A stretch of DNA of 64,000 nt from Veillonella sp. 3310 (GTDB lineage Bacteria; Bacillota; Negativicutes; Veillonellales; Veillonellaceae), in assembly GCF_003999875.1 (NCBI RefSeq), contig NZ_RQVJ01000002.1:124001-188000 (forward strand), written 5' to 3'. Positions 1 through 64,000 of this stretch are shown here, piece by piece. The position numbers and the translations under genes were made by a program. Each line of letters opens with the position of its first letter. Positions within the stretch are counted from its first letter, which is position 1. Below the pieces are notes generated by a model. That model was not told where the DNA came from, searched no databases, and saw nothing but the letters and a program-made list of their open reading frames with translations.

Positions 1-18
1 GTATGTGGCGTTTTTTCC

Positions 19-47
19 TTGTAAAATCCTAAAATAAAGTATATAAT
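19..47 (+). promoter_or_regulatory. sigma-A-type promoter of typA
   Basis: TTGTAA (19-24) and TATAAT (42-47) are separated by 17 bases. A Shine-Dalgarno AAAGGAG follows at about 103-109, just ahead of the typA start. Confidence 0.7.
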
Positions 48-114
48 AGACTGTCGTAGTACGATTTGTACAACTATTAGGAATATCCTACTTAAGTAGA
101 TAAAGGAGTATAGA

Positions 115-1926
115 ATGATTCGTGAAAATCTTCGCAATGTGGCGATTATCGCCCACGTTGACCATGGTAAAACAACATTGGTAGACGCATTGCTTAAACA
201 AAGCCATATTTTCCGTGAGAATGAAAAAGTTGCTGAACGTGTAATGGACTCTAATGACTTAGAGCGTGAAAGAGGGATTACAATCCTTTCCAAAAACACA
301 GCAGTTATGCATAACGATGTAAAAATCAACATCGTGGATACACCGGGCCATGCTGACTTCGGTGGTGAAGTAGAACGTGTATTGAACATGGTTGACGGCG
401 TATTGTTATTGGTTGACTCTTTCGAAGGTCCAATGCCACAAACGAAATACGTATTGCGCAAAGCGTTGGAACAAGGTTTGAAACCAATCGTGGTTATCAA
501 CAAAATTGACCGCCCTGACCAACGTGTTCACGAAGTAGAAGACGAAGTATTAGAATTGTTCATGGAACTAGAAGCAGACGATGATCAATTGGACTTCCCA
601 GTGGTATACGCATCAGCTCGTGATGGTATTGCGAAAGCATCCATGGAAGATGATTCCACAGATATGACGGCTTTATTCGATGTATTGATCAAAGAAATTC
701 CAGCTCCAGAAGGCGATATCGATGGTCCATTGCAATTCATGGTTACCACACTTGATTATGATGATTTCGTAGGTAAAATTGCCGTAGGTCGTATCGTTCG
801 TGGCCGTATGAAAACAAATCAACAAGTGGTGTTGATGAATGGTGAAAGCACTCGTAAAGGCAAAATCGGCCGTGTGTACACATACAATGGCTTAAATCGT
901 GTAGAAACAGATGAAGCAGGCATGGGCGACATCATCGCTTTCGTAGGTATCGATGACATCAATATCGGTGAGACTGTAGCGGATGCAGAAAATCCAGAAG
1001 CACTACCAACAATCTCTATCGATGAGCCAACATTATCCATGATGTTCTCCGTTAATAACTCTCCATTCGCAGGCCGTGAAGGTGACTATGTAACAAGTCG
1101 TCATTTACGTGACCGTTTGTTCAAAGAAGTAGAAACTAACGTATCCATGCGTGTAGAAGAAACAGATTCTCCGGACTCTTTCAAAGTATCTGGCCGTGGC
1201 GAATTGCATTTGGCAGTATTGATCGAAACTATGCGCCGTGAAGGTTACGAATTGCAAGTGGGTAAACCTCGTGTAATTTTCAAAGATATCAATGGTCAAA
1301 AATGTGAACCATTGGAGCATTTAACTATCGATGTGCCACAAGAATTTATGGGCGCTGTTATGGAAAACTTAGGTGTTCGTAAAGCTGAGTTAATCAACAT
1401 GGTTGAATTAGCTGGTTACTTACGTATGGAATTCGTAGTACCTGCTCGTGGCTTGATTGGTTTCCGTGCGCAGTTCTTAACAGCTACAAAAGGTAATGGT
1501 ATCATGAACCATGTATTCCATGGCTATGCACCATACAAAGGGGATATCCCAGGCCGTACGCGCGGTGCCTTGGTAGCCTTCGAAGACGGTGAAACAACAC
1601 CATATGGCTTGAACTCTGTACAAGACCGTGGTACTTTATTCTTAGGTGCTAACGTGCCAGTATACACAGGCCAAGTTATCGGCGAAAATGCTCGTGAAAA
1701 CGATATGGACGTAAACCCTAACAAAAAGAAACATGTTACTAATATGCGTTCTAGCTCCTCTGATGAGGCAGTTCGTTTAACACCCCCACGTATCTTCAGC
1801 TTGGAACAAGCCTTAGAGTGGATTAACGATGACGAATTGGTAGAAGTAACACCAGAAAATATTCGTATGCGTAAAGCGATCTTGGATCGTTCCGCTCGTG
1901 CGAAAGCAGCAAAAGCAGCAAAATAA
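115..1926 (+). CDS. typA: ribosome-associated GTPase TypA/BipA
   Basis: Translational GTPase that binds the ribosome and helps 50S assembly and stress or low-temperature growth. The 603-aa length is normal for the family. The GTP-binding motifs are all present: P-loop [10 protein letters not shown] at residues 13-22, switch I ERGITI near 52-57, [10 protein letters not shown] near 76-85 and NKIDRP near 130. Elongation-factor domains and the BipA-specific C-terminal domain follow. It has its own promoter and is followed by a terminator, so it is probably monocistronic. Nothing unusual; identification is secure. Confidence 0.97.
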
Positions 1927-1964
1927 TTACATATACTAGACTAGGAATAGTCTATGTACATAGA

Positions 1965-2009
1965 AATAGAGAAAGTAGTGGGATACCATGGCTTTCTCTA
2001 TTTTGTTGT
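1965..2009 (+). terminator. terminator after typA
   Basis: Perfect 11-bp stem (AATAGAGAAAG at 1965-1975 with its complement at 1992-2002) followed by a T-rich tail. Confidence 0.8.
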
Positions 2010-2035
2010 GTTTTATAGGGGTGAAAGCCTATAAT
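2006..2035 (+). promoter_or_regulatory. probable promoter of the YgjP-like gene
   Basis: TTGTGT (2006-2011) and TATAAT (2030-2035) with an 18-base spacer. The -35 lies directly behind the typA terminator stem. Confidence 0.55.
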
Positions 2036-2076
2036 AGATATATAAGTAATACATTAGTAATGATATAGGAGACAGG

Positions 2077-2940
2077 ATGAAAGAACTTCGCACACTGCCA
2101 GATGGTAGCATTACTTATGAACTGCATAGAAAACGCGTGAAGAACATGAATCTTCGTGTCACCACCAGTGGCGTAGTACGAGTGTCTGCCTCCCCTCGTG
2201 TCCCCCTAGGGATGATTGAAGAGTTTATCTGTCGTCATCGAGCTTTCATTAAAAAAGCACTACAAAATCGAAAAAGCAGAGGCGGTCATCCGATGGTACC
2301 TGCTGTAGATACAGAAATCATGGTGATGGGTAAGATGTATCGAGTAGTACTAGAAAAGCCTCACGCAGTATCTGCCTACTTGGAAATATCTTCGCAGGAT
2401 AGTCAATTAAGCGATACTCCGTCAGATTCTCCATTGAAAGGTAGTTCATCAAAAAGGAAGGGCACACAAGGAAGCCGATCACAAAGAAAACTGTCGAGAG
2501 GGAACGCCTCTACCTATGCAGTAACGGTGGTAGACGACATATTGTTGGTACGCTACCCAAGTAATCATGAGACCTTGGATGCTAGCAAAGTAGAACGAAT
2601 GTGGCTTAGCTTTTGGAAAACCATAGGTCAGGACTTCATGGAAACACTAGCACAACAAGTGTATAGTGAGTTTCAACAAGCGGGGTATACAGTGCCGACA
2701 CCGACCTTGCGATTGCGATATATGACGAGCCGTTGGGGATCCTGTATGCCTGTAAAAGAAATTATCACTATGAATACTCGATTGCTATTAGGGCCTACCG
2801 AGTTTGCTCACTATGTGATGGTCCATGAATTTGCGCACTTTATAGAGCCGAACCATTCGTCACGCTTTTATAAGGTTATGAGCGATGTGTTGCCAAATTG
2901 GGAGCAAGTGAAAGCGGAGATGAAGGCATATTATACATAA
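2077..2940 (+). CDS. YgjP/DUF45-type zinc metallopeptidase-like protein
   Basis: The C-terminal half carries the zinc site of the YgjP (DUF45, SprT-like) family: HEFAH at residues 250-254 with a third histidine in EPNHSSRF (His260). The upstream RYMTSRWGSC stretch is typical of the family. The N-terminal half holds the usual beta-rich segment, interrupted around residues 108-148 by a Ser/Arg/Lys-rich low-complexity insert that makes the protein (287 aa) longer than the usual 230-240. The substrate of this family is not established. The RBS (ATAGGAGACAGG) fits the chosen ATG. The AraC gene follows within 45 bases and may be co-transcribed. Confidence 0.85.
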   Translation: MKELRTLPDGSITYELHRKRVKNMNLRVTTSGVVRVSASPRVPLGMIEEFICRHRAFIKKALQNRKSRGGHPMVPAVDTEIMVMGKMYRVVLEKPHAVSAYLEISSQDSQLSDTPSDSPLKGSSSKRKGTQGSRSQRKLSRGNASTYAVTVVDDILLVRYPSNHETLDASKVERMWLSFWKTIGQDFMETLAQQVYSEFQQAGYTVPTPTLRLRYMTSRWGSCMPVKEIITMNTRLLLGPTEFAHYVMVHEFAHFIEPNHSSRFYKVMSDVLPNWEQVKAEMKAYYT

Positions 2941-2983
2941 GCAGGGTTAGGTAATGTACAATTATAGAGATGAAGAGGTTCCT

Positions 2984-4030
2984 ATGAAATATTTTAGATA
3001 CGCTATTGATAGAGGGTTATTACAAGTTAAAAGTCACATATATCGTATTTCCACCTATCATTATAATTGGCATAATCATATTGAGTTATTATGGGTATTA
3101 AAGGGAGCTTTAGAAGTGTGTGTAGAGGGGCAGACCTATACATTACAACGAGATGACATGATTTTGTATTCATCACAATGTGGGCATGCTACATTGGCAT
3201 TAGAAGAGGATACGATTGCTCTCGTCTTTCATGTAGAACCACAATGGTTTTTGCAGTATGATCAGGATTTTATGAAGTATCGATTTGTGTCAGTCTCCAC
3301 ACAAGATATAAATATTGCTGAAAGGTATAAAGAGCTTCGCCAATCGTTAGCGTATATTATGAATCATCATACTGCAGAAATAAGCATTAGTGCGTTAGAA
3401 ACCATGAAGGTAGATGGTGTTATATATACAGTGTTGTCAAATGTGTATGAGATTATACTGGCTAGTCGATACGAGAATCAATTATCCACTAAGATATTGC
3501 ATCAAGAAGAAAATTTTGAACGGATGGTTCATTTTATCGATGAACATTTTCGCGACCGTCTTGAGTTAGCAACGATTGCTGATGTAGGCGGATATACTGA
3601 AAGCTACACCTCTCAACTATTTAAACGGCAGCTGGGGATTACTTTTTTAGAATATGTGTCACGTATGCGATTGCGTGAAGCAGCGATACGATTAGTAAAT
3701 ACGGATGATATGGTTATTCATATTGCAAGTTATTGTGGGTTCCCTGACGTAAAAGCTTTTAATAGTGCGTTTAAAAAGCATTTTAAACTAACTCCTTCTG
3801 CCTATCGTGAACGGGCAAAGAGAATTGAGCGTCATACAGTGTTAGAAGATTGGAAAGAATATATTAGCTCTGATGATACAGAAATTAAGGGGATATTAAC
3901 AATGTATGGAAGTTACCTGACTAGAGAGAATGTGAAGTATGAGGAAAATGAATATACAAAACAAAGCCTTGTTAGTAAGGTTCAGCGGGTTAAAGAAGAA
4001 TTACAGCAGCTATTGCAGACCCTAGAATAA
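2984..4030 (+). CDS. AraC-family transcriptional regulator (putative tartrate/dicarboxylate regulator)
   Basis: 348 aa from the chosen ATG, which has AGAGG six bases upstream; an in-frame ATG at 2954 lacks a good RBS. The N-terminal part reads as a cupin sensor (YHYNWHNHIELLWVLKG, then a second strand with TYTLQRDDMILY). The C-terminal part has two helix-turn-helix units, with TIADVGGYTESYTSQLFKR and a second ending in KAFNSAFKKHFKLTPSAYR, the AraC signature. It is separated by a strong terminator from the permease-ttdAB operon transcribed in the same direction. Regulation of that operon is inferred from position only. Confidence 0.88.
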   Translation: MKYFRYAIDRGLLQVKSHIYRISTYHYNWHNHIELLWVLKGALEVCVEGQTYTLQRDDMILYSSQCGHATLALEEDTIALVFHVEPQWFLQYDQDFMKYRFVSVSTQDINIAERYKELRQSLAYIMNHHTAEISISALETMKVDGVIYTVLSNVYEIILASRYENQLSTKILHQEENFERMVHFIDEHFRDRLELATIADVGGYTESYTSQLFKRQLGITFLEYVSRMRLREAAIRLVNTDDMVIHIASYCGFPDVKAFNSAFKKHFKLTPSAYRERAKRIERHTVLEDWKEYISSDDTEIKGILTMYGSYLTRENVKYEENEYTKQSLVSKVQRVKEELQQLLQTLE

Positions 4031-4120
4031 GCTAGGTATACTTTACTTGCATATATATAATATTAAGTATATGGATATATTTTTATATAATAAAATAAGG
4101 CTGAATTTAATTAATGCTGG

Positions 4121-4161
4121 TAAATGCTATGTTATTACATGTAATAACATAGCATTTTTTT
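4121..4161 (+). terminator. terminator after the AraC gene
   Basis: A near-perfect palindrome: 19 bases at 4122-4140 are complementary to 4141-4159, folding into a long stem closed by a short loop, with the T-run at 4154-4161. It isolates the regulator from the permease operon. Confidence 0.9.
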
Positions 4162-4313
4162 ATATATATTGGACTTAAAATTGCAAAAATATAGATAAAT
4201 ATGCCTATTTTATAGAAAAGTATCATGATGAATATTGGATAGAAGGGAGGATGTATAAATAGCTATAATGAGGGCATATATTAATACGGTACTAGAGATT
4301 CAGGAGGAATGGA

Positions 4314-5582
4314 ATGGATGCAGTTAGTATTACGTTATGTTATTTAGTGTTTGCCATAGTTATGTTTGTATGGGAGAAGATACCTTTATCGATTACGGCG
4401 ATGTTAGTATCAGTTGGTCTAGTCTTATCTGGAGTTTTATCTCCTAAAGAGGCCTTTGCAGGCTTTGTAGATGGTAATGTTCTTTTATTTATGGCTATGT
4501 TTATCGTGGGTGCAGCATTCTTTGAAACTGGTGTGGCACAAGTGGTAGGTAGTGTAGTTACAAAAATGGCTAGCACTGAAAAAATGCTCATTGTTGCAGT
4601 CATGCTAATTACAGGATTATTATCTGGCTTCTTGTCTAATACGGGAACCGCAGCGGTATTGATTCCTGTTGCAATTGGAATTGCACAAAAATCAGGATTT
4701 AACCAATCAAAATTTTTAATCCCCTTAGTATTGGCATCGGCTATGGGTGGTAATCTTAGTTTAATTGGGGCCCCAGGAAATATGATCGCACAAGCAGGAT
4801 TAGAAAAAATTGGCTTATCCTTTGGATTCTTTGATTATGCTTTAATTGGTGGACCAATTTTGTTAGTAGGTATTATTTACTTCTTGTTATTGGGATATAA
4901 ATTACTGCCAGACACACCAAGTCGTGCTGTAGACTCTACCTATGATACAGTGGAAGATTATAGCCATGTACCAAAATGGAAACAATGGATGGCGACATTG
5001 GTATTGGTAGGTACTATCTTAGCAATGATTTTTGAATCTCAAATTGGTGTTAAACTGTATGTATCTGCATGGATTGGGGCACTTATTTTAGTGGCTACGA
5101 ATGTGGTGACTGAAACAGAGGCGGTAAAATCCATTGATATGAAAACAATATTTTTGTTCGTTGGTTCCTTATCTATTGCTACAGCTCTTGTGAAAACAGG
5201 TGCGGGCTCTGTAGTAGCCAATACAATCATGGGGTTATTAGGTAGCAATCCAAGCCCATATATTGTGATGGCAGTGATTTTTATCTTATCCGCTGTATTA
5301 ACAAACTTTATGTCTAATACGGCAGCTACAGCATTGTTGGTACCTATCGGTTTGCAATTAGCGCAGACCATGGGAGCTGATCCAAAAGCAGTGTTGATGG
5401 CTACTGTTATTGGGGCATCTTGTGCATATGCAACACCAATTGGTATGCCCGCCAATACCATGGTGTACAACATTGGAGGATATAGTTTTATGGACTACGT
5501 GAAAGTAGGAGTTCCTCTCATTGTGATAGTGACAATCGTGTCATTAATTATTTTGCCAATATTCTTTCCCTTTTACCCATAA
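4314..5582 (+). CDS. SLC13/ArsB-NhaD-superfamily anion permease, probable tartrate/dicarboxylate carrier
   Basis: 422-aa integral membrane protein with about 11-12 hydrophobic segments. Two related halves each carry the SNT motif (GFLSNTGTAAVLIP near residue 103 and NFMSNTAATALLVP near 333) that forms the sodium/substrate site in the SLC13/DASS fold. The start has a perfect AGGAGG. The ttdA gene begins 14 bases after its stop, so permease and dehydratase form one operon, which suggests the carrier brings in tartrate or a related dicarboxylate. It is not a close match to E. coli TtdT, which is a larger member of the same superfamily. The substrate is inferred. Confidence 0.85.
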   Translation: MDAVSITLCYLVFAIVMFVWEKIPLSITAMLVSVGLVLSGVLSPKEAFAGFVDGNVLLFMAMFIVGAAFFETGVAQVVGSVVTKMASTEKMLIVAVMLITGLLSGFLSNTGTAAVLIPVAIGIAQKSGFNQSKFLIPLVLASAMGGNLSLIGAPGNMIAQAGLEKIGLSFGFFDYALIGGPILLVGIIYFLLLGYKLLPDTPSRAVDSTYDTVEDYSHVPKWKQWMATLVLVGTILAMIFESQIGVKLYVSAWIGALILVATNVVTETEAVKSIDMKTIFLFVGSLSIATALVKTGAGSVVANTIMGLLGSNPSPYIVMAVIFILSAVLTNFMSNTAATALLVPIGLQLAQTMGADPKAVLMATVIGASCAYATPIGMPANTMVYNIGGYSFMDYVKVGVPLIVIVTIVSLIILPIFFPFYP

Positions 5583-5596
5583 TTTAGGAGGTTTCT

Positions 5597-6496
5597 ATGA
5601 ATAAAGAAGAACAAGTGTTACGAATGACAAAGATCGTTAGTGATTTTGTAGGCCATGTTGCTAAAGTGTTACCTGACGATGTGCAAGAAAAAATTACAGA
5701 ATTAGCAAATGATGAACGAAATCCGCTAGCAAAAACAATTTATGCAACTATGAAAGAAAATATGAAGTTAGCAAAAGAGTTAAGTCGCCCATCCTGCCAA
5801 GATACAGGCGTATTGCAATATTGGGTGAAAGTAGGTGCTAATTATCCATTGCTTGGTGAATTGGAAAGTATCTTGAGAAATGCAACGTATCAAGCAACAC
5901 AGGAAACTCCGCTTCGACATAATTGTGTAGAAACGTTTGATGAATATAATACTGGAAAAAACATTGGTACTTTAGCACCTTATATTTTATGGGATATTGT
6001 GCCGGATCGAGATGATGTTGAAATTTTCCCTTATATGGCAGGTGGTGGTTGTTCCTTGCCAGGTAGCGGTAAGACATTGATGCCTGGAGAAGGCTATGAA
6101 GGAGTAGCAAAGTTTGTCTTAGATTTGATGACATCCTACGGATTAAATGCGTGCCCACCATTGTTAATTGGTGTCGGTGTGGCTACGTCTATTGATACAG
6201 CGGCGTTACTTTCAAAAAAAGCGTTAATGAGACCAGTAAGTTCCGTAGCACCTAATGAACGAGCAGCAAAAATGGAACAATTGCTAGAAGATGGGATTAA
6301 TTCCTTGCATATTGGCCCACAAGGTATGGGTGGAGATAAGTGCTTGCTAGGTGTCAATATTGAGCATGGGGCTCGTCATCCATCGGTTATTTCTGTTGCA
6401 GTTAATGTGGGATGTTGGAATCACCGCAGAGGCCATATGGTATTTGATAAAGATGGACAATGTACAATTCTATCGCATAGTGGGGTGACATATTAA
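5597..6496 (+). CDS. ttdA: L(+)-tartrate dehydratase alpha subunit
   Basis: Iron-sulfur hydro-lyase subunit that, with TtdB, converts L(+)-tartrate to oxaloacetate. The 299-aa length equals E. coli TtdA (about 303) and several long signature stretches match it rather than plain class I fumarase: RPSCQDTG near residue 65, [14 protein letters not shown] near 79, [17 protein letters not shown] near 105, the cluster loop AGGGCSLPG near 150, and GCWNHRRG near the end. The cysteines of CQDTG, GGGC and VGCW are the expected 4Fe-4S ligands. RBS TTAGGAGG. ttdB overlaps by one base. A broad fumarase activity cannot be ruled out. Confidence 0.9.
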
Positions 6497-7107
6497 TGGA
6501 AAAGAAAGTATTAACAACGCCGATTCAGCGGAAAGATTTAGAAGGTATTAAAGCAGGGGACATCATTTATTTAACGGGTCATATTACGACCTGTCGTGAC
6601 GTAGCGCATCGTCGGTTGATTGAATTAGGCCGTGAATTGCCTGTGGATGTACGGGATGGAGCTATCTTGCATGCGGGGCCTATCGTCCGAGAGCTGGGAG
6701 AGGACACATTTGAAATGGTCTCTGTAGGACCTACCACAAGTATGCGTATGGAAAAGTTTGAGTACGATTTTGTGAAAGAGACAGGTGTACGCCTTATTGT
6801 TGGTAAAGGCGGTATGGGTCCGAATACAGAACGTGCTTGTAAAGAGTTTGGAGCCTTGCATCTAGTATTTCCTGCGGGCAATGCTGTACTAGCGGCTACA
6901 GAAGTGGAAGAAATTGAAAGCGCTAACTGGCGAGAGCTAGGTATGCCAGAAACGCTTTGGACATGTCGTGTGAAAGAGTTTGGTCCTTTAATTGTATCCA
7001 TTGATACAGAAGGCAATAACTGGTTTGAACAGAAAAAAGTAGAGTATAATGCGAAAAAAGAAGAAGTGTTAGAATCTATCTACCAAGAAGTAAAGTTTAT
7101 TAAATAA
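6496..7107 (+). CDS. ttdB: L(+)-tartrate dehydratase beta subunit
   Basis: 203 aa, like E. coli TtdB (201). Recognised by LTTPI at the start, [24 protein letters not shown] (residues 21-44), [29 protein letters not shown] and [22 protein letters not shown], which follow TtdB almost position by position. The beta subunit supplies the substrate-binding half of the two-subunit class I hydro-lyase. It is translationally coupled to ttdA through a TAATG overlap and followed by a terminator. The fumarase beta subunit is the alternative; the TtdB-like C-terminus argues against it. Confidence 0.9.
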
Positions 7108-7110
7108 TGC

Positions 7111-7157
7111 AAAGCCTATGTAGTTTGTTATACAGATTACATAGGCATTTTTATTTT
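7111..7157 (+). terminator. terminator of the ttd operon
   Basis: Stem GCCTATGTA (7114-7122) with TACATAGGC (7138-7146), followed by ATTTTTATTTT. Confidence 0.88.
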
Positions 7158-7219
7158 GTAAGTATCCATGGATTGATAGATGACAAACGCTTTCACGGTA
7201 CACTGAAATATGCAAATTA

Positions 7220-7228
7220 TGATATAAT
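7220..7228 (+). promoter_or_regulatory. extended -10 promoter of dnaE
   Basis: TGA-TATAAT at 7220-7228, 45 bases ahead of the dnaE start and behind the ttd terminator. No strong -35 is seen. Confidence 0.55.
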
Positions 7229-7272
7229 AGAAGGAATGAAAGCATATCGCGTTACGTTAGTAAGGAGGGCAC

Positions 7273-10200
7273 ATGAGACCATTTGTACATCTGCATAGTC
7301 ATAGTGAATATAGCCTCATTGATGGCATTAGTCGATTGCCACAAATGGTGAGTCGTGCGAAAGAACTCAATATGCCGGCCCTAGCGTTAACGGACCACGG
7401 GAATATGTATGGTGCCATATATTTTTATAAAGAGGCCATGGCACAAGGGGTCAAACCAATTTTAGGGTGTGAAGTGTATGTTACGGAAGGGAGTCGTTTT
7501 GACCGCCCCGAAGGTAAAACTTATGAACGATTAAAGCATTTGATTCTTTTAGCGGAAACTATGGAAGGATATGAGAATATTGTAAAAATCGTGTCCAAGT
7601 CTTCCACAGAAGGGTTCTACCGCAAGCCTCGTGCAGACCGAGAACTACTGTCTACCTACAGTAAAGGGATTATCGCTTTGAGCGCTTGTATTGCTGGAGA
7701 AATTCCACAGCTTATATTGCAAGATAATATGGAAGGGGCCCATCGTGCCTTGGAGTGGTACCTAGAGACTTATGGAAAGGATAACTTCTTCTTAGAAATT
7801 CAGAACCATGGAGATCCAAAGGAATTGCGTGTTCAAGATGTGCTAGTAGAGATGGCAGAGCAATATGGTGTAGGTTTAGTATGTTCCAATGACTTTCACT
7901 ATGTATATGCTGATGATGCGGAGGCTCATGATATTAAGGTATGTATTGCTACCGGCGCAAGGCGGAATGATGTAGACCGTATGAAGTTTTTCAGTAATGA
8001 GTTTTACATGAAAAGCGGCGATGAAATGGAAGAGCTTTTTGGGCATATTCCAGAAGCTTTGGATAATACGTTGAAGATTGCGGAACGTTGTCATGTAGAG
8101 TTTAATTTTGATGCGCATCATTTGCCAAAATTCGATGTACCAGAAGGGGAAACGGCGCATAGTTATTTGCGTAAAGTCTGCGAGTCCTATATTCCTCAAT
8201 TTTATCCAGAAATAACACCGGTATTGCAAGAACGATTGGACTATGAGCTAGGTGTTATTAGTCGTATGGGATTTGAAGATTATTTTCTTATCGTGTGGGA
8301 CTATGTCAAATATGCCAGGGAGCATGGGGTACTAGTAGGCCCAGGTCGTGGTAGTGCGGCAGGGTCAGTGGTAGCCTACTTATTGGGTATTACAGGCCTA
8401 GATCCCATCAAATATGATTTGCTCTTTGAACGGTTTTTGAACCCAGAGCGGGTAAGTATGCCCGATATCGATATCGATTTTTGCTATGAAACTCGCAATA
8501 AGGTAATCGACTATGTAACAGAAAAATATGGACAAGAGCGAGTAGCGCAGATCATTACCTTCGGTACCGAAGCGGCTCGTGCCGTTATCCGTGACGTAGG
8601 TCGTGTGCTAGATATGCCGTTGCCAGAGGTGAATCGATTAGCTAAGATGATTCCCAATGAACTAGGGATCACTTTGAAAAAAGCCTTAGAGGTAAAAGAA
8701 CTTAAGGATTTGTATGATACAGATGAATCTGTCAAAGAATTATTTGACCTCTGTTTACGGCTAGAAGGTATTGCTCGTAACTCCTCTACTCATGCGGCGG
8801 GTGTTGTAATTTCAGCGGCGCCTCTAGATGAGTATGTACCGGTGCAAAACTCCAATGAAGATGGATTTGTTACGCAATATGACAAAGATAATATTGAGGA
8901 ACTAGGCCTATTGAAGATGGACTTTTTAGGGCTTCGTACGCTGACGGTGATGGGTGAGGCATTGCGCTTGATTAAAGAAAACCACGGTATCGACTTAGAC
9001 TTAGATACGATACCCTTAGATGATCAGGCATCTTGCGAACTTCTAAGTCGTGGTGAAACGGCAGGGGTATTCCAATTAGAGTCAGAAGGGATTACAAAGC
9101 TGGTGATGGACTTAAAGCCAGAACATTTTGAAGACTTAATTCCTTTGGTAGCCCTCTATCGCCCTGGACCGTTGGGATCGGGCATGGTGGAAGACTTCAT
9201 CAAGCGCCGTCACAAAGAAAAAGAAGTGACCTATTTACATCCAATCTTAGAGCCTATTTTAGAGGATACCTTCGGAGTTATTCTATATCAGGAACAAGTT
9301 ATGCAGATTGCCTCCGCCATGGGTGGATTCTCTTTGGGGCAAGCGGATTTAATGCGCCGTGCTATGGGCAAGAAAAAGGAATCTGTACTGAAAGCACAAC
9401 GAGATTCCTTTGTCACTGGCTCTGTAAACAATGGTATTGATGAGAAATTGGCTAATGAAGTATTTGACCTCTTACTATACTTTGCGGGCTATGGATTCAA
9501 TAAATCTCACTCTGCAGCCTATGCCTATATTGCATATCAAACGGCGTATTTGAAAGCTCATTATTTCCCAGAGTTTATGGCGGCTACTATGACAAGCTTC
9601 ATGGGCAATATGGATAAAATGACGAATTACATCAATGTGTGTAAGGCGAAACAAGTAGCAGTGTTAGGACCAGATATCAACCATTCAGAGCGTATGTTTA
9701 CCGTACAAAATGGACAAATTCGTTTTGGCTTAGGTGGTATTAAACATGTAGGAGATAATGCGATCGAAGAATTGCTAGCAGAGCGTAAGGCACATGGCCA
9801 ATTTACGTCCATTGTCGACTTTTGTGAACGTATACCATATCGTGTCGTAAATAAGCGTTTGTTGGAAAGTTTAATCCGCTGCGGAGCTATGGATTCTTTC
9901 AAAGAAAATCGAAACCAGCTGTTACAGATTTATGAACAAGCTCAAGGCATTGGTTCTAAAGGACAAAAGAATAGTGCCCTAGGAGCGGTGAGCCTCTTTG
10001 CGGAGGTAGAGGAAATGGAGAGTATCCATGTTCCAGACTTGCCAGACTTGCCCAAAGAGCTGAAACTGAAAGATGAAAAGGAATATACAGGCTTTTATAT
10101 TACGGGCCATCCTTTAGATGCCTACCGTGATGAATTGGAAGGACTATTTCAATTAGGGAGATTAGCAGAAAATCCAGAGGATTTCGACGGCAAAACTGTT

Positions 10201-10680
10201 ACCATTGGTGGATTGATTACGGAGAAAGTGGATCGATTAACGAAGGCAAAGCAAGAAAAAATGTGTACCTTAACCTTGGAAGATTTCACAGGATCTGTGC
10301 AAGTGGTAGTATTCCCTCAAGGGTATCAAAAAAGCCATATGCTATTGCAACGTGATGGTGTGGTAGCTATAGAAGGGCGTATTGATGCGGATGAGAAAGG
10401 GGTACAATGTATTGCTAGCTCCGTACAACTATTAAAAGTAGAATATGATAAAGTGCGACAGATTCGTATTCATATAGATATAGCTCATGACACACCGCAA
10501 GTGAGCCAGCAATTACAAAAGTTGTTGCAAGAACTGCAGGGAGATACACCAGTAACCTTATTCTTACAACGACAAAAACGCAGTTTAGCGGTGAACCGCA
10601 GCTTTTATTTCACCCCATCGAAAGAGTCCATTGGGCGTGTGCAAGCTTTATTAGGGGCAAATACAGTCGAGTTACTATAA
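7273..10680 (+). CDS. dnaE: DNA polymerase III alpha subunit (DnaE type)
   Basis: 1135-aa replicative or error-prone polymerase subunit. Domain order: PHP domain at the N-terminus (HLHSHSEYSLIDG from residue 6, LTDHGNMYG near 42), palm with GPGRGSAAGS near 357 and the catalytic PDIDIDF near 400, fingers with PGPLGSGMVEDF, and EGYGFNKSHS-like AGYGFNKSHSAAYAYIAYQ before a helix-hairpin-helix region. A C-terminal OB-fold (TIGGLITEKVDRLTKAK) ends the protein. It begins after GGAGGGC and is followed 10 bases later by pyk, so dnaE, pyk and the BI-1 gene probably form one transcript. Confidence 0.97.
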   Translation: MRPFVHLHSHSEYSLIDGISRLPQMVSRAKELNMPALALTDHGNMYGAIYFYKEAMAQGVKPILGCEVYVTEGSRFDRPEGKTYERLKHLILLAETMEGYENIVKIVSKSSTEGFYRKPRADRELLSTYSKGIIALSACIAGEIPQLILQDNMEGAHRALEWYLETYGKDNFFLEIQNHGDPKELRVQDVLVEMAEQYGVGLVCSNDFHYVYADDAEAHDIKVCIATGARRNDVDRMKFFSNEFYMKSGDEMEELFGHIPEALDNTLKIAERCHVEFNFDAHHLPKFDVPEGETAHSYLRKVCESYIPQFYPEITPVLQERLDYELGVISRMGFEDYFLIVWDYVKYAREHGVLVGPGRGSAAGSVVAYLLGITGLDPIKYDLLFERFLNPERVSMPDIDIDFCYETRNKVIDYVTEKYGQERVAQIITFGTEAARAVIRDVGRVLDMPLPEVNRLAKMIPNELGITLKKALEVKELKDLYDTDESVKELFDLCLRLEGIARNSSTHAAGVVISAAPLDEYVPVQNSNEDGFVTQYDKDNIEELGLLKMDFLGLRTLTVMGEALRLIKENHGIDLDLDTIPLDDQASCELLSRGETAGVFQLESEGITKLVMDLKPEHFEDLIPLVALYRPGPLGSGMVEDFIKRRHKEKEVTYLHPILEPILEDTFGVILYQEQVMQIASAMGGFSLGQADLMRRAMGKKKESVLKAQRDSFVTGSVNNGIDEKLANEVFDLLLYFAGYGFNKSHSAAYAYIAYQTAYLKAHYFPEFMAATMTSFMGNMDKMTNYINVCKAKQVAVLGPDINHSERMFTVQNGQIRFGLGGIKHVGDNAIEELLAERKAHGQFTSIVDFCERIPYRVVNKRLLESLIRCGAMDSFKENRNQLLQIYEQAQGIGSKGQKNSALGAVSLFAEVEEMESIHVPDLPDLPKELKLKDEKEYTGFYITGHPLDAYRDELEGLFQLGRLAENPEDFDGKTVTIGGLITEKVDRLTKAKQEKMCTLTLEDFTGSVQVVVFPQGYQKSHMLLQRDGVVAIEGRIDADEKGVQCIASSVQLLKVEYDKVRQIRIHIDIAHDTPQVSQQLQKLLQELQGDTPVTLFLQRQKRSLAVNRSFYFTPSKESIGRVQALLGANTVELL

Positions 10681-10690
10681 GGAGATAGAT

Positions 10691-12427
10691 ATGAATAAAA
10701 AAACAAAGATTGTTTGTACCATGGGACCTAGTACAGATAGTTTAGAAATGGTAGAATCCTTGTTGCGAGCAGGGATGAACGTGGCACGTTTTAACTTTTC
10801 TCATGGTTCTCATGAAGAACAAGCAAAACGTATGGAACTCGTTCGCTTAGCCTCTACTAGAACAGGGATTCCAGTGGCATTAATGTTGGATACAAAGGGC
10901 CCTGAAATTCGCCTTGGTTTGTTCAAAGAAGGTAAAGTGTGTTTAGAAGAAGGGCAAGCCTTCACATTGACCACAAGAGATGTGGAAGGAACAAAAGAAA
11001 TTTGCTCCGTGAATCATGCAGGATTACCAGAAGACGTGAAAGAGGCCAAACAAATTCTCTTGTCTGATGGATTAGTGACATTGCGCATCGATTCCATTGA
11101 AGGCACAGAGATTCATACGACTGTTATGAATACTGGTATGATGAGCAACCGTAAACGCGTAGCGGTACCAGGAGTGTCCTTATCGTTGCCACCAGTGTCG
11201 GAGCAAGATGAAAAAGATTTGGTATTTGGTTGTGAAATGGGTGTGGACTATGTAGCAGCTTCTTTCATGCAACGAGCTAGCGATGTAGTGGCAATCCGTC
11301 GTATTTTGGAATCTAAAGGGGCAGATATTCGCATCATTTCCAAAATCGAAAATGAAGAGGGACTTAATAATTTAGATGAAATTCTAGAAGTGTCTGATGG
11401 ATTGATGGTGGCTCGTGGCGATTTGGGCGTAGAAATTCCTGCTGAAGAAGTGCCAGTATTACAAAAAATGATGATTCAAAAATGTAATGCTGCTTCTAAG
11501 CCGGTGATTACAGCCACACAAATGTTAGAGTCCATGGTAACGAATCCAAGACCGACAAGAGCAGAAGCCAGTGACGTAGCGAATGCCATATTAGATGGTA
11601 CGGATGCGGTCATGTTGTCTGGTGAAACCGCAGGTGGTGACTATCCGTTGGAAGCGGTGACAACTATGGCTCGCATTGCGAAGGTAACTGAAACATCTGA
11701 TCTGTATGTGAATAGTAATCATACAGTACCATTAGAAGAAGCCAAAACGACAGATGCCATCTGTTCTGCTACCGTGGAAGTAGGTCGTTCCTTAGGTGCT
11801 GGAGCTATTATTACTTGTACTGAATCTGGCATTACAGCGATGAGCATTTCCCGCCACCGTCCGAATTGCCAAATCATTGCGGTTACCCCGCATGAGAGTG
11901 CTCTTCGCCGTATGCAGTTATACTGGGGCGTGACAGCTATCCAAGGGCCTTCCCATTCCAATTCTGATGAAATGGTACACTGCGCCATGAGTGCAGCCTT
12001 AGGAGAAGGATTGATTCAGTCTGGTGATTTAGTAGTGGTTACAGCAGGCGTGCCATCTGGCTTATCTGGTACAACGAATATGATTCGTGTTCATGTCACT
12101 GGTAATGTGTTGATTAATGGTCGTGGAGTTGGTAAATTGTCTGTCACAGGACCAATTCACCACGGTGATTCTGCAGAGCCTATGACAGATGGCAGTATCT
12201 TAGTAGTTCGTGACTTAGAACCGGAATATATGGAACTAGCGAAACGAGCTGGCGCTATTATTACTGCAGAAGAAGGATACACATCGACAGCAGCGATTGC
12301 AGGGATTCAATTTGGTATTCCTGTCATTTTAGGGGCTCATGATCAATCTCAATTAACAAATGGTCAGATTGTAACAGTCGATGGCATTCGTGGTAATGTC
12401 TATGAAGGTATTGCAAACGCAAGATAG
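10691..12427 (+). CDS. pyk: pyruvate kinase with C-terminal PEP-utilizer-like domain
   Basis: Converts phosphoenolpyruvate and ADP to pyruvate and ATP. TKIVCTMGPS at the N-terminus, MLDTKGPEIRLG near residue 61, the active-site stretch ISKIENEEGLNN near 217 and VARGDLGVEIP near 240, then ATQMLESM and MLSGETAGG. At 578 aa it has the extra C-terminal domain (about residues 475-578; GSILVVRDLEPEYMELAKRAGAIITAEEG) common in Bacillus and related pyruvate kinases. Second gene of the dnaE transcript, with a clear AAGGAG RBS. Confidence 0.97.
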   Translation: MNKKTKIVCTMGPSTDSLEMVESLLRAGMNVARFNFSHGSHEEQAKRMELVRLASTRTGIPVALMLDTKGPEIRLGLFKEGKVCLEEGQAFTLTTRDVEGTKEICSVNHAGLPEDVKEAKQILLSDGLVTLRIDSIEGTEIHTTVMNTGMMSNRKRVAVPGVSLSLPPVSEQDEKDLVFGCEMGVDYVAASFMQRASDVVAIRRILESKGADIRIISKIENEEGLNNLDEILEVSDGLMVARGDLGVEIPAEEVPVLQKMMIQKCNAASKPVITATQMLESMVTNPRPTRAEASDVANAILDGTDAVMLSGETAGGDYPLEAVTTMARIAKVTETSDLYVNSNHTVPLEEAKTTDAICSATVEVGRSLGAGAIITCTESGITAMSISRHRPNCQIIAVTPHESALRRMQLYWGVTAIQGPSHSNSDEMVHCAMSAALGEGLIQSGDLVVVTAGVPSGLSGTTNMIRVHVTGNVLINGRGVGKLSVTGPIHHGDSAEPMTDGSILVVRDLEPEYMELAKRAGAIITAEEGYTSTAAIAGIQFGIPVILGAHDQSQLTNGQIVTVDGIRGNVYEGIANAR

Positions 12428-12436
12428 GAGGTAACT

Positions 12437-13135
12437 ATGGAATATCATGTTCCTACACAAGCAGATACAGTGGTAGTGGAAGAAATTGTGAATCGTAAAT
12501 TGCGCAATTCTATGCTTTGGATGGTCTGGGGCTTATTGACAACAGCCATCATTGGATTTATGGCGTTAACGAACTCTAGTTGGTTGCGCTTTGCTCATTC
12601 TAACTTTAATATCATTTTGTTAGCTGAAGTGGCGGTGGTTTTCTTATTTTCTTTCCGTCAATACACAGCATCTAATACATTTTTGAAAGCCATGTTTTTC
12701 CTCTATTCCATTATGAATGGATTGACCTTGACCGCCATCGCGTTACACTATTCCTTTGAGGTTGTGGTGTATGCCTTAACAGGAGCTGTAGCGGTCTTTG
12801 GTAGCTTTGCCTTTTTAGGAATAGTGGTGAAAAAGGATTTGTCAGGATTAGGCACATTTTTAATGGGGGCAGTGATTGCCTTACTCATTGCTAGCTTGAT
12901 TATGATGTTCTTTGGAGCTAGCGACTTTGGATTATTGGTGTACAGCTATATAGCTGTAGGGATTTTCTCCTTATTTACCATGTATGATGTGTATCGCATT
13001 AAACGGACCATCATGGAAGTGGCTTATGAAGATGAAAGTGTTCTTGAACGTGTTGAATTGATTGGTGCTTTAGGTTTATACCTTGATTTCATCAATATTT
13101 TCATCAATTTACTTCGCATTTTCGGTCGTCGCTAA
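12437..13135 (+). CDS. Bax inhibitor-1/YccA family membrane protein
   Basis: 232 aa with about seven hydrophobic segments and the BI-1 family ending (VYRIKRTIMEVAYEDE, then LGLYLDFINIFINLLRIFGRR). Members in other bacteria act as calcium leak channels or FtsH-associated quality-control factors; its function here is not shown. Starts 10 bases after pyk with GGAGG and is followed by a terminator, so it closes the dnaE-pyk transcript. Confidence 0.9.
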   Translation: MEYHVPTQADTVVVEEIVNRKLRNSMLWMVWGLLTTAIIGFMALTNSSWLRFAHSNFNIILLAEVAVVFLFSFRQYTASNTFLKAMFFLYSIMNGLTLTAIALHYSFEVVVYALTGAVAVFGSFAFLGIVVKKDLSGLGTFLMGAVIALLIASLIMMFFGASDFGLLVYSYIAVGIFSLFTMYDVYRIKRTIMEVAYEDESVLERVELIGALGLYLDFINIFINLLRIFGRR

Positions 13136-13156
13136 TGTATGTTATAATACTAGCAT

Positions 13157-13183
13157 GGGGGAGCGCTGAAGCTCCCCTTTAGT
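13157..13183 (+). terminator. terminator of dnaE-pyk-BI-1
   Basis: Stem GGGGAGC (13158-13164) with GCTCCCC (13171-13177), followed by TTT. Confidence 0.75.
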
Positions 13184-13231
13184 ATGTAATTAATAAATTG
13201 ATATAGATGATAGTTAGTAAGGAGGGATACG

Positions 13232-14134
13232 ATGGAAGCAAAAGAATGGCAAACCTTCGTCACAGTGGTGGAAGAAGGAAATATTACGAAAGCGGCAGAA
13301 AAACTATTTCTTTCACAGCCTGCATTAAGTTATCGATTAAAGCAAGTAGAAGATATATTAGGGCGTCCCTTATTAATTCGTGCCAATGATGGTATTGCGT
13401 TAACTGCCGAAGGTGAGCTGTACTACGATTATTGCCGACGTATGATTCGGTCCCGAGAGGAATTGCGACAAAATATTGGAAAGGTAACGGGGAAGATCCA
13501 AGGTACCTTAAAAATTGCGGCATCCATCAATTTTGCAGACTACGAGTTGCCCCATTTACTCAATAATTTTACGAAACAGTATCCCAAGATTCGCATCGAA
13601 GTGAAGACAGGTTATAGTTCCCACGTGAATAAAATGTTCAATTCTGGAGAAGTAATGATTGCCTTTGCCCGTGGCGAATATAATCATGTGCCCAATGGTG
13701 TGCGTCTCTTTGATGAACCGTACTGTTTAGTGTATAAGCATCCTGTAGATTACAAGGAATTACGGGACATTCCTATGATTAACTATCGCACGGATGGATC
13801 CATTGCAACAGTGGTAGAAAATTGGAAGAAAGAACATAACGTAGGGGATGTGAGACCAGCCATGGAGCTAGACTCTATGGTGACGTGCCGTCACTTCGTA
13901 CGAGAAGGACTAGGTTGGGCTATTTTACCGTATTTGGGATTAGGCAGTTGCCGTGAACATGGTATTTATGTAGAACCTTTACGGATGAAAGATAATCGTC
14001 CATTGGTGCGTTCTACCTATTTGTTCCATGATGAGGTAAGCACGAAACTTATTGCGGTGAAAACTTTCATCGATTATGTAACAGATTATTACGAAAATCA
14101 TCAAATCGTTACCTTACCGGGGTATATGAGCTAA
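13232..14134 (+). CDS. LysR-family regulator next to the citrate genes
   Basis: 300 aa. The N-terminal winged helix-turn-helix is clear (WQTFVTVVEEGNITKAAEKL at residues 6-25, then LSQPALSYRLKQVEDILGRPL), followed by a periplasmic-binding-like effector domain to about residue 290. The RBS is AAGGAGGG. It precedes the DASS transporter and citDEF in the same orientation, so control of citrate or dicarboxylate uptake is the likely role. A 650-base intergenic region lies between them. The effector is unknown. Confidence 0.88.
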   Translation: MEAKEWQTFVTVVEEGNITKAAEKLFLSQPALSYRLKQVEDILGRPLLIRANDGIALTAEGELYYDYCRRMIRSREELRQNIGKVTGKIQGTLKIAASINFADYELPHLLNNFTKQYPKIRIEVKTGYSSHVNKMFNSGEVMIAFARGEYNHVPNGVRLFDEPYCLVYKHPVDYKELRDIPMINYRTDGSIATVVENWKKEHNVGDVRPAMELDSMVTCRHFVREGLGWAILPYLGLGSCREHGIYVEPLRMKDNRPLVRSTYLFHDEVSTKLIAVKTFIDYVTDYYENHQIVTLPGYMS

Positions 14135-14783
14135 GAGGCTTGTTTGCGTATGGTAAGCAAAAGAATGGCTCTGCCTATTTATATAGGTAGGGCTTGAATT
14201 TTTATATGAATGGTATGCATAGTTAATAAAGAACATATAGTATTACAGATAGAGAGCGCAGCTAATAGAGTTGCGCTCTCGTTGTGTGTAGTTTTTATTG
14301 TAGCTAGCGTTTTGTAGGTAACCATCTTTTACTTTCAGTATGTCTGAATAGTTTAAAATGGACAGATTGCTCTAACAGCAAATTTGATTACTTTAGAATA
14401 CTATAAACGTACTGTTAATGTATATAAAAGTAGCAATTATCATAGCTATCTATCATGAAAATGGGAATAATTTAGTAGGAATAGCATAAGAACCGCATGA
14501 GACCTAAGTTTATAAGACATTCTCTAAATGCATACATGAAAGATTTTTGGGGAGAATAAAATTTTTATAAGCCTTATAAAGGATTTTTATTTTTACCGCC
14601 TGAAATGATTGGATATAATGAGAGCGTAGAAAGACCTAGACATTTGCACGTTCTAGTATTCTAGTAAGTGGTGAACCGCCCTTATATATAATTATTGATA
14701 TAGTAAGTTTCACGTTTATAGAAAGTATGAGTGCAATCGATATAGGCAATGTATTTATATCTTATGTAGTAAGGAGACACAAG
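14135..14783 (+). other. 650-base non-coding region upstream of the citrate-type transporter
   Basis: No convincing gene. It holds a hairpin with T-run at 14165-14203 (probable terminator of the LysR gene) and a perfect 9-bp stem GAGAGCGCA/TGCGCTCTC at 14252-14280. There is a plausible promoter TTTACC-16-TATAAT at 14592-14619 and then a leader of about 150 bases before the transporter RBS. An inverted CTAGA/TCTAG pair lies near 14635-14656. LysR sites are expected here but cannot be fixed by eye. Confidence 0.5.
14165..14203 (+). terminator. probable terminator of the LysR gene
   Basis: An interrupted stem (14167-14178 with 14183-14195, several G-T pairs) followed by AATTTTTA. Confidence 0.6.
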
Positions 14784-16205
14784 ATGAACAAAAAAATCAT
14801 CAATGCCTTGATTACGTGGGCTATCCCATTGATAATCTGGTTCACTCCAGCTCCAGAAGGCTTAGCTGACGGCGCTTGGAAATTGTTTGGCTTTTATTTA
14901 GCCGCTATCGTTGGTTTGGTATTAAAACCATTCCCAGCTCCAGTAGCAGTATTATCTGCCATTGGTGCCTCTGCATTATTTTTAAATAATCCAAAAGAAG
15001 TATTGTCTGGATATGCATCTACTACAACATGGTTGATCTTTGCGGCATTCTCCATTTCTGTAGCCTTCGTAAAAACGGGTTTGGGTCGTCGTATTGCGTA
15101 TCATATGATTGATGCCTTCGGTCATACTACACTTCGTCTTGGTTATGTAACTGCTTTATTGGACGGAATTATTTCCCCAGCTACACCATCCAACACAGCT
15201 CGTTGTGGTGGTATCGTATTCCCAATCATGAACTCTGTAGCAAGATCTTTAGGTTCTGAACCTGGTGAAACAGCGAATAAAGTAGGTCGTTACCTAATGA
15301 CTAATACATATATGGTAACAAAAATAACATCCCTTTTATTCTTAACAGCCATGGCGCCAAATGCATTGGCAGCGGATTACTTCAAAAAAATCCTAGGCCT
15401 TTCTATTGACTGGGTAACTTGGGCAGTAGCTTTATTCGTACCTGGTTTGATTTTGTTATTGATTACTCCATTCGTATCTTATGTATTAAATAAACCTGAG
15501 TTGAAAGAAATCGACAATAAGAAAATTGCTCGTGAAGGGTTGGCAGAATTAGGCCCTGTATCGACAGGTGAAAAAGTATTAATTACTATTTTCTTCTTAT
15601 CCTTACTTGGATGGGCATTACCATCTATCCTTGGTATGGTAGGTATTAAATTTAAATTAGATGCGACAGCAGTAGCATTAGTAGCGATGGTATCTTGCTA
15701 CATATTCGGCGCTATCAAGTGGGAAGATGCTCTTCAAAACAAAGGTGGCTGGAACACATTGATCTGGTTCGGTGGTATCCTTGGTTTATCCGGTGCGTTA
15801 ACAAAAGCGGATTTCTTCATTTGGTTAGCAAAAGTGTTAGAAGCTCAAATGAACTTCGGACATCATGAGACATTGGCACTTGTGGTGATTGCAGTGTTGT
15901 CTGTGCTAGTTCGTTACTTGTTTGCATCCGGCAGTGCTTACATTGCAGCCATGGTACCGGTATTCTTTACAGTTGGTAAAGTGGCGGGCATTGACCCTTG
16001 GACATTAGGTCTTGTAATCTTCATGACAAATGCCTTCGGTGGTGCTGTAACTCACTTTGGTGGTGGACCTGGCCCAATTGTATTCGGTGAAGGCTACAAC
16101 GAAGTTCGCCAATGGTGGGTAACTGGTGCAGTAGTGGCTGTATTAGGCTTGATTGTGACACTTGGCTTTGGTCCGATTTGGTGGTCCATTGTAGGATTAA
16201 TCTAA
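14784..16205 (+). CDS. DASS-family citrate/dicarboxylate transporter (CitT-like)
   Basis: 473 aa with about 12-14 membrane segments. Typical anion:Na+ symporter/DASS features are a start rich in charged and aromatic residues (MNKKIINALITWAIPLIIWF), the first-half motif ISPATPSNTARCGGIVFPI near residue 130, and the second-half ASGSAYIAAMVPVF and AVTHFGGGPGPIVFGEGY. The start at 14784 has AAGGAGACACAAG upstream; an in-frame ATG at 14727 has no RBS. It lies ahead of citDEF and behind a LysR gene, so citrate, tartrate or succinate antiport is likely. A paralogue lies at 46480-47880. Confidence 0.87.
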   Translation: MNKKIINALITWAIPLIIWFTPAPEGLADGAWKLFGFYLAAIVGLVLKPFPAPVAVLSAIGASALFLNNPKEVLSGYASTTTWLIFAAFSISVAFVKTGLGRRIAYHMIDAFGHTTLRLGYVTALLDGIISPATPSNTARCGGIVFPIMNSVARSLGSEPGETANKVGRYLMTNTYMVTKITSLLFLTAMAPNALAADYFKKILGLSIDWVTWAVALFVPGLILLLITPFVSYVLNKPELKEIDNKKIAREGLAELGPVSTGEKVLITIFFLSLLGWALPSILGMVGIKFKLDATAVALVAMVSCYIFGAIKWEDALQNKGGWNTLIWFGGILGLSGALTKADFFIWLAKVLEAQMNFGHHETLALVVIAVLSVLVRYLFASGSAYIAAMVPVFFTVGKVAGIDPWTLGLVIFMTNAFGGAVTHFGGGPGPIVFGEGYNEVRQWWVTGAVVAVLGLIVTLGFGPIWWSIVGLI

Positions 16206-16212
16206 TAAGTCT

Positions 16213-16296
16213 TACTCTATCAAATAGATAGGGAGTATTTTTGGTTGATGAAGTCAGAATCCAGTGATTCTATATCACTGGTCTCTGACTTTTCAT
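16213..16296 (+). terminator. two consecutive hairpins between the transporter and citD
   Basis: Hairpin 1 pairs 16213-16221 with 16227-16237 and is followed by TTTTT. Hairpin 2 is a two-tier stem: AAGTCAGA (16251-16258) with TCTGACTT (16284-16291), and CCAGTGA (16261-16267) with TCACTGG (16275-16281), followed by TT. Together they probably attenuate or separate transporter and citDEF transcription. Confidence 0.75.
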
Positions 16297-16328
16297 ACTA
16301 TAGTTTGATGTAATAGAAAGGATTTGCT

Positions 16329-16598
16329 ATGAAACATCTAGTGAAAGCAGCTATGGCTGGCTTTGATGAAAAAAATGATGTATTGGTAACAGTAGAACCA
16401 ATTGCATCTGGTATCGAAGTAGAATTGAAATCTAAAGTTGAGCGTGCTTATGGTAAGCATATTCGTGCTTTCATCGAAGCGACTGTAAAAGAAGCAGGAT
16501 TCGATGGCGTGAAAGTAACTGCTATCGATAAAGCAGCTTGGGATTATACGATTAAAGCCCGTGTATTGGGTGCATTAGAAAGAGGGAGCGCAGAATAA
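16329..16598 (+). CDS. citD: citrate lyase gamma (acyl-carrier) subunit-like protein lacking the carrier serine
   Basis: 89 aa, the length and position (directly before citE) expected of CitD. The alignment to enterobacterial CitD is ungapped around the prosthetic-group site: where those proteins read AGTLESSDV or AGTLESGDV, this one reads AGFDEKNDV (residues 10-18). The serine that carries phosphoribosyl-dephospho-CoA is therefore replaced by Lys15. The rest of the fold (IEVELKSKVERAYGKHIRAFI, VKVTAIDKAAWDYTIKARVLGAL) is well kept. RBS AAAGGA; overlaps citE by one base. Whether it still acts as an acyl carrier is doubtful. Confidence 0.85.
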   Translation: MKHLVKAAMAGFDEKNDVLVTVEPIASGIEVELKSKVERAYGKHIRAFIEATVKEAGFDGVKVTAIDKAAWDYTIKARVLGALERGSAE

Positions 16599-17530
16599 TG
16601 AGCCGATTAACTGAATTAGCAAAAAAACGTTTATCTCGTTCCATGATGTTCGTACCAGGTAACACACCTAAAATGATTAACAGTGCTGATATCCACGGTG
16701 CCGACTCCATCATGTTTGATATTGAAGACTCCGTAGCAGTCACTGAAAAAGATACAGCTCGTTTATTGACAGCAGAAGCTTTGAAAACTTTAAAATTCAA
16801 AGGTGAAACAGTAGTACGTATCAACCATCCAACACAAACCCCATATGGTTATGCTGACCTTGATGTGATTGTACCAGCAAAACCTAACTTGATTCGTCTT
16901 CCAAAAACTGAAGATGTATCTGAAGTAGAAATCGTTGCTAAAAAAATTGAAGAAGTAGAAAAAGCTAACGGTTGGGAAGAAGGCACTATCAACATTATCG
17001 TTGCTATCGAATCTGTAAAAGGTCTATACAATGTGCGTGAAATTGCACAAGGTCCTCGTGTAGTGGCTATCGCATTAGGTGCAGAGGATTATCGTGCCGA
17101 CCTTCGTACAGGTAAACATAAACCAGCTCATGAATTATTATTTGCTCGTCAAACTATCCTTCATGCAGCTCGTGAAGCAGGTATCCGTGTTCTTGATACA
17201 GTATTCTCCGACGTGAAAGACCCACAAGGTTTCCGTGAAGAAGTAGAATTCATCAAAGCTCTTGGTTATGATGGAAAATCTTGTATTCACCCAAGCCAAA
17301 TCAAAATTATCCATGAAGTGTTCACTCCAGATGAAAAAGAAATTGCTCATTCTGTAAAAGTATTGAACTCCTATGCAGAAGCACTTCGCAACAATAAAGG
17401 CGTTATCGCTGTAGATGGTAAAATGATCGATGGTCCTATCGTAGTACGTGCGCAACGTGTGGTAGATAAAGCCCGTGCAGCAGGTATTAAAGTAGAACTT
17501 GAGGAAGGAGCAGAAATCGATGTTAAATAA
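16598..17530 (+). CDS. citE: citrate lyase beta subunit (citryl-ACP/CoA lyase)
   Basis: HpcH/HpaI-type TIM-barrel lyase, 310 aa, that cleaves a citryl thioester to oxaloacetate and an acetyl thioester. It shows RRSM-like LSRSMMFVPGNTPKM at residues 13-27, MFDIEDSVAVTEKDTAR near 39-55, VRINHPTQTPYG, LGAEDYRADLRTGK near 168, FARQTILHAAREAGI, and DGKSCIHPSQI with the conserved helix end. These match CitE over the whole length. It is coupled to citD (TAATG) and overlapped by citF. Malyl- or citramalyl-CoA lyases are related; the flanking citD and citF favour citrate lyase or a variant. Confidence 0.92.
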   Translation: MSRLTELAKKRLSRSMMFVPGNTPKMINSADIHGADSIMFDIEDSVAVTEKDTARLLTAEALKTLKFKGETVVRINHPTQTPYGYADLDVIVPAKPNLIRLPKTEDVSEVEIVAKKIEEVEKANGWEEGTINIIVAIESVKGLYNVREIAQGPRVVAIALGAEDYRADLRTGKHKPAHELLFARQTILHAAREAGIRVLDTVFSDVKDPQGFREEVEFIKALGYDGKSCIHPSQIKIIHEVFTPDEKEIAHSVKVLNSYAEALRNNKGVIAVDGKMIDGPIVVRAQRVVDKARAAGIKVELEEGAEIDVK

Positions 17531-19070
17531 AATTGGTCGTGACATTCCTATGGAATTAGAATGCCTTCAAGGTCGTCGTGTATATGAAGGTCAATTCGCT
17601 ATGACAGAAACTGGTACTCGTGCAGGTAAACCAGTCAAACTTCACACTCCAGGTGAAAATAAATTAGTAGGCTCCATCGATGAAGCTATTGAAAAAGTAG
17701 GTTTAAAAGATGGTATGTCCATTTCCTTCCATCATCATTTACGTAATGGTGACTATGTGATGAAATTGGTAATGGATCGTGTACAAGCAAAAGGAATTAA
17801 AGATATTACAATTCTTAACTCTTCCTTAGCTCCTTGTCATGAGTTTTTAATCGATATGATCAAAGATGGTACTGTAACAGCTATCGAAACATCTGGTCTT
17901 CGTGATGCGTTGGGTAAATTCTTAACATTGAACCCTGGCGTATTAAAACGACCTGTAGTGATTCGTTCCCATGGTGGACGTGCTCGTGCAGTTTGCACTG
18001 GAGAAGCTCACATTGATGTAGCTTTCATGGGCGTACCTGCTTGTGACCGTCGTGGTAATGCCACAGGCCGTAAAGGCAAATCTGCTTGCGGTGCCTTGGG
18101 TTACGCTATGGTTGACTCCCACTATGCAGATAAAACTGTATTGTTAACAGACAACCTAATTGATTATGTATATCCTATCTCCATTCCGCAAACAGATGTA
18201 GATTACATCGTTGAAGTAGAAGCTATCGGTGATCCAGAAGGTATCGCATCTGGTGCCGTAGGAATTACGAAAAATCCTGTACAAATCAAAATTGCTGAAA
18301 TGGCGGCTGAATTCCTTGATCAAGCTGGCATTATCCAAGAAGGGTTCTCCTTCCAATTGGGCGCTGGCGGAGCTCCATTAGCAGTAGCTAAATTCATTGG
18401 TGAAAAATTAGAGAAAAAAGGCGTTGTTGGTGGATTCGGCGTTGGCGGTGCTACAGGCGTACTAGTAAGCATGCTTGAAAAAGGCCACATCAAAGCCATC
18501 TATGATACACAAACATTTGATACAACAGCAGCAGCTTCCTTGGACAACAATCCAAATCATATCGAAATGAGCGCATCCATGTACGCAGACCCTACTACAG
18601 ACTGCATGACTAACTACTTAGATGTAGTTTTCTTGGGTGCTACAGAAATCGATACAGATTTCAATGTAAACTGTATGACTGACTCCAATGGTATCTTGAT
18701 GGGTGCTTCCGGTGGTCACTCCGATACAGCAGCAGGTGCAAAAGTAACTGTTATTACATGCCCATTGATTCGTGGTCGTTTGCCTATGATTCGTGAACGC
18801 GTAGAAACCGTGATCACTCCAGGTGAAAGTATCGATGTGTTGGTAACAGAACGTGGTATCGCGATCAATCCAAATCGTCAAGATTTGATCGAACGATTCA
18901 GAGACTCTAACTTGCCAATTTACACAATTGAAGAGTTACAACAAATGGCGTACGACATGGTAGGTAAACCAGAAGGTATTGAAGTATCTCATGACCCTAA
19001 AGATGTAGTAGCGATCATCGAATATCGTGATGGATCCATCATCGACGTAGTACGTAAACCATTGCTATAA
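17520..19070 (+). CDS. citF: citrate lyase alpha subunit (citrate CoA/ACP-transferase)
   Basis: Transfers the acyl carrier group from acetate to citrate. 516 aa from ATG 17520 (GAGGAAGGAG upstream, overlapping the end of citE), matching CitF length (about 510). Recognised by SHGGRARAVCTGEAHIDVA, ACDRRGNATG, SACGALGYAM, GFSFQLGAGG, NVNCMTDSNG, LMGASGGHSDTAAGAK and the ending GIAINPNRQDLIERFRDS. Last gene of the cluster and followed by a strong terminator. The lyase ligase citC and the prosthetic-group genes citX and citG are absent from this cluster. Confidence 0.93.
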   Translation: MLNKIGRDIPMELECLQGRRVYEGQFAMTETGTRAGKPVKLHTPGENKLVGSIDEAIEKVGLKDGMSISFHHHLRNGDYVMKLVMDRVQAKGIKDITILNSSLAPCHEFLIDMIKDGTVTAIETSGLRDALGKFLTLNPGVLKRPVVIRSHGGRARAVCTGEAHIDVAFMGVPACDRRGNATGRKGKSACGALGYAMVDSHYADKTVLLTDNLIDYVYPISIPQTDVDYIVEVEAIGDPEGIASGAVGITKNPVQIKIAEMAAEFLDQAGIIQEGFSFQLGAGGAPLAVAKFIGEKLEKKGVVGGFGVGGATGVLVSMLEKGHIKAIYDTQTFDTTAAASLDNNPNHIEMSASMYADPTTDCMTNYLDVVFLGATEIDTDFNVNCMTDSNGILMGASGGHSDTAAGAKVTVITCPLIRGRLPMIRERVETVITPGESIDVLVTERGIAINPNRQDLIERFRDSNLPIYTIEELQQMAYDMVGKPEGIEVSHDPKDVVAIIEYRDGSIIDVVRKPLL

Positions 19071-19090
19071 GATATTTATAGTAGTTAATA

Positions 19091-19124
19091 AAAGAGGCTA
19101 GACCTTAGGTCTAGTCTCTTTTCT
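19091..19124 (+). terminator. terminator of citDEF
   Basis: Stem AAGAGgCTAGACC (19092-19104) with GGTCTAGtCTCTT (19108-19120), followed by TTTT. Confidence 0.88.
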
Positions 19125-19277
19125 ACATATAGTGGTGAAGATACATGGGTATAAGGCAATAACACCAGGCTTACAATAAAAAAATGTTGTTTATTTTTAT
19201 GGGTTGTCATATCGCCTTATATCCTTTATCATAGAATTATAATGTATACTCTATATTAGTAAGGAGAGGTGTTACTT

Positions 19278-20003
19278 ATGAAACAACCATTAATCGGTAT
19301 CTCAGGTTCTCATATGATTGACCAAGGCGGTCCATTTCCGGGATATAAACGATCCTATGTGAATGATGATTATGTGCAGTCTGTATTAGAAGCAGGCGGC
19401 ATTCCTGTGATTATTCCATTCCAAGAAGATGAAGCCACATTGAAAGCATTGGTGGAACGCTTAGATGGTCTCATTCTTTCTGGTGGTCATGATATTGCCC
19501 CACAATTCTATGGAGAAGAACCAGAGCGTGGATTAGGCGCTATTTGGCCAGAACGAGATATTTTTGATATGCGTTTATTAGCCTATGCAAAAGAATACAA
19601 GCTTCCTATTATGGGGATTTGCCGTGGACATCAAATTATCAATGTAGCTCATAAAGGTTCCTTATATCAAGACTTACCTGCCTTTGCTACGATTAAGCAT
19701 TCCCAAAATCAAACAGCAGGATTACCAACTCACTCTATGGTGATTGAAAAGGATTCCAAATTATTTGGTATCTTAGACTCTGATACAGTCATGGTTAACT
19801 CTCATCACCACCAAATTGTGAAAGAAGTAGGCGAAGGATTACGTGTAGTAGGTCGTGCAAAAGATACCGTAGTAGAAGCTATGGAAGGCATTGACTATCC
19901 ATACCTACGTACGTATCAATTCCACCCAGAAATGATGCGTCATACAGAGTTGAATGCAGCGATTTTCAAAGACTTTGTAGAAGCAGCTAAGAAAGAGGCT
20001 TAA
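19278..20003 (+). CDS. class I glutamine amidotransferase-like (PuuD/gamma-glutamyl hydrolase family)
   Basis: 241 aa. The nucleophile elbow GICRGHQIINVA carries the catalytic cysteine near residue 113. LILSGGHDIAPQFYGEEP near residue 70 and the C-terminal FHPEM (histidine and glutamate of the triad) are typical of gamma-glutamyl-gamma-aminobutyrate hydrolase-like enzymes. The ATG at 19278 has AAGGAGAGG about 9 bases upstream and was preferred to the in-frame GTG at 19269. An amino-acid permease starts two bases after its stop, so the pair probably takes up and hydrolyses a gamma-glutamyl compound. The substrate is inferred. Confidence 0.85.
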   Translation: MKQPLIGISGSHMIDQGGPFPGYKRSYVNDDYVQSVLEAGGIPVIIPFQEDEATLKALVERLDGLILSGGHDIAPQFYGEEPERGLGAIWPERDIFDMRLLAYAKEYKLPIMGICRGHQIINVAHKGSLYQDLPAFATIKHSQNQTAGLPTHSMVIEKDSKLFGILDSDTVMVNSHHHQIVKEVGEGLRVVGRAKDTVVEAMEGIDYPYLRTYQFHPEMMRHTELNAAIFKDFVEAAKKEA

Positions 20004-20004
20004 T

Positions 20005-21330
20005 ATGGAACAAAAAGATAGTAAATTTGGCTTTTGGAGCATCGTTCTCCTCGGTATTAACGCCATTGTAGGAACAGGGATTTTCTTATTGCCGAATAAA
20101 GCATATGCTCTTATGGGTCCAGCGAGTTTAGGGGTGCTGTTATTTGATGCATTCCTTGCTATTTGTATTGCTCTATGCTTTGCTGAAGTAGCGGGATTCT
20201 TTACTCGTAATGGAGGACCCTATTTATACGCCAAACATTCCTTAGGTGACTTTTGGGGATTTGAAGTAGGCGTTCTTAAATGGATTGTGGTGCTCATCGC
20301 TTGGGCCGTTATGGCAGTAGGATTTGCGACAGCCTTGGGGGCAGCGATTCCGGCGCTATCTGGTGACTTTATGAAAGATGTCATCGCCACGATTATCATC
20401 GTTTTATTAACAGTGATTAATATTATTGGCGTTAACATGACTAAAATTCTGAACAACTTGATTACCGTATCTAAGTTAGTACCTCTATTTGCATTTATTG
20501 TGATCGGATTATTTGCTATTAATGGAACGAATTTTACACCGTTTGTACCAGATTTTGTGGAACTTTCAGATGGAGGCGTATCGGGCGCATTTGCAGCTAC
20601 TGCGATATTGCTATTCTTCGCTTACACTGGATTTGAAGCCATTGCGGTTGCCGCAGAAGATATGGAAAATCCTAAAAAGAATTTGCCTCGTGCCATCATT
20701 ACGGTCATGATCATCGTATCTGTGCTATATATGTTGGTATTGGCAGTATGTATCGGTATTATGGGTGATAGCCTTGCTAATGATAAAGCACCATTGCAAA
20801 CAGCATTTGGTCAAATTATGGGCCCATGGGGCATGTATTTCGTGCTAGCTGGTACATTATTATCTATGGGTGGCATTAACATTGCTCAATCTTTCTTGGG
20901 GCCTCGTATTGCAACATCATTGGCAGAAGATGGTATGTTACCAAGCATCCTAGCAAAACGTACGAGTTGGGGTACACCAGTTGTAGCATGTATTGTGACA
21001 GGTGTATTTAGCTTATTACTAGCATGGAGCGGTAGCTTTGTTCAGTTGGCAGCCATCAGTGCCGTATCTCGGTTTACACAGTATTTACCAACTTGTGTTT
21101 CTGTCATTATTTTCCGTAAAAAATGGGCTCATAAAGAGCGCCCATACAAAATTCCAGGAGGTATTATTATCCCTGTAATTGCCATCATTACATCTCTTTG
21201 GATGCTGGCACAAGCAAAACCTAATCAATTGATTTGGGGCCTTGGTGGTTGTATTATTATCTTGCCATTGTATTTCTTATATTTAAATAAGAAAAAACGA
21301 GGCTTAATTAAAGAAACAGAAGAATTATAA
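20005..21330 (+). CDS. APC-family amino acid permease
   Basis: 441 aa with 12 predicted membrane segments. The N-terminal GINAIVGTGIFLLP motif (residues 18-31) and FFAYTGFEAIAVAAEDMENPKKNLPRAI (around 207-234) are the substrate-site helices of the amino acid-polyamine-organocation family. It is co-transcribed with the upstream amidase. The C-terminus (IPGGIIIPVIAII) fits basic or neutral amino-acid permeases. The substrate cannot be fixed from sequence. Confidence 0.9.
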   Translation: MEQKDSKFGFWSIVLLGINAIVGTGIFLLPNKAYALMGPASLGVLLFDAFLAICIALCFAEVAGFFTRNGGPYLYAKHSLGDFWGFEVGVLKWIVVLIAWAVMAVGFATALGAAIPALSGDFMKDVIATIIIVLLTVINIIGVNMTKILNNLITVSKLVPLFAFIVIGLFAINGTNFTPFVPDFVELSDGGVSGAFAATAILLFFAYTGFEAIAVAAEDMENPKKNLPRAIITVMIIVSVLYMLVLAVCIGIMGDSLANDKAPLQTAFGQIMGPWGMYFVLAGTLLSMGGINIAQSFLGPRIATSLAEDGMLPSILAKRTSWGTPVVACIVTGVFSLLLAWSGSFVQLAAISAVSRFTQYLPTCVSVIIFRKKWAHKERPYKIPGGIIIPVIAIITSLWMLAQAKPNQLIWGLGGCIIILPLYFLYLNKKKRGLIKETEEL

Positions 21331-21342
21331 TCGGATATGAAA

Positions 21343-21366
21343 AAAAGGGTCCTTCGGGACCCTTTT
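21343..21366. terminator. shared terminator between the permease and the convergent LysR gene
   Basis: Perfect 10-bp stem AAAAGGGTCC and its complement around a TTCG tetraloop. The T-run on one strand and A-run on the other make it bidirectional. Confidence 0.92.
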
Positions 21367-21377
21367 GTATTACTATA

Positions 21378-22274
21378 TTATTCTCCAGAATGAGCTTTGT
21401 AGAATTCTAAGAATTGTTGTGCCACCATAGATAAAGGTTGACCTTTAATGGTGATAAATGCTTTATAGAATGTATTTGTCAGTTCTGTTAACTTAATACG
21501 TGTCATATCTGGATGAGATACTGTTTCTTGAGCATCCATAGGAATGATAGCTATGGTACGTCCTGACTGAGCCCATTCAATGGCAGAACTCTTCGTGGTA
21601 GTCACAGAAATGACATTAAGAGAAGAGAAGTCGTTATGATGAGCTTGCATGAGCATCCGTACGGAACCACCAGATAGACTAAGAGGACACTTGGAAATAT
21701 CTTTCCAAGAAATACTTTCTAAGTCACGGTCTGTCCAAAATAAATCTTTTCTAAAGAGCGCATATAGATCCTCTGCTTGTGTGTAGAGAACATCAAATTT
21801 GTTAGAATCTACCATTTGTTCATTGCATAATCCAATTTCAGCGCTGCCATTCAATAAAGATTCGGTTACATCTGTCATTAGTCCTTCATAAATTTCATAA
21901 CGAACGACAGGATATTGGCGCGAAAAGAAATGCAAATATTGTTGAATTAAAGCGGTAGACCTTGAAGCAGAGGAGGCAATGCGTAAGGTGCCTTCTACTT
22001 CCGAACTAAGTCTTTTTACATCGGCATAGGTAGATTCTTCGATGGAGCATAATTGCTGCGCTTTTTCATAAAAAATACGGCCTGCTTCCGTAAGGTGAAA
22101 GCTGGATCCGCGTTGACCGCGTTTGATCACTAATAGGGGGGTACCAAATTCTGCTTCTAAGTACTTGAGCTGCTTACTTAAAGCTGGTTGTGTAATATGC
22201 AGTATCTCTGCTGCTTGAGTCATATTCCCCGTTTGTACTAAGATGATAAAATTATAATAGTAAGATGTATCCAT
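21378..22274 (-). CDS. LysR-family regulator, divergent from the cystine symporter
   Basis: 298 aa. The N-terminal helix-turn-helix (NFIILVQTGNMTQAAEILH, then ITQPALSKQLKYLEAEFGTPL) is followed by the usual effector-binding domain. It is transcribed away from the tcyP-like gene with about 330 bases between the starts. This divergent arrangement usually means the LysR protein controls its neighbour, here probably a cystine carrier (CysB/CmbR/YtlI-like role, inferred). RBS AGGAGG is visible 7 bases before the ATG. Confidence 0.88.
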   Translation of the reverse strand: MDTSYYYNFIILVQTGNMTQAAEILHITQPALSKQLKYLEAEFGTPLLVIKRGQRGSSFHLTEAGRIFYEKAQQLCSIEESTYADVKRLSSEVEGTLRIASSASRSTALIQQYLHFFSRQYPVVRYEIYEGLMTDVTESLLNGSAEIGLCNEQMVDSNKFDVLYTQAEDLYALFRKDLFWTDRDLESISWKDISKCPLSLSGGSVRMLMQAHHNDFSSLNVISVTTTKSSAIEWAQSGRTIAIIPMDAQETVSHPDMTRIKLTELTNTFYKAFITIKGQPLSMVAQQFLEFYKAHSGE

Positions 22275-22604
22275 GGTATCCTCCTAAACAAAAGTAGTCA
22301 GATGTCATGTTAGATCAATTCTATTCATGGGCGCACATCATCGTACAATAGATCTCTTATTGTTAACCTTTACTACTCTATTGTACTATAAATTTTATAA
22401 TTCGTCTCCTATATTTATTAAGTAATAGTGTTAATTATTGTCTGCTATATGAATATAATGCATGGATATAAACCTATATAAGAAGTAGGATATAGACAAA
22501 AGTATATTGAGAATGGTATAATAAGGCGTATTGTTGCCTGTATAGTACAGGGACGTAAAAGTAAATTGGACTATAGTTTGGTCTGGAAAGGATGGAGAAT
22601 TTGT
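22275..22604. other. divergent regulatory region between lysR and the cystine symporter
   Basis: No gene. A good forward promoter lies at 22494-22522: TAGACA, 17 bases, then TATAAT with an extended TGG. The expected transcript start near 22529 gives a leader of about 75 bases. LysR sites are expected upstream of it. Confidence 0.6.
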
Positions 22605-23993
22605 ATGGATATGCCATTTTTTACACAATTTCTCATGATTAGCGATCCTATGACGATCGGCGTACTCGTGCTATTTGTTATCGCCTTAGGATATGTCTAT
22701 TTTCTTCAAAAAAGAAACGTTCACTTCGGCACACTAGTAATGATTGCCACAGTAGTGGGTGCTGTACTAGGGGTTGCAGTGCAGTTGATTGCAGGATTTC
22801 CTAAAAATCCAATGGACGTGGTGTTCATTAAGGAAAGCACGAAGTGGTTCTCTCTGATTGGGGGAGGATTTATTGATTTAATCCGTATGCTTGTTATTCC
22901 TGTGGTATTTATTTCCATTGTTCATGTTATCTTACATATGGATACGAACGCAAACTTAAAACGCCTTGTATCTTCCACAGGTATAGTTGCCTTAGTCATG
23001 GTAGGTATTGCGGCTATCGTGGGCTTGGTATTAGGTACAGTAACAGGATTAGGTGAAGGCACATTAGCGGTTGTAGGCGATTCTAAAATGCGTGAAGTGA
23101 AACCAGTGGTTGACACACTACGTGCCTTGATTCCGTCCAACCCTGTGAATGCTATGGCGCAAACGAATGTCATCGCCATCGTAGTATTCGGTGTTATCAT
23201 CGGTGGCATTGCTCGATTGGCTAAACAACATGGGGCTACTGATTTACAAGTTATCACAAAATTATTTGATGAAGCCTATACTGTGATTTTCTGGGTAGCT
23301 GATTTCATCATTGGTTTGATGCCTTACGGTGTGGTTGCTCTATTGGCAACTACATTAGCGCAAAAAGGATTTGGTGCTATTGCGGATATGGCATTGTTCA
23401 TTGTGCTGATCTATGTAGGCGTAGTGATTATGTTACTTGTACAAGCCGTATTATTAACACTATTCGGTGTGAGCCCTATTATGTACTTCCGCAAGGCAAA
23501 AGAAGCGTTAATTTTGGCTTTCACATCTCGTTCTAGTATGGGCGTATTGCCATTAACAGTAGAAACATTAACTAAAAAATTAGGTGTTAATCCTGCTACT
23601 GCGAATACAGTAGCAAGTTTCTGTACTACAGCAGGCATGCAAGGTTGTGCGGGCATTTTCCCAGCATTGTGTATCATCTACATTGCTCGTGTGTCTGGCG
23701 TGCCATTAGATTTCACAATGTATGTAATGAGTGTAATCGTTATTGCATTGGGCTCCTTAGGGATTGCTGGCGTACCTGGTACGGCGACTATGGCAGCATC
23801 TGTTTCCTTATCTGGTACAGGTATGGGTGCATTCTTTGGGTCTATTTCTCCAATCTTAGCAGTCGATCCTATCGTTGATATGGGACGTACGATGTTAAAT
23901 GTAAGCGGTTCCATGACAAATGCAATTGTGGTGGATAGATTACAAGGAACTTTTGATCAAGAAGCATTTAATGATACAAAAACAATTCGATAA
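22605..23993 (+). CDS. dicarboxylate/amino acid:cation symporter, TcyP-like L-cystine carrier
   Basis: 462 aa from ATG 22605 (AAAGGATGGAG upstream), the length of Bacillus TcyP. It belongs to the DAACS family but matches the cystine branch: TKWFSLIGGGFIDLIRMLVIP near residue 83, LAFTSRSSMGVLPLTVE near 315, QGCAGIFPAL near 348, and VDMGRTMLNVSGSMTNA near 430. Eight helices and two re-entrant loops are expected. It is monocistronic, ending in a shared terminator. The divergent LysR gene supports a sulfur-amino-acid role, which is inferred. Confidence 0.85.
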   Translation: MDMPFFTQFLMISDPMTIGVLVLFVIALGYVYFLQKRNVHFGTLVMIATVVGAVLGVAVQLIAGFPKNPMDVVFIKESTKWFSLIGGGFIDLIRMLVIPVVFISIVHVILHMDTNANLKRLVSSTGIVALVMVGIAAIVGLVLGTVTGLGEGTLAVVGDSKMREVKPVVDTLRALIPSNPVNAMAQTNVIAIVVFGVIIGGIARLAKQHGATDLQVITKLFDEAYTVIFWVADFIIGLMPYGVVALLATTLAQKGFGAIADMALFIVLIYVGVVIMLLVQAVLLTLFGVSPIMYFRKAKEALILAFTSRSSMGVLPLTVETLTKKLGVNPATANTVASFCTTAGMQGCAGIFPALCIIYIARVSGVPLDFTMYVMSVIVIALGSLGIAGVPGTATMAASVSLSGTGMGAFFGSISPILAVDPIVDMGRTMLNVSGSMTNAIVVDRLQGTFDQEAFNDTKTIR

Positions 23994-24052
23994 GGTATAA
24001 GTAATGCCATAGATACAGGATGTATCTATGATGAAAGTACTGAGAAATAAAT

Positions 24053-24098
24053 AAAAGGCTGTAGCCTACTGATTTGCAGGGGCTACAGCCTATTTGTA
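24053..24098. terminator. shared terminator between the cystine symporter and the secreted protein gene
   Basis: Perfect 11-bp stem AGGCTGTAGCC (24056-24066) with its complement at 24081-24091. A-rich on the left and T-rich on the right, so it can serve both convergent genes. A second perfect 9-bp hairpin (24009-24029) precedes it. Confidence 0.85.
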
Positions 24099-24101
24099 TA
24101 T

Positions 24102-24593
24102 TTACCAGCGATCAACGCCAAGATGTTTTTCCATGCGGCGCATCATGCGTGCGAAAGCGTCATCATCTTCTTTCTTTTGAGATTTTGTTTCCTCAGCTAC
24201 AGGAATGATATTGTTAGATGTGATAATTACTGTATCTCCGAAGGAATGGTATGTATGACTACCTACACGTTTAGTTTGGGAGTAGCTTTCATCGTAAGAG
24301 TATGGTTCTACACGATCTTTATGGAAGAAGTCGTCCTTATTATATTCACGTACACCCGCGTTGTAAGCATCGATAGCGGCACGTTTTTTAGTAATCAACA
24401 TTTGAATTACTGCATCTGTATCGGCTAAGTAATCCTCTAGATCCTTTGTATAGGCCTTCATATCTTCCGTAGATGCCATTTTGAAAGACACAGGTTTATG
24501 TTCTCCCTGAAAACTAGGATAATTAATGGATGCAGCAAAAGCGGAAGAGCCGATAGTCATGGCTAGGGTTGTTAATAGTAATGCACGTTTCAT
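24102..24593 (-). CDS. small secreted protein of unknown function
   Basis: 163 aa. Residues 1-21 form a clear Sec signal peptide (positive start, hydrophobic core, AFA-A cleavage site). The mature part is hydrophilic, with a helical, charged middle (EDMKAYTKDLEDYLADTD) and a Lys/Asp/Arg-rich tail ending RMMRRMEKHLGVDRW. No family is recognised. It has its own RBS (AAGGAGACGC) and a terminator shared with the cystine symporter. Periplasmic or surface location is inferred. Confidence 0.8.
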   Translation of the reverse strand: MKRALLLTTLAMTIGSSAFAASINYPSFQGEHKPVSFKMASTEDMKAYTKDLEDYLADTDAVIQMLITKKRAAIDAYNAGVREYNKDDFFHKDRVEPYSYDESYSQTKRVGSHTYHSFGDTVIITSNNIIPVAEETKSQKKEDDDAFARMMRRMEKHLGVDRW

Positions 24594-24876
24594 AAGCGTC
24601 TCCTTCTTAGTATCTAGTGTATAAATCTTAATTAGGTATCTCCTATTAGTAGGTTACCCAGAGTATATTATATGCTATTTCAAGGCTTTCATAGGGAGGG
24701 TAAACTATGAATTAACATATAATTAGAAGCATAGGAGTTAGAACTAATTTAGTGTATCCTATCATCTGTAACTAAAGTATATCTTACTAATATGAAGAGA
24801 AGATGATGAATACTAAAAGATAGTTATCTCGGCTACATAGAGAATATCCATGAACTTATATAGATTAGCATACAAA

Positions 24877-24902
24877 AAAGCGACTGTTTTCACAGTCGCT
24901 TT
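24877..24902 (-). terminator. terminator of the rubrerythrin transcript
   Basis: Read on the minus strand: AAAGCGACTG, loop, CAGTCGCTTT followed by a run of six T and then GTATG. It lies about 200 bases beyond the stop codon, so the mRNA has an unusually long 3' tail. Confidence 0.88.
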
Positions 24903-24923
24903 AGTATACCTATACTAGCTCTA

Positions 24924-25094
24924 ACCCACTTGGGATGATGTATATGTAATTTGACCCACTTGGGTAGATATCATTACTACTTAGTATATTGTGTATATCA
25001 GGCACTTGCCTTTAGAACTACTTAGTTCTTATGTTGATTGGTTTGTATCACTTGATACAGTTGTATAGTACTTATCTAAGAAACCACTCGGTTT
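24924..25094 (-). repeat. array of eight mini-hairpins with a common AAGT-type loop in the rubrerythrin 3' untranslated region
   Basis: On the minus strand the hairpins read in order: AAACC-GAGT-GGTTT (25094-25081), TAGaT-AAGT-ACTA (loop 25073-25070), GTATC-AAGT-GATAC (25057-25046), AGAACT-AAGT-AGTTCT (25029-25014), GGC-AAGT-GCC (25010-25001), TACT-AAGT-AGTA (24986-24975), ACCC-AAGT-GGGT (24965-24954) and CCC-AAGT-GGG (24934-24925). Stems differ completely yet stay complementary, while the four-base loop is constant. Loops are spaced 16-30 bases apart. Related hairpins sit in the 5' leader of the same gene. The structure is seen directly; its function is unknown. Confidence 0.85.
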
Positions 25095-25099
25095 ACTAA

Positions 25100-25648
25100 T
25101 TAGATAAGAGTTTCTCCGTGTTGAGAGAAGAATGCTTGTGGATGAGCACATACTGGGCAAAGTTTAGGAGCTTCTTCACCGATGTGGATGTAACCACAGT
25201 TAGCACAGATCCAAGCAACTGGTTGTTCACGTTTGAACACTGTACCGCCTTCAACAGCTGTTACAAGGTCAAGGTAACGTTCTTCGTGACGAGCTTCGAT
25301 AACACCAACTTGTTCGAATAAGTAAGCGATTTTAGCGAAACCTTCTTCTTTTGCAACTTTAGCAAATTCTGGGTACATTACAGTGTGTTCGTAGTGTTCA
25401 CCAGCAGCAGCGTCTTTTAAGTTGATCGCTACGTCAGCGTTTACATCGCCACCGTGTAATAATTTGAACCATACTTTAGCATGAGCGGATTCGTTGATTG
25501 CTGTTTCTTCGAAGTAATCAGCGATTTTGTTCATACCAGCTTTGCGAGCTGCACTTGCATAGTATGTATATTTACGGTTAGCTTGAGATTCACCAGCGAA
25601 TGCTGCTTGAAGATTTTTTTCTGTTTGAGTACCTTTTAATTCTGGCAT
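25100..25648 (-). CDS. rubrerythrin (peroxide-reducing diiron protein)
   Basis: 182 aa. The N-terminal four-helix ferritin-like domain has the diiron glutamates and histidines (AFAGESQANRKY near residue 14, EETAINESAHAKVWF near 47, EEGFAKIAYLFEQVGVIEARHEERY near 100-125). The C-terminal rubredoxin domain has CANCGYIHIGEEAPKLCPVC (residues 148-167) for one iron. Rubrerythrin reduces hydrogen peroxide in anaerobes, in the cytoplasm. It has a strong promoter with an upstream A/T tract, a 117-base leader and a 200-base tail, both full of small hairpins, which suggests post-transcriptional control or a second RNA role. Confidence 0.95.
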   Translation of the reverse strand: MPELKGTQTEKNLQAAFAGESQANRKYTYYASAARKAGMNKIADYFEETAINESAHAKVWFKLLHGGDVNADVAINLKDAAAGEHYEHTVMYPEFAKVAKEEGFAKIAYLFEQVGVIEARHEERYLDLVTAVEGGTVFKREQPVAWICANCGYIHIGEEAPKLCPVCAHPQAFFSQHGETLI

Positions 25649-25660
25649 TTTCTTTCCTCC

Positions 25661-25754
25661 ATGTACTTTACATAGTTGTAATAAAATAAATACTTATTTG
25701 TATAGTGGGCTTGTTCACCTGAACAAGTCCCTATTGATTTCGTTACTTAACGAA
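25661..25754 (-). promoter_or_regulatory. structured 5' leader of rubrerythrin with AAGT-type hairpins
   Basis: Minus strand, in order: TTCGTT-AAGT-AACGAA (25754-25739); a 10-bp stem with loop AGGT (25730-25707); AAAT-AAGT-ATTT (25699-25688); and ATGTA-AAG-TACAT (25673-25661), which ends directly at the Shine-Dalgarno GGAGG (25660-25656). The loops match those of the 3' array of the same mRNA. Confidence 0.8.
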
Positions 25755-26170
25755 TAATCATTGTTGATTACATTATAGACTATGAAAATGAGAAATGCAA
25801 GTCTTTTTTTAGAAAATTTTAAAAATTTTTTATAAATGATAAAGCCTCTCAATCGGCTTTGTTATCGCATTTATAGCTATTTAATTCCCTATGAAAATAA
25901 GGGGATTATACAGAATAGAAATTGAGAATCGAACTCAAAAGATAAAACCATAATGATAATATATAGAAAACCCTCTATTTATAGGCTTTCCTAGATAGGA
26001 AGAAGAAACGGGTGCTTATGAGATACTACTAAGTGATACTAGTCATCAATGGTACTGGTATATTTGTATAAGATAGAGGAGAAACTTTTACAAATGCACA
26101 TAGGGCCCTATAGAGAAATATAAAGTTAGATGATATACTATACACATAATCATGAAAATAGGAGGTGCCT
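25755..26170. other. intergenic region between rubrerythrin and the DUF951 gene
   Basis: Holds the rubrerythrin promoter on the left and a short hairpin AAAGCC/GGCTTT near 25841-25861. An extended -10 for the DUF951 gene, TGA-TATACT, lies at 26131-26139. The middle (about 25870-26120) shows nothing recognisable. Confidence 0.5.
25772..25832 (-). promoter_or_regulatory. strong promoter of rubrerythrin with A/T-rich upstream element
   Basis: On the minus strand: TTGCAT (25800-25795), 17 bases, TATAAT (25777-25772). Directly upstream (25801-25832) lie alternating A and T tracts, as in an UP element. The expected start is near 25765. No Fur- or PerR-like box was recognised here. Confidence 0.8.
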
Positions 26171-26377
26171 ATGGGATTTGTAAAATACCAAGTAGGTGAT
26201 GTGGTACAAATGAAGAAACCCCATCCTTGTGGTAGTCAGAATTGGGAGATTAAACGAACTGGCGTTGACTTCGTAACAGTCTGTGAAGGCTGTGGGCATC
26301 AAGTGATGATACCACGACCTAAGTTTGAAAAGAATGTAAAAAAGATAGTATCCAGAAAAGAAGCAACAGAAGAATAA
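26171..26377 (+). CDS. DUF951 family protein
   Basis: 68 aa. The family pattern is complete: VGDVVQMKKPHPCGSQNWEIKRTG, then VCEGCGHQVMIPRPKFEKNVKKI, with single cysteines at CGS and a CxxC (CEGC) that could bind zinc. Widely kept in Firmicutes, often near ychF or replication genes; function unknown, nucleic-acid binding suspected for the family. ATG 26171 follows AGGAGG; the in-frame GTG at 26165 overlaps it. Followed by selD 44 bases on. Confidence 0.88.
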   Translation: MGFVKYQVGDVVQMKKPHPCGSQNWEIKRTGVDFVTVCEGCGHQVMIPRPKFEKNVKKIVSRKEATEE

Positions 26378-26421
26378 GATGTGTTCGTATATCAGTATAG
26401 TTTTCTAGGAGAGGGATATCT

Positions 26422-27450
26422 ATGGTTGATTTAACGAAATATGCAGCCAAGGGTGGTTGCGCGTGTAAGATTGGGCCTCATATCTTAGCGGATGTGTTAC
26501 AACATATGCTGATGCCTACGCATCCAGCTGTATTGACCGATGCGTCTGGTATGGAAGATGCTGGGGTGTATCAAATTAATGATAGTCAAGCCATTGTACA
26601 GACGGTGGATTTTTTTACACCTCCAGTGGCAGATCCTAGACTCTTTGGTAGAGTGGCGGCGTGTAATAGCCTAAGCGATGTATATGCTATGGGTGGTACT
26701 CCTATCTCAGCGCTGAATATTGTAGGCTTTCCGGTGCCTTTAGTGAAAGAAGGTGTCCTTCGTGAGGTATTAGAAGGTGCCAATGAGGTCTTACTAGAGA
26801 CGGGAGTAGCTCTTCTTGGTGGTCACAGTATCGAAAATGAAGTGCCTGTTTTTGGGATGGCTGTGACAGGTCTCATCGATCCTCGTCATATTTGGACCAA
26901 TGGGGATGCTCGAGTTGGTGATGTGCTGATTCTATCTAAACCGATTGGGACCGGAATTATGAACACGGCTGCAAAAGGTGGCGTATTCCCTGAAGGTGTG
27001 CAGGAAGCTATGCAAAGCATGGGGACGATTAATAAAGGGGCTCGAGATGTGGCTGCACAGTTTGCCGTTCATGGCTGTACGGATATTACAGGATTTAGTT
27101 TAATTGGTCATGTATCTGAAATGGCAAAAGCCAGTGGAACTTCTATTGAACTCTATGCGGAGCAAATTCCTCTATTTACCGATGTATTAGAGGCTGCTCG
27201 TATGGGCCTCGTCCCTGCAGCGACGTATGGAAATCGCAAGGCTTTAGGTGATCAAGCAGAATTCGAGGACTACTTAGATCCTGTATGGAGTGATATTTGC
27301 TTCGACCCGCAAACATCGGGTGGTTTATTATTTGCGTGTTCTGAAAGTGAAGGGAAACAGCTACTTTCAAAGTTACAAGAAAAAGGTTTACAGGCTGCAC
27401 AGATTGGCCGTGTCATTCAGGAAGGAAGGAAACAAGTATATGTCAAATAA
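26422..27450 (+). CDS. selD: selenide, water dikinase
   Basis: Makes selenophosphate from selenide and ATP, for selenocysteine, selenouridine or labile-selenium cofactors. 342 aa. The catalytic motif is GGCACK at residues 11-16, with Cys13 in the position of E. coli Cys17 and Lys16 matching Lys20. No in-frame TGA is needed, so this is the cysteine form. Other matches: FFTPPVADPRLFGRVAACNSLSDVYAMGG, GGHSIENEVPVFGMAVTG, TDITGFSLIGH and DPQTSGGLL near the C-terminus. It overlaps yedF, forming a selenium unit. Confidence 0.96.
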   Translation: MVDLTKYAAKGGCACKIGPHILADVLQHMLMPTHPAVLTDASGMEDAGVYQINDSQAIVQTVDFFTPPVADPRLFGRVAACNSLSDVYAMGGTPISALNIVGFPVPLVKEGVLREVLEGANEVLLETGVALLGGHSIENEVPVFGMAVTGLIDPRHIWTNGDARVGDVLILSKPIGTGIMNTAAKGGVFPEGVQEAMQSMGTINKGARDVAAQFAVHGCTDITGFSLIGHVSEMAKASGTSIELYAEQIPLFTDVLEAARMGLVPAATYGNRKALGDQAEFEDYLDPVWSDICFDPQTSGGLLFACSESEGKQLLSKLQEKGLQAAQIGRVIQEGRKQVYVK

Positions 27451-28312
27451 AGAAGTAACTATAGATATGCGAGGTCAAGTATGCCCAGCACCAGTGATTG
27501 AAGCGAAAAAGGCGATGGATGCCGATGCAAATACGTATGTAAAAGTCATCGTTGATAATGACGTGAGTCGTGACAATGTGGTGAAATTAGGGGAATACCG
27601 AGGCTATGAAAACCATGTGTTAGAGCAAGAAGGAAATTACATTGTGGTATTGATTCCGCCTACAGCAGTGAAAGAGGAAGTGGCTGCGGTTAGTGCTGTG
27701 AATATTCAAACATCGAATGATCTAGAAGACCTAGATTTGGAAGATATTTTTGAAAATGAATTTGCCGCACCTTTAGGAAAGGTCGTAACGAATACAACGA
27801 TTGCTGGTGGGGAAGCTCCGTTTTATATGACGAATGGAACCGGTAGTCTAGAACGTAGTATTGCAGCCTATGAAAAAACAAAAGCAGAAAAAGCGGCTAT
27901 GGGTGCGCCAATTAGTCAAGATACAGTGCCACCTGAATTGATGGGAGCCGTGGTGCCTTCTGTGCCAACCGCTTCTATGGGTGGTAAAGTGTTGCTATTC
28001 ACGAAGGATTATTTAGGTGAAGGTAGTGAAGAGTTAGGCCGCAACTTGATGAAAACATTCATCTATGTATTGACGGAAACGGATGTGAAACCCAAAGCCA
28101 TCTATTGCATCAATAGTGCTGTTAAAATGCTTGTAGAAGGGTCTGAACATATTGAAAACTTCAAAGTCTTAGAAGCTGCAGGCGTGACTGTAAGTGGTTG
28201 TGGTATTTGCTTAGACTTTTATGGGGTAAAAGATAAAGTACAAGTGGGCACTATTACCAATCTCTATGCTATTACTGAAAGCATGATGCAAGAACCATTT
28301 GTTACATTGTAA
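27440..28312 (+). CDS. yedF: YedF-type selenium metabolism protein (TusA + DsrE-like fusion)
   Basis: 290 aa. The N-terminal TusA/SirA domain holds the CPAP motif (RGQVCPAPVIEAKKAM, residues 10-25). A linker follows (about 80-165), then a DsrE/F-like domain (VLLFTKDYLGEGSEELGRNLM) with a conserved cysteine pair in GCGICLDFYG near 250. This two-domain form occurs with selD and is thought to carry or deliver selenium; that role is inferred for the family. ATG 27440 overlaps the end of selD and has AAGGAAGGAAACAAG upstream, so the two are translationally coupled. Confidence 0.92.
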   Translation: MSNKEVTIDMRGQVCPAPVIEAKKAMDADANTYVKVIVDNDVSRDNVVKLGEYRGYENHVLEQEGNYIVVLIPPTAVKEEVAAVSAVNIQTSNDLEDLDLEDIFENEFAAPLGKVVTNTTIAGGEAPFYMTNGTGSLERSIAAYEKTKAEKAAMGAPISQDTVPPELMGAVVPSVPTASMGGKVLLFTKDYLGEGSEELGRNLMKTFIYVLTETDVKPKAIYCINSAVKMLVEGSEHIENFKVLEAAGVTVSGCGICLDFYGVKDKVQVGTITNLYAITESMMQEPFVTL

Positions 28313-28369
28313 TTAGATGCGTGGTGACACTGACAGATATAACTGGAGAGATTGCATGAGGGATAGGGG

Positions 28370-28675
28370 GTGTCTGCTTTGGAAGTAATTAGTCAACAGC
28401 TTAAGATACCTATAGATAAGGTATCACCAAAAATACTTATTCTATTTAGTTCTTACTATTTTGCAGATAAAGCAGATAAAACGCTAGGGCAATATACAGT
28501 GCCTCATCAGTTGATGCCAGTGCCACCAGAACTATCCAGCGCTTGTGGGCTATCTATTGGTATAAAAGAAGAATACATAGAAGAAGTGCTACGTATCTTT
28601 GAAGTAGAAAAAATAACCCCTTCTCATATGTATTATTATGAAAAGGGGAAAGAACCGATAGAATACAAGCAGTGA
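28370..28675 (+). CDS. DUF3343 putative Se/S carrier-like protein
   Basis: Up to 101 aa. It has the DUF3343 pattern: an N-terminal strand with a phenylalanine-rich segment (LILFSSYYFADKADKTL), then PHQLMPVPPELSSACGLSIGI with the single conserved cysteine, then a helix EEYIEEVLRIFE. Members sit next to selenium genes and are proposed as Se or S carriers. The start is uncertain: GTG at 28370 or TTG at 28379, the latter with GGGGGTG at better distance. Probably the third gene of the selD unit and followed by a terminator. Confidence 0.78.
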   Translation: MSALEVISQQLKIPIDKVSPKILILFSSYYFADKADKTLGQYTVPHQLMPVPPELSSACGLSIGIKEEYIEEVLRIFEVEKITPSHMYYYEKGKEPIEYKQ

Positions 28676-28724
28676 TGTTATTAACATGGGCGCTGAGAAA
28701 TATTTTTGACATAGGTATATATAG

Positions 28725-28764
28725 AAAAGCTAGGCGCACTCAAAGAAGTGTACCTAGCTTTTTG
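28725..28764 (+). terminator. terminator of the selD-yedF-DUF3343 unit
   Basis: AAAAGCTAGG (28725-28734) pairs with CCTAGCTTTT (28753-28762), with an inner GCACT/AGTG pair; T-run follows. Confidence 0.85.
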
Positions 28765-28845
28765 CTATGGATAGCGTTGTGGATATGTAAGAATTTTATA
28801 ATAGCTAAGCAGATTATGTGAAATAGCATATAAGGTGTTGCATCT

Positions 28846-28897
28846 AAAAAGGCATATACAGGTGTATTCTCATCGGGGGGATACTGTATATGCCTTA
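28846..28897 (-). terminator. terminator of ychF
   Basis: On the minus strand, a GGCATATACAG-type stem (28884-28894 with 28851-28861) is followed by TTTTT (28850-28846). Confidence 0.82.
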
Positions 28898-28913
28898 TGT
28901 GTTACTATGGTAA

Positions 28914-30020
28914 TTATACGTTGAAACGGAAATGTGTTACATCGCCGTCTTTCATGATATAGTCTTTACCTTCTAGGCGAACAAGACCTTTTTCTTTGGC
29001 AGCATTTTGGCTACCGCAAGCTTCTAAATCGTCAAAAGATACGATCTCTGCACGAATGAAGCCTTTTTCGATATCGGAGTGGATTTTACCAGCTGCTTGA
29101 GGAGCTTTTGTACCTTCCACGATAGTCCAAGCGCGAGCTTCCATTTCGCCAGCTGTAAAGTAGTTAATTAAACCCAATAAGGAATAACTAGCTTTGATTA
29201 ATTTTGTTAAGCCACTTTCTTCTAACCCAAGGTCAGCTAAGAAAGCCGTTGCTTCTTCGTCGGATAATTCAGCAATTTCAGATTCAATGCGAGCAGATAC
29301 CACAACTACGCCAGAACCTTCTTTGGCTGCGTATTCTTCTACTTGTTTGACGAATTCGTTGCCAGAGTAATCGGATACTTCGTCTTCTCCTACATTGGCT
29401 ACATATAAAGATTTTTTTGCTGTCAATAGTGTTAAATCTTTTAAAATATCTAATTCATCTTCTGTTAAGCCTTGGGCACGAACAGGGATGGCATCTCCTA
29501 ATGCAGCAGATACTTTTTCTAAAATAGGAGCTTCCACACGAGCATCTTTATCGCCAGATTTTGCTAACTTAGCAATACGTTGTAAGCGCTTGTCTACGCT
29601 TTCAAGGTCAGCTAAGCAAAGTTCAGTGTTGATAATTTCAATATCACGAACAGGATCTACAGAGCCTGCCACATGTGTGATGTTAGGGTCATCAAAACAA
29701 CGGATAACTTGAGCGATGGCATCAACTTGGCGGATATGGCTCAAGAATTTGTTGCCTAAACCTTCCCCTTTGGAAGCGCCAGCTACTAAGCCTGCAATGT
29801 CTACAAATCGCATGGCAGCAGGTAAGATGCGTTTAGAACCGAACATCTCAGCTAACACAGCTAATCGAGCGTCTGGTACGTCAACAACACCTACATTTGG
29901 TTCAATCGTACAGAATGGGTAGTTTGCCGCTTCTGCGCCAGCTTTTGTAATAGCATTAAACAATGTACTTTTTCCGACATTTGGAAGGCCTACAATGCCT
30001 ACTTCTAAATTTGTGCTCAT
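28914..30020 (-). CDS. ychF: redox-regulated ATPase YchF/OLA1
   Basis: 368 aa, the normal length. The Obg-like G domain has the P-loop GLPNVGKSTLFNAIT near residues 11-25, FCTIEPNVGVVDVPD, and DIAGLV for the G3 motif. The G4 position reads NVGEDE, the change that gives YchF ATP rather than GTP preference. A coiled-coil insert and the C-terminal TGS domain (YFTAGEMEARAWTIVEGTKAPQAAGKIHSDIEKGFIRAEI) follow. It has its own terminator. Ribosome-associated, linked to oxidative stress in other bacteria. Confidence 0.97.
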   Translation of the reverse strand: MSTNLEVGIVGLPNVGKSTLFNAITKAGAEAANYPFCTIEPNVGVVDVPDARLAVLAEMFGSKRILPAAMRFVDIAGLVAGASKGEGLGNKFLSHIRQVDAIAQVIRCFDDPNITHVAGSVDPVRDIEIINTELCLADLESVDKRLQRIAKLAKSGDKDARVEAPILEKVSAALGDAIPVRAQGLTEDELDILKDLTLLTAKKSLYVANVGEDEVSDYSGNEFVKQVEEYAAKEGSGVVVVSARIESEIAELSDEEATAFLADLGLEESGLTKLIKASYSLLGLINYFTAGEMEARAWTIVEGTKAPQAAGKIHSDIEKGFIRAEIVSFDDLEACGSQNAAKEKGLVRLEGKDYIMKDGDVTHFRFNV

Positions 30021-30086
30021 TGGTGGGTAACTCCTTTGTTAATTGCGAAAAAATATCGAAGTAATATAAACGGTATGTATAATTTG

Positions 30087-30134
30087 TGATATACTATAAA
30101 TAAGAGAGCTTCCAACGTGAGTTGGGCTCATCTC
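30087..30134 (+). promoter_or_regulatory. toxin promoter and 5' leader sharing sequence with the antitoxin RNA
   Basis: Extended -10 TGA-TATACT at 30087-30095; expected start near 30102. The leader contains AGAGAGC (30103-30109), four bases, AACGTG (30114-30119), and GCTCATCTC (30126-30134). The same three blocks, the first two at identical spacing, occur in the antisense RNA encoded opposite. Confidence 0.7.
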
Positions 30135-30160
30135 TTCCTACTCTGGGAGGAGGTGATACT

Positions 30161-30244
30161 ATGACACCATTTGAAATCGTATCTTTACTGATACAGTTTG
30201 GAATGTTAGTTGTAGCAATTTTGACTTATCGTAAAAGTAAGTAA
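30161..30244 (+). CDS. holin-like type I toxin peptide
   Basis: A 27-residue peptide starting MTPFEIVSLL, with a single hydrophobic helix (about residues 6-22) and a charged tail YRKSK. Size, the start MTPFE and the tail match the putative holin-like toxins of Firmicutes and the Fst/TxpA style of type I toxins, which insert into the inner membrane. The Shine-Dalgarno GGGAGGAGGTG is very strong. It is followed at once by a hairpin that can end transcripts from both sides. A convergent antisense RNA is encoded downstream. Toxicity is inferred. Confidence 0.75.
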   Translation: MTPFEIVSLLIQFGMLVVAILTYRKSK

Positions 30245-30245
30245 A

Positions 30246-30300
30246 ATGCCTAACGATATAAGGTTTCGCGTACCTTAACACGTTAGGCATTTCGATTTTT
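30246..30300. terminator. shared bidirectional terminator of the toxin-antitoxin locus
   Basis: ATGCCTAACG (30246-30255) pairs with CGTTAGGCAT (30281-30290), with an inner AAGGT/ACCTT. T-rich on both sides (TTTCGATTTTT on plus, TTTTAC on minus). Confidence 0.82.
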
Positions 30301-30356
30301 GATACGTTTCGAGATGAGCTTAACGCCTAGTACACGTTATGGGCTCTCTTTTTTAC
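30246..30356 (-). ncRNA. putative antitoxin antisense RNA, convergent with the toxin mRNA
   Basis: On the minus strand an extended -10 TGG-TATACT (30371-30363) predicts a start near 30356. The RNA would begin near AGAGAGC (30349-30343), carry AACGTG (30338-30333) and GCTCATCTC (30319-30311), and end in the terminator shared with the toxin mRNA. Shared blocks at the 5' ends plus overlapping 3' ends are the layout of RNA I and RNA II in the Fst/par locus. Its existence is inferred; the elements are seen. Confidence 0.6.
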
Positions 30357-30413
30357 AGTCCTAGTATACCATAATTGCATACTACCTGCCAATAGATTTG
30401 TAGAAAATATAAA

Positions 30414-30461
30414 AATAGAGGAACGTTGATATTTCTTGATCGACGTTCCTCTATTTTATTT
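30414..30461. terminator. terminator of ddh, bidirectional
   Basis: Perfect 13-bp stem AATAGAGGAACGT (30414-30426) with its complement (30443-30455), with A- and T-rich flanks; positioned to end the minus-strand ddh transcript. Confidence 0.85.
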
Positions 30462-30524
30462 GACGCTATTTTGTTACAGCCTCGTATATCTCATGAAAGG
30501 AGATACTATTGTCAAACGTACATC

Positions 30525-31499
30525 TTATAGATAATGGGCACGTAATTCTTCAGCAGATTTTGGGGATAACCAAGCTGGTGCAATGTCGAATACTGTGAAA
30601 GCACCACGACCGCCATGTGCTGCTAAGCGATGTACGCCACGAGCAAAGGCAACAAGTACAGCACCAGTGAACTCAGGGTTAGAATCTAATTGTAAGCCGA
30701 ATTCGTAGATGTGTTTTGTGCCTGTTGTAGTTTCGCCGCTGCGGATGACAAGACCACCGTGAGGGATGCCTTTGTGGTTCGCATCTAATTCTTCTTGGGA
30801 AATGAATGTCACTGTTGTTTCATAACCAACGAAGTAGTTAGGCATGGTTTTAATTTCGTTTTCAATGCGAGCTGCATCAGCGCCTTCTTCAAGCACTACA
30901 TAGCATTCGCGAAGGTGAGAAGAAGTCGCTGTGACTTCAGGAGTTTCACCATTGCGGATAGCGGAGATGATCTCTTGTTTAGGTACAGTGTATTGACGAG
31001 CATCTGCTACGCCTTCGATACGACGGATTGCATCGGAATGACCTTGAGATACGCCACGGCCCCAGAATGTGTAGGAATCGCCTTGTGGTAAGATGCTTTC
31101 AGCGTATACACGTTGCAAGGAGAACATGCCAGGGTCCCAACCGCAAGAAATTAAAGCAGCAGTGCCAGCTTCTTGTGCTACTTTACGTACGTTTTCGAAA
31201 TGCTCAGGGATACGAGCGTGTGTATCGAAACTATCGATGACGTTAAAATGAGCTGCGATAGCTGGAGTTTGATCGATTAGGTCTGTGGCACTACCACCGC
31301 ATAATACCATGACATCGATTTTGCCTTTGAAAGATTCAACTTCTTCCATAGTGTAGCTAGGTACGCCACTGACAGTTTGCAAACCAGAACGGCGAGAGAA
31401 TATACCGACTAATTCCATATCTGGTTGTAATGCTACAGCCGCTTCTACGCCGCGACCAAGGTTGCCGTATCCAACGATACCAATACGAATGTTGCTCAT
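30525..31499 (-). CDS. ddh: meso-diaminopimelate D-dehydrogenase
   Basis: NADPH-dependent one-step conversion of tetrahydrodipicolinate to meso-diaminopimelate, for lysine and peptidoglycan. 324 aa, normal length. Rossmann motif GIVGYGNLGRGVE (residues 8-20), VLCGGSATD near 70, NVIDSFDTHARIPEHF near 88, GWDPGMFSLQRVY near 121, FWGRGVSQGHSDAIRRIEGV near 146, and KGIPHGGLVIRSG near the C-terminus are family signatures. It lies next to dapL but has a long 5' gap and its own terminator. A second DAP route beside dapL is unusual. Confidence 0.95.
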   Translation of the reverse strand: MSNIRIGIVGYGNLGRGVEAAVALQPDMELVGIFSRRSGLQTVSGVPSYTMEEVESFKGKIDVMVLCGGSATDLIDQTPAIAAHFNVIDSFDTHARIPEHFENVRKVAQEAGTAALISCGWDPGMFSLQRVYAESILPQGDSYTFWGRGVSQGHSDAIRRIEGVADARQYTVPKQEIISAIRNGETPEVTATSSHLRECYVVLEEGADAARIENEIKTMPNYFVGYETTVTFISQEELDANHKGIPHGGLVIRSGETTTGTKHIYEFGLQLDSNPEFTGAVLVAFARGVHRLAAHGGRGAFTVFDIAPAWLSPKSAEELRAHYL

Positions 31500-31657
31500 G
31501 TTACTTCCTTTCGTGAAAGTCTATACTTTCATAATGATAAAAGTGTACGAACTGTAATGATCTTACAGTATATGTATGAAATGATGAAGGGAATTAATCT
31601 CCCTTGTATTTGTATCTATCATTATAGCGAAAAATTCCCATAGAGAAAAGGGGGATT

Positions 31658-32887
31658 TTAAAATTGTAGTGTTTTAATACGTTCTACGGCACGAAGTGTA
31701 TTTTCACGGCTGCCAAAGGCAGTTAAGCGTAAATAACCTTCACCTTCCGGACCAAAACCAGAACCAGGAGTGCTCACAATGTGTACTTTTTCTAATAAAG
31801 TGTCGAATAAGTCCCAGCTACTCATGCCAGCAGGAGCTTGGATCCAAATGTATGGAGCATCAACGCCACCAAATACAGTAAGACCAATAGCTTCTAAGCC
31901 TTCACGAATGATGCGAGCGTTTTCCATGTAATAAGCGATGTGCTCTTTGATTTGGGCACGACCTTCTGGTGTGTAAACAGCAGCAGCACCACGTTGGATG
32001 ATGTAAGGAACACCGTTGAATTTTGTTGTTTGGCGACGATTCCACATAGGATTTAGAGGAACACGCTTGCCTTCTGCATTTTTAGCCGTTACTTCATGAG
32101 GAACTACTGTGTAGGCGCAACGAGTGCCAGTGAATCCAGCTGTTTTAGAGAAAGATCTGAATTCAATAGCCACTTCACGAGCGCCTTCGATTTCATAAAT
32201 AGAACGAACTGTATCCGTAGAAGTGATGAAAGCTTCGTAAGCAGAGTCGAACATCAAAATCGCTTCGTTTTCTTTACACCATTGCACCCATTCTGCTAAG
32301 CGAGCGCGGCTTAATACAGTACCAGTTGGATTGTTAGGGCAGCAAAGGTATACGATATCTACTCGCTCTTTTGGAAATGCAGGAGAGAAGTTGTTCTCTG
32401 CATTCGTTGGTAGGTATACCACTTTTTCATAAATGCCATCGATAGCTTTGCCAGTACGACCGCCCATGACATTGGAATCTAGGTATACAGGATATACAGG
32501 GTCGGTGATTGCAATGATGTTATCTTCGGAGAAAATTTCTTGGATGTTACCCACATCAGATTTTGCTCCGTCAGATATGAATATTTCATCCGGTTGGATT
32601 GTGATACCTAGGGGAGCGTAATCGCCTTCAGCGATAGCATTGCGCAAGAAATCGTAGCCTTGTTCAGGGCCGTAGCCACGGAATGTGTCGGCAGATCCCA
32701 TTTCATCTACTGCTGCGTGCATAGCTTCAATGACAGCTGGTACGAGGGGACGTGTCACATCACCAATGCCAAGGCGAATGATGTCTGCCTCAGGATGGCT
32801 TTCTTTGAAAGCTTCTACTTTACGAGCAATATTAGCGAATAAATAAGAACCTTGTAGGTTTTCATAATTTGGATTTACAGTAGCCAT
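31658..32887 (-). CDS. dapL: LL-diaminopimelate aminotransferase
   Basis: PLP enzyme converting tetrahydrodipicolinate and glutamate to LL-diaminopimelate in one step. 409 aa, typical. Signature stretches: [20 protein letters not shown] at the N-terminus, [63 protein letters not shown], and [13 protein letters not shown] with the PLP lysine. A promoter TTGACA-17-TAGAAT lies at 33001-32973 on the minus strand. DapF would still be needed downstream, unlike for ddh. Confidence 0.96.
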
Positions 32888-32972
32888 AGGAGCTCCTTAT
32901 CTTAAAATATAACAATAGTAATCTATAGAGAAGTAAAGGCCCTTCATGAGAACCTTTAATTTGCATCTCTAT

Positions 32973-33001
32973 ATTCTATAGTATTAATAGCAATATGTCA
33001 A
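32973..33001 (-). promoter_or_regulatory. promoter of dapL
   Basis: Minus strand: TTGACA (33001-32996), 17 bases, TAGAAT (32978-32973). Confidence 0.65.
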
Positions 33002-33004
33002 AGC

Positions 33005-33036
33005 AAAAAACAGGACCGCTTTAAGAACGGTCCTGT
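33005..33036 (-). terminator. terminator of the MATE gene
   Basis: ACAGGACCG (33010-33018) pairs with CGGTCCTGT (33028-33036); a run of six T follows on the minus strand. Confidence 0.85.
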
Positions 33037-33049
33037 AAAGGTTACATAG

Positions 33050-34387
33050 TTATATTGTTAATAGGGTTTGCTGTACTTTCCGCAAACGATACATATAGCA
33101 CAAGGCAGCGGTCGAGGTACTAGTTAATAATCCAATCCATACAGAATAGGGACCGAAGTCTGTGAATAAGAAGCAAAGATAGGCCACAGGGACAGTCACG
33201 CCCCAGTATGTGCCGATAGCAATAATAGATACGCTTGTTACATCTCGATAGGCGCGTAGCACTCCTTGCAGAGGGGTGCCTAAGGCATCGATAATAGTGA
33301 AGAATACGGCGTAAGAAATGAAACTTTCAATTAAAGGAATCATGTGCTCCTCATTGGTGAACAGTCCTGCCAAGTAATCGATGTGCGTAAAAGAGTAGGT
33401 GCCAATGCAAAGGGCGATAAAGATAGCTACGCCACGAGTGATCCATGTGTATGTGACGGCCTGCTCGTATCGTTTGGCGCCTAATTCATAGGCGATGACA
33501 ATGGTAGAAGCCATGCTCAAGCTAAGAGGAAATGAGAAAGTAACACCTAGGAAGCTAGCTGCAGCTTGATGGGCTGCAATGATGTCCGTGCCGAAGTTGG
33601 CCATGGAAATACCAGCGGCACTGAAAATGCTAATCTCAGCAAAGATAGATAATCCAATAGGAATACCTAAGGACAATTGGTCTCGAATGAGTACCCAACT
33701 AGGCCCTGTGAAAGAGGACCAAAAATGATAGTGTTTAAACTTCTTGTGATATGTAATCATTCCAAGATAACAGAACATCATATACCAATAGGCGATGACT
33801 GTTGCGATGCCGGCACCGAAGCCACCGAAGGCAGGAATAGGGCCGAGACCTGGAATAAAGATAGCGTTACCGATGGACTGAATTAATACGCTACTGCTAA
33901 TAATGTATAAAGAATAGCGTGTATTGCCATGAGCGTCGATGATGTAGCGGAAAGCGGACATGATCATCATGGCGGGAAAGGCGACGCACATTGCATACAT
34001 ATATTGCAGACATACTGTTTTAGCGGCGGGTTCAATGCCGAGTATGTCTAGTAAAGGAGAAAGACCGCTGACGGTGGCTATAATAAGACATGTTGCGAAG
34101 ATAAGTCCTAGGTATACATTTTGCCACATAATAGAAGCAATAGATTCTGTTTTTTTAGCTCCTAAAGCGTGAGATACGATAGGAGTGACTCCTAGAAGAA
34201 TACCAGTGAGACCAAAAAAGGCTGCTACCCATAAATTATAGCCCATAGCCATGCCGGCTAGATCCACTGTACTATATTGCCCCGTTAAGGTGACAGCTAC
34301 AAAGCTGCCGAGAATTAATGAAACTTGTGTTGCTGTGACGGGGGCGGCCACTAAACAAAAGTGTTTAATCATCGAAAGTAAAGACAT
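33050..34387 (-). CDS. MATE-family multidrug/metabolite efflux transporter
   Basis: 445 aa from the ATG at 34387, which has GGGAGGCACT upstream; an in-frame ATG 45 codons earlier has no RBS and was rejected. Twelve hydrophobic segments in two halves. First half includes LAGMAMGYNLWVAAFFGLTGILLGVTPIVSHALGAKK, the second DIIAAHQAAASFLGVTFSFPLSLSMASTIVIAYELGAKRYEQA, the typical NorM/MATE pattern. Exports cationic compounds with Na+ or H+; the real substrate cannot be read from sequence. It has its own terminator. Confidence 0.9.
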   Translation of the reverse strand: MSLLSMIKHFCLVAAPVTATQVSLILGSFVAVTLTGQYSTVDLAGMAMGYNLWVAAFFGLTGILLGVTPIVSHALGAKKTESIASIMWQNVYLGLIFATCLIIATVSGLSPLLDILGIEPAAKTVCLQYMYAMCVAFPAMMIMSAFRYIIDAHGNTRYSLYIISSSVLIQSIGNAIFIPGLGPIPAFGGFGAGIATVIAYWYMMFCYLGMITYHKKFKHYHFWSSFTGPSWVLIRDQLSLGIPIGLSIFAEISIFSAAGISMANFGTDIIAAHQAAASFLGVTFSFPLSLSMASTIVIAYELGAKRYEQAVTYTWITRGVAIFIALCIGTYSFTHIDYLAGLFTNEEHMIPLIESFISYAVFFTIIDALGTPLQGVLRAYRDVTSVSIIAIGTYWGVTVPVAYLCFLFTDFGPYSVWIGLLTSTSTAALCYMYRLRKVQQTLLTI

Positions 34388-34643
34388 AGTGCCTCCCAAA
34401 ACAAACTTACTTACATTTTTAATATTGTTAATAACATTTAATTTTATCACTAAATATACTTCATGTCTATGACTATCGGGAGGTATTGTCTCATAAAAGG
34501 ATATGGTATATAATGATGACAATTCAGTTATATCAATGGGTATAACGTGGTATGTTGCATAGAAAATATAGAAGTATATAATTTTTGCATAGAACTATAT
34601 TTTTAATGCAACTGTTATGGTGGAGACACCAGAAAGGAGTTAT

Positions 34644-35450
34644 ATGTTAGGAGCAATCATTGGTGATATGGCAGGCTCTATCTATGAGTTTGATAATATC
34701 AAAAGCCGAGATTTTGAGTTCTTATCAGAACAATGTGAGCCTACAGATGATTCAATTTTAACATGTGCTATTGCACGGGCTTTGATGGATGTAAAAGGAA
34801 GGGGGACACGGCTAGAACGAGTGACTATGTTTCGCATGAAAGAATATTTTCTTGCCAATCCGTTACCAATGGGTGGATTTGGAGCGAAGTTTTTTCAATG
34901 GGCTTTGTCGGATGTAACTGAACCTTATGGTAGTTGGGGTAATGGAGCAGCTATGCGTATTAGCCCTGTAGCGTATGTAGCGAATACGGAAGTGGAGGCC
35001 AAACTGCTCAGTCGGATTGTCACAGGTACGACTCACAATGATCCAGAAGGATTAAAAGGGGGAGAGGTGATAGCGTTAGCCGTGTTCAAAGCATTGCATG
35101 GAGCGACGAAAGAGGAAATCCAAAAGATGGTAAAATCCTACTATCCAGGTGACTACAGTGTGGAAGAACTGCACAGGACGTATACGTTTGAGCCAAGCTG
35201 TCAGAAAACTGTGCTGGAAGGCATGCAGTGTTTCTTTGAAAGTGAAGATTATGAATCGGCTATCCGCAATGTGATGTACATCGGTGGTGATTGCGATACA
35301 TTAGGTGCTATTGTTGGTGCTGTAGCAGGTGCTTATTATGGTATTCCAAAATGGATACAAGAAAAAGCCTTGTCAATGATGCCAGACTACATGGTGGAAG
35401 ATTATGAAGATTTTAAGACCATGTATATGGACAAAGAAAAAACCCTCTAA
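34644..35450 (+). CDS. ADP-ribosylglycohydrolase family protein (DraG-like)
   Basis: 268 aa from ATG 34644 (GAAAGGAG upstream). It begins MLGAIIGDMAGSIYEF and contains the metal-binding motifs of the family: EPTDDSILTCAIARAL near residues 31-46 and GGDCDTLGAIVGAVAGAYYG near 217-236. These enzymes remove ADP-ribose from modified proteins or hydrolyse related esters. No ADP-ribosyltransferase is adjacent, so the target is unknown. The 3' side runs into a structured stretch and a bidirectional terminator shared with a minus-strand riboswitch transcript. Confidence 0.88.
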   Translation: MLGAIIGDMAGSIYEFDNIKSRDFEFLSEQCEPTDDSILTCAIARALMDVKGRGTRLERVTMFRMKEYFLANPLPMGGFGAKFFQWALSDVTEPYGSWGNGAAMRISPVAYVANTEVEAKLLSRIVTGTTHNDPEGLKGGEVIALAVFKALHGATKEEIQKMVKSYYPGDYSVEELHRTYTFEPSCQKTVLEGMQCFFESEDYESAIRNVMYIGGDCDTLGAIVGAVAGAYYGIPKWIQEKALSMMPDYMVEDYEDFKTMYMDKEKTL

Positions 35451-35454
35451 AGCT

Positions 35455-35557
35455 AGCGCTGGACACGCATATTGCCTTTGAGGGTATGATGCAAGGGGCC
35501 GGAATCCCCATGCAATTGTATTGTACCATGTGAAAGGCAATGACGATAGAGAGAAAA
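35455..35557. other. structured non-coding stretch beyond the ADP-ribosylglycohydrolase gene
   Basis: Contains nested complements: ATTGCCTTT (35471-35479) with AAAGGCAAT near 35533-35541, and GGGG/CCCC enclosing CCGGAAT near 35496-35510. It could be a 3' untranslated structure of the plus-strand gene or part of the minus-strand read-through RNA of the riboswitch. No known RNA family recognised. Confidence 0.45.
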
Positions 35558-35560
35558 TAA

Positions 35561-35593
35561 AAAAAGAACCTGCCCGCCGGCAGGTTCTTTTTT
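35561..35593. terminator. bidirectional terminator between the ADP-ribosylglycohydrolase gene and the riboswitch transcript
   Basis: Perfect 14-bp stem AAAAAGAACCTGCC (35561-35574) with its complement (35579-35592); T-runs on both strands. Confidence 0.92.
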
Positions 35594-35730
35594 AGGATGA
35601 TGATGTACGCCCATACAAAATCATGACAACTATATCAACACTTTGAGTGCTAATACCATAATGGTAAGTTCACTTGTCCATGATAAGGCGATCATCAATA
35701 TGTGTCGTATCCCATACTACGCATATTGCA

Positions 35731-35772
35731 ATAAAAAATCCTTTTTCTTGTGTTTGGAGTATCAGAAAAAGG
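35731..35772 (-). terminator. riboswitch-controlled terminator (expression platform)
   Basis: Minus strand: CCTTTTTCT (35772-35764), loop, AGAAAAAGG (35748-35740), then ATTTTTTAT. It follows the cobalamin aptamer by about 50 bases. Confidence 0.8.
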
Positions 35773-35799
35773 CCTTTGATTCTCCTCCCTATCTCTCGT

Positions 35800-35980
35800 A
35801 GGTCAAGTGGTGAATGATGAATAGGCAGTTCTCCTGACTCAGCTTCAACGCGCCTCCAGCCTTCCCAGTTTCCCAGTGACATAATTTGGATTTGCTCTGC
35901 TTTACAGTGGCGGGACCGTGCCAGACTTTAACTGGCTTCTCTATTATGCTTTCGCACCTATTCCCGAATGTTTGATTGTA
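35800..35980 (-). promoter_or_regulatory. cobalamin (B12) riboswitch aptamer
   Basis: Read on the minus strand it has GGTGCGAAAGC, then GAAGCCAGTTAAAGTCTGGC, the conserved CGGTCCCGCCACTGTAA, an internal GGGAAACTGGGAAGGC region and the B12 box AGTCAGGAGAACTGCC (35839-35824). These are the diagnostic elements of the AdoCbl-type cobalamin riboswitch in the right order. A promoter lies upstream and an intrinsic terminator downstream. No gene follows on this strand: the next feature is the oppositely oriented ADP-ribosylglycohydrolase gene. Confidence 0.93.
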
Positions 35981-35987
35981 TGTGTGT

Positions 35988-36016
35988 ATTGTACTCTTTT
36001 GGTTTTTTGCTGTCAA
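35988..36016 (-). promoter_or_regulatory. promoter of the cobalamin riboswitch transcript
   Basis: Minus strand: TTGACA (36016-36011), 17 bases, TACAAT (35993-35988). Near consensus; start expected near 35981. Confidence 0.8.
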
Positions 36017-36270
36017 GAACAAGATGAATACGTATGACTATTTTGTAAGAATAGGGATATATGTGTGATGTATATTACAAAATGTAATATATGGGGCGGT
36101 GTTGCCTACCTCTATAAGAATGGGCATCATATTTAAAAATCCCTTTAAGGGCTCAAGAGATTATTGTAATGTCTATGAAAAGGACTGTAGTGCTATACAA
36201 ATGCATAGTACTACAGTCCTAGTTATGGTTGCTGTTAATTTTGTTCTAGAATCATAGCGTAACTGTATAG

Positions 36271-36681
36271 TTAAACGATGTAGATAGCCAAAGCAATTAC
36301 CAATACAATTATAAGTATACAACCACAGCCTGCTGCAGAGGAAGGTTCCTCTAAGGTCCCTGTATCCGCTGGATTAGGATTGTCAGAGGGGGCGGATAAT
36401 AAATTATAATTGCACTTAGGACAATTGGTCCAAGCTTTTCTCATGTGGTGACCACAATAGGGGCAAACAGGGGTATAAGGAATAGAGACACTGTCGTTAT
36501 ATCGGTGATAAGATGTGTAAGATAGACCGCTACCTGGAAGGCCTACGGTTGTTCTGACTCCACCTTTACCTAGGGTGATTTTTGTGCCTCGTGGACCTAT
36601 ACTAGTGCTTATGCCCTTTTTTCCCAAATTAAGGCGAATACCAGGTGCAATTTTTAACGTTTTTCTAAACCGAAATCCCAT
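36271..36681 (-). CDS. DUF4236 protein with zinc ribbon and C-terminal membrane anchor
   Basis: 136 aa. The N-terminus is the DUF4236 module (MGFRFRKTLKIAPGIRLNLG, then KGISTSIGPRGTKITLGKGG and VRTTVGLPGSGLSY), a small glycine-rich beta domain. A zinc ribbon follows (CPYCGHHMRKAWTNCPKC near residues 74-91). A single hydrophobic helix ends the protein (GCILIIVLVIALAIYIV). Last of three closely spaced minus-strand genes of small exported or membrane proteins. Function unknown. Confidence 0.85.
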   Translation of the reverse strand: MGFRFRKTLKIAPGIRLNLGKKGISTSIGPRGTKITLGKGGVRTTVGLPGSGLSYTSYHRYNDSVSIPYTPVCPYCGHHMRKAWTNCPKCNYNLLSAPSDNPNPADTGTLEEPSSAAGCGCILIIVLVIALAIYIV

Positions 36682-36696
36682 ACGTTTACCTTTGCA

Positions 36697-36909
36697 TTAA
36701 CATGTACAAGTTGGAGAGGTAGTGCCGTCATTACATTTTACAGAACCGTTGCTGTTGCAACCAGCTACACCACCATGGTGAGAACAACAGCCTCGTTTGG
36801 CGATCATAGTGCCATTTGTCGTAGGTTGATCAAAGGCGGAGAATACGTCTAGGTTAGATTGAAACCCTAGGAAGAGTGCCATGATTGTTAAGATACATAG
36901 TTTTTTCAT
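36697..36909 (-). CDS. small secreted cysteine-rich protein
   Basis: 70 aa from the ATG at 36909, which has AAGGAGGTC upstream. A signal peptide (MKKLCILTIMALFLGF) precedes a short mature part with a compact cysteine cluster: RGCCSHHGGVAGCNSNGSVKCNDGTTSPTCTC. The CCSHHGGVxGC...CxDGTxSPxCxC arrangement recurs at the ends of various bacterial exported proteins; its function is not known to me. Six cysteines and two histidines suggest metal binding or disulfides. It begins three bases after the rhodanese-like gene ends. Confidence 0.8.
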   Translation of the reverse strand: MKKLCILTIMALFLGFQSNLDVFSAFDQPTTNGTMIAKRGCCSHHGGVAGCNSNGSVKCNDGTTSPTCTC

Positions 36910-36911
36910 TT

Positions 36912-37295
36912 TTATGACCTCCTTGTGGTAAGATGATTGTCTGTAATAATATCCCAACCATCTTCTAATACATATACATTTTCATACCCTTCGCGATCCA
37001 TTATTTCAGCTAAGGCTATGGAATGTTCATCGTGGGGACAGGAACAAAATACGATGTACTTTTTCCTTTTGTCAGACGTTTTTAGGAAATTATTGATAAT
37101 TAGTAAGTTTTGAGGGTTTACCCATATAGCTCCTGGCATATCTTCATTCAATAGTTCTTTTGCATGAGAACTACGGACGTCTATATAAGTAGCTGATATA
37201 TCTAAATCGGAAGTGGTTTGGTAAGCATAATTTGTTAAATGACAAAAGAACATTGTAAAAAATATGAGTAATAGTTTTTTCAAATGAAGCACCAA
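36912..37295 (-). CDS. exported rhodanese-like domain protein
   Basis: About 120-127 aa; the exact start is uncertain (TTG at 37295 or a TTG four codons later, starting at LKKLLLIFF). Residues up to about 25 form a hydrophobic signal or anchor. The single rhodanese domain shows YIDVRSSHAKELLNEDMPGAIWV, then the active-site loop VFCSCPHDEHS with the catalytic cysteine, then GYENVYVLEDGWDI. The loop is the CxCP variant rather than CRSGxR. It is upstream of, and probably co-transcribed with, the cysteine-rich peptide, which may be a partner (inferred). Confidence 0.75.
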   Translation of the reverse strand: MVLHLKKLLLIFFTMFFCHLTNYAYQTTSDLDISATYIDVRSSHAKELLNEDMPGAIWVNPQNLLIINNFLKTSDKRKKYIVFCSCPHDEHSIALAEIMDREGYENVYVLEDGWDIITDNHLTTRRS

Positions 37296-37476
37296 CTTTT
37301 TAGAATGATAAAATCTTTTAGTGGATATAATAAATCCACCATTTTAAAATAATACCTTCTTCATAGTATAGTACTTTATAGTAGAATTGACAATTTAGAA
37401 TGATGTTTTGATTCTCTAGCTATGTTAGTAAGCTATGATGTATAGGTAGTATTACTGGATGATAGTACTCCTTTTC

Positions 37477-37505
37477 TTGCTAAATAGATAGCATTAATTT
37501 ATAAT
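37477..37505 (+). promoter_or_regulatory. promoter of thrC
   Basis: TTGCTA (37477-37482), 17 bases, TATAAT (37500-37505). No T-box or amino-acid attenuator is seen in the short leader. Confidence 0.65.
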
Positions 37506-37550
37506 GAATGAAGATAATACAATATATTGTGTAACATAAAGGATGATAAG

Positions 37551-39050
37551 ATGAAGTATACTAGTACGCGCAGTCATGAAACGGTGAGCGAAACCTTTGC
37601 GTTGCTCAATGGATTGGCAAGTGATGGTGGTCTTTACGTGCCAGAAACATTTCCGGAGAAATGCCTTTCCTATAAAGATGTAGCAGAGAAAAGTTATGAA
37701 GAAATTGCACTGGTTGTGTTGAGTAAGTTATTTACTACTTTTACAGAAGCAGAATTAGAAACGATGATTCGCAGTGCTTACAATACGGTGAACTTTGATA
37801 CACCAGATATGGCGCCTATGCATTCCTTGTTAGAGCGAGTGTCTGTGTTGGAGTTATTCCACGGTCGCACCCAAGCTTTTAAAGATATGGCGTTGTCTCT
37901 ATTCCCTTATTTGTTGGTGGCAGCGAAAGAAGCGGAGCAAGAAACGAAAGAAGTGTTAATCCTGACAGCCACTTCTGGTGACACTGGAAAGGCAGCCTTA
38001 GAAGGATTCAAAGATGTACCAGGAACGCACATTCAAGTGTTCTTCCCAACAGACGGCGTTAGCCCAATGCAACAAGAGCAAATGCAAAAGCAAGAAGGGG
38101 CCAATGTGAATGTAACGGCCATCGAAGGGAACTTCGATGATGCGCAACAATTCTTGAAACGTCTCTTTGTGGATGCTGATGTGGCAAAGGAAGTGGCAGA
38201 CAAAGGGGTGAAGTTCTCCTCTGCAAATTCCATCAATATCGGCCGATTAGCGCCACAAGTGGTATACTATGTAGCAGCCTATGCTGAGTTGGTGAACACT
38301 GGGGCTATCCACGAAGATGAAGCGTTCAACGTGGTGGTGCCAACAGGTAACTTTGGCAATATTTTGGCGGCTTACTATGCAAAACGCATGGGTATTCCAG
38401 TGGGCAAATTGATTTGTGCATCCAATCAAAACAATGTACTGACAGATTTCTTTAGTACTGGTACGTATGATATGAATCGTCCATTCTACACGACCATATC
38501 CCCGTCTATGGACATTTTAGAAAGCTCTAATTTTGAACGTTTTATCTATTATGTGAGCGGTGAAAATGCGGAATTGACAGCACAGCGCATGAAAGCGTTG
38601 AAAGCAGAGGGTAAATTCTCTGTAACCACAGAAGAACTACAAGCGGTGCAAAAAGAATTTGCTGGTGCTTATGTAGACGATGAGATGACAAAAGCTGTCA
38701 TTGAACAAGTGTATAACTCCTATGGCTATGTAATGGATCCACACACAGCGGTGGCGATGGGTGCTTACATGAAAGAATTGGAAGACCATCCAGAAGATGG
38801 TCATCGTCACACAGTGATTGCCTCCACGGCGCATCCGTTCAAATTCCCAACGCCGATTTGTGAAGCGCTGGATATCAAAGTAGGGGCGACTCCTTATGAA
38901 AGCTTAGATAATATTTCGGCTGTCACAGGTGTGGGTTGTCCAAAACAATTGGCGGAGTTGCAACATAAACCATTGCGTTTTACTAAGGTAATTCCGAAAG
39001 AATCTATGAAAGAAGAAATTCTATCCTTTGTGGATACTTTCAGACAGTAG
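37551..39050 (+). CDS. thrC: threonine synthase
   Basis: PLP enzyme converting O-phosphohomoserine to threonine. 499 aa, the long bacterial class. Starts MKYTSTR, then LNGLASDGGLYVPETFP, ELFHGRTQAFKDMALSLFPYLL with the PLP lysine near residue 109, LTATSGDTGKAALEGF, VPTGNFGNILAAYYAKRMG, and PHTAVAMGAY. ATG 37551 has AAAGGATG upstream; the in-frame ATG at 37527 lacks an RBS. EamA and gnd follow within 8 and 23 bases. Confidence 0.96.
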   Translation: MKYTSTRSHETVSETFALLNGLASDGGLYVPETFPEKCLSYKDVAEKSYEEIALVVLSKLFTTFTEAELETMIRSAYNTVNFDTPDMAPMHSLLERVSVLELFHGRTQAFKDMALSLFPYLLVAAKEAEQETKEVLILTATSGDTGKAALEGFKDVPGTHIQVFFPTDGVSPMQQEQMQKQEGANVNVTAIEGNFDDAQQFLKRLFVDADVAKEVADKGVKFSSANSINIGRLAPQVVYYVAAYAELVNTGAIHEDEAFNVVVPTGNFGNILAAYYAKRMGIPVGKLICASNQNNVLTDFFSTGTYDMNRPFYTTISPSMDILESSNFERFIYYVSGENAELTAQRMKALKAEGKFSVTTEELQAVQKEFAGAYVDDEMTKAVIEQVYNSYGYVMDPHTAVAMGAYMKELEDHPEDGHRHTVIASTAHPFKFPTPICEALDIKVGATPYESLDNISAVTGVGCPKQLAELQHKPLRFTKVIPKESMKEEILSFVDTFRQ

Positions 39051-39058
39051 GTGACCTT

Positions 39059-39916
39059 ATGGTACAAGCATTTTTCTTTTCCCTCATGTCATCCTTTGCT
39101 TTTAGTATTATGAATTTATTTGTGAAACTTTTAGGCGATGGTATGCCAGCGGCAGAGGTGACATTTTTCAGAGGATTGATAGGGACAATTGCCGTACTCA
39201 TAGTGATGCGACAAAAAAGAATTTCCTTTTCCACAGAGCATCGAGGGTTATTAACCTTGCGAGGTATCTTTGGTGGATTAGGAAACTTGAGTAATTTTAT
39301 TGCCTTGGTGTATATGTCCATGGCAGATGCGTCTATTTTATTTCAACTGTCGGGCATATTCGTGCTGATTTTCAGCAACATTGTATTGAAAGAAAAATTA
39401 CCCAATGGATCCGCTAAATGGCTAGGTTTAATCTTCTTAGCCGTTGTGTATATGATTCAACCGTGGAATTTATCGGGCTTACATTGGTATTCTTTCATTG
39501 CCATTGCAGGAGCGGCCTTATCGGCGGCGGCCTATACAACGATTCGCACCATTAGCTTAAAAGGTGGTCATAGTTCTTATGAAATTATGTTTTATTTTTT
39601 AGTGACTACCATGTTAGTAGGCGGCATCGTGATGATACCAGAATTTGTGTGGCCTAATGCAACACAAGCGCTGTATTTGGGATGCATTGGAGCCATTTCC
39701 GTAGTGGCTCAGTTCTTCCTAACCGGTGCATTTGTGGCAACCAATGCGGTGGTGGCACAATTTATGCAATATGTAGGGGTATTCTTTAACTCCTTCTGGG
39801 GATTTATCGTCTTCGGAGAAAACCTAGCATTGGCGACCGTCATTGCAGGTATTATTATGTTTAGTTCATCAGTGATGTTGGCTCGTTTGAAAGAAGAACA
39901 AGCTCACACACGGTAG
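39059..39916 (+). CDS. EamA/DMT-family membrane transporter
   Basis: 285 aa with ten hydrophobic segments arranged as two EamA repeats. The first starts [31 protein letters not shown]; the second contains [28 protein letters not shown]. Members export metabolites such as amino acids or import drugs and nucleotide-like compounds. It lies eight bases after thrC, so a threonine- or homoserine-related exporter is possible but unproven. Confidence 0.85.
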
Positions 39917-39939
39917 TCAATCAAGAAAGAGGTATGACG

Positions 39940-41355
39940 ATGAGTGAAAAATTATATCAATTTGGTCTAGTCGGTTTGGCTGTTATGGGACAAAACTTGG
40001 CCCGCAACATTGCCCGTCATGGATTCAGCATTGCTGTGTACAACCGTACACCACAAAAAACAGATGAGTTTGTAGCAAACTATAGCCATGAAGGAACAAT
40101 CGGCGGAGCACATACACCAGAAGAATTTGTAGCGATGTTAGAGAAACCTCGTAAAATCATGTTCTTGGTGAAAGCAGGTCAACCTGTAGACGACATGATC
40201 GAAGCGTTCTTGCCATATTTAGACCAAGGCGATACATTAATTGATGGAGGTAACTCCCATTATCCAGATACAATCCGTCGTACAAAATACTTAGAATCCA
40301 AAGGATTCCGTTTCTTAGGCGTTGGTGTATCTGGCGGCGAAGAAGGTGCCTTGAATGGTCCAAGTTTGATGCCAGGTGGTAACGAAGCGTCTTACAACGA
40401 ATTGGCGCCGATCTTTACATCTATTGCAGCTCAAGTGGCAGACGGTCCTTGCTGCACATACGTAGGCGATGACGGTGCTGGTCACTATGTAAAAATGGTG
40501 CACAACGGTATCGAATACGGCGACATGCAATTGATTTCCGAAGCCTACTTCATGATGAAAGAATTACTTCGTATGAGCGATGATGAAATTGGCGATGTAT
40601 TTGCAAAATGGAACACAGGATTATTAGATTCTTACTTAATTGAAATCACTGCTAAAATTATGAGAGTAAAAGATACTGATGGAACTCCATTAGTAGAAAA
40701 AATCTTGGACAAAGCAGGTCAAAAAGGTACTGGTAAATGGACAAGCCAAGAAGGTTTAGACCTTGGTGTGCCAATTCCAACTATTGCTGAAGCGGTATTT
40801 GCTCGTGCTATGTCTGCGTACAAATCTGAACGCGTGTTGGCAGAACCAGTGTTAGTAGGTCCTACAGATGTATTCGAAGGCGATAAAGAAGCCTTGATTG
40901 ATGCAATTCACTCTGCCTTATATGCGTCCAAAATTTGTTCCTATGCACAAGGCTTTGCATTGATTAAAGCAGCAGCAAAAGAATATAATTGGAACATCAA
41001 CTTCGGTGATATGGCATTATTGTGGCGTGGCGGTTGCATTATTCGTGCAGCATTCTTAGAAGATATTAAAAAAGCATTCACTAATAACCCGGATTTAAAT
41101 AACTTGATGTTGGATCCATTCTTCGCAGAAGCATTGCAAACACACCAAGCAAAATGGCGTGAAGCGATCATTGCGGCGAAACGTTATGGTATCCCAACAC
41201 CTGCTTTCAGTGCATCCTTAGATTACTTCGATTCCTATCGCCGTGGTGTATTGCCTGCGAACCTAATTCAAGGACAACGTGACTTCTTCGGTGCTCATAC
41301 TTACGAACGTACAGACAAAGAAGGTACATTCCATACAGAGTGGGCGGAAGCGTAG
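39940..41355 (+). CDS. gnd: 6-phosphogluconate dehydrogenase (decarboxylating)
   Basis: Oxidative pentose phosphate enzyme yielding ribulose 5-phosphate and NADPH. 471 aa from ATG 39940, chosen because the RBS (AAAGAGG) sits nine bases away; the ATG at 39934 is too close. N-terminal Rossmann [17 protein letters not shown] (residues 10-26) and [11 protein letters not shown]; catalytic [51 protein letters not shown] and [18 protein letters not shown]. Third gene of the thrC transcript, followed by a terminator. Confidence 0.96.
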
Positions 41356-41437
41356 GGTTTTGCTGACTTTTACAGTACAATGATTTAGTGTATATATATT
41401 ACTTGATCAATGCTATGATTATGACAATACATGTAAT

Positions 41438-41485
41438 TAAAAACGACTACTTCTCGCAGTAAATGTGAGGGGTAGTTGTTTTTAT
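41438..41485 (+). terminator. terminator of thrC-eamA-gnd
   Basis: AAAACGACTACttCTC pairs with GAGgGGTAGTTGTTTT, followed by TTTAT. Confidence 0.85.
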
Positions 41486-41503
41486 GTATACATGCCCTTT
41501 ATC

Positions 41504-41533
41504 TTGCGATTCACTTTCTATGAATGATATAAT
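41504..41533 (+). promoter_or_regulatory. promoter of the UPF0173 hydrolase gene
   Basis: TTGCGA (41504-41509), 18 bases, TATAAT (41528-41533) with an extended TGA. Confidence 0.65.
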
Positions 41534-41582
41534 TTACTTAACAAATATTGTTGGGCTAAGATAATATGAGGGAGGTATTCTT

Positions 41583-42257
41583 ATGAGCAAGGTAACGTTA
41601 ACGTATTATGGTCATGCTACGTTTGCTTTGAGCAATGGTGAGGTCACGTTGGTATGTGATCCGTTTTTTACAGGTAATACTTGGGATGTGGCAAAGGCAG
41701 AGGACATAGAGTGCCAATACATTTTTGTATCCCATGGTCATGATGATCATTATGGTGATACCGATGTGATTGCTAAGAATAACGATGCCCTTGTTATTTC
41801 TACGGCCGAGGTGGCAGGTAAAGCAGCGTCTGCTGGTGCACGTACTCATGCGATGCACTTAGGTGGAAAGTTCAATTTTCCATTCGGTTCTATTCGATTG
41901 ACACCAGCCTTCCATGGTTCTGGTGTGCCAGGTGGACATGCAGCAGGTGTGGTGATTGAGTTCTTTGGTAAGCGTGTATACTTTGCGGGTGATACTGCAT
42001 TGTTCAGCGATATGAAATTAATCAGCCGTCACGGTGACATCGATTATGCATTACTACCAATTGGTGATAACTACACGATGGGTATAGAAGATGCAGTGAC
42101 AGCAGCATCTTGGATTCAAGCTAATACGACCATTCCAATTCATTACAAAACATGGCCTGTCATCGATAAAGAACCAGCAACTTTTGTGGCTTTGTTAGAA
42201 GCAAAACATAAACAAGCAGGACTTGTGGTCGACCCGGGGCAAACTATCGAACTGTAA
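41583..42257 (+). CDS. UPF0173 metal-dependent hydrolase (metallo-beta-lactamase fold)
   Basis: 224 aa. It starts with LTYYGHATFALSNGEVTLVCDPFFTGN and has the metal motif SHGHDDHYGD near residue 49. AFHGSG near 108, YFAGDTALFSDM near 138 and the final histidine in IPIHYKTWPVID near 184 complete the set. This matches the UPF0173 family (YtkL-like), whose substrate is unknown. Own promoter, RBS GGGAGG. Confidence 0.92.
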   Translation: MSKVTLTYYGHATFALSNGEVTLVCDPFFTGNTWDVAKAEDIECQYIFVSHGHDDHYGDTDVIAKNNDALVISTAEVAGKAASAGARTHAMHLGGKFNFPFGSIRLTPAFHGSGVPGGHAAGVVIEFFGKRVYFAGDTALFSDMKLISRHGDIDYALLPIGDNYTMGIEDAVTAASWIQANTTIPIHYKTWPVIDKEPATFVALLEAKHKQAGLVVDPGQTIEL

Positions 42258-42323
42258 TTACATATCACTAAGCTTATATTCATTTAGATGCGATAGAAGA
42301 TCTTTACATGAAGACGTATAATA

Positions 42324-42366
42324 GAAAGGAACTGTTCCTGAATCACATCGGGACAGTTCTTTTTTA
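42324..42366 (+). terminator. terminator between the UPF0173 gene and moaC
   Basis: AGGAACTGTtCC (42327-42338) pairs with GGaCAGTTCT (42351-42360), followed by TTTTTT. Confidence 0.82.
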
Positions 42367-42394
42367 TCTCTTAGACCTTTCACAATACAGATTA

Positions 42395-42424
42395 CTGACG
42401 TCAATCCCTTCTCTATGGTATAAT
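42395..42424 (+). promoter_or_regulatory. promoter of moaC
   Basis: CTGACG (42395-42400), 18 bases, TATAAT (42419-42424) preceded by TGG. Confidence 0.6.
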
Positions 42425-42445
42425 AATCTTCACATGGAGGTATCT

Positions 42446-42916
42446 ATGAAATTAACACATTTTGATGAAGGCGGTAATGCGCATATGGTGGATGTGTCCC
42501 AAAAGGATCACACAGAGCGCGTGGCCGTAGCAGAAGGATTTATTACGCTCAGTGAGGAAGCTTTTAGTATTGTGGCTAGTGGGAATGTCAAAAAAGGTGA
42601 TGTGTTAGCAGTGGCACAATTGGCAGCCATCATGGGAGCGAAACAAACGTCTAACCTCATTCCCTTGTGCCATCCATTGGCGTTGACGAAGGTGAGTGTA
42701 GACTGTTCCTTGGTAGAAGAGAAACAAGCTGTGTGCATTCGTAGCACAGTGAAGACTACGGGCCCTACAGGGGTGGAAATGGAAGCCTTAACAGCGGTTC
42801 AAGTTGGATTGTTAACCGTCTATGACATGGTAAAAGCCGTAGATAAAACTATGACCATAGGTCCTGTGTATCTTGTGGAAAAACAAGGTGGTAAAAGCGG
42901 ACATTTTAAGCGATAA
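42446..42916 (+). CDS. moaC: cyclic pyranopterin monophosphate synthase
   Basis: Molybdenum cofactor step converting the 3',8-cyclo-GTP product of MoaA into cPMP. 156 aa from ATG 42446 (GGAGG upstream); the longer frame from 42308 runs through a terminator. Family motifs: [39 protein letters not shown] near residue 70, [24 protein letters not shown] near 108, and KAVDKTM. Other moa genes are not in the window. Confidence 0.95.
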
Positions 42917-42931
42917 GATAGTAGGTGAATC

Positions 42932-43420
42932 ATGGAAATTGTATTAGTAGAACCGGAAATTCCTGGTAATACAGGCAATATTGCACGCCTTTGTGCAGCA
43001 AATCATATGACACTACATTTGGTGGAACCTTTGGGGTTTTCCATTGAAGATAAATATTTAAAACGAGCGGGACTTGATTATTGGCATCTAGTAGATGTAA
43101 AAATACATAAGTCCTTGGATGAAGTGTATGAACAATATAAAGACCGGCGCTTTTGGTATGCTACGACAAAGGCAGCTCATACCCATGCAGAAGTGCAATA
43201 TGAAATTGGAGATATGTTAGTATTTGGTAAAGAGACAAAAGGCTTGCCAGAAGAAATTATTGCGGCTAATCCAGATACGTGCATTCGCATTCCTATGATT
43301 GATGAAGCGCGGTCTTTGAATTTATCGAATGCAGTGGCAATCATTGCCTATGAAGGTATGCGTCAACTGGATTTCCCAGATTTGCAGGCCGTTGGACCAG
43401 GAGTATCTATCGAGGTGTAA
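42932..43420 (+). CDS. trmL: tRNA (cytidine(34)-2'-O)-methyltransferase
   Basis: SPOUT-fold enzyme that methylates the wobble base of tRNA-Leu. 162 aa, typical. Motifs: VLVEPEIPGNTGNIARLCAA at the N-terminus, LHLVEPLGF, YATTKAAHTHAEV, VFGKETKGLPEEII near 94 and the knot motif IPMIDEARSLNLSNAVAIIAYE near 122. Starts 15 bases after moaC. Confidence 0.94.
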   Translation: MEIVLVEPEIPGNTGNIARLCAANHMTLHLVEPLGFSIEDKYLKRAGLDYWHLVDVKIHKSLDEVYEQYKDRRFWYATTKAAHTHAEVQYEIGDMLVFGKETKGLPEEIIAANPDTCIRIPMIDEARSLNLSNAVAIIAYEGMRQLDFPDLQAVGPGVSIEV

Positions 43421-43613
43421 GCTCTTGATAGTAGGTGTTGGTCTATAGTAAATGGTAAATATAGTAAGTTTAATCATACGGTATAGCCTATATACAGTGA
43501 AATATCATAGACTTTCACAGAATGACCAAAGAATTAGATAATATAGACTGTATAGCATACACAATATATGAAAGTATATAAGAATGAAATCCTAATAGGA
43601 TGGAGGAGGAATT

Positions 43614-43964
43614 ATGAATTACGATTTAGCATATGAATTACAAAAAGCAATGCGCGACAGCGAAGAACATAAAGAAATGATGGCAGCCCAAGAAGCGATT
43701 AAAGATGACCAAGCGGCAAAAGGCATGGTAGAAGAATTCATGTCTTTACAAATGCAATTGGAATATGCAAAAATTGCAGACGCTCCTGAAGCGGAAGATT
43801 TGTTGAAAAAATTAGAAGGTTTATTGCCAATGGTGCAAGCTAATTTTGGTGCGAATGCGTACTTAACAGCGCATGCACGTTGGACACAAGTAGCGAATGA
43901 TATTTATCGCATCATCAGCGAACCAATCACTGAAGGTATGAAAATTTTAGAAAAGGCACAGTAA
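43614..43964 (+). CDS. YlbF/YmcA family protein
   Basis: 116 aa, nearly all helical: YDLAYELQKAMRDSEEHKEMMAAQEAIKDD, a middle FMSLQMQLEYAKIADAPEAED, and a C-terminal helix. This matches the YlbF/YmcA (Com_YlbF) family; in Bacillus such proteins form the Y-complex that aids RNase Y processing. RBS GGAGGAGG. The murB fusion gene starts two bases after its stop. Confidence 0.85.
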   Translation: MNYDLAYELQKAMRDSEEHKEMMAAQEAIKDDQAAKGMVEEFMSLQMQLEYAKIADAPEAEDLLKKLEGLLPMVQANFGANAYLTAHARWTQVANDIYRIISEPITEGMKILEKAQ

Positions 43965-43965
43965 T

Positions 43966-45405
43966 ATGAACGCTGTATGGGAAGCATTGCAACAGGTGGT
44001 TCCAGTAGATCGCATTCAAAGGGATGCGATGTTGGCACCTTTCACTACCTTTCAAATAGGGGGACCTGCAGATTTGCTTGTACTACCTCATTCTATACGA
44101 GAGTTGCAGGATTGCATGCGTGTACTACACGACCATAAAATAGAACCTTTTGTGCTAGGCCTAGGTTCTAACGTGCTAATCCAAGATGGTGGCATGCGTG
44201 GCGTTGTGCTTTGCTTGAAAGAATTACAAGAGGAACAATATCACGAGGGCACAACGATTACTATGAGCGCAGGATATACATTGAAAGAAGTGTCTGAATA
44301 TGCTCAACGTGAAAGTTTAAGTGGCTTGGAATTTGCCATCGGTATTCCCGGTAGTTTGGGAGGTGCTGTGTTCATGAATGCAGGTGCCTACGATGGAGAA
44401 ATGGATCAAGTGGTAATCGGTGTGGATGCGGTAGATATGCAGGGACACTTACATCACTATAACCGAGAAGACTTGCAGTTTGCCTATCGTCATAGTCGCT
44501 TTCATGAGAATCATGAAATTATCGTTCGTGTGACTATGGAATTACAGGAAGGAAATCCCGATGACATCCAAAAGCGAATGGATGAACTGACAGAAAAACG
44601 AGAATCTAAACAACCGTTGGAGCATGCCAGCGCAGGGTCTACTTTCAAGCGCCCACCAGGGTATTATGCAGGAACGTTGATTGACCAAACTGGCTTAAAA
44701 GGTTTATCCGTAGGGCCCGCAGAAGTATCTGTGAAGCATGCGGGTTTCGTAGTCAATCGTGGAGGCGCTACCGCTAATGATGTACTAGGTGTGATTCATG
44801 AAGTGCAAAAAAGGATCTATGCAGGTCATGGAGTGCAGTTGGAACCAGAGGTGCGTATTTTAGGGGAAGCCCAAGAGCGAACTAGTTCTGTAGTCACCAT
44901 TGTAAGAGCTAAAGAGGAAGATATTCCTGCGTTGTCTAAATTATGTGCTGATACCTTTAGAGAAACTTTCAGCCATGACAATACAGAAGAGGAATTACAA
45001 GCTTTTTTTGATGAGACCTATAACCATAATATATTGAAAAGTGAGTTAGGGGACAGTGAGAGTGAAACGTACTTAGCATATGTAGAAGATGAGTTAGCAG
45101 GATATTTGAAGGTGAACTGGGGCGATGCACAAACAGAACGTGAACTAGTGAATGCCTTTGAAGTACAACGTCTATATGTGCTGAAAGATTACCATGGACA
45201 AGGGGTGGGCAAAGCCTTGTTTGAAAAAGCCTTGCGTATCGCTGAGTCGGGTGATTTTGACTGGGCCTGGTTAGGCGTTTGGGAGAAAAATTACAAAGCC
45301 CAACATTTTTATAAATGCTATGGGTTTGAAAAATTTGGAGAACACCAATTCATTGTAACTCCAGAGAAAGCGGATATCGATTGGTTGTTGAAGAAATCTT
45401 TGTGA
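43966..45405 (+). CDS. murB: UDP-N-acetylenolpyruvoylglucosamine reductase fused to a GNAT acetyltransferase
   Basis: 479 aa in one uninterrupted frame. Residues 1 to about 302 are MurB, the FAD enzyme completing UDP-MurNAc: TTFQIGGPADLLVLP near 27, LGLGSNVLIQDGG near 64, GIPGSLGGAVFMNAGAYDGEM near 126, ASAGSTFKRPPGYYAGTLIDQTGLKG near 222 and a closing LEPEVRILGE. From about residue 310 a GNAT domain begins (VTIVRAKEEDIPALSKL) with the acetyl-CoA loop VLKDYHGQGVGKALFEKAL near 409 and GVWEKNYKAQHFYKCYGFEKFGEH near 438. MurB proteins are normally about 300 aa. Both halves look intact. Confidence 0.93.
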   Translation: MNAVWEALQQVVPVDRIQRDAMLAPFTTFQIGGPADLLVLPHSIRELQDCMRVLHDHKIEPFVLGLGSNVLIQDGGMRGVVLCLKELQEEQYHEGTTITMSAGYTLKEVSEYAQRESLSGLEFAIGIPGSLGGAVFMNAGAYDGEMDQVVIGVDAVDMQGHLHHYNREDLQFAYRHSRFHENHEIIVRVTMELQEGNPDDIQKRMDELTEKRESKQPLEHASAGSTFKRPPGYYAGTLIDQTGLKGLSVGPAEVSVKHAGFVVNRGGATANDVLGVIHEVQKRIYAGHGVQLEPEVRILGEAQERTSSVVTIVRAKEEDIPALSKLCADTFRETFSHDNTEEELQAFFDETYNHNILKSELGDSESETYLAYVEDELAGYLKVNWGDAQTERELVNAFEVQRLYVLKDYHGQGVGKALFEKALRIAESGDFDWAWLGVWEKNYKAQHFYKCYGFEKFGEHQFIVTPEKADIDWLLKKSL

Positions 45406-45411
45406 TAAACC

Positions 45412-45441
45412 TTGACATATCTACTGTGTTTTGAGTATAAT
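45412..45441 (+). promoter_or_regulatory. promoter of rplM-rpsI
   Basis: Consensus TTGACA (45412-45417), 18 bases, TATAAT (45436-45441). Confidence 0.85.
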
Positions 45442-45448
45442 ATTTCGG

Positions 45449-45498
45449 TAAGCAATTTGTACGGACTTCCACTAGCCCCGGAAGGTGGCAATTGCTTC
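45449..45498 (+). promoter_or_regulatory. L13 leader-type hairpin ahead of rplM
   Basis: AAGCAATT (45450-45457) pairs with AATTGCTT (45490-45497). Inside, CTTCC (45466-45470) pairs with GGAAG (45480-45484). Position directly before rplM fits an autoregulatory r-protein leader; the family assignment is by position and shape only. Confidence 0.6.
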
Positions 45499-45533
45499 TG
45501 TTAATACATTCTTGTTATTAGGAGGAAAGCAGC

Positions 45534-45974
45534 ATGAAAACTACATTTATGGCCAATGCGAACAATATTGAACGCAAATGGTATGTTGTTGACGCTGAAG
45601 GTAAAACTTTAGGACGTCTTGCTGCCGAAGTTGCTAAAGTTCTTCGGGGCAAACATAAACCAACTTTTACACCACATGCAGACACTGGTGACCACGTTAT
45701 CGTTGTGAACGCAGAAAAAGTTCGTGTAACAGGTAAAAAATTATTACAAAAAGAATATTTCCGTCATTCTGGTTATCCAGGCGGATCCCGTTTCACTACA
45801 CTTGCTATGATGTTGGAAAAACATCCTGAGCGTGTAATCGAAATGGCAGTTAAAGGTATGCTTCCAAAAAATAAATTGGGTGCACAACAATACCGTAAAT
45901 TGAATGTATACGCTGGCGCAGAGCATCCACATGCTGCTCAAAAACCAGAAGTTTTGGAATTAGATATCCGTTAA
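45534..45974 (+). CDS. rplM: 50S ribosomal protein L13
   Basis: 146 aa. Matches L13: [57 protein letters not shown], the [11 protein letters not shown]-like [10 protein letters not shown], and [44 protein letters not shown]. Pairs with rpsI as in most bacteria. Confidence 0.98.
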
Positions 45975-45995
45975 TACCGGGAGGAGGAACATATA

Positions 45996-46388
45996 ATGGC
46001 AGTAGCACAATACTACGGCACTGGTCGTAGAAAATCTTCCGTTGCTAGAGTTCGTCTGGTACCGGGTACAGGTAAAATCACTGTAAACAAACGCGAATTA
46101 AATGAATATTTCGGTCGTCAAACTCTTGAGTTGATTGTTAAACAACCATTGGTATTAACAAACACTTTGGAACAATACGACGTTGTGGCAACTGTAGCTG
46201 GTGGTGGCCCATCCGGTCAAGCTGGTGCAATTCGTCACGGTGTGTCTCGTGCATTATTAGAAGTTGATGGCGAACTTCGTCAAGGTCTTAAAAAAGCTGG
46301 CTTCTTGACTCGTGACCCACGTATGAAAGAACGTAAAAAATACGGTCTTAAAAAAGCTCGTAAAGCATCTCAATTTTCCAAACGTTAA
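45996..46388 (+). CDS. rpsI: 30S ribosomal protein S9
   Basis: 130 aa. [26 protein letters not shown] at the N-terminus, [45 protein letters not shown] with the basic C-terminal tail that reaches the P-site tRNA. RBS GGGAGGAGG; second gene of the L13-S9 operon. Confidence 0.98.
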
Positions 46389-46401
46389 TTTGGCGATTAC
46401 A

Positions 46402-46434
46402 GAACCCAGTACCCTTATGGTGCTGGGTTTTTTG
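46402..46434 (+). terminator. terminator of rplM-rpsI
   Basis: AACCCAGtACC pairs with GGTgCTGGGTT, followed by TTTTT. Confidence 0.92.
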
Positions 46435-46479
46435 TTGTCTCTGGAGGAAATGTGTTAATAAAGAAAGGAATGATACTAC

Positions 46480-47880
46480 ATGGATAAACTACTAAGACTA
46501 TTGGGAGTGGTAGCTGTGGCACTGATCATATGGTATTTGCCACATACGCCAGAAATTTCAGATCAAGGATGGCATTTATTAGCTATCTTTACAGCTACTA
46601 TTGTGGGCTTTATACTACGACCATATCCCACTGGGGTAATGGCATTTATGGGATCTGCGGGGGCAGTCGCTACTAGTTCGATTAAGATGAATGAAGCGTT
46701 ATTAGGCTATGCAGAGCCTAATGTATGGCTTATCGTGTCGGCTATCTTCTTTTCTAGAGGAATTATTAACTCTGGATTAGGGCGACGCATTGCGTATACC
46801 TTAATTCATTGGTTCGGTACGAGTACCTTGCGTTTAGCCTATGCCTTGGCGATGACAGATTTAATTATTTCTCCGGCTACTCCATCTAATACTGCTCGTG
46901 GAGGTGGTATTATCTATCCTATCGTGCAAAATATTTCTATTGCCTTTGATTCGAGACCAGGAGAAACGGCACGTCGCATGGGAGCCTACCTAATGACTAC
47001 GGCTCACACAGTAAATGCCTGTACAGTGACTGTATTCTTGACCGCTTGTAGTGGTAACTTGTTGATTACATCTTTAGGAGCAAAATTATTTGGCTACACT
47101 GTGACATGGTGGGAGTGGTTTTTAGCAGGAGCTTTGCCTGGTTTGCTCAGTATGGTTATCATGCCTTGGTTTATTTATAAGATTTACCCACCTGAAATCA
47201 AAGAAACACCAGAAGCTCCAGCTATGGCTCGTGAAGAGTTAGATAAACTAGGTCCGATCACGACGATGGAAAAAAAGGTAGCAGCTATCTTTGTGGGGGC
47301 AATTCTACTCTGGTCTACTACGACAATTACGGGTTTACATGCGACGGTCATTGCGATTATGGCCGTACTAGCCTGTGTCATTAGCGAATGTCTTACATGG
47401 GATGATATTTTGAAAGAAACCATAGGTTGGGATATTTTAATCTGGATGGGTACTCTAGTAGGTATGGCTGGATTGCTTGGTAAATTAGGCGTTGTAGCTG
47501 TCTTTGCAAAATTCGTCAGCACTATGTTAGGTGGTATGTCTTGGGAGTGGGCGGCATTGATTATTTCGTTAGTCTTTGTATACTCGCAGTATTTCTTCGC
47601 CAGTGGTACCGCTCGTATTACAGCCTTATTTTCTGCCTTTGCGTCTATCTTAATTGCCTTGGGAGCACCAATTCCTTATGCGATTTTAATGTTTGGCTTG
47701 ATGAATAGCCCCGGCTGTACGTTGACACATTATAGCTCTGGGGTAACGCCAATCTTCTTTGGCAGTCACTACGTGCCACAAGTGACCTGGTGGAAAGTAG
47801 GATTTTATATTTCCGTATTGAATTATATCTTCCATTTCTTCTTTGGTAACCTAAGCATGAAGTTATTTGGAATCATCTGA
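46480..47880 (+). CDS. DASS-family anion transporter
   Basis: 466 aa with about 12-14 membrane segments; paralogue of the transporter beside citDEF. Conserved stretches in the same places: ISPATPSNTARGGGIIYPI near residue 130, GTLVGMAGLLGKLG in the second half, FASGTARITALFSAF near 368 and the ending CTLTHYSSGVTPIFFGSHY near 409. No enzyme genes flank it, so the substrate (citrate, succinate, malate or tartrate) is open. Own RBS (AAAGAAAGGA) and a terminator 130 bases downstream. Confidence 0.86.
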   Translation: MDKLLRLLGVVAVALIIWYLPHTPEISDQGWHLLAIFTATIVGFILRPYPTGVMAFMGSAGAVATSSIKMNEALLGYAEPNVWLIVSAIFFSRGIINSGLGRRIAYTLIHWFGTSTLRLAYALAMTDLIISPATPSNTARGGGIIYPIVQNISIAFDSRPGETARRMGAYLMTTAHTVNACTVTVFLTACSGNLLITSLGAKLFGYTVTWWEWFLAGALPGLLSMVIMPWFIYKIYPPEIKETPEAPAMAREELDKLGPITTMEKKVAAIFVGAILLWSTTTITGLHATVIAIMAVLACVISECLTWDDILKETIGWDILIWMGTLVGMAGLLGKLGVVAVFAKFVSTMLGGMSWEWAALIISLVFVYSQYFFASGTARITALFSAFASILIALGAPIPYAILMFGLMNSPGCTLTHYSSGVTPIFFGSHYVPQVTWWKVGFYISVLNYIFHFFFGNLSMKLFGII

Positions 47881-48010
47881 GATAATGTATATAGGGAAAT
47901 ACTTCCTGTGTAGTCATCGTAGTACATGAGTATTTGATTTCTCTGTAATGATGATAGTATATGACTCCATAGAAGTAATGGATGTAATATCCTTTATAAT
48001 TAGAACTAGG

Positions 48011-48059
48011 ATAGGTTGTACTGAAATGCTGTACATGCATTTAGGTACAACCTTTTTTT
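48011..48059 (+). terminator. terminator of the third DASS transporter
   Basis: AGGTTGTAC (48013-48021) pairs with GTACAACCT (48045-48053), followed by TTTTTT. Confidence 0.88.
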
Positions 48060-48220
48060 GTTTTATGCTAAATGTGTGGGATGCTCATATACGAGTAGTC
48101 CTCACATCTGTTATAGTGGTTTTTTGGAGTTGAAATTGATAATTGAGGAGTAAAGAAGTTTAATTACAAGCACTACTTTTATCATAATATATCATAATAA
48201 AAGCAAATTATTATATTTTT

Positions 48221-48281
48221 AATAATGATACTTATTGAAAATGCTTGAACTTTCATGTATAATAATGATAATGATAATGAA
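48221..48281 (+). promoter_or_regulatory. recJ-operon promoter bracketed by Fur-box-like sequences
   Basis: TTGAAA (48235-48240), 17 bases, TATAAT (48258-48263). Box A (48221-48239) matches the 19-base Fur consensus at 13 positions and overlaps the -35. Box B (48261-48280) is a run of AATAAT, GATAAT, GATAAT hexamers, the repeat unit of Fur sites, and overlaps the -10 and start. A fur gene is the sixth gene of the operon. Confidence 0.7.
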
Positions 48282-48306
48282 AGAAATATCCATCCAAGAG
48301 GTACTT

Positions 48307-50313
48307 ATGAAACTAGATAAACGAAAAGGTAAACGTTGGAATGTTGCGGAAGCACAAGACGACGTAGAATCTCAATTGACCTCTGGATTAGCAGTGCATC
48401 CTATTGTTTCTCATTTATTAGCAAACCGTGGGATTACTACTGTAGAAGAAGGTCGAACATTCTTATATAGCACAATGGATGATGTATTAGATCCTTTTAT
48501 GTTAAAAGGTATGGCAGAGGCTGTGGAAGAGATTGAAAGAGTCTTAGCTATGAACGGATCCATCGTGATTTACGGCGATTATGATGTGGATGGGATTACT
48601 GCTACATCACTAATGTACCGTTTTTTTTCGCGCTTAGGAGCGAATGTAACCTATTATATTCCAGAGCGACAAAGTGAAGGCTATGGTCTAAACCTAGATG
48701 CCTTAGAATATTTAATATCTCAGAAGGTAGATTTAATTATTTCTGTAGACTGTGGTATTAGTTCTTATGATATTGTAGAGGCTGTGCGGGATAGGGTGTC
48801 TATGGTGATTACGGATCATCATACGGCGCCTCCGCAAATACCGCGAGCTACAGCGGTAGTCAACCATAAGCAGCCAGGCTGTCCCTATACTGATAAAAAC
48901 TTATCTGGTGTAGGAGTTGCTTTTAAAGTGTGCCAAGCTTTATGGAAACGTCGTACCGGTGAAGAATATCGTGAAGATTTAGATATTGTGGCATTAGGAA
49001 CGGTGGCCGATGTGGTTCCTTTAGTAGGAGAAAATCGGATTATTGTTCGTGAAGGTTTACGTAAAATGACAGAGTCCCCTAATGTAGGGATTCAAGCTTT
49101 AGTACAAGTGGCTGGTCTAGAAGGTAAACCATTATCAGCGGGGCATATTGGGTTTACCCTAGCCCCACGATTGAACGCAGCAGGACGTGTGACCCATGCG
49201 ACTCGAGCTGTAGAATTGCTGATTACCACAGACTCTGCAGAGGCCATGGAAATTGCAGAAGAATTGCAGGAAACGAATACAGAACGGCAACAGATTGAAC
49301 GAGCTATTTTTGAAGAAGCCTATCAATCGGTACTAGCTCAAGGAAGTTTGGCGGATCAATGTATTGTAGTGGCTGGTGAAGGCTGGCATCCTGGAGTTAT
49401 TGGTATTGTTGCATCCCGTTTGGTAGAAGCCTTTTATAAACCAACCATGGTGATCAGTATTCATGATGGAATTGGTAAGGGATCTTGTCGCAGTATTGAT
49501 CATTGTAATATGTATGATATGTTGACCTATGCAGGGGATACATTAATTCAATTTGGCGGTCATGCACAGGCAGCAGGATTTAGTATACAAGAGGATAATA
49601 TTGATGCTTTACGAGAAAAGGCTAGCGAGTTCTGTCGAACACAGTTAACAGAAGAAGATTATATTCCAATTGTTACTATTGATGGGACTATGAGTAGCGA
49701 AGATATTAGTATCGACCTTATTGATCAAATTGCTACGTTAGAACCATACGGCATGGGAAACAGTACACCTGTTTTTGCGATTCCGGACATTCGTGTGCAG
49801 AACCTATATCCTATGGGCTTTCAAAAAAATCATTGTAAAATTATTTTACAAGGTCAACAAGGTCCCATTGATGCAGTGGCCTGGCAAGGAGCACATTATA
49901 TGCAAGAAATCTTTGCCGACGATCCTGTAAAAGTGGCGTTCTCGTTGCAGAAAAATGAATGGCAAGGAGTGGTAACACCACAACTTGTTGTACAGGATTT
50001 GGAACCACTTTCACAGCAACGAGAGCGATTAGAAGTAGATAGTTTACGGAAATTATATACGGTGGTGAAACATATCTTCCGATCTCCGACAGCACCCAAA
50101 TATATTGTGGAACGAGAAACGTTGGAGAGCAGACCAGAAGAGATGACTTCCCGAGAAGCTATTCTTGCCCTAGAAGTGTTCAAAGAATTAGGCATTTTAC
50201 AAGAAGAAGTATTAGAAGATGGACGTCATGTGTATCGTTGGGTGAATATACAACAAAAGTTGGAACTTCACACATCCTTGACGTTTATGACATATAGTCA
50301 GGAGGGAGCATAA
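48307..50313 (+). CDS. recJ: single-stranded-DNA-specific exonuclease RecJ
   Basis: 668 aa from ATG 48307 (AAGAGG upstream). The in-frame ATG at 48235 overlaps the promoter and was rejected. DHH-family nuclease, 5'-3' on single strands. Motifs: IVIYGDYDVDGITATSLMYRF near residue 79, SVDCGISSYDIVE, VITDHHTAP (the DHH motif) near 170, LGTVADVVPLVGENR, APRLNAAGR near 285, and GGHAQAAGFSI for the DHHA1 domain. The extra C-terminal segment after the OB domain is of Firmicute type. Overlaps rel by one base; first gene of a nine-gene operon. Confidence 0.95.
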   Translation: MKLDKRKGKRWNVAEAQDDVESQLTSGLAVHPIVSHLLANRGITTVEEGRTFLYSTMDDVLDPFMLKGMAEAVEEIERVLAMNGSIVIYGDYDVDGITATSLMYRFFSRLGANVTYYIPERQSEGYGLNLDALEYLISQKVDLIISVDCGISSYDIVEAVRDRVSMVITDHHTAPPQIPRATAVVNHKQPGCPYTDKNLSGVGVAFKVCQALWKRRTGEEYREDLDIVALGTVADVVPLVGENRIIVREGLRKMTESPNVGIQALVQVAGLEGKPLSAGHIGFTLAPRLNAAGRVTHATRAVELLITTDSAEAMEIAEELQETNTERQQIERAIFEEAYQSVLAQGSLADQCIVVAGEGWHPGVIGIVASRLVEAFYKPTMVISIHDGIGKGSCRSIDHCNMYDMLTYAGDTLIQFGGHAQAAGFSIQEDNIDALREKASEFCRTQLTEEDYIPIVTIDGTMSSEDISIDLIDQIATLEPYGMGNSTPVFAIPDIRVQNLYPMGFQKNHCKIILQGQQGPIDAVAWQGAHYMQEIFADDPVKVAFSLQKNEWQGVVTPQLVVQDLEPLSQQRERLEVDSLRKLYTVVKHIFRSPTAPKYIVERETLESRPEEMTSREAILALEVFKELGILQEEVLEDGRHVYRWVNIQQKLELHTSLTFMTYSQEGA

Positions 50314-52538
50314 TGGTAAGTACTATAAGTACCCCTCAGGAACATACATTTAATAAAGAGCGAGAATATGGACAATTTATGGACCGTGTGCGGTCGTATT
50401 TACCAGAAGAAGACTGGCCTGTCATAGAGCGCGCTTTTGCACTAGCAGATAAGGCCCATGCTCCACAAAAGCGGGCTTCTGGAGAACCCTATATCTTGCA
50501 TCCCTTAGGGGTTGCCACCATATTGAGTGAACTACAAATTGATCGGTCTACCTTGGTATCAGCTCTACTACATGATGTAGTGGAGGATACAGAGGTTAGT
50601 TTGGAAGAAATAGAAGAACAATTTGGACCAGAAGTGGCATTTTTGGTAGATGGTGTTACAAAACTGAATCAATTTCAGTACCAAACAAAAGAAGAACAAC
50701 AAATTGAAAATTATCGTAAGATGATTTTAGCTATGGCGAAAGATGTGCGTGTCGTGGTCATCAAGTTGGGGGACCGCTTACACAATATGCGCACCTTAAA
50801 GTATATGCGCCCCGATAAACAACAACGCATTGCTCAAGAAACGTTAGAAATTTTTGCACCTTTAGCACATCGTTTAGGGATTTTTAATATTAAATGGGAA
50901 TTAGAGGACTTATCGTTCCGCTATTTAGAACCAGAAAAATATTATGACCTAGTGCAACAGATGAGCGAAAAACGCCAAGCTCGTGAGGATATCGTTAATG
51001 ACACGATGAATACGTTGAAAGATGCCTTGGAACATGCTCATATTAAGGCAGATGTAAAAGGTCGTCCAAAGCATTTTTATAGTATCTATAAAAAGATGAA
51101 AAAAGACAATCGTGATTTATCTCAAATTTACGACTTGTATGCAGTGCGTGTCATCGTAGATACGATTCCAGACTGTTATGCTGTGCTAGGTACAGTGCAT
51201 AGTTTGTGGAAACCTTTGCCCTATCGCTTTAAAGATTACATTGCCATGCCGAAATCGAATATGTATCAATCTTTGCATACGACAGTCATTGGCACGAAAG
51301 GACAGCCTGTAGAAATTCAAATTCGTACTTGGGATATGCATCGTGTGTCGGAGTATGGTGTAGCTGCTCATTGGCGATACAAGGAAGGTAATAAAGGAAA
51401 AGCAGAAGCTGATTTTGATGCCAAAGTAGGTTGGATTCGCCGAGTTTTAGAATGGCAAGACGGAAGCGATCCAAAAGAACTCTTGAATGCTTTAAAATTA
51501 GATGTCTTTACAGGAGAAGTATTCGTATTCACTCCTAAAGGCGATGTTATGAAGTTGCCGAAAGGAACCGTGCCACTTGATTTTGCCTACCGTGTTCATA
51601 CCGATGTAGGGAATAAATGTGTAGGGGCCAAAATTAATGGCAAGATTGTTCCTTTGGATTATGAATTGCAAAATGGGGACATCGTTGAAATCGTTACTTC
51701 TAAAAATGGGAAACCACGGTTAGACTGGTTAAATATTGTCGGCTCTACGGAAAGTAAGACGAAGATTAGAAATTGGTTTAAGCGAGAAAATAAAGAAGAA
51801 AATATCGTCAAAGGTCGTGAGCTACTAGAAAAAGAAGCAAAACGCTTAGGTTATGATTGGAAAGACTTAACGAAAAATGGTCGTCTAGAAAAGATTGGAA
51901 AATCTTTGAATGCTGGCGGTGAAGCTGAGTTGTACTCTGTTGTTGGATTTGGTGGACTTTCAGTGAATACAGTATTGCTCAGATTGGTGGATATTCATAA
52001 GCAAGAAGTAGCTAAGGAAGAACAGCGAAAAGATACGATGGCTGTCATCGACCGTCTTAAAGTACATCAAGGAAAATCCAAGAAAAGCAGCAGTGGTGTT
52101 CTCGTGAAAGGGGAATCTGGTGTGATGGTGCGCATGGCGCGTTGCTGCAACCCTGTGCCAGGTGACGATATTATTGGCTATATTACAAGAGGTCGTGGTG
52201 TTTCTGTACACCGTGCCGATTGTACTAATATTGGTCATACTCCAGATGATTTACATCGTATGATAGAAGTTGATTGGGAAGGTGCTACACAGGACCAATT
52301 CCAAGTGAGTGTGTCCGTTCACGCTTACGATCGCAGCGGTTTGTTAATGGAAGTGATGGCAGTCTTGTCAGAAATGAAAATTAACATTTCTAATATCAAT
52401 GCCAAGACAGATGACTCGAAAGATGTGACCATTCACTTAATGCTAGATATTAAAGATGTGTCACAACTTGACTTTGTGATGACAAAACTACGACGTGTAA
52501 AAGATGTGTATTCCGTACACCGAGGAGGGAAAGCATGA
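50313..52538 (+). CDS. bifunctional (p)ppGpp synthetase/hydrolase (Rel)
   Basis: 741 aa, full-length RelA/SpoT homologue (often named relA or rel in Firmicutes). HD hydrolase domain intact ([17 protein letters not shown], then [10 protein letters not shown] near residue 88). Synthetase domain with [14 protein letters not shown] near 248 and [25 protein letters not shown] domain ([22 protein letters not shown]), a helical and conserved-cysteine part ([17 protein letters not shown]) and a C-terminal ACT domain. Both activities are therefore expected. Overlaps dtd by ATGA. Confidence 0.96.
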
Positions 52539-52984
52539 GAGCCGTTGTGCAACGTGTAAGTTCTTCTTCCGTTACCGTGGATGGAGCTGTTGTCGGTAAG
52601 ACGAAGCAAGGCCTACTAGTGCTGTTAGGATTGACAGATACAGATACGGCAGAAGATGTACAATACATTTGTGAAAAGGTCAGCCATCTGCGCATCTTTG
52701 AAGATGAAGAAGATAAAATGAATCTATCTGTCATGGATGTAGGTGGTGAGGTGTGCGTAGTTTCGCAGTTTACTCTCTACGGAGATGCTCGTAAGGGGCG
52801 TCGACCGAATTTTATGAAAGCAGCCCCACCAACCATGGCAGAACGATTGTATTTGGAGATTGTAGAGGCTTTCAAAGAAAAAGGGTTGCCAGTGAGTACA
52901 GGTCAATTTCAAGCTCATATGCAAGTATCATTAGTCAATGATGGACCTGTGACGATTCTGTTAGATAGTAGTAAAGAATTTTAA
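52535..52984 (+). CDS. dtd: D-aminoacyl-tRNA deacylase
   Basis: 149 aa. Removes D-amino acids and glycine from mischarged tRNA. Starts MRAVVQRV, active-site motif [17 protein letters not shown] near residues 78-94, and the cross-subunit proline motif [12 protein letters not shown] near 134 (NDGPVT in place of the usual NxGPVT, so normal). Translationally coupled to rel, the common Firmicute order rel-dtd. Confidence 0.95.
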
Positions 52985-52996
52985 TGGAGTTACTAG

Positions 52997-53620
52997 ATGA
53001 AATTATATTATATGCCTTTAGGATCCTATGGAACCAATTGTTATATCGCACATAATGAAGCAGATAATACATGCCTTGTCACTGACCCAGGTGACGAAGG
53101 GGAGAAGTTAAAAGAAATTCTAGACAGTCGTGAAATGAAAGTGCAAGGTATTTTATTGACTCATGGACATAGTGATCATATTGGGGCTGTACAAACATTG
53201 GTGGATGCGTACCATGTACCGGTGTATATTCACGAAGGGGATGCGGAGTATTTAACCAACCCAGAAGTGAATTTGAGCGCTTACTCTGGTCGATCCATTA
53301 CAGCGAAAGTAGATGATGTGCGCTATGTGAAAGAAGGAGATACCATTTCATTAGGTGATACGACATTTACGGTAATAGAAACACCGGGGCATACGCCAGG
53401 TGGTGTGTGTTACTATACAGAGGGAACTTTGTTAGCCGGTGATACCTTATTTCAAGGGTCAGTGGGTAGAACAGATTTTCCCAATGGTGATTTTGAACAG
53501 TTGAGTAAAGGGATTAAAGAAAAGCTTTACACGTTACCAGATGATACAAAGGTCTATCCAGGTCATGGAGGGCAAACTACCATTGGTGACGAAAAGCAAT
53601 CTAATCCATTTGTACGGTAG
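52997..53620 (+). CDS. metallo-beta-lactamase fold hydrolase (glyoxalase II-like, YqgX type)
   Basis: 207 aa. Two-metal motif THGHSDHIG near residue 54, TPGHTPGGVCYY near 132, AGDTLFQGSVGRTDF near 150 and YPGHGGQTTIG near 189 define the hydroxyacylglutathione hydrolase-like group. The C-terminal substrate domain of true glyoxalase II is missing, as in YqgX proteins. Follows dtd by 12 bases, a common neighbour. Confidence 0.92.
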   Translation: MKLYYMPLGSYGTNCYIAHNEADNTCLVTDPGDEGEKLKEILDSREMKVQGILLTHGHSDHIGAVQTLVDAYHVPVYIHEGDAEYLTNPEVNLSAYSGRSITAKVDDVRYVKEGDTISLGDTTFTVIETPGHTPGGVCYYTEGTLLAGDTLFQGSVGRTDFPNGDFEQLSKGIKEKLYTLPDDTKVYPGHGGQTTIGDEKQSNPFVR

Positions 53621-53628
53621 GTGATAGG

Positions 53629-54699
53629 ATGGGACATAAAACCATACAATATTGGCTGCGATGCATTTTATTAGTCTTAGCCAGCATCGGTTTATTGATT
53701 GCCTTGCCAGTAGTGATTCCTCTAGTGATTGCAATCATTTTAACGCTGCTCTTATGGCCATTAGTAAATATCACACAAGCCTATGCAAGTAGATATTGGA
53801 AACAATGCCCACGATGGATTGCGATCATTCCATCATTTATCGTGGTAGCATTGATTTCTACATTGTTGATACGGTATGTCATGGTACCAGTAATCGGCGA
53901 ATTAACTAAATTATTAATCAATTTGCCATATGTGTTAGATCAATTTGTAGCAGTGGTGAAAGGATTACAGGGTATAGACGGAGAAAGTATTATACCTCAT
54001 CAGTTTGAAGGCATTATCAACACTACATTGATAAAGATTGGTAATTATGGCGTAGACTTAGCACAACGAGGCGTACTCGCTATCGTATCCTTTGCAAGTA
54101 CCTTATTACAATTATTATTAGTGCCGATTTTGACTTTCTATTTACTGAAAGATGGTCGGAGTATTAAACAAGCGGTGTTGAACATTTTTTCTAGTCCTAC
54201 ATCAGGTCATTTGGAAGAAGTAGTCAATGATATTCTCCGCACCTTAGGTGGTTATTTGCGAGGACAATTGCTGCTAGCGAGCAATATGTTTTGCTTAACA
54301 TTTATCGTATGTTATTGTTACGATTTACCCTATCCCCTTGTATTAGCAGTATTAGCGGGTATTGCAGAATGGATTCCCATCATTGGTCCATTCATTAGCG
54401 CAGGACCAGCCATTATTTTAGCTGCTGTTATTAGTGGTCCTCTAGCGGTGAAAGTGGCCATTACATATGGCATTCTACAACTACTAGATGGACAAATTAT
54501 TATGCCCAAGGTTATGGGGCATGTCATTAATCTTCCCCCATTAGTGATTATTACTGCTATTTTTGTGGGTGGCTATTTCTTTGGTATGATCGGCATGATG
54601 ACGGCCGTACCACTCACAGCCATTGCACAAATTATAGCGAAGCGCTTATGGTATTTTAATAGATATTATGTATTACAGAAAGAGGAGCATCATGGATAA
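53629..54699 (+). CDS. AI-2E family membrane protein
   Basis: 356 aa with about seven to eight hydrophobic segments. Typical pattern of a long central hydrophilic part, then LLVPILTFYLLKDG near 165 and a C-terminal block with GIAEWIPIIGPFISAGPAIILA and ITYGILQLLDGQIIMPKVMGHVINLPPLVI. Family members export autoinducer-2 or ions or act in Na+/H+ exchange; substrate unknown here. Overlaps the start of fur by eight bases. Confidence 0.88.
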   Translation: MGHKTIQYWLRCILLVLASIGLLIALPVVIPLVIAIILTLLLWPLVNITQAYASRYWKQCPRWIAIIPSFIVVALISTLLIRYVMVPVIGELTKLLINLPYVLDQFVAVVKGLQGIDGESIIPHQFEGIINTTLIKIGNYGVDLAQRGVLAIVSFASTLLQLLLVPILTFYLLKDGRSIKQAVLNIFSSPTSGHLEEVVNDILRTLGGYLRGQLLLASNMFCLTFIVCYCYDLPYPLVLAVLAGIAEWIPIIGPFISAGPAIILAAVISGPLAVKVAITYGILQLLDGQIIMPKVMGHVINLPPLVIITAIFVGGYFFGMIGMMTAVPLTAIAQIIAKRLWYFNRYYVLQKEEHHG

Positions 54700-55183
54700 A
54701 GCAACAGAAGTACAAGCAACAATGGAAAAATTGAAAGAACGTATTAAAGATAAAAAATATAAATTGACTACACAACGTCAAATTATTTTACAAACTTTCA
54801 TTGAAGCAGAAGAAAAACATTTAAGTGCAGAAGATGTATATATTTTAGTTAAAAAGAATAATCCAGATATCGGCTTAGCTACGATTTACCGTACTTTGGA
54901 TTTGTTCACTGAGTTAGACTTAGTGAAACGTTTGGATTTTGGTGATGGTCGTAATCGCTATGAATTGAATAGCGATGAGTTATCTCACTTCCATCATCAT
55001 TTGATTTGTGTGAAATGCGGTTGTGTCAAAGAGTTTGAAGATGATATGTTGGAAACATTGGAATCTATTATTGCTAAAAAGTTAAACTTCCACACAACAG
55101 ACCATCAATTAAAAGTATACGGTTTCTGCGGTGATTGTCATGAAGCAGCAAAAGCTTTAGAAGCTGAAAAAGAACATGCATAA
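54692..55183 (+). CDS. fur: Fur-family ferric uptake regulator
   Basis: 163 aa from ATG 54692 (AGAGGAGC upstream). Close to Bacillus Fur: KLTTQRQIILQTFIEAEEKHLSAEDVYILVKKNNPDIGLATIYRTLDLF covers the winged helix, followed by LVKRLDFGDGRNRYEL and the metal-binding SHFHHHLICVKCGCVKEF. CVKC and CGDC near residue 146 form the structural zinc site. Fur rather than PerR or Zur is favoured by the HHH loop and EDVY helix, not proven. Sixth gene of an operon whose promoter has Fur-like boxes, so autoregulation is likely. Confidence 0.92.
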   Translation: MDKATEVQATMEKLKERIKDKKYKLTTQRQIILQTFIEAEEKHLSAEDVYILVKKNNPDIGLATIYRTLDLFTELDLVKRLDFGDGRNRYELNSDELSHFHHHLICVKCGCVKEFEDDMLETLESIIAKKLNFHTTDHQLKVYGFCGDCHEAAKALEAEKEHA

Positions 55184-56798
55184 AACATACTGGTATGACG
55201 GACCTCAAGAATTAGGTTCCGTCATAGCGCACCAGTGCGGAGCAGTGGGGCTATTTTCATCGAAAGAAAATCCAGACTTTATTATCCATGTATCGTATAG
55301 TGGAATAGTGGCATCTCCAGTATGTGAACAGGGGCCTAGTGATGGAGCATTTATACAAAGCAGACTTCCTGTGAATGAGCCGGCGCAAGCTAGGTATACA
55401 AGTACTGAAGTGGCTATGGAGGACGATGATACATACTTAATGTTGCAGTTGTTCTGTCACAGACGGATACAGGATGAGTTATTGAAGACTGAGGTACAGG
55501 GTTCACCAGAATTATATTCGGAGTATATTCATATTTGGTCTCTTTCAGGAAAAGATACGATAGAGGGCCGAAAAGTGATAGGTCGAGAAGTCTTATCAGA
55601 ACTTAGACGTATATTGGGTGTGAAGACGAGTTTGTGGGGCACCTTGGTAGGCGTACGTCCTACTAAGTTGACCCATAAATTATGGGATTCTCTAGGTGAT
55701 TTAGAGCAAGTTCGTCAAGAACTGGAAAGCACCCATAGCATTAGCCATGTGAAGTGGAAATTATTAGAGCAAGTGGCAGTGTTGGAGCGCCCTTATGTGG
55801 CACATATGAAGCAATCTCCTAAGGAGATTAGTTTGTATAGTGGCATCCCTTTTTGTGAAACCCATTGTACCTATTGCTCCTTTCCGTATGGACTGATTCA
55901 GAACTATGGAAAGGTACAAGACTTTGTGGATGTCTATCATCGTGATATAGAACATATGAAAAGACTTGTTAAAACACATAGTTTAGAGGTACAATCGTTA
56001 TACATGGGTGGAGGAACTCCCACAAGTTTAGGAGAGGGAGACTTTCACCAGATTGTGCATGCATTGGGGGATGTGATTCCAACGGGCCATGAATTTACAG
56101 TGGAAGCAGGCCGTCCTGATTCATTGAATGCTAACAAGGTTCAATCTATTGTAGATGCCGGGGTGACTAGGATTAGCTTGAATCCCCAAACGATGCAAGA
56201 TGAGTTGTTGCGCATCATTGGTCGTGGACATAGCGTAGCAGAGTTTCTATCTATGTATGACTATGTGGCGAGCCATACAAATTGTTCTATCAATATGGAT
56301 TTTATTGCAGGTTTACCACGTCAGACCCTGGGAGATATGCATGAGAATGCGCGATACATAGAACAATTACGTCCTCATAATGTGACAATCCATACCTTGG
56401 CATTGAAAAAGGGGAGTCCATTATATGGGAGTCGCTTTGCCAATGAAATCCCTTCTGAGGATGTGGTGCAAACCATGTTAGATGAAACTCATGATGCGTT
56501 GCTGCAACTAGGCTATATGCCGTATTATATGTATCGTCAACAATACATGGTGGGGCAAATGGAGAACATTGGCTACACCTTGCCAAATTATGAAAGTATC
56601 TATAATATACAAATGATAGAAGAACGTCAGTCCATACTTTCCATAGGACCAGGTAGTGTGTCTAAATGGATTGGGGGTACTGATTTTAGGCAACAAAAGC
56701 AATACATGCCGAAAGACGTAGATACGTATATTCAAGATATACAACGACTATTAGAGAAACGTACTTTACTAAGTAATGAACATTGGAGGGACAGCTAG
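55176..56798 (+). CDS. hemZ: HemZ-type radical SAM coproporphyrinogen dehydrogenase
   Basis: 540 aa. The radical-SAM cluster motif is CETHCTYC near residues 226-233 (CxxxCxxC), followed by SLYMGGGTPTSL, FTVEAGRPDS, RISLNPQTM and IMDFIAGLP-like MDFIAGLPRQT. The N-terminal 200 residues, absent from HemN, mark the HemZ subgroup. Oxygen-independent conversion of coproporphyrinogen III is the family activity; true HemZ activity differs between species. Overlaps fur, and hisS overlaps its stop. Confidence 0.88.
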   Translation: MHKTYWYDGPQELGSVIAHQCGAVGLFSSKENPDFIIHVSYSGIVASPVCEQGPSDGAFIQSRLPVNEPAQARYTSTEVAMEDDDTYLMLQLFCHRRIQDELLKTEVQGSPELYSEYIHIWSLSGKDTIEGRKVIGREVLSELRRILGVKTSLWGTLVGVRPTKLTHKLWDSLGDLEQVRQELESTHSISHVKWKLLEQVAVLERPYVAHMKQSPKEISLYSGIPFCETHCTYCSFPYGLIQNYGKVQDFVDVYHRDIEHMKRLVKTHSLEVQSLYMGGGTPTSLGEGDFHQIVHALGDVIPTGHEFTVEAGRPDSLNANKVQSIVDAGVTRISLNPQTMQDELLRIIGRGHSVAEFLSMYDYVASHTNCSINMDFIAGLPRQTLGDMHENARYIEQLRPHNVTIHTLALKKGSPLYGSRFANEIPSEDVVQTMLDETHDALLQLGYMPYYMYRQQYMVGQMENIGYTLPNYESIYNIQMIEERQSILSIGPGSVSKWIGGTDFRQQKQYMPKDVDTYIQDIQRLLEKRTLLSNEHWRDS

Positions 56799-58072
56799 TG
56801 GCTATTCAAAAACCAAGAGGAACACAGGATCTATTGCCAAGTGTTCTTGGAAATTGGTACTATATTGAAAATACCATTCGTCGATTATGTAAGACCTATG
56901 GATTTGAAGAAGTTCGTACGCCTATGTTTGAAGAAACGGGCTTATTTTTACGCGGTATTGGGGAAACTACAGATATCGTGCAAAAAGAAATGTATTCCTT
57001 TCCTACAGGGGATAAAAAAGATCAATCCTATACATTGCGTCCAGAAGGAACTGCTTCTGCGGTGCGTGCGTATTTGGAAAATAAAATTTATGGTCAAGAA
57101 TCGATTACAAAATGGTTCTACATTGGACCTATGTTCCGCCACGATAAACCGCAAGCTGGTCGATATCGTCAATTCCACCAATTTGGGGTAGAATTATTGG
57201 GTACGCAAGCACCAAGTGCTGATGCGGAATGTATCTCCTTAGTGTTGCAATTGTTACGTGACCTAGGCTTAAAAGATTTAAATGTGGAAGTAAACTCTGT
57301 AGGTTGTCCAACTTGTCGTCCTGCGTACAGAGAAAAGTTAATTGCTTTCTTTGAACCTAAAAAAGAAGAGTTGTGCGAACTTTGTCAAAGTCGTTTGTAC
57401 AAGAATCCATTGCGTATTCTTGATTGTAAAGAAGAAAAATGCCAACAATTAACAGTCGGTGTTCCAGAATTAAGTGAAAACTTATGTGAAGAGTGTCAAG
57501 ATCATTTCCATCATGTAAAAGAGTATTTAACAGCGGCTGGCGAGAAATTCACCTTAAACCCACGTTTAGTTCGTGGTTTAGACTATTACACGAAAACTGC
57601 TTTTGAAGTACAGTACACCCCATTGGGATCTCAAAGTGCTGTAGCTGGCGGTGGTCGTTATGATGGTCTTGTAGAAGAATTAGATGGACCACATACACCT
57701 GCTGTAGGTTTTGCGATGGGCATGGAACGGCTATTGTTGGCCTTAGAAAAACAAGGCCTGTTGCCAGAACAAGAACAAGAAGATTCTGTGTTTGTAGTAG
57801 CTTTAGGCGAAATGGCACAAAAAGAGGCTTTCAGAATTACGAATACCTTGCGTAATGCCTATGTGAAGGCAGAAATGGAAGGGTCTGGTAAATCTATGAA
57901 GAGCCAAATGAAGTATGCTAACAAAATTAATGCAAAATATGTTATTATAATTGGTGATAATGAATTAGCTGAAGGTAAAGTCATCTTAAAATATATGGAT
58001 ACATCTGAACAAGAAACTGTGTCCTTAGCTGAGATTGCAAACCGTATAACTGAGTTAGTGAAAGGAAATTAG
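56798..58072 (+). CDS. hisS: histidine-tRNA ligase
   Basis: 424 aa from GTG 56798 (TGGAGGGACAGCTA upstream; protein begins [14 protein letters not shown]). Class II motifs: [27 protein letters not shown] (motif 1 region), [15 protein letters not shown] and [20 protein letters not shown] (motif 2), histidine-specific [13 protein letters not shown] and [25 protein letters not shown] (motif 3). Two CxxC pairs (CPTC, CELC) lie in the middle. C-terminal anticodon domain follows. aspS begins two bases on. Confidence 0.96.
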
Positions 58073-58073
58073 A

Positions 58074-59870
58074 ATGGAAACTATGAAAGGTTTACACCGT
58101 ACTCATCATTGTGGGACTATCGGTGCAGAACAAGTAGGAACAGAAGTGGTTCTTTGCGGTTGGGTAGAGCGCCGTCGTGACCATGGTGGATTGATTTTTA
58201 TTGATTTACGTGACCGTTCTGGGGTCGTGCAAATCGTGGCATCTCCTGATCACAATATGGAGTCTTTCCATAAAGCGGAAGACGTGCGTAATGAATATGT
58301 GTTGTGCGTACGTGGTACGATTACAGAACGTGATGCAGCAGCTGTGAACCCTAACTTACCAACTGGTAAATATGAAATGTACTGTGAAGAGTTACGTGTA
58401 TTGAATGCAGCGAAAACACCTCCATTCTATATTCAAGATAATATCGATGTAGATGAAAATATTCGTTTAAAATATCGCTATTTAGATCTTCGTCGCCCAG
58501 AAATGCAAGCGAACTTGATCTTGCGTCATAAAGTGACAAAAGCAATGCGCGATTTCTTTGACAATAATGGTTTCTTGGAAATTGAAACACCAATGTTGAC
58601 AAAAAGTACACCAGAAGGGGCTCGTGATTACCTAGTTCCGTCTCGTGTAAACCCTGGTACATTCTATGCATTGCCACAATCTCCACAAATTTTCAAACAA
58701 ATTTTGATGGTTGCTGGTTATGAAAGATATTTCCAAATCGTTCGTTGTTTCCGTGATGAAGATTTGCGTGCAGACCGTCAACCTGAATTTACACAATTGG
58801 ACATCGAAATGAGCTTCATGAACCAAGAACAAATCTTGAACATGCAAGAGCAAATGATTGCCCATGTGTTTAAAGCGGCACAAAATGTGGAAATTCCATT
58901 GCCAATGCCTCGTATGACTTGGGATGATGCGATGAATTTATACGGTTCTGACAAACCAGATATCCGTTTTGATATGACTTTCACAGATGTAACGGATTGC
59001 GTGAAGAATACGGAATTTAAAGTATTCCGTTCCGTTATCGACAATGGTGGTCAAGTAAAAGGTATCGTTGTAAAAGGTTACGCAGGCATTCCTCGTCGTG
59101 AATTAGATGATTTGACAAACTTTGTAGGCATCTATGGTGCCAAAGGTTTAGCTTGGGCTTGCTTTAATGAAGATGGCACAATTAAATCTCAAATTATGAA
59201 ATTCTTAGGCGAAGACACAGTGCGTAATATCGGTGCGACTATGCATGCAGAACCTGGTGATTTAGTATTGATGATTGCGGATAAACCAGCTGTAGTTGCA
59301 AAAGCTCTTGGCGAGTTACGTCTTGAAATGGGTAAACGCCGTGGATTAATCGATGAAAACAAATTGGCCTTCTTGTGGGTAACTGATTTCCCTATGTTTG
59401 AATACGACGAAGAAGATAAACGCTTTGTGGCAATGCATCATCCATTCACATCTCCACGTGAAGAAGATATGGACTTATTAGCTACTGATCCAGGTGCTGT
59501 GAAAGCCATCGCTTATGACATGGTATTGAACGGCGTGGAAATCGGTGGTGGTTCCATCCGTATTTACCAATCTGATGTACAAGAAAAAGTATTCAATGCT
59601 ATCGGCTTGAGCACAGAAGAAAGTCGTTCTAAATTCGGCTTTATGTTAGATGCTTTTGAATACGGTGCCCCTCCACATGGTGGATGTGCGTTCGGATTAG
59701 ATCGTCTCGTTATGTTGATGGCAAAACGCCAATCCATCCGTGACGTAATTGCATTCCCTAAAACACAAAGTGCATCGGACTTGATGAGCCAAGCTCCATC
59801 TGAAGTAGCGCCTAAACAATTGCGTGAATTACATATCAAAACAGATGTGGCAAAAGAAAAATTAGTATAA
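58074..59870 (+). CDS. aspS: aspartate-tRNA ligase
   Basis: 598 aa, bacterial-type. N-terminal OB anticodon domain ([29 protein letters not shown]), motif 1 region [20 protein letters not shown], motif 2 [23 protein letters not shown], the bacterial GAD insert, and motif 3 [14 protein letters not shown]-terminal arm [12 protein letters not shown]. Whether it also charges tRNA-Asn cannot be judged. Last gene of the recJ operon; the order hisS-aspS-6S RNA-rarA is familiar from Firmicutes. Confidence 0.97.
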
Positions 59871-59905
59871 TCGAATTTGTCCAATAGAAAATTGATATAC
59901 GTTTA

Positions 59906-59950
59906 AGGAAAGGAACGGTGTATTTCTTCTTGAAATGACCGTTCCTTTCT
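59906..59950 (+). terminator. hairpin after aspS
   Basis: A 13-bp stem (59907-59919 with 59938-59950) lacking a good T-run; it overlaps the -35 of the 6S RNA promoter. Probable weak terminator or processing site. Confidence 0.5.
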
Positions 59951-59958
59951 GCTATACT
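59930..59958 (+). promoter_or_regulatory. promoter of the 6S RNA
   Basis: TTGAAA (59930-59935), 17 bases, TATACT (59953-59958); start expected near 59965. Confidence 0.7.
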
Positions 59959-59964
59959 ATGGGT

Positions 59965-60172
59965 AAAGAAATTCCTGCTATGTGCGTGTTATATCGCAGT
60001 TTTGAGCCAACATTTTAACTTAGGGATTCTCACTCTTGTAAGGGCGCTCTGCCTCTACGAGGACTGTAATCTTACAAGGAGGAAACCCACCTGCCTTTGC
60101 AGGATCAAAACACGGTATGGATACGGCATAGTGGGGCTTTATGTAACCGCCTGAGGGTGGTTTATTTTTTTT
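59965..60172 (+). ncRNA. ssrS: probable 6S RNA
   Basis: A stretch of about 200 bases with its own promoter and a terminator, between aspS and rarA, the usual place of 6S RNA in Firmicutes. End segments pair (GCTATG near 59979 with CATAG near 60127) and the middle carries CTTGTAAG and CTTACAAG, giving a long rod with a central bulge, the 6S shape that mimics an open promoter. It has no coding capacity. Assignment rests on position, length and folding by eye. Confidence 0.72.
60145..60172 (+). terminator. terminator of the 6S RNA
   Basis: AACCGCC (60145-60151) pairs with GGTGGTT (60156-60162), followed by ATTTTTTTT. Confidence 0.85.
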
Positions 60173-60420
60173 GCATTAATAAGAACATATAGACTATATA
60201 ACTAGATACATGTATAATAAAGAACAGATAGTATTTGTCGTGAAATCAGGCTTCTACAAGTTCGTAGCTTAGCTTGATCTTGTAAAGTATACAGGGATTG
60301 CTCGGTAAGCGTACCAAGAAGGAAGTCCGGGCATTAATTATGTATAAGTATATATGTTTGAATTACTGCATGCACGGTAGAAGTTGTCAATGGACGGTGG
60401 TAGATATAGGAGGTGTAAGA
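60173..60420 (+). promoter_or_regulatory. structured leader of rarA
   Basis: TATAAT occurs at about 60212-60217. Downstream, ATCAGGCT pairs with AGCTTGAT (8 bp, one wobble) around an inner CTAC/GTAG hairpin (about 60244-60277). A second domain has TGCTCGG pairing with CCGGGCA around GGTA/TACC (about 60299-60336). No known riboswitch recognised. Confidence 0.45.
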
Positions 60421-61719
60421 ATGAATTTGTTTGAGAATATGGAACCAGTGGATCCCTTTGAACCCTTAGCAGTCCGTATGCGACCACGTTCATTGGATCA
60501 TTTCTTTGGGCAAGAGCAAGTGGTGGGACCTGGTACATTTCTTCGATCTATGATTGAAGAAGATAAGGTTCCCTCTTTATTGTTATATGGACCATCGGGA
60601 ACAGGGAAGACTACGTTAGCTAAAATTATTTCTGAGTTAACTAGTAGTCGGTTTGTCATGCTCAATGCGACGAATGTAGGTATTGGTGAACTACGCAGTA
60701 CTATCGAAGAAGCGATACGCATTCGTAGTTCTTTGCAACAACGGACAATTTTATTCTTAGATGAAATTCATCGCTTCAATAAAAGTCAACAAGATGTATT
60801 GTTACCTTCTGTGGAAAGTGGCCAAATTATTTTAATTGGCGCCACTACAGAGAATCCTTTCTTTGAAGTGAATCGACCTCTTTTATCTCGATTGCGTTTG
60901 CTTACACTAGAAAGATTAGACGCTACGGCATTGGTGGCAATCTTACGTCGTGCTGTAACAGATGAAGACTATGGATTAGGTAAGAAAGCACTGATTGTGA
61001 CCGACGATCTGCTAGAGGACATAGGCCGTTTTGTAGATGGAGATGCTCGCATGGCTCTAAATATTTTGGAGCAAGTAGGAGCCATGGTTCGGACTGGTGG
61101 AGAAATTACTATAGAAATTGTAGAAAAAGTATTGGGTCGACGAGTGTATCGGTACGATAAGAAGGGGAATAATCACTATGATGTAATTTCTGCGTTTATT
61201 AAAAGTATGCGCGGCTCTGATCCAGATGCGGTGCTATACTATTTAGCTCGGATGATTGAGGCAGGAGAGGATCCTGTATTTATTGCACGACGTATCGTCA
61301 TTTGTGCGGCAGAAGATGTAGGTCTGGCAGATCCACAAGCGTTGGTGGTGGCTAATGCAGCGGCGCAAGCGGCTCATATGGTAGGGCTACCAGAGGCACG
61401 CATTATATTATCTGAAGCGGCTTTATATGTAGCTTTGGCACCTAAGAGTAATAGTGCCTATGTAGGGATTGATGCAGCTATCCTTGCGGTGCGCCATAAG
61501 GAGCAAGGCGAGGTGCCGAAACATTTACGAGATGCTCATTATGGAGGGGCAAAACAATTAGGTCATGGTGTAGGGTATCGCTATGCACAGGACTATCCAA
61601 ATGGTTATGTGGAGCAACAATATTTGCCAGATGCATTGCTAGATGAGCAATTTTATACTCCTTTGGAACGTGGTTGTGAGCGTGAACTTGTGAAAGATTG
61701 GAAAGACCGTAAACGATGA
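60421..61719 (+). CDS. rarA: replication-associated recombination protein A (AAA+ ATPase)
   Basis: 432 aa from ATG 60421 with AGGAGGTG upstream; an in-frame TTG at 60298 would start inside the structured leader and was rejected. N-terminus PLAVRMRPRSLDHFFGQEQVVGPG, Walker A YGPSGTGKTTLAKII near residue 58, Walker B LFLDEIHRFNKSQQDVLLPSVE near 112, sensor IGATTENPFFEVN, and C-terminal SDPDAVLYYLARMIEAGEDP typical of MgsA/RarA/WRNIP1. Acts at stalled forks. The ftsK gene follows. Confidence 0.95.
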   Translation: MNLFENMEPVDPFEPLAVRMRPRSLDHFFGQEQVVGPGTFLRSMIEEDKVPSLLLYGPSGTGKTTLAKIISELTSSRFVMLNATNVGIGELRSTIEEAIRIRSSLQQRTILFLDEIHRFNKSQQDVLLPSVESGQIILIGATTENPFFEVNRPLLSRLRLLTLERLDATALVAILRRAVTDEDYGLGKKALIVTDDLLEDIGRFVDGDARMALNILEQVGAMVRTGGEITIEIVEKVLGRRVYRYDKKGNNHYDVISAFIKSMRGSDPDAVLYYLARMIEAGEDPVFIARRIVICAAEDVGLADPQALVVANAAAQAAHMVGLPEARIILSEAALYVALAPKSNSAYVGIDAAILAVRHKEQGEVPKHLRDAHYGGAKQLGHGVGYRYAQDYPNGYVEQQYLPDALLDEQFYTPLERGCERELVKDWKDRKR

Positions 61720-61782
61720 GGAGTACCACTGGGAGATCCATATTGTTTTTGAGGATATTCGATATACTTTCGTAGGTGGAAA

Positions 61783-61791
61783 TGGTATAAT
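61783..61791 (+). promoter_or_regulatory. extended -10 promoter of ftsK
   Basis: TGG-TATAAT at 61783-61791, 45 bases ahead of the ftsK start. No good -35. Confidence 0.5.
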
Positions 61792-61835
61792 AAAGTGCTA
61801 AGATATATGATAGAAACGGAATTTTGGAGTTGGAG

Positions 61836-64000
61836 ATGGCAGAGGAAAAGAAAGGTAAGTCCTCACGAGGAGGGCAAAAAGTACAATCGAAACGAAGGAC
61901 TCCCCTAAAGGAAAGTAAAATAGGTACATCGAAACAGGCCAAGACACAGACGAAAGGCGTTCGGAGCGAGATTAAAGGGTTGGTTCTTATGGGCTTTGCC
62001 ATACTAGCTCTTATAGGCATGGCTGGAGTAGACACTGGTATATGGGGCAGTATTATTAGTGGCGTTTTTTCTTACGGTTTTGGTCTAGGTGGCTGGGTGG
62101 TTGCTATCTGGGTTTTGTATAATGGTTGGTGCTGGCTATATAAAGGCTCTTTAGCAGCGATTACGAGAAAAGGGTTGCTATATACAGGAGTATTATTTGT
62201 TGTATTAGTACAACTGGTACTGTGGAAAGTAAATAGTGGTGAGGAACTAAGTACGACTACACTAACAGAGAATGGTGGTGTAGTTGGTGGTTTACTAGGA
62301 TCTCTATTTAGAAATTTAGTAGGAGATGTAGGCGGTATTTTATTATCCGCTATTATAGGCATTGCCTGTGTACTAGGAATTACTAAATTGTCACTACGTG
62401 AAGGATTGCATAAAGCGAAAGACAAGGCTAGTGTAGGACTTGAAATAGCACAAGAAAAAGCTACAGAAACAGCTAGTGCTATTCGTGAGCAAGTGCATGA
62501 ATGGCAAGAGGAGTGGCGAGAAGAACGCCGTAAGGCCTATGATCGTGAAAAAGATACAAGGTACCCTAAAACAGACTTCCTATCTGATGAAATAAAAGAG
62601 GAACCAAATACGGTGGCAGAAACTCAGGGCACAATGGACTATGAAGCGATGGTAGAAGTATCGGGAACTAATGTAGTTGCTGCAGATCCTAAGGCACCAT
62701 CAGAAACAATAAGGAATGTAGCAGAACAAGAGGGAATGGAGCCTAGTAGTGATGTAACAATAACACCAGCGATGGTTGACAGCTACGAGGATGAAGAGGT
62801 GTATATTCCGGAACTTCAACTTCGTGAAGATGAAGTAGTGATAACTTCTGAAGTAGAATCAGTAGCGGTTCCTCCGATGGTAGATCGTGAAGAAGAGCCT
62901 ATAGAGGATACGTCATTGCAGGATGCATCAGGAGATATATATTCTACAGATGCAGATGAAGAGTTGTATGATAAAGCGGCATCTACCAAACTAGACCCTA
63001 TAACTCCACCATCATTTTTACAAACTACTAACTATGTAGGGTCCTTGGTAGAAGTGCCTACTATTGAAACAACGAAAGAAGATACAGCAGCAGTAGCTGT
63101 GAATACGGATGGAGTAGCTCGCCCTAGGACGATAGAAAAGCCTTACCAATATCCACCGTTGACGATGCTTTCACAGGGGAAATCCAACCCTGTGACCAGT
63201 GAAGAAGTGGCGCATAATGCAGTCTTGTTAGAAGAAACATTGGATAATTTTGGTATTACAGCAAAAGTGGTGAATGCCACACAAGGTCCAACGGTAACAC
63301 GTTATGAATTAGAACCTGCAAAAGGGACAAAAGTAAGCCGAATTATGGGCTTACAAGATGATTTGAAAATGAGCTTAGCAGCTGTTGATATTCGTATGGA
63401 AGCCCCTATACCAGGGAAGTCTGCAGTAGGTATTGAAATCCCTAATAAGAATATATCCGCTGTTCATTTACGAGATGTGTTAGATTGTGAAGAGTTCCAA
63501 CAAGCTAGTGGCGGTATTCCGGTAGGCCTTGGTAAAGATATTGCGGATATGCCAGTCATAACGGACTTGGCGAAAATGCCTCACTTATTGGTGGCAGGTT
63601 CTACTGGTTCTGGTAAATCAGTCTGCGTTAATACGTTGATCTCTAGTATCTTGTTTAGCCGTAAGCCAGATGAAGTGAAGTTGATTTTAGTAGACCCTAA
63701 AATGGTAGAGTTATCCGTATATAACGGTATTCCTCACTTGATGTTACCAGTAGTAACAGATATGAATAAGGCTGCAGCTGTATTACGGTGGGCAGTGCGT
63801 GAAATGGATGCTCGCTATATGACATTAGCCACAGCAGGCGTGCGTAATGTGGCTAGCTATAATAAGCAAAATCCGACTAAATCTATGCCGCTCATTTTGA
63901 TTATTATCGATGAGTTAGCTGATTTGATGATGACCAATCCAGATGTGGAAGAATCTATCGACCGTTTGGCAGCAAAAGCACGTGCCGCAGGGATTCATAT
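61836..64000 (+). CDS. ftsK: DNA translocase FtsK/SpoIIIE (N-terminal part, cut by the window edge)
   Basis: The frame stays open from ATG 61836 (GGAGTTGGAG upstream) to the window end, at least 721 residues. A basic start is followed by about four membrane helices (residues 48-190: LVLMGFAILALIGMAG, LGGWVVAIWVLYNG, LLYTGVLFVVLVQLVLW, ILLSAIIGIACVLGI). A long acidic linker runs to about residue 440. The motor begins with NFGITAKVVNATQGPTVTRYELEP, has Walker A VAGSTGSGKSVCVN near 588 and Walker B IIIDELADLM near 689. The C-terminal gamma domain lies outside the window. Confidence 0.95.
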   Translation, partial: MAEEKKGKSSRGGQKVQSKRRTPLKESKIGTSKQAKTQTKGVRSEIKGLVLMGFAILALIGMAGVDTGIWGSIISGVFSYGFGLGGWVVAIWVLYNGWCWLYKGSLAAITRKGLLYTGVLFVVLVQLVLWKVNSGEELSTTTLTENGGVVGGLLGSLFRNLVGDVGGILLSAIIGIACVLGITKLSLREGLHKAKDKASVGLEIAQEKATETASAIREQVHEWQEEWREERRKAYDREKDTRYPKTDFLSDEIKEEPNTVAETQGTMDYEAMVEVSGTNVVAADPKAPSETIRNVAEQEGMEPSSDVTITPAMVDSYEDEEVYIPELQLREDEVVITSEVESVAVPPMVDREEEPIEDTSLQDASGDIYSTDADEELYDKAASTKLDPITPPSFLQTTNYVGSLVEVPTIETTKEDTAAVAVNTDGVARPRTIEKPYQYPPLTMLSQGKSNPVTSEEVAHNAVLLEETLDNFGITAKVVNATQGPTVTRYELEPAKGTKVSRIMGLQDDLKMSLAAVDIRMEAPIPGKSAVGIEIPNKNISAVHLRDVLDCEEFQQASGGIPVGLGKDIADMPVITDLAKMPHLLVAGSTGSGKSVCVNTLISSILFSRKPDEVKLILVDPKMVELSVYNGIPHLMLPVVTDMNKAAAVLRWAVREMDARYMTLATAGVRNVASYNKQNPTKSMPLILIIIDELADLMMTNPDVEESIDRLAAKARAAGIH

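Follow-up and report, generated by a model that had tools for sequence, protein, structure and literature searches.

The mRNA for rubrerythrin (rbr), a protein of oxygen defence, carries in Veillonella sp. 3310 and most related Veillonellaceae an array of short hairpins with unrelated stems and one nearly fixed tetraloop, AAGU, and these hairpins are under selection for both loop and pairing at the RNA level. The hairpins, their fixed loop, the covariation of their stems, their distribution and the absence of such an array elsewhere in the scanned sequence can be read directly from the genomes compared. Stem-variable, AAGU-tipped hairpins of this kind point to an undiscovered factor that would read the tips and control iron and redox genes post-transcriptionally.

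Structure of the rubrerythrin transcript

The window, i.e., the whole stretch of 64,000 nucleotides analysed (contig NZ_RQVJ01000002.1, positions 124,001 to 188,000), contains rbr on the minus strand, and the closest named locus is that of Veillonella sp. VA142, with 99% protein identity. The features of the transcription unit are as follows, in the order of transcription.

25772..25800 (-): putative rbr promoter, -35 TTGCAT, 17 nt, -10 TATAAT, read from the sequence
25755..25770 (-): palindrome TAATCA-ACAA-TGATTA, operator-like, spanning the presumed start of rbr transcription
25739..25754 (-): 5' hairpin 1, TTCGTT-AAGT-AACGAA, with the presumed mRNA 5' end about 10 nt away
25707..25731 (-): 5' hairpin 2, GGG(A)CTTGTTC-AGGT-GAACAAGCCC; the loop of relatives is AAGT
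25688..25699 (-): 5' hairpin 3, AAAT-AAGT-ATTT, weak in the folding model
25661..25673 (-): 5' hairpin 4, ATGT-AAAGT-ACAT (5-nt loop), directly before the Shine-Dalgarno sequence
25100..25648 (-): rubrerythrin gene of the array-bearing mRNA, open reading frame of 182 aa; Pfam Rubrerythrin 6.4e-24, rubredoxin-like RUBY_RBDX 4.1e-14
25081..25094 (-): 3' hairpin H1, AAACC-GAGT-GGTTT; AACC-AAGT-GGTT in relative L110
25044..25059 (-): 3' hairpin H2, TGTATC-AAGT-GATACA
25014..25029 (-): 3' hairpin H3, AGAACT-AAGT-AGTTCT
25000..25011 (-): 3' hairpin H4, AGGC-AAGT-GCCT; AGAT-AAGT-ATCT in relative L110
24975..24986 (-): 3' hairpin H5, TACT-AAGT-AGTA
24954..24965 (-): 3' hairpin H6, ACCC-AAGT-GGGT
24925..24934 (-): 3' hairpin H7, CCC-AAGT-GGG
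24902..24917 (-): 3' hairpin H8, TAGTAT-AGGT-ATACTA; AAGT loop in 3 of 7 relatives
24874..24902 (-): rbr intrinsic terminator, GCGACTGT-GAAA-ACAGTCGC followed by a T run; ordinary loop, outside the array

The eight hairpins that the earlier note had described between the rbr stop codon and the intrinsic terminator are present on the minus strand at 24902-25094. Their loops had been counted as seven AAGT and one GAGT; the GAGT loop (25081-25094) was confirmed, while the others proved to be six AAGT and one AGGT (24902-24917), which gives RRGT with G and T fixed. The excess over chance also held: 8 RRGT-loop hairpins with a stem of at least 3 bp were observed, whereas dinucleotide shuffles of this stretch averaged 0.13 and none of 5000 had more than 3; no single tetramer loop gave more than 3 hairpins in any of these shuffles. 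The terminator is a separate hairpin that overlaps H8 by at most one base, and no convincing small open reading frame was found within the hairpin array. The folding of the 271-nt region with the 3' array is 5.8 SD better than that of its shuffles; when the full rbr 3' UTR of the window sequence is modelled thermodynamically, high probability is given to H2, H3 and H4 only, with H1 and H5-H8 in competition with longer-range pairings. Since whole-UTR folding models form only some of the hairpins, the hairpin claim rests on comparative evidence.

The array had been taken for a feature of the 3' tail, which it is not: hairpins with the same loop also stand in the rbr 5' leader (25661-25754) and, again beyond what the earlier note contained, on a few other mRNAs. 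5' hairpin 1 is invariant in 7 genomes of the window's genus, and at the place of 5' hairpin 4, AAGT hairpins are found in most relatives in the V. parvula genus and in a further genus, termed g4 below. Upstream, the rbr TATAAT and the bases after it are conserved across genera, and the TAATCA-ACAA-TGATTA palindrome is invariant or nearly so in aligned rbr leaders across the family; by position only, it looks like a PerR/Fur-like operator. Divergent from rbr, a selenium-type cluster lies at 26422-28675 (+) in the window, with SelD-like, YedF-like and small Se/S-carrier-like products named by eye from the translations.

Loop code and stem covariation across the Veillonellaceae

The rbr UTRs of 28 Veillonellaceae genomes from four genera were compared, where g1 is the window's genus and g3 is the V. 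parvula genus. AAGT was the loop of 150 of the 275 perfect tetraloop hairpins with at least 4 bp in these UTRs; the next real loop classes were AGGT (9) and GAGT (7), and the sole other large class, ACAA, was largely the nearly invariant promoter palindrome. All 150 AAGT loops are on the mRNA strand, with 0 on the opposite strand, and AAGT is outside the top loops of hairpins in coding sequence. In the rbr UTRs, 69% of all AAGT occurrences cap a stem of at least 3 bp, against 52% for AGGT, 28% for GAGT and 0-22% for most other tetramers checked. The closing pair was C-G or U-A in 28 of 33 distinct stems. In the same sequences, 0 of 66 tetraloop terminators had an AAGU loop, and AAGU is therefore not a generically favoured loop or cap.

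Most species have about 7-13 short hairpins (3-7 bp) per rbr mRNA, 5' leader and 3' UTR together, and in the longest arrays these are spaced by about 24 nt. The array is mostly in the 3' UTR in g1 and g4 and mostly in the 5' leader in g3, where rbr leaders of about 275-400 nt contain 7-10 hairpins, usually at intervals of 23-25 nt, against 1-4 in the 3' UTR. This placement on both UTRs, mainly 5' in the V. parvula genus, does not fit a purely 3'-derived form of the stable small RNA that the earlier note had considered. Related genomes had been expected to keep the array, and most do, the genomes L120 (g2) and L121 (g3) being nearly without it on rbr. Other phyla and Megasphaera-type genera have rubrerythrin loci without the AAGU array.

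Stem covariation with a fixed loop, proposed earlier as a check on homologues, was found in g3, g4 and the window's genus (alignments A4, A5, A6 and A8). The g3 leader alignment showed double changes in 18 of 32 pairs, compared with 6.7 in shuffles (0 of 500 reaching the observed value) and 2-6 in slid controls; the g4 3' UTR alignment showed them in 7 of 20 pairs; and, within the window's genus, H4 had double changes in 3 of 4 pairs and 5' hairpin 2 in 4 of 10. Loop columns are 93-100% identical, stem columns 74% and linkers 76%, and the stems remain complementary, so that the claimed selection on RNA shape plus loop is borne out. In addition, G-U pairs are retained in the array stems, which points to an RNA-level element.

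Other carriers of the hairpin

Scans for at least 4 hairpins with a common tetraloop in 250 nt found no AAGU array except that of rbr, and the extended scan, which covered 2.46 Mb in total (68% of the own genome, or 1.264 Mb, and 1.2 Mb from a V. parvula-type genome), likewise returned only the rbr array. Single hairpins are carried by few other genes. The gene of a 2[4Fe-4S]-type ferredoxin has, in all four genera, an AAGU hairpin where its mRNA begins, right behind the -10 box: AAGGT-AAGT-ACCTT in the window's genus, GAGGC-AAGT-GCCTT in the V. parvula genus (one case with AGGT), TGAGGT-AAGT-ATCTCA with a second copy in g2, and AAGG-TAAGTT-CCTT in g4. The closing pair is C-G or U-A except in g4, which has a U-U mismatch beneath the loop. 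The sister family within the order also has the ferredoxin promoter and a hairpin at the 5' end, but with a loop other than AAGU, and the AAGU code therefore appears to be a Veillonellaceae invention on top of an older ferredoxin 5'-end hairpin. The sister-family leaders L300, L301, L303 and L304 have the same promoter layout, with a GC-richer hairpin of unrelated loop right after the -10 region.

Ferritin carries the element in one genus: the ferritin 3' UTR has 1-2 AAGU-type hairpins with unrelated stems in most g4 genomes. The hairpin in the g1 ferritin leader is kept in 3 of 6 genomes and broken in the other 3. A broad iron regulon, suggested by seven single hairpins (ferritin, FecB-like, GltS, formate-THF ligase, Fur), was rejected, as these were not common to genera in the orthologues that could be compared; with this lead unshared and the g1 ferritin hairpin broken in half of the genomes, only ferredoxin and g4 ferritin were kept as carriers. 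Other single AAGU hairpins near genes were few, and none was common to several genera in the orthologues compared, so the regulon would be very small. A covariance model of the single hairpin searched against whole genomes held too little information, and its non-rbr matches were mostly coding sequence.

Downstream of ferritin, CA-rich repeats (AACACACAAAACACAC) were seen in the window's genus (L213, L216), and L216, L220 and L221 have direct repeats of the AAAAGTCA type farther downstream; these repeats look like an operator or promoter region. A cluster at C1:440564 of the own genome (G000) was rejected as a second array, as it consists of one long leader hairpin and two coding matches with A-U closing pairs. 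The long one (C1:440552-440579, L165) is a 12-bp hairpin, CTATATATAGAA-AAGT-TTCTATATATAG, which immediately precedes the ribosome-binding site for a small protein, BFD-like by eye, whose gene adjoins a SufU/SufS-like pair; the hairpin is not counted as the same element because its closing pair is A-U.

Comparison with known RNA elements

Loop-read hairpin arrays are known in general; the present loop code, its presence in the 5' as well as the 3' UTR of a redox mRNA and its restriction to one family are undescribed in the literature found. CsrB/RsmZ sponge RNAs also combine numerous small hairpins, all with the same conserved loop, in a single transcript, and this part of the likeness drawn in the earlier note stands, as does its remark that the loop differs from the Csr GGA. 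The Veillonellaceae loops are RRGU, mostly AAGT with some AGGT and GAGT in the counts given above, and the array is in mRNA UTRs, not in a free small RNA, of a genome without CsrA. The iron-responsive element (IRE) read by IRP1 is alike in being a loop-read hairpin in the 5' or 3' UTR of iron-protein mRNAs, including ferritin. The IRE has a CAGUGN loop, which superficially resembles CAAGUG, and a bulged C five bp below it. Unlike the IRE, the array hairpins have short, uninterrupted stems with an RRGU loop and neither bulged C nor lower stem.

ANTAR target RNAs (EutV, NasR, AmiR) are defined as a pair of hairpins with hexanucleotide loops that have A at position 1 and G at position 4 (PMC3369931); they share with the array the tandem arrangement of short hairpins with variable stems, A/G bases conserved in the loop, a C:G-type closing pair and short linkers. 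The array differs in its RRGU tetraloops and in its number of hairpins, which reaches about a dozen where ANTAR targets have two, and ferredoxin has a single one. Moreover, the array hairpins are not part of a terminator, and a second hairpin overlapping the intrinsic terminator was not found. Yeast RNase III, Rnt1p, accepts both AAGU and AGGU (PMC4334505), but it is a eukaryotic enzyme, and its substrates have longer stems and are cleavage sites, not arrays. Brewer et al. (2021) reported structured RNA candidates of Veillonella, the gltD, ldh2, ilvD and potE motifs (PMC8632094), which are Veillonellales-specific UTR motifs from comparative discovery as here; they are compact, riboswitch-like candidates, and the main text mentions neither rubrerythrin nor AAGU. 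In agreement with the view that no described family matches, a search with 4227 Rfam models gave nothing above the gathering score, and the best overlap was SpF25 with 21.5 bits against a cut-off of 48 (E = 3).

Candidate readers

CsrA (PF02599) is absent from the 99.93% complete genome, and a control search finds PF02599 in 3 genomes; Hfq is absent from the one genome tested. An IRP/aconitase-type reader was considered and rejected: the window genome (G000) and G014 each have a single aconitase-family protein, LeuC-sized with an open frame of about 430 aa, and neither has one of IRP1/AcnA size. A second dsRBD protein as the reader was also rejected, since each genome searched encodes a single one, which ordinary RNase III can account for, and a sister-family genome, where the AAGU loop is absent, likewise has one.

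An ANTAR regulator (PF03861) is present in all four genera (G000, G014, G021 and G006). That of the own genome is a response regulator at C1:452889-453462, alongside a histidine kinase, groESL and catalase (G000 C1:452889-454900, pieces of L165). In a UTR scan that covered 68% of one genome and 56% of another, canonical ANTAR dual hexaloop targets did not stand out, and the rbr UTRs of L107, L127 and L123 contain almost no ANNGNN hexaloop hairpins. The ANTAR response regulator is thus a candidate reader, the array loops departing from the hexaloop rule (A1, G4), and no assignment is made.

Proposed mechanism and rival explanations

Where dozens of stems unrelated in sequence end in the same loop, on a closing pair of pyrimidine and purine, the pattern has the look of the footprint of a reader of loop and top pair. 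We infer a family-specific trans-acting factor, most likely a protein, that would read the loop and closing pair and ignore the stem sequence, and with it a direction of effect and a physiological signal; the recognition unit would be an RRGU tetraloop (mostly AAGU) on a pyrimidine-purine pair. Binding at many sites, one of them just before the ribosome-binding site of rbr, may set the stability and/or translation of the mRNA: a hairpin load that shifts from one UTR to the other favours an effect on the whole transcript (stability, localisation or titration), and the copy retained ahead of the ribosome-binding site hints at an effect on translation too. The same factor would act through the single hairpin at the ferredoxin mRNA 5' end in every genus and through the ferritin 3' UTR hairpins in g4, and the three mRNAs would form a small post-transcriptional redox/iron regulon. 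On this sequence evidence, the rbr mRNA may be a multivalent regulatory RNA through which a loop-reading factor exerts cis control over a set of redox/iron mRNAs, a reading that we consider evenly balanced between right and wrong. Its bolder form is offered tentatively, with the chances somewhat against it: a bacterial counterpart of the IRE, with a Y-RRGU-R loop code on rubrerythrin, ferredoxin and, in one genus, ferritin mRNAs, an iron/redox-sensing reader, and the rbr mRNA, with its roughly ten sites, as a hub of high valency.

The main rival, unlikely in our judgement, is a CsrB/RsmZ-like sponge, in which the rbr mRNA, possibly induced by peroxide, would titrate the loop-binding factor from single-site targets such as the ferredoxin mRNA. 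In its favour, many sites stand on rbr, which is reported among the notable oxidative-stress transcripts of oral Veillonella (PMC4374535), against one on ferredoxin, and it accords with an array that moves freely between UTRs and with the PerR/Fur-like palindrome at the rbr promoter. However, no broad set of single-site targets emerged, AAGU hairpins elsewhere being unshared between genomes in the orthologues compared; the hairpin kept right before the rbr Shine-Dalgarno sequence suggests a cis role; and the genome has neither CsrA nor Hfq. With ferredoxin as the one other family-wide carrier that could be titrated and no CsrA to sustain the Csr analogy, the sponge suggested in the earlier note is not favoured. 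A specific form of the cis reading, in which the reader is the conserved ANTAR response regulator with its preference moved from hexaloop to tetraloop, is quite improbable. ANTAR proteins do bind tandem short hairpins with variable stems, a C:G closing pair, A/G in the loop and short linkers (PMC3369931, PMC7496416), the regulator occurs in all four genera, and canonical targets did not stand out; against this, the loops here have 4 nt instead of 6 with G at position 3 instead of 4, ferredoxin has a single hairpin in most genera, the array forms no terminator, and the canonical-target scan covered just the parts of two genomes given above.

Passive armour, in which short hairpins would shield an abundant, AU-rich mRNA from RNases and AAGU would merely be a convenient cap, is very unlikely. 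Hairpins at the 5' end and before the terminator, and a sister-family ferredoxin hairpin that lacks AAGU, are in its favour, but a fixed loop on stems as variable as the linkers is the reverse of what armour needs, the stems have just 3-7 bp, and terminators go without AAGU. Even less credence is given to processing or decay sites for an RNase III-type enzyme, as the array stems are shorter than those of bacterial RNase III substrates, which exceed 3-7 bp, and each genome searched has one dsRBD protein, as has the sister-family genome without the AAGU loop. The point that speaks for such sites is that yeast Rnt1p recognises NGNN and AAGU-capped stems (PMC4334505), with AGGU among the loop variants here. 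A DNA-level element (cruciform, recombination or transcription-factor sites) is hardly credible: in the DNA every hairpin does form a palindrome around 4 central bp, yet the mRNA strand invariably shows this centre as AAGT, never as ACTT, G-U pairs are tolerated, and the hairpins end where the transcript ends.

Biological significance

Recognition of a loop alone, on stems that drift, is rare and clean; the array would supply many independent natural mutants of one binding site, and the reader could be fished for directly. The AAGU-capped short hairpin would be a new natural tag for RNA biology. Veillonella is a common anaerobe of the mouth and gut, without CsrA and Hfq in the one genome searched, and an iron/redox mRNA code would be a first handle on its post-transcriptional control.

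Follow-up and report, generated by a model that had tools for sequence, protein, structure and literature searches.

AAGU-loop hairpins in the untranslated regions of rubrerythrin and other peroxide and iron mRNAs of the Veillonellaceae point to RNA-level control of oxidative stress

The window, by which we mean the whole 64-kb stretch of DNA analysed here, carries on its minus strand a rubrerythrin gene (rbr) whose message has a 117-nt leader (25765-25649) and a tail, about 220 nt long, that is closed by an intrinsic terminator. Next to rbr, in divergent orientation, lie a selD-like gene and, after it, a TusA/YedF-like selenium gene (26422-28312, plus strand; both named by eye from their open reading frames). 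The elements of the rbr unit are, in the direction of transcription and with G numbers denoting individual genomes:

25772-25777, minus strand: promoter -10 box TATAAT, read from the sequence and conserved together with the +1 block in relatives
25754-25764, minus strand: conserved +1 block ACAATGATTAT, present in nearly all genomes of the family that were read, including the hairpin-free genus
25739-25754, minus strand: leader hairpin TTCGTT-AAGT-AACGAA, conserved in six of six genomes of the window's genus
25707-25731, minus strand: leader hairpin with loop AGGT and ten pairs (7 bp, one bulged A, 3 bp); the loop is AAGT in G001-G004, in some with other stems
25688-25699, minus strand: leader hairpin AAAT-AAGT-ATTT, weak alone and absent from the MFE fold
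25659-25675, minus strand: leader hairpin CTATGTA-AAG-TACATGG abutting the Shine-Dalgarno sequence, with the variant loop AAAGU
25656-25660, minus strand: Shine-Dalgarno sequence GGAGG, read from the sequence
25100-25648, minus strand: rubrerythrin coding sequence, 182 aa (NCBIfam rubrerythrin match, 230 bits, above cut-off)
25081-25094, minus strand: tail hairpin AAACC-GAGT-GGTTT (AACC-AAGT-GGTT in G004)
25044-25059, minus strand: tail hairpin TGTATC-AAGT-GATACA
25014-25029, minus strand: tail hairpin AGAACT-AAGT-AGTTCT
25000-25011, minus strand: tail hairpin AGGC-AAGT-GCCT (AAGAT-AAGT-ATCTT in G004)
24975-24986, minus strand: tail hairpin TACT-AAGT-AGTA
24954-24965, minus strand: tail hairpin ACCC-AAGT-GGGT
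24925-24934, minus strand: tail hairpin CCC-AAGT-GGG, invariant in six genomes
24902-24917, minus strand: tail hairpin TAGTAT-AGGT-ATACTA (loop AAGT in G001 and G005)
24877-24902, minus strand: intrinsic terminator with loop GAAA, which is not of the AAGU type

The 5' end of the message is predicted near 25765 from the position of the TATAAT box at 25777-25772; owing to its poor -35 element, this promoter is missing from the output of a consensus promoter scan. The segment from the -10 box through ACAATGATTAT (25754-25777, minus strand) is conserved far above the level of the leader and persists in relatives lacking the hairpins. The +1 block differs by one mismatch from the PerR/Fur-type core, ATAATNATTAT, and is likely a DNA operator; the segment as a whole has the look of a PerR/Fur-type operator that overlaps the rbr start site. 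The block occurs as an exact 16-mer once per genome searched, and the notion of TCAACAATGATTATTC as a shared operator was rejected, its exact copy being located only at rbr in each genome.

A first-pass annotation of this DNA had described a series of small hairpins in the leader and had claimed that the same loop type recurs at both ends of the mRNA. The leader hairpins are indeed present in 25765-25649 (minus strand) as described, with the final two G of the hairpin at 25675-25659 being the first two G of GGAGG, and AAGU hairpins occupy both the leader and the tail. In the tail, six hairpins have the loop AAGU and one each AGGU and GAGU, with the terminator after them, and the message as a whole bears about ten AAGU-type hairpins over its two untranslated regions (UTRs). 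On both strands of the 64-kb window there are nine AAGU hairpins with stems of at least 4 bp, seven of which lie in the rbr UTRs, all on the mRNA strand. Relative to 200 dinucleotide shuffles, the folding of the leader (z -4.1, better than all 200) and of the tail (z -4.3) is unusually stable, and AAGT hairpins with stems of at least 4 bp number two in the leader against a shuffle mean of 0.008 and five in the tail against 0.019, with none of 20000 dinucleotide shuffles reaching the observed count in either UTR.

Relatives of rbr were drawn from whole genomes of the family, and their UTRs were counted in 28 Veillonellaceae genomes. Among sense tetraloop hairpins with stems of at least 4 bp, 152 display the loop AAGT and none ACTT, counts that come from genomes of shared ancestry and are not independent of each other. 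The next most frequent loops reach at most 9, with AGGU (9) and GAGU (7) both being one-step variants, and AAGU makes up 152 of the 168 hairpins with these three loops. The loops are borne by 42 different core stems; 35 of these close the loop with C-G or U-A, and the second pair is unbiased. In 12 aligned Veillonella leaders, pairs substituted on both sides number 13, with 5.5 expected and none of 500 shuffles reaching that count, a signal that collapses in slid controls; mean pairwise identity is 0.98 in loop columns, 0.81 in stems and 0.70 in linkers. Loop-to-loop spacing is variable at about 24-25 nt (median 24.5-25). The location of the array differs between genera: in Veillonella proper (V. 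parvula SKV38, V. atypica, V. tobetsuensis, V. infantium) the rbr 5' UTR bears 3-10 hairpins, the genus of V. intestinalis has them mostly in the 3' UTR, and the window's genus has them at both ends. The hairpin adjacent to the Shine-Dalgarno sequence of rbr is conserved. The exceptions are rbr of the genus termed here g3 (G007), which has no hairpins, and G026 and G013, which retain one or a few. Given that the stems vary and covary, that the loop is nearly invariant and that the arrays shift between the 5' and 3' UTRs, these sequence comparisons show that the rbr hairpins are under selection on the RNA loop. Palindromes clustering near a promoter might also be elements acting at the DNA level, either palindromic operators or mobile repeats of the REP/MITE kind. 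This is exceedingly improbable, as the arms are unrelated and the centre alone is conserved, the loop is fixed in orientation to the mRNA strand (152:0), the hairpins extend through 3' UTRs as far as the terminator, and there are no repeat families; instead of the alike, dispersed copies typical of REP/MITE elements, there are 42 stem cores and a single array in the 464 kb sampled from the window's genome.

Stem-aware counting covered about 25% of the window's genome (G000, 464 kb) and 19% of G008 (400 kb), with pattern searches for the remainder. In the 464 kb of the window's genome AAGT loops are near background, with 33 against 22.9 expected (stems of at least 4 bp), 7 of the 33 coming from rbr, whose array is the sole one; thus the hairpins are not equally common in other intergenic sequence; equal frequency there is what the first-pass annotation had named as fatal to its proposal. 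No other same-loop array was found in the sampled portions of G000 and G008 except a coding repeat. An AGGT cluster in locus L068, considered as an array, was set aside as a coding repeat of an autotransporter-like open reading frame. A triple-loop pattern run over six whole genomes (G000, G002, G008, G010, G016 and G022) found hairpin arrays at rbr only, among the matches listed, and a genome-wide regulon of arrays was rejected, as this pattern and the sampled stretches show rbr arrays only. Likewise, rubrerythrin genes of other bacteria have no same-loop arrays among the loci scanned (L029, L030 and L093-L165). These distributions bear on the idea that the hairpins are purely structural, with a fast-folding loop that lets them block nucleases or insulate the message and no specific binder, as might be suggested by their presence at either end of a strongly expressed mRNA and by folding z-scores of about -4. 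We consider it unlikely: outside rbr, AAGU stays close to background in these genomes, the rbr terminator uses a different loop, and a stable loop does not predict that single hairpins turn up again in genes of linked function and not in controls.

Such single hairpins, with AAGU, GAGU or AGGU loops and usually set against the Shine-Dalgarno sequence, recur in perR and katA, and in the ferritin 3' UTR in one genus; the genes beyond rbr were in part chosen by us as candidates. The expectation of a regulon was hence borne out in part, in that perR, katA and ftn carry hairpins besides rbr, but not in the form of many arrays, as the others hold one or two hairpins. Fur-family regulators, examined as a prediction, have the hairpin in PerR in 27 of 28 genomes (the name PerR reflecting the best NCBIfam match, at 158.8 bits, below the cut-off of 180), and Fur is without it. 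The perR leaders have AAGU in two genera (6 of 6 and all 14 genomes) and AAGU or GAGU in 7 of 7 genomes of a third; in two genera the hairpins lie against the Shine-Dalgarno sequence, as TTCC-AAGT-GGAA and TTTCC-AAGT-GGAGA, and in the third the stems covary. A search for loops adjoining a Shine-Dalgarno sequence recovered katA. In all five genomes of one genus that have a catalase, the katA leader places TAGT-AAGT-ACTA or TTAGT-AGGT-ACTAA immediately ahead of AAGGAGG; two further genera have weaker forms, either short (3 bp plus G-U) or with a UAAGUU hexaloop. AAGU hairpins with differing stems occupy the ferritin 3' UTR in six of seven genomes of one genus; the ferritin Shine-Dalgarno hairpin of the window's genus is of low complexity (TATATAAGTATATA) and present in only three of six genomes. 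Genus g3 keeps perR, rbr and katA, and hairpins were found in none of the three. Among control leaders, no hairpin was seen in fur (0 of 9), the ahpC/tsa family (0 of 25), dps (0 of 7) or leuC (0 of 4), and AhpC, Dps, Fur and LeuC were rejected as members for want of a consistent hairpin.

Outside this set, the leader of an NCS2-type permease has TCGT-AAGT-ACGA directly before GAGGAGG (L196 at about 1490, minus strand; L197 at 1571, plus strand), and the same Shine-Dalgarno hairpin is found in NCS2-permease leaders of three Veillonella genomes, implying that the set is not purely one of peroxide genes or that some single hairpins are due to chance.

The hairpins probably represent sites for a trans-acting factor that would govern a set of peroxide and iron mRNAs post-transcriptionally. 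A loop fixed in sequence on stems that are free, in one orientation, adjacent to the Shine-Dalgarno sequence in linked mRNAs and clustered on one of them, has an anatomy like that of CsrA sites and suggests a loop-reading protein. We infer the binder, its protein nature, the direction of control and the decoy role. Most likely an RNA-binding protein with sequence specificity, the factor would read the AAGU loop, tolerating GAGU and AGGU, when closed by a pyrimidine-purine pair, and would ignore the stem sequence; its predicted targets are the mRNAs of rbr, perR and katA, joined in some genera by that of ferritin. It would control translation, competing with the ribosome at hairpins that adjoin or overlap the Shine-Dalgarno sequence in the manner of CsrA at its own sites, and through sites in 3' UTRs it would probably control stability. 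The multiple sites on rbr could allow cooperative control or protection of the mRNA, and abundant rbr mRNA could titrate the putative factor away from mRNAs with a single site. A feedback circuit, as also proposed in the first-pass annotation, is plausible because the PerR mRNA shares the motif. In a further reading, to which we give a minor share of probability, the rbr message would be mainly a sponge, its 8-12 AAGU hairpins sequestering a regulator whose true targets would be perR and katA. This would suit the many sites on rbr mRNA as against one or two on the others, the placement of arrays in either UTR, as a decoy would predict, the abundance of rbr transcripts in oral Veillonella (PMC4374535) and the precedent of a dual-function mRNA, flaA, which titrates CsrA in Campylobacter (PMC4894983), but the conserved hairpin next to the rbr Shine-Dalgarno sequence suggests control in cis as well. 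A small RNA kissing the AAGU loops could replace the protein and, the loops being identical, address all sites at once; this is quite improbable, since only 4 nt are held in common and the closing pair is a degenerate Y-R, which would make pairing very weak, and clusters of ACUU-loop hairpins in the sampled 864 kb are just the complement of rbr.

The putative protein-binding sites invite comparison with several known systems. Like the sites of CsrA/RsmA and the decoys CsrB/RsmZ, they are small hairpins displaying one motif in the loop, adjoining or overlapping the Shine-Dalgarno sequence, with multi-site RNAs as possible sponges. CsrA needs GGA, usually in the loop, whereas here the loop is AAGU on a peroxide and iron mRNA set, and GGA occurs in none of the three loop variants (AAGU, AGGU, GAGU) of the rbr UTRs. 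The PerR regulon is similar in that perR, rbr and katA share both the hairpins and PerR/Fur-type promoter boxes; PerR, however, acts on DNA, and the hairpin set is at the RNA level and absent from g3 despite its perR, rbr and katA. The katA and perR promoters contain PerR/Fur-type palindromes. In most catalase promoters of the family a perfect or near-perfect palindrome, GGATAATAATTATCC, follows just after the -10 box (L204-L220, upstream of katA). With such boxes at the katA, perR and rbr promoters, the same genes would come under control both at transcription and at the RNA level. The yeast RNase III Rnt1p has an RNA-binding domain that recognises the same AAGU/AGNN tetraloop, which is the loop seen here. 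It cleaves long stems below the loop, cleavage needing a stem of about 13-16 bp, whereas the stems of these hairpins are 3-9 bp; we know of no bacterial RNase III that reads the loop. ANTAR antiterminators (AmiR/NasR/EutV) likewise recognise short repeated hairpins with conserved loop bases; their sites are paired hexaloops with A1 and G4 overlapping a terminator, and the rbr hairpins are tetraloops at variable spacing. The eukaryotic IRE/IRP system also uses loop-specific hairpins in the 5' and 3' UTRs of ferritin and of oxidative and iron genes, with a core AGU that is contained in AAGU. An IRE needs a CAGUGN loop that has a C-G pair across it and a bulged base on its 3' side, together with a 5-bp upper helix and a bulged C8 (PMC8466369), and this set of features was not found in the loops and stems of the rbr hairpins. 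An aconitase/IRP was rejected as the binder, full-length aconitase being absent from G000 and other array-bearing genomes; G000, G002-G005, G008, G018, G022 and G027 have only a LeuC-type match of about 420-432 aa, and an aconitase-type IRP is therefore not present in every genome with the sites. It is our tentative view, held at rather less than even confidence, that a new RNA-binding protein of the Veillonellaceae may read Y-[AAGU]-R and define an RNA-level regulon of rbr, perR, katA and ferritin, comparable to CsrA or IRP yet unrelated to them, with rbr mRNA as its sponge.

The peroxide defence of anaerobes is usually explained by PerR acting at promoters, and the hairpins would add a second, RNA-level control of PerR's own mRNA and of the main peroxide and iron genes. 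Taken as arrays and singles, they point to an undiscovered RNA-level system for the control of oxidative stress. They are shared by Veillonella of the mouth and of the gut, with V. parvula SKV38 among the carriers. The AAGU loop offers a direct bait for finding the putative binder, and g3, with perR, rbr and katA kept and hairpins absent, provides a natural contrast for locating its gene. We found no report of an AAGU-hairpin element in the literature, and rubrerythrin, catalase and ferritin all go unmentioned in the main text of a survey of structured RNAs that includes Veillonella motifs (PMC8632094). No Rfam covariance model matches the rbr region at its gathering score, with weak chance matches to snoRNAs (E 2-5) at five rbr loci. 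Elsewhere in the window, Rfam models match a cobalamin riboswitch (35807-35976, minus strand), a 6S RNA (59969-60141, plus strand) and the antisense-RNA model Ysr283 (15225-15477, minus strand), the last being odd outside Yersinia.
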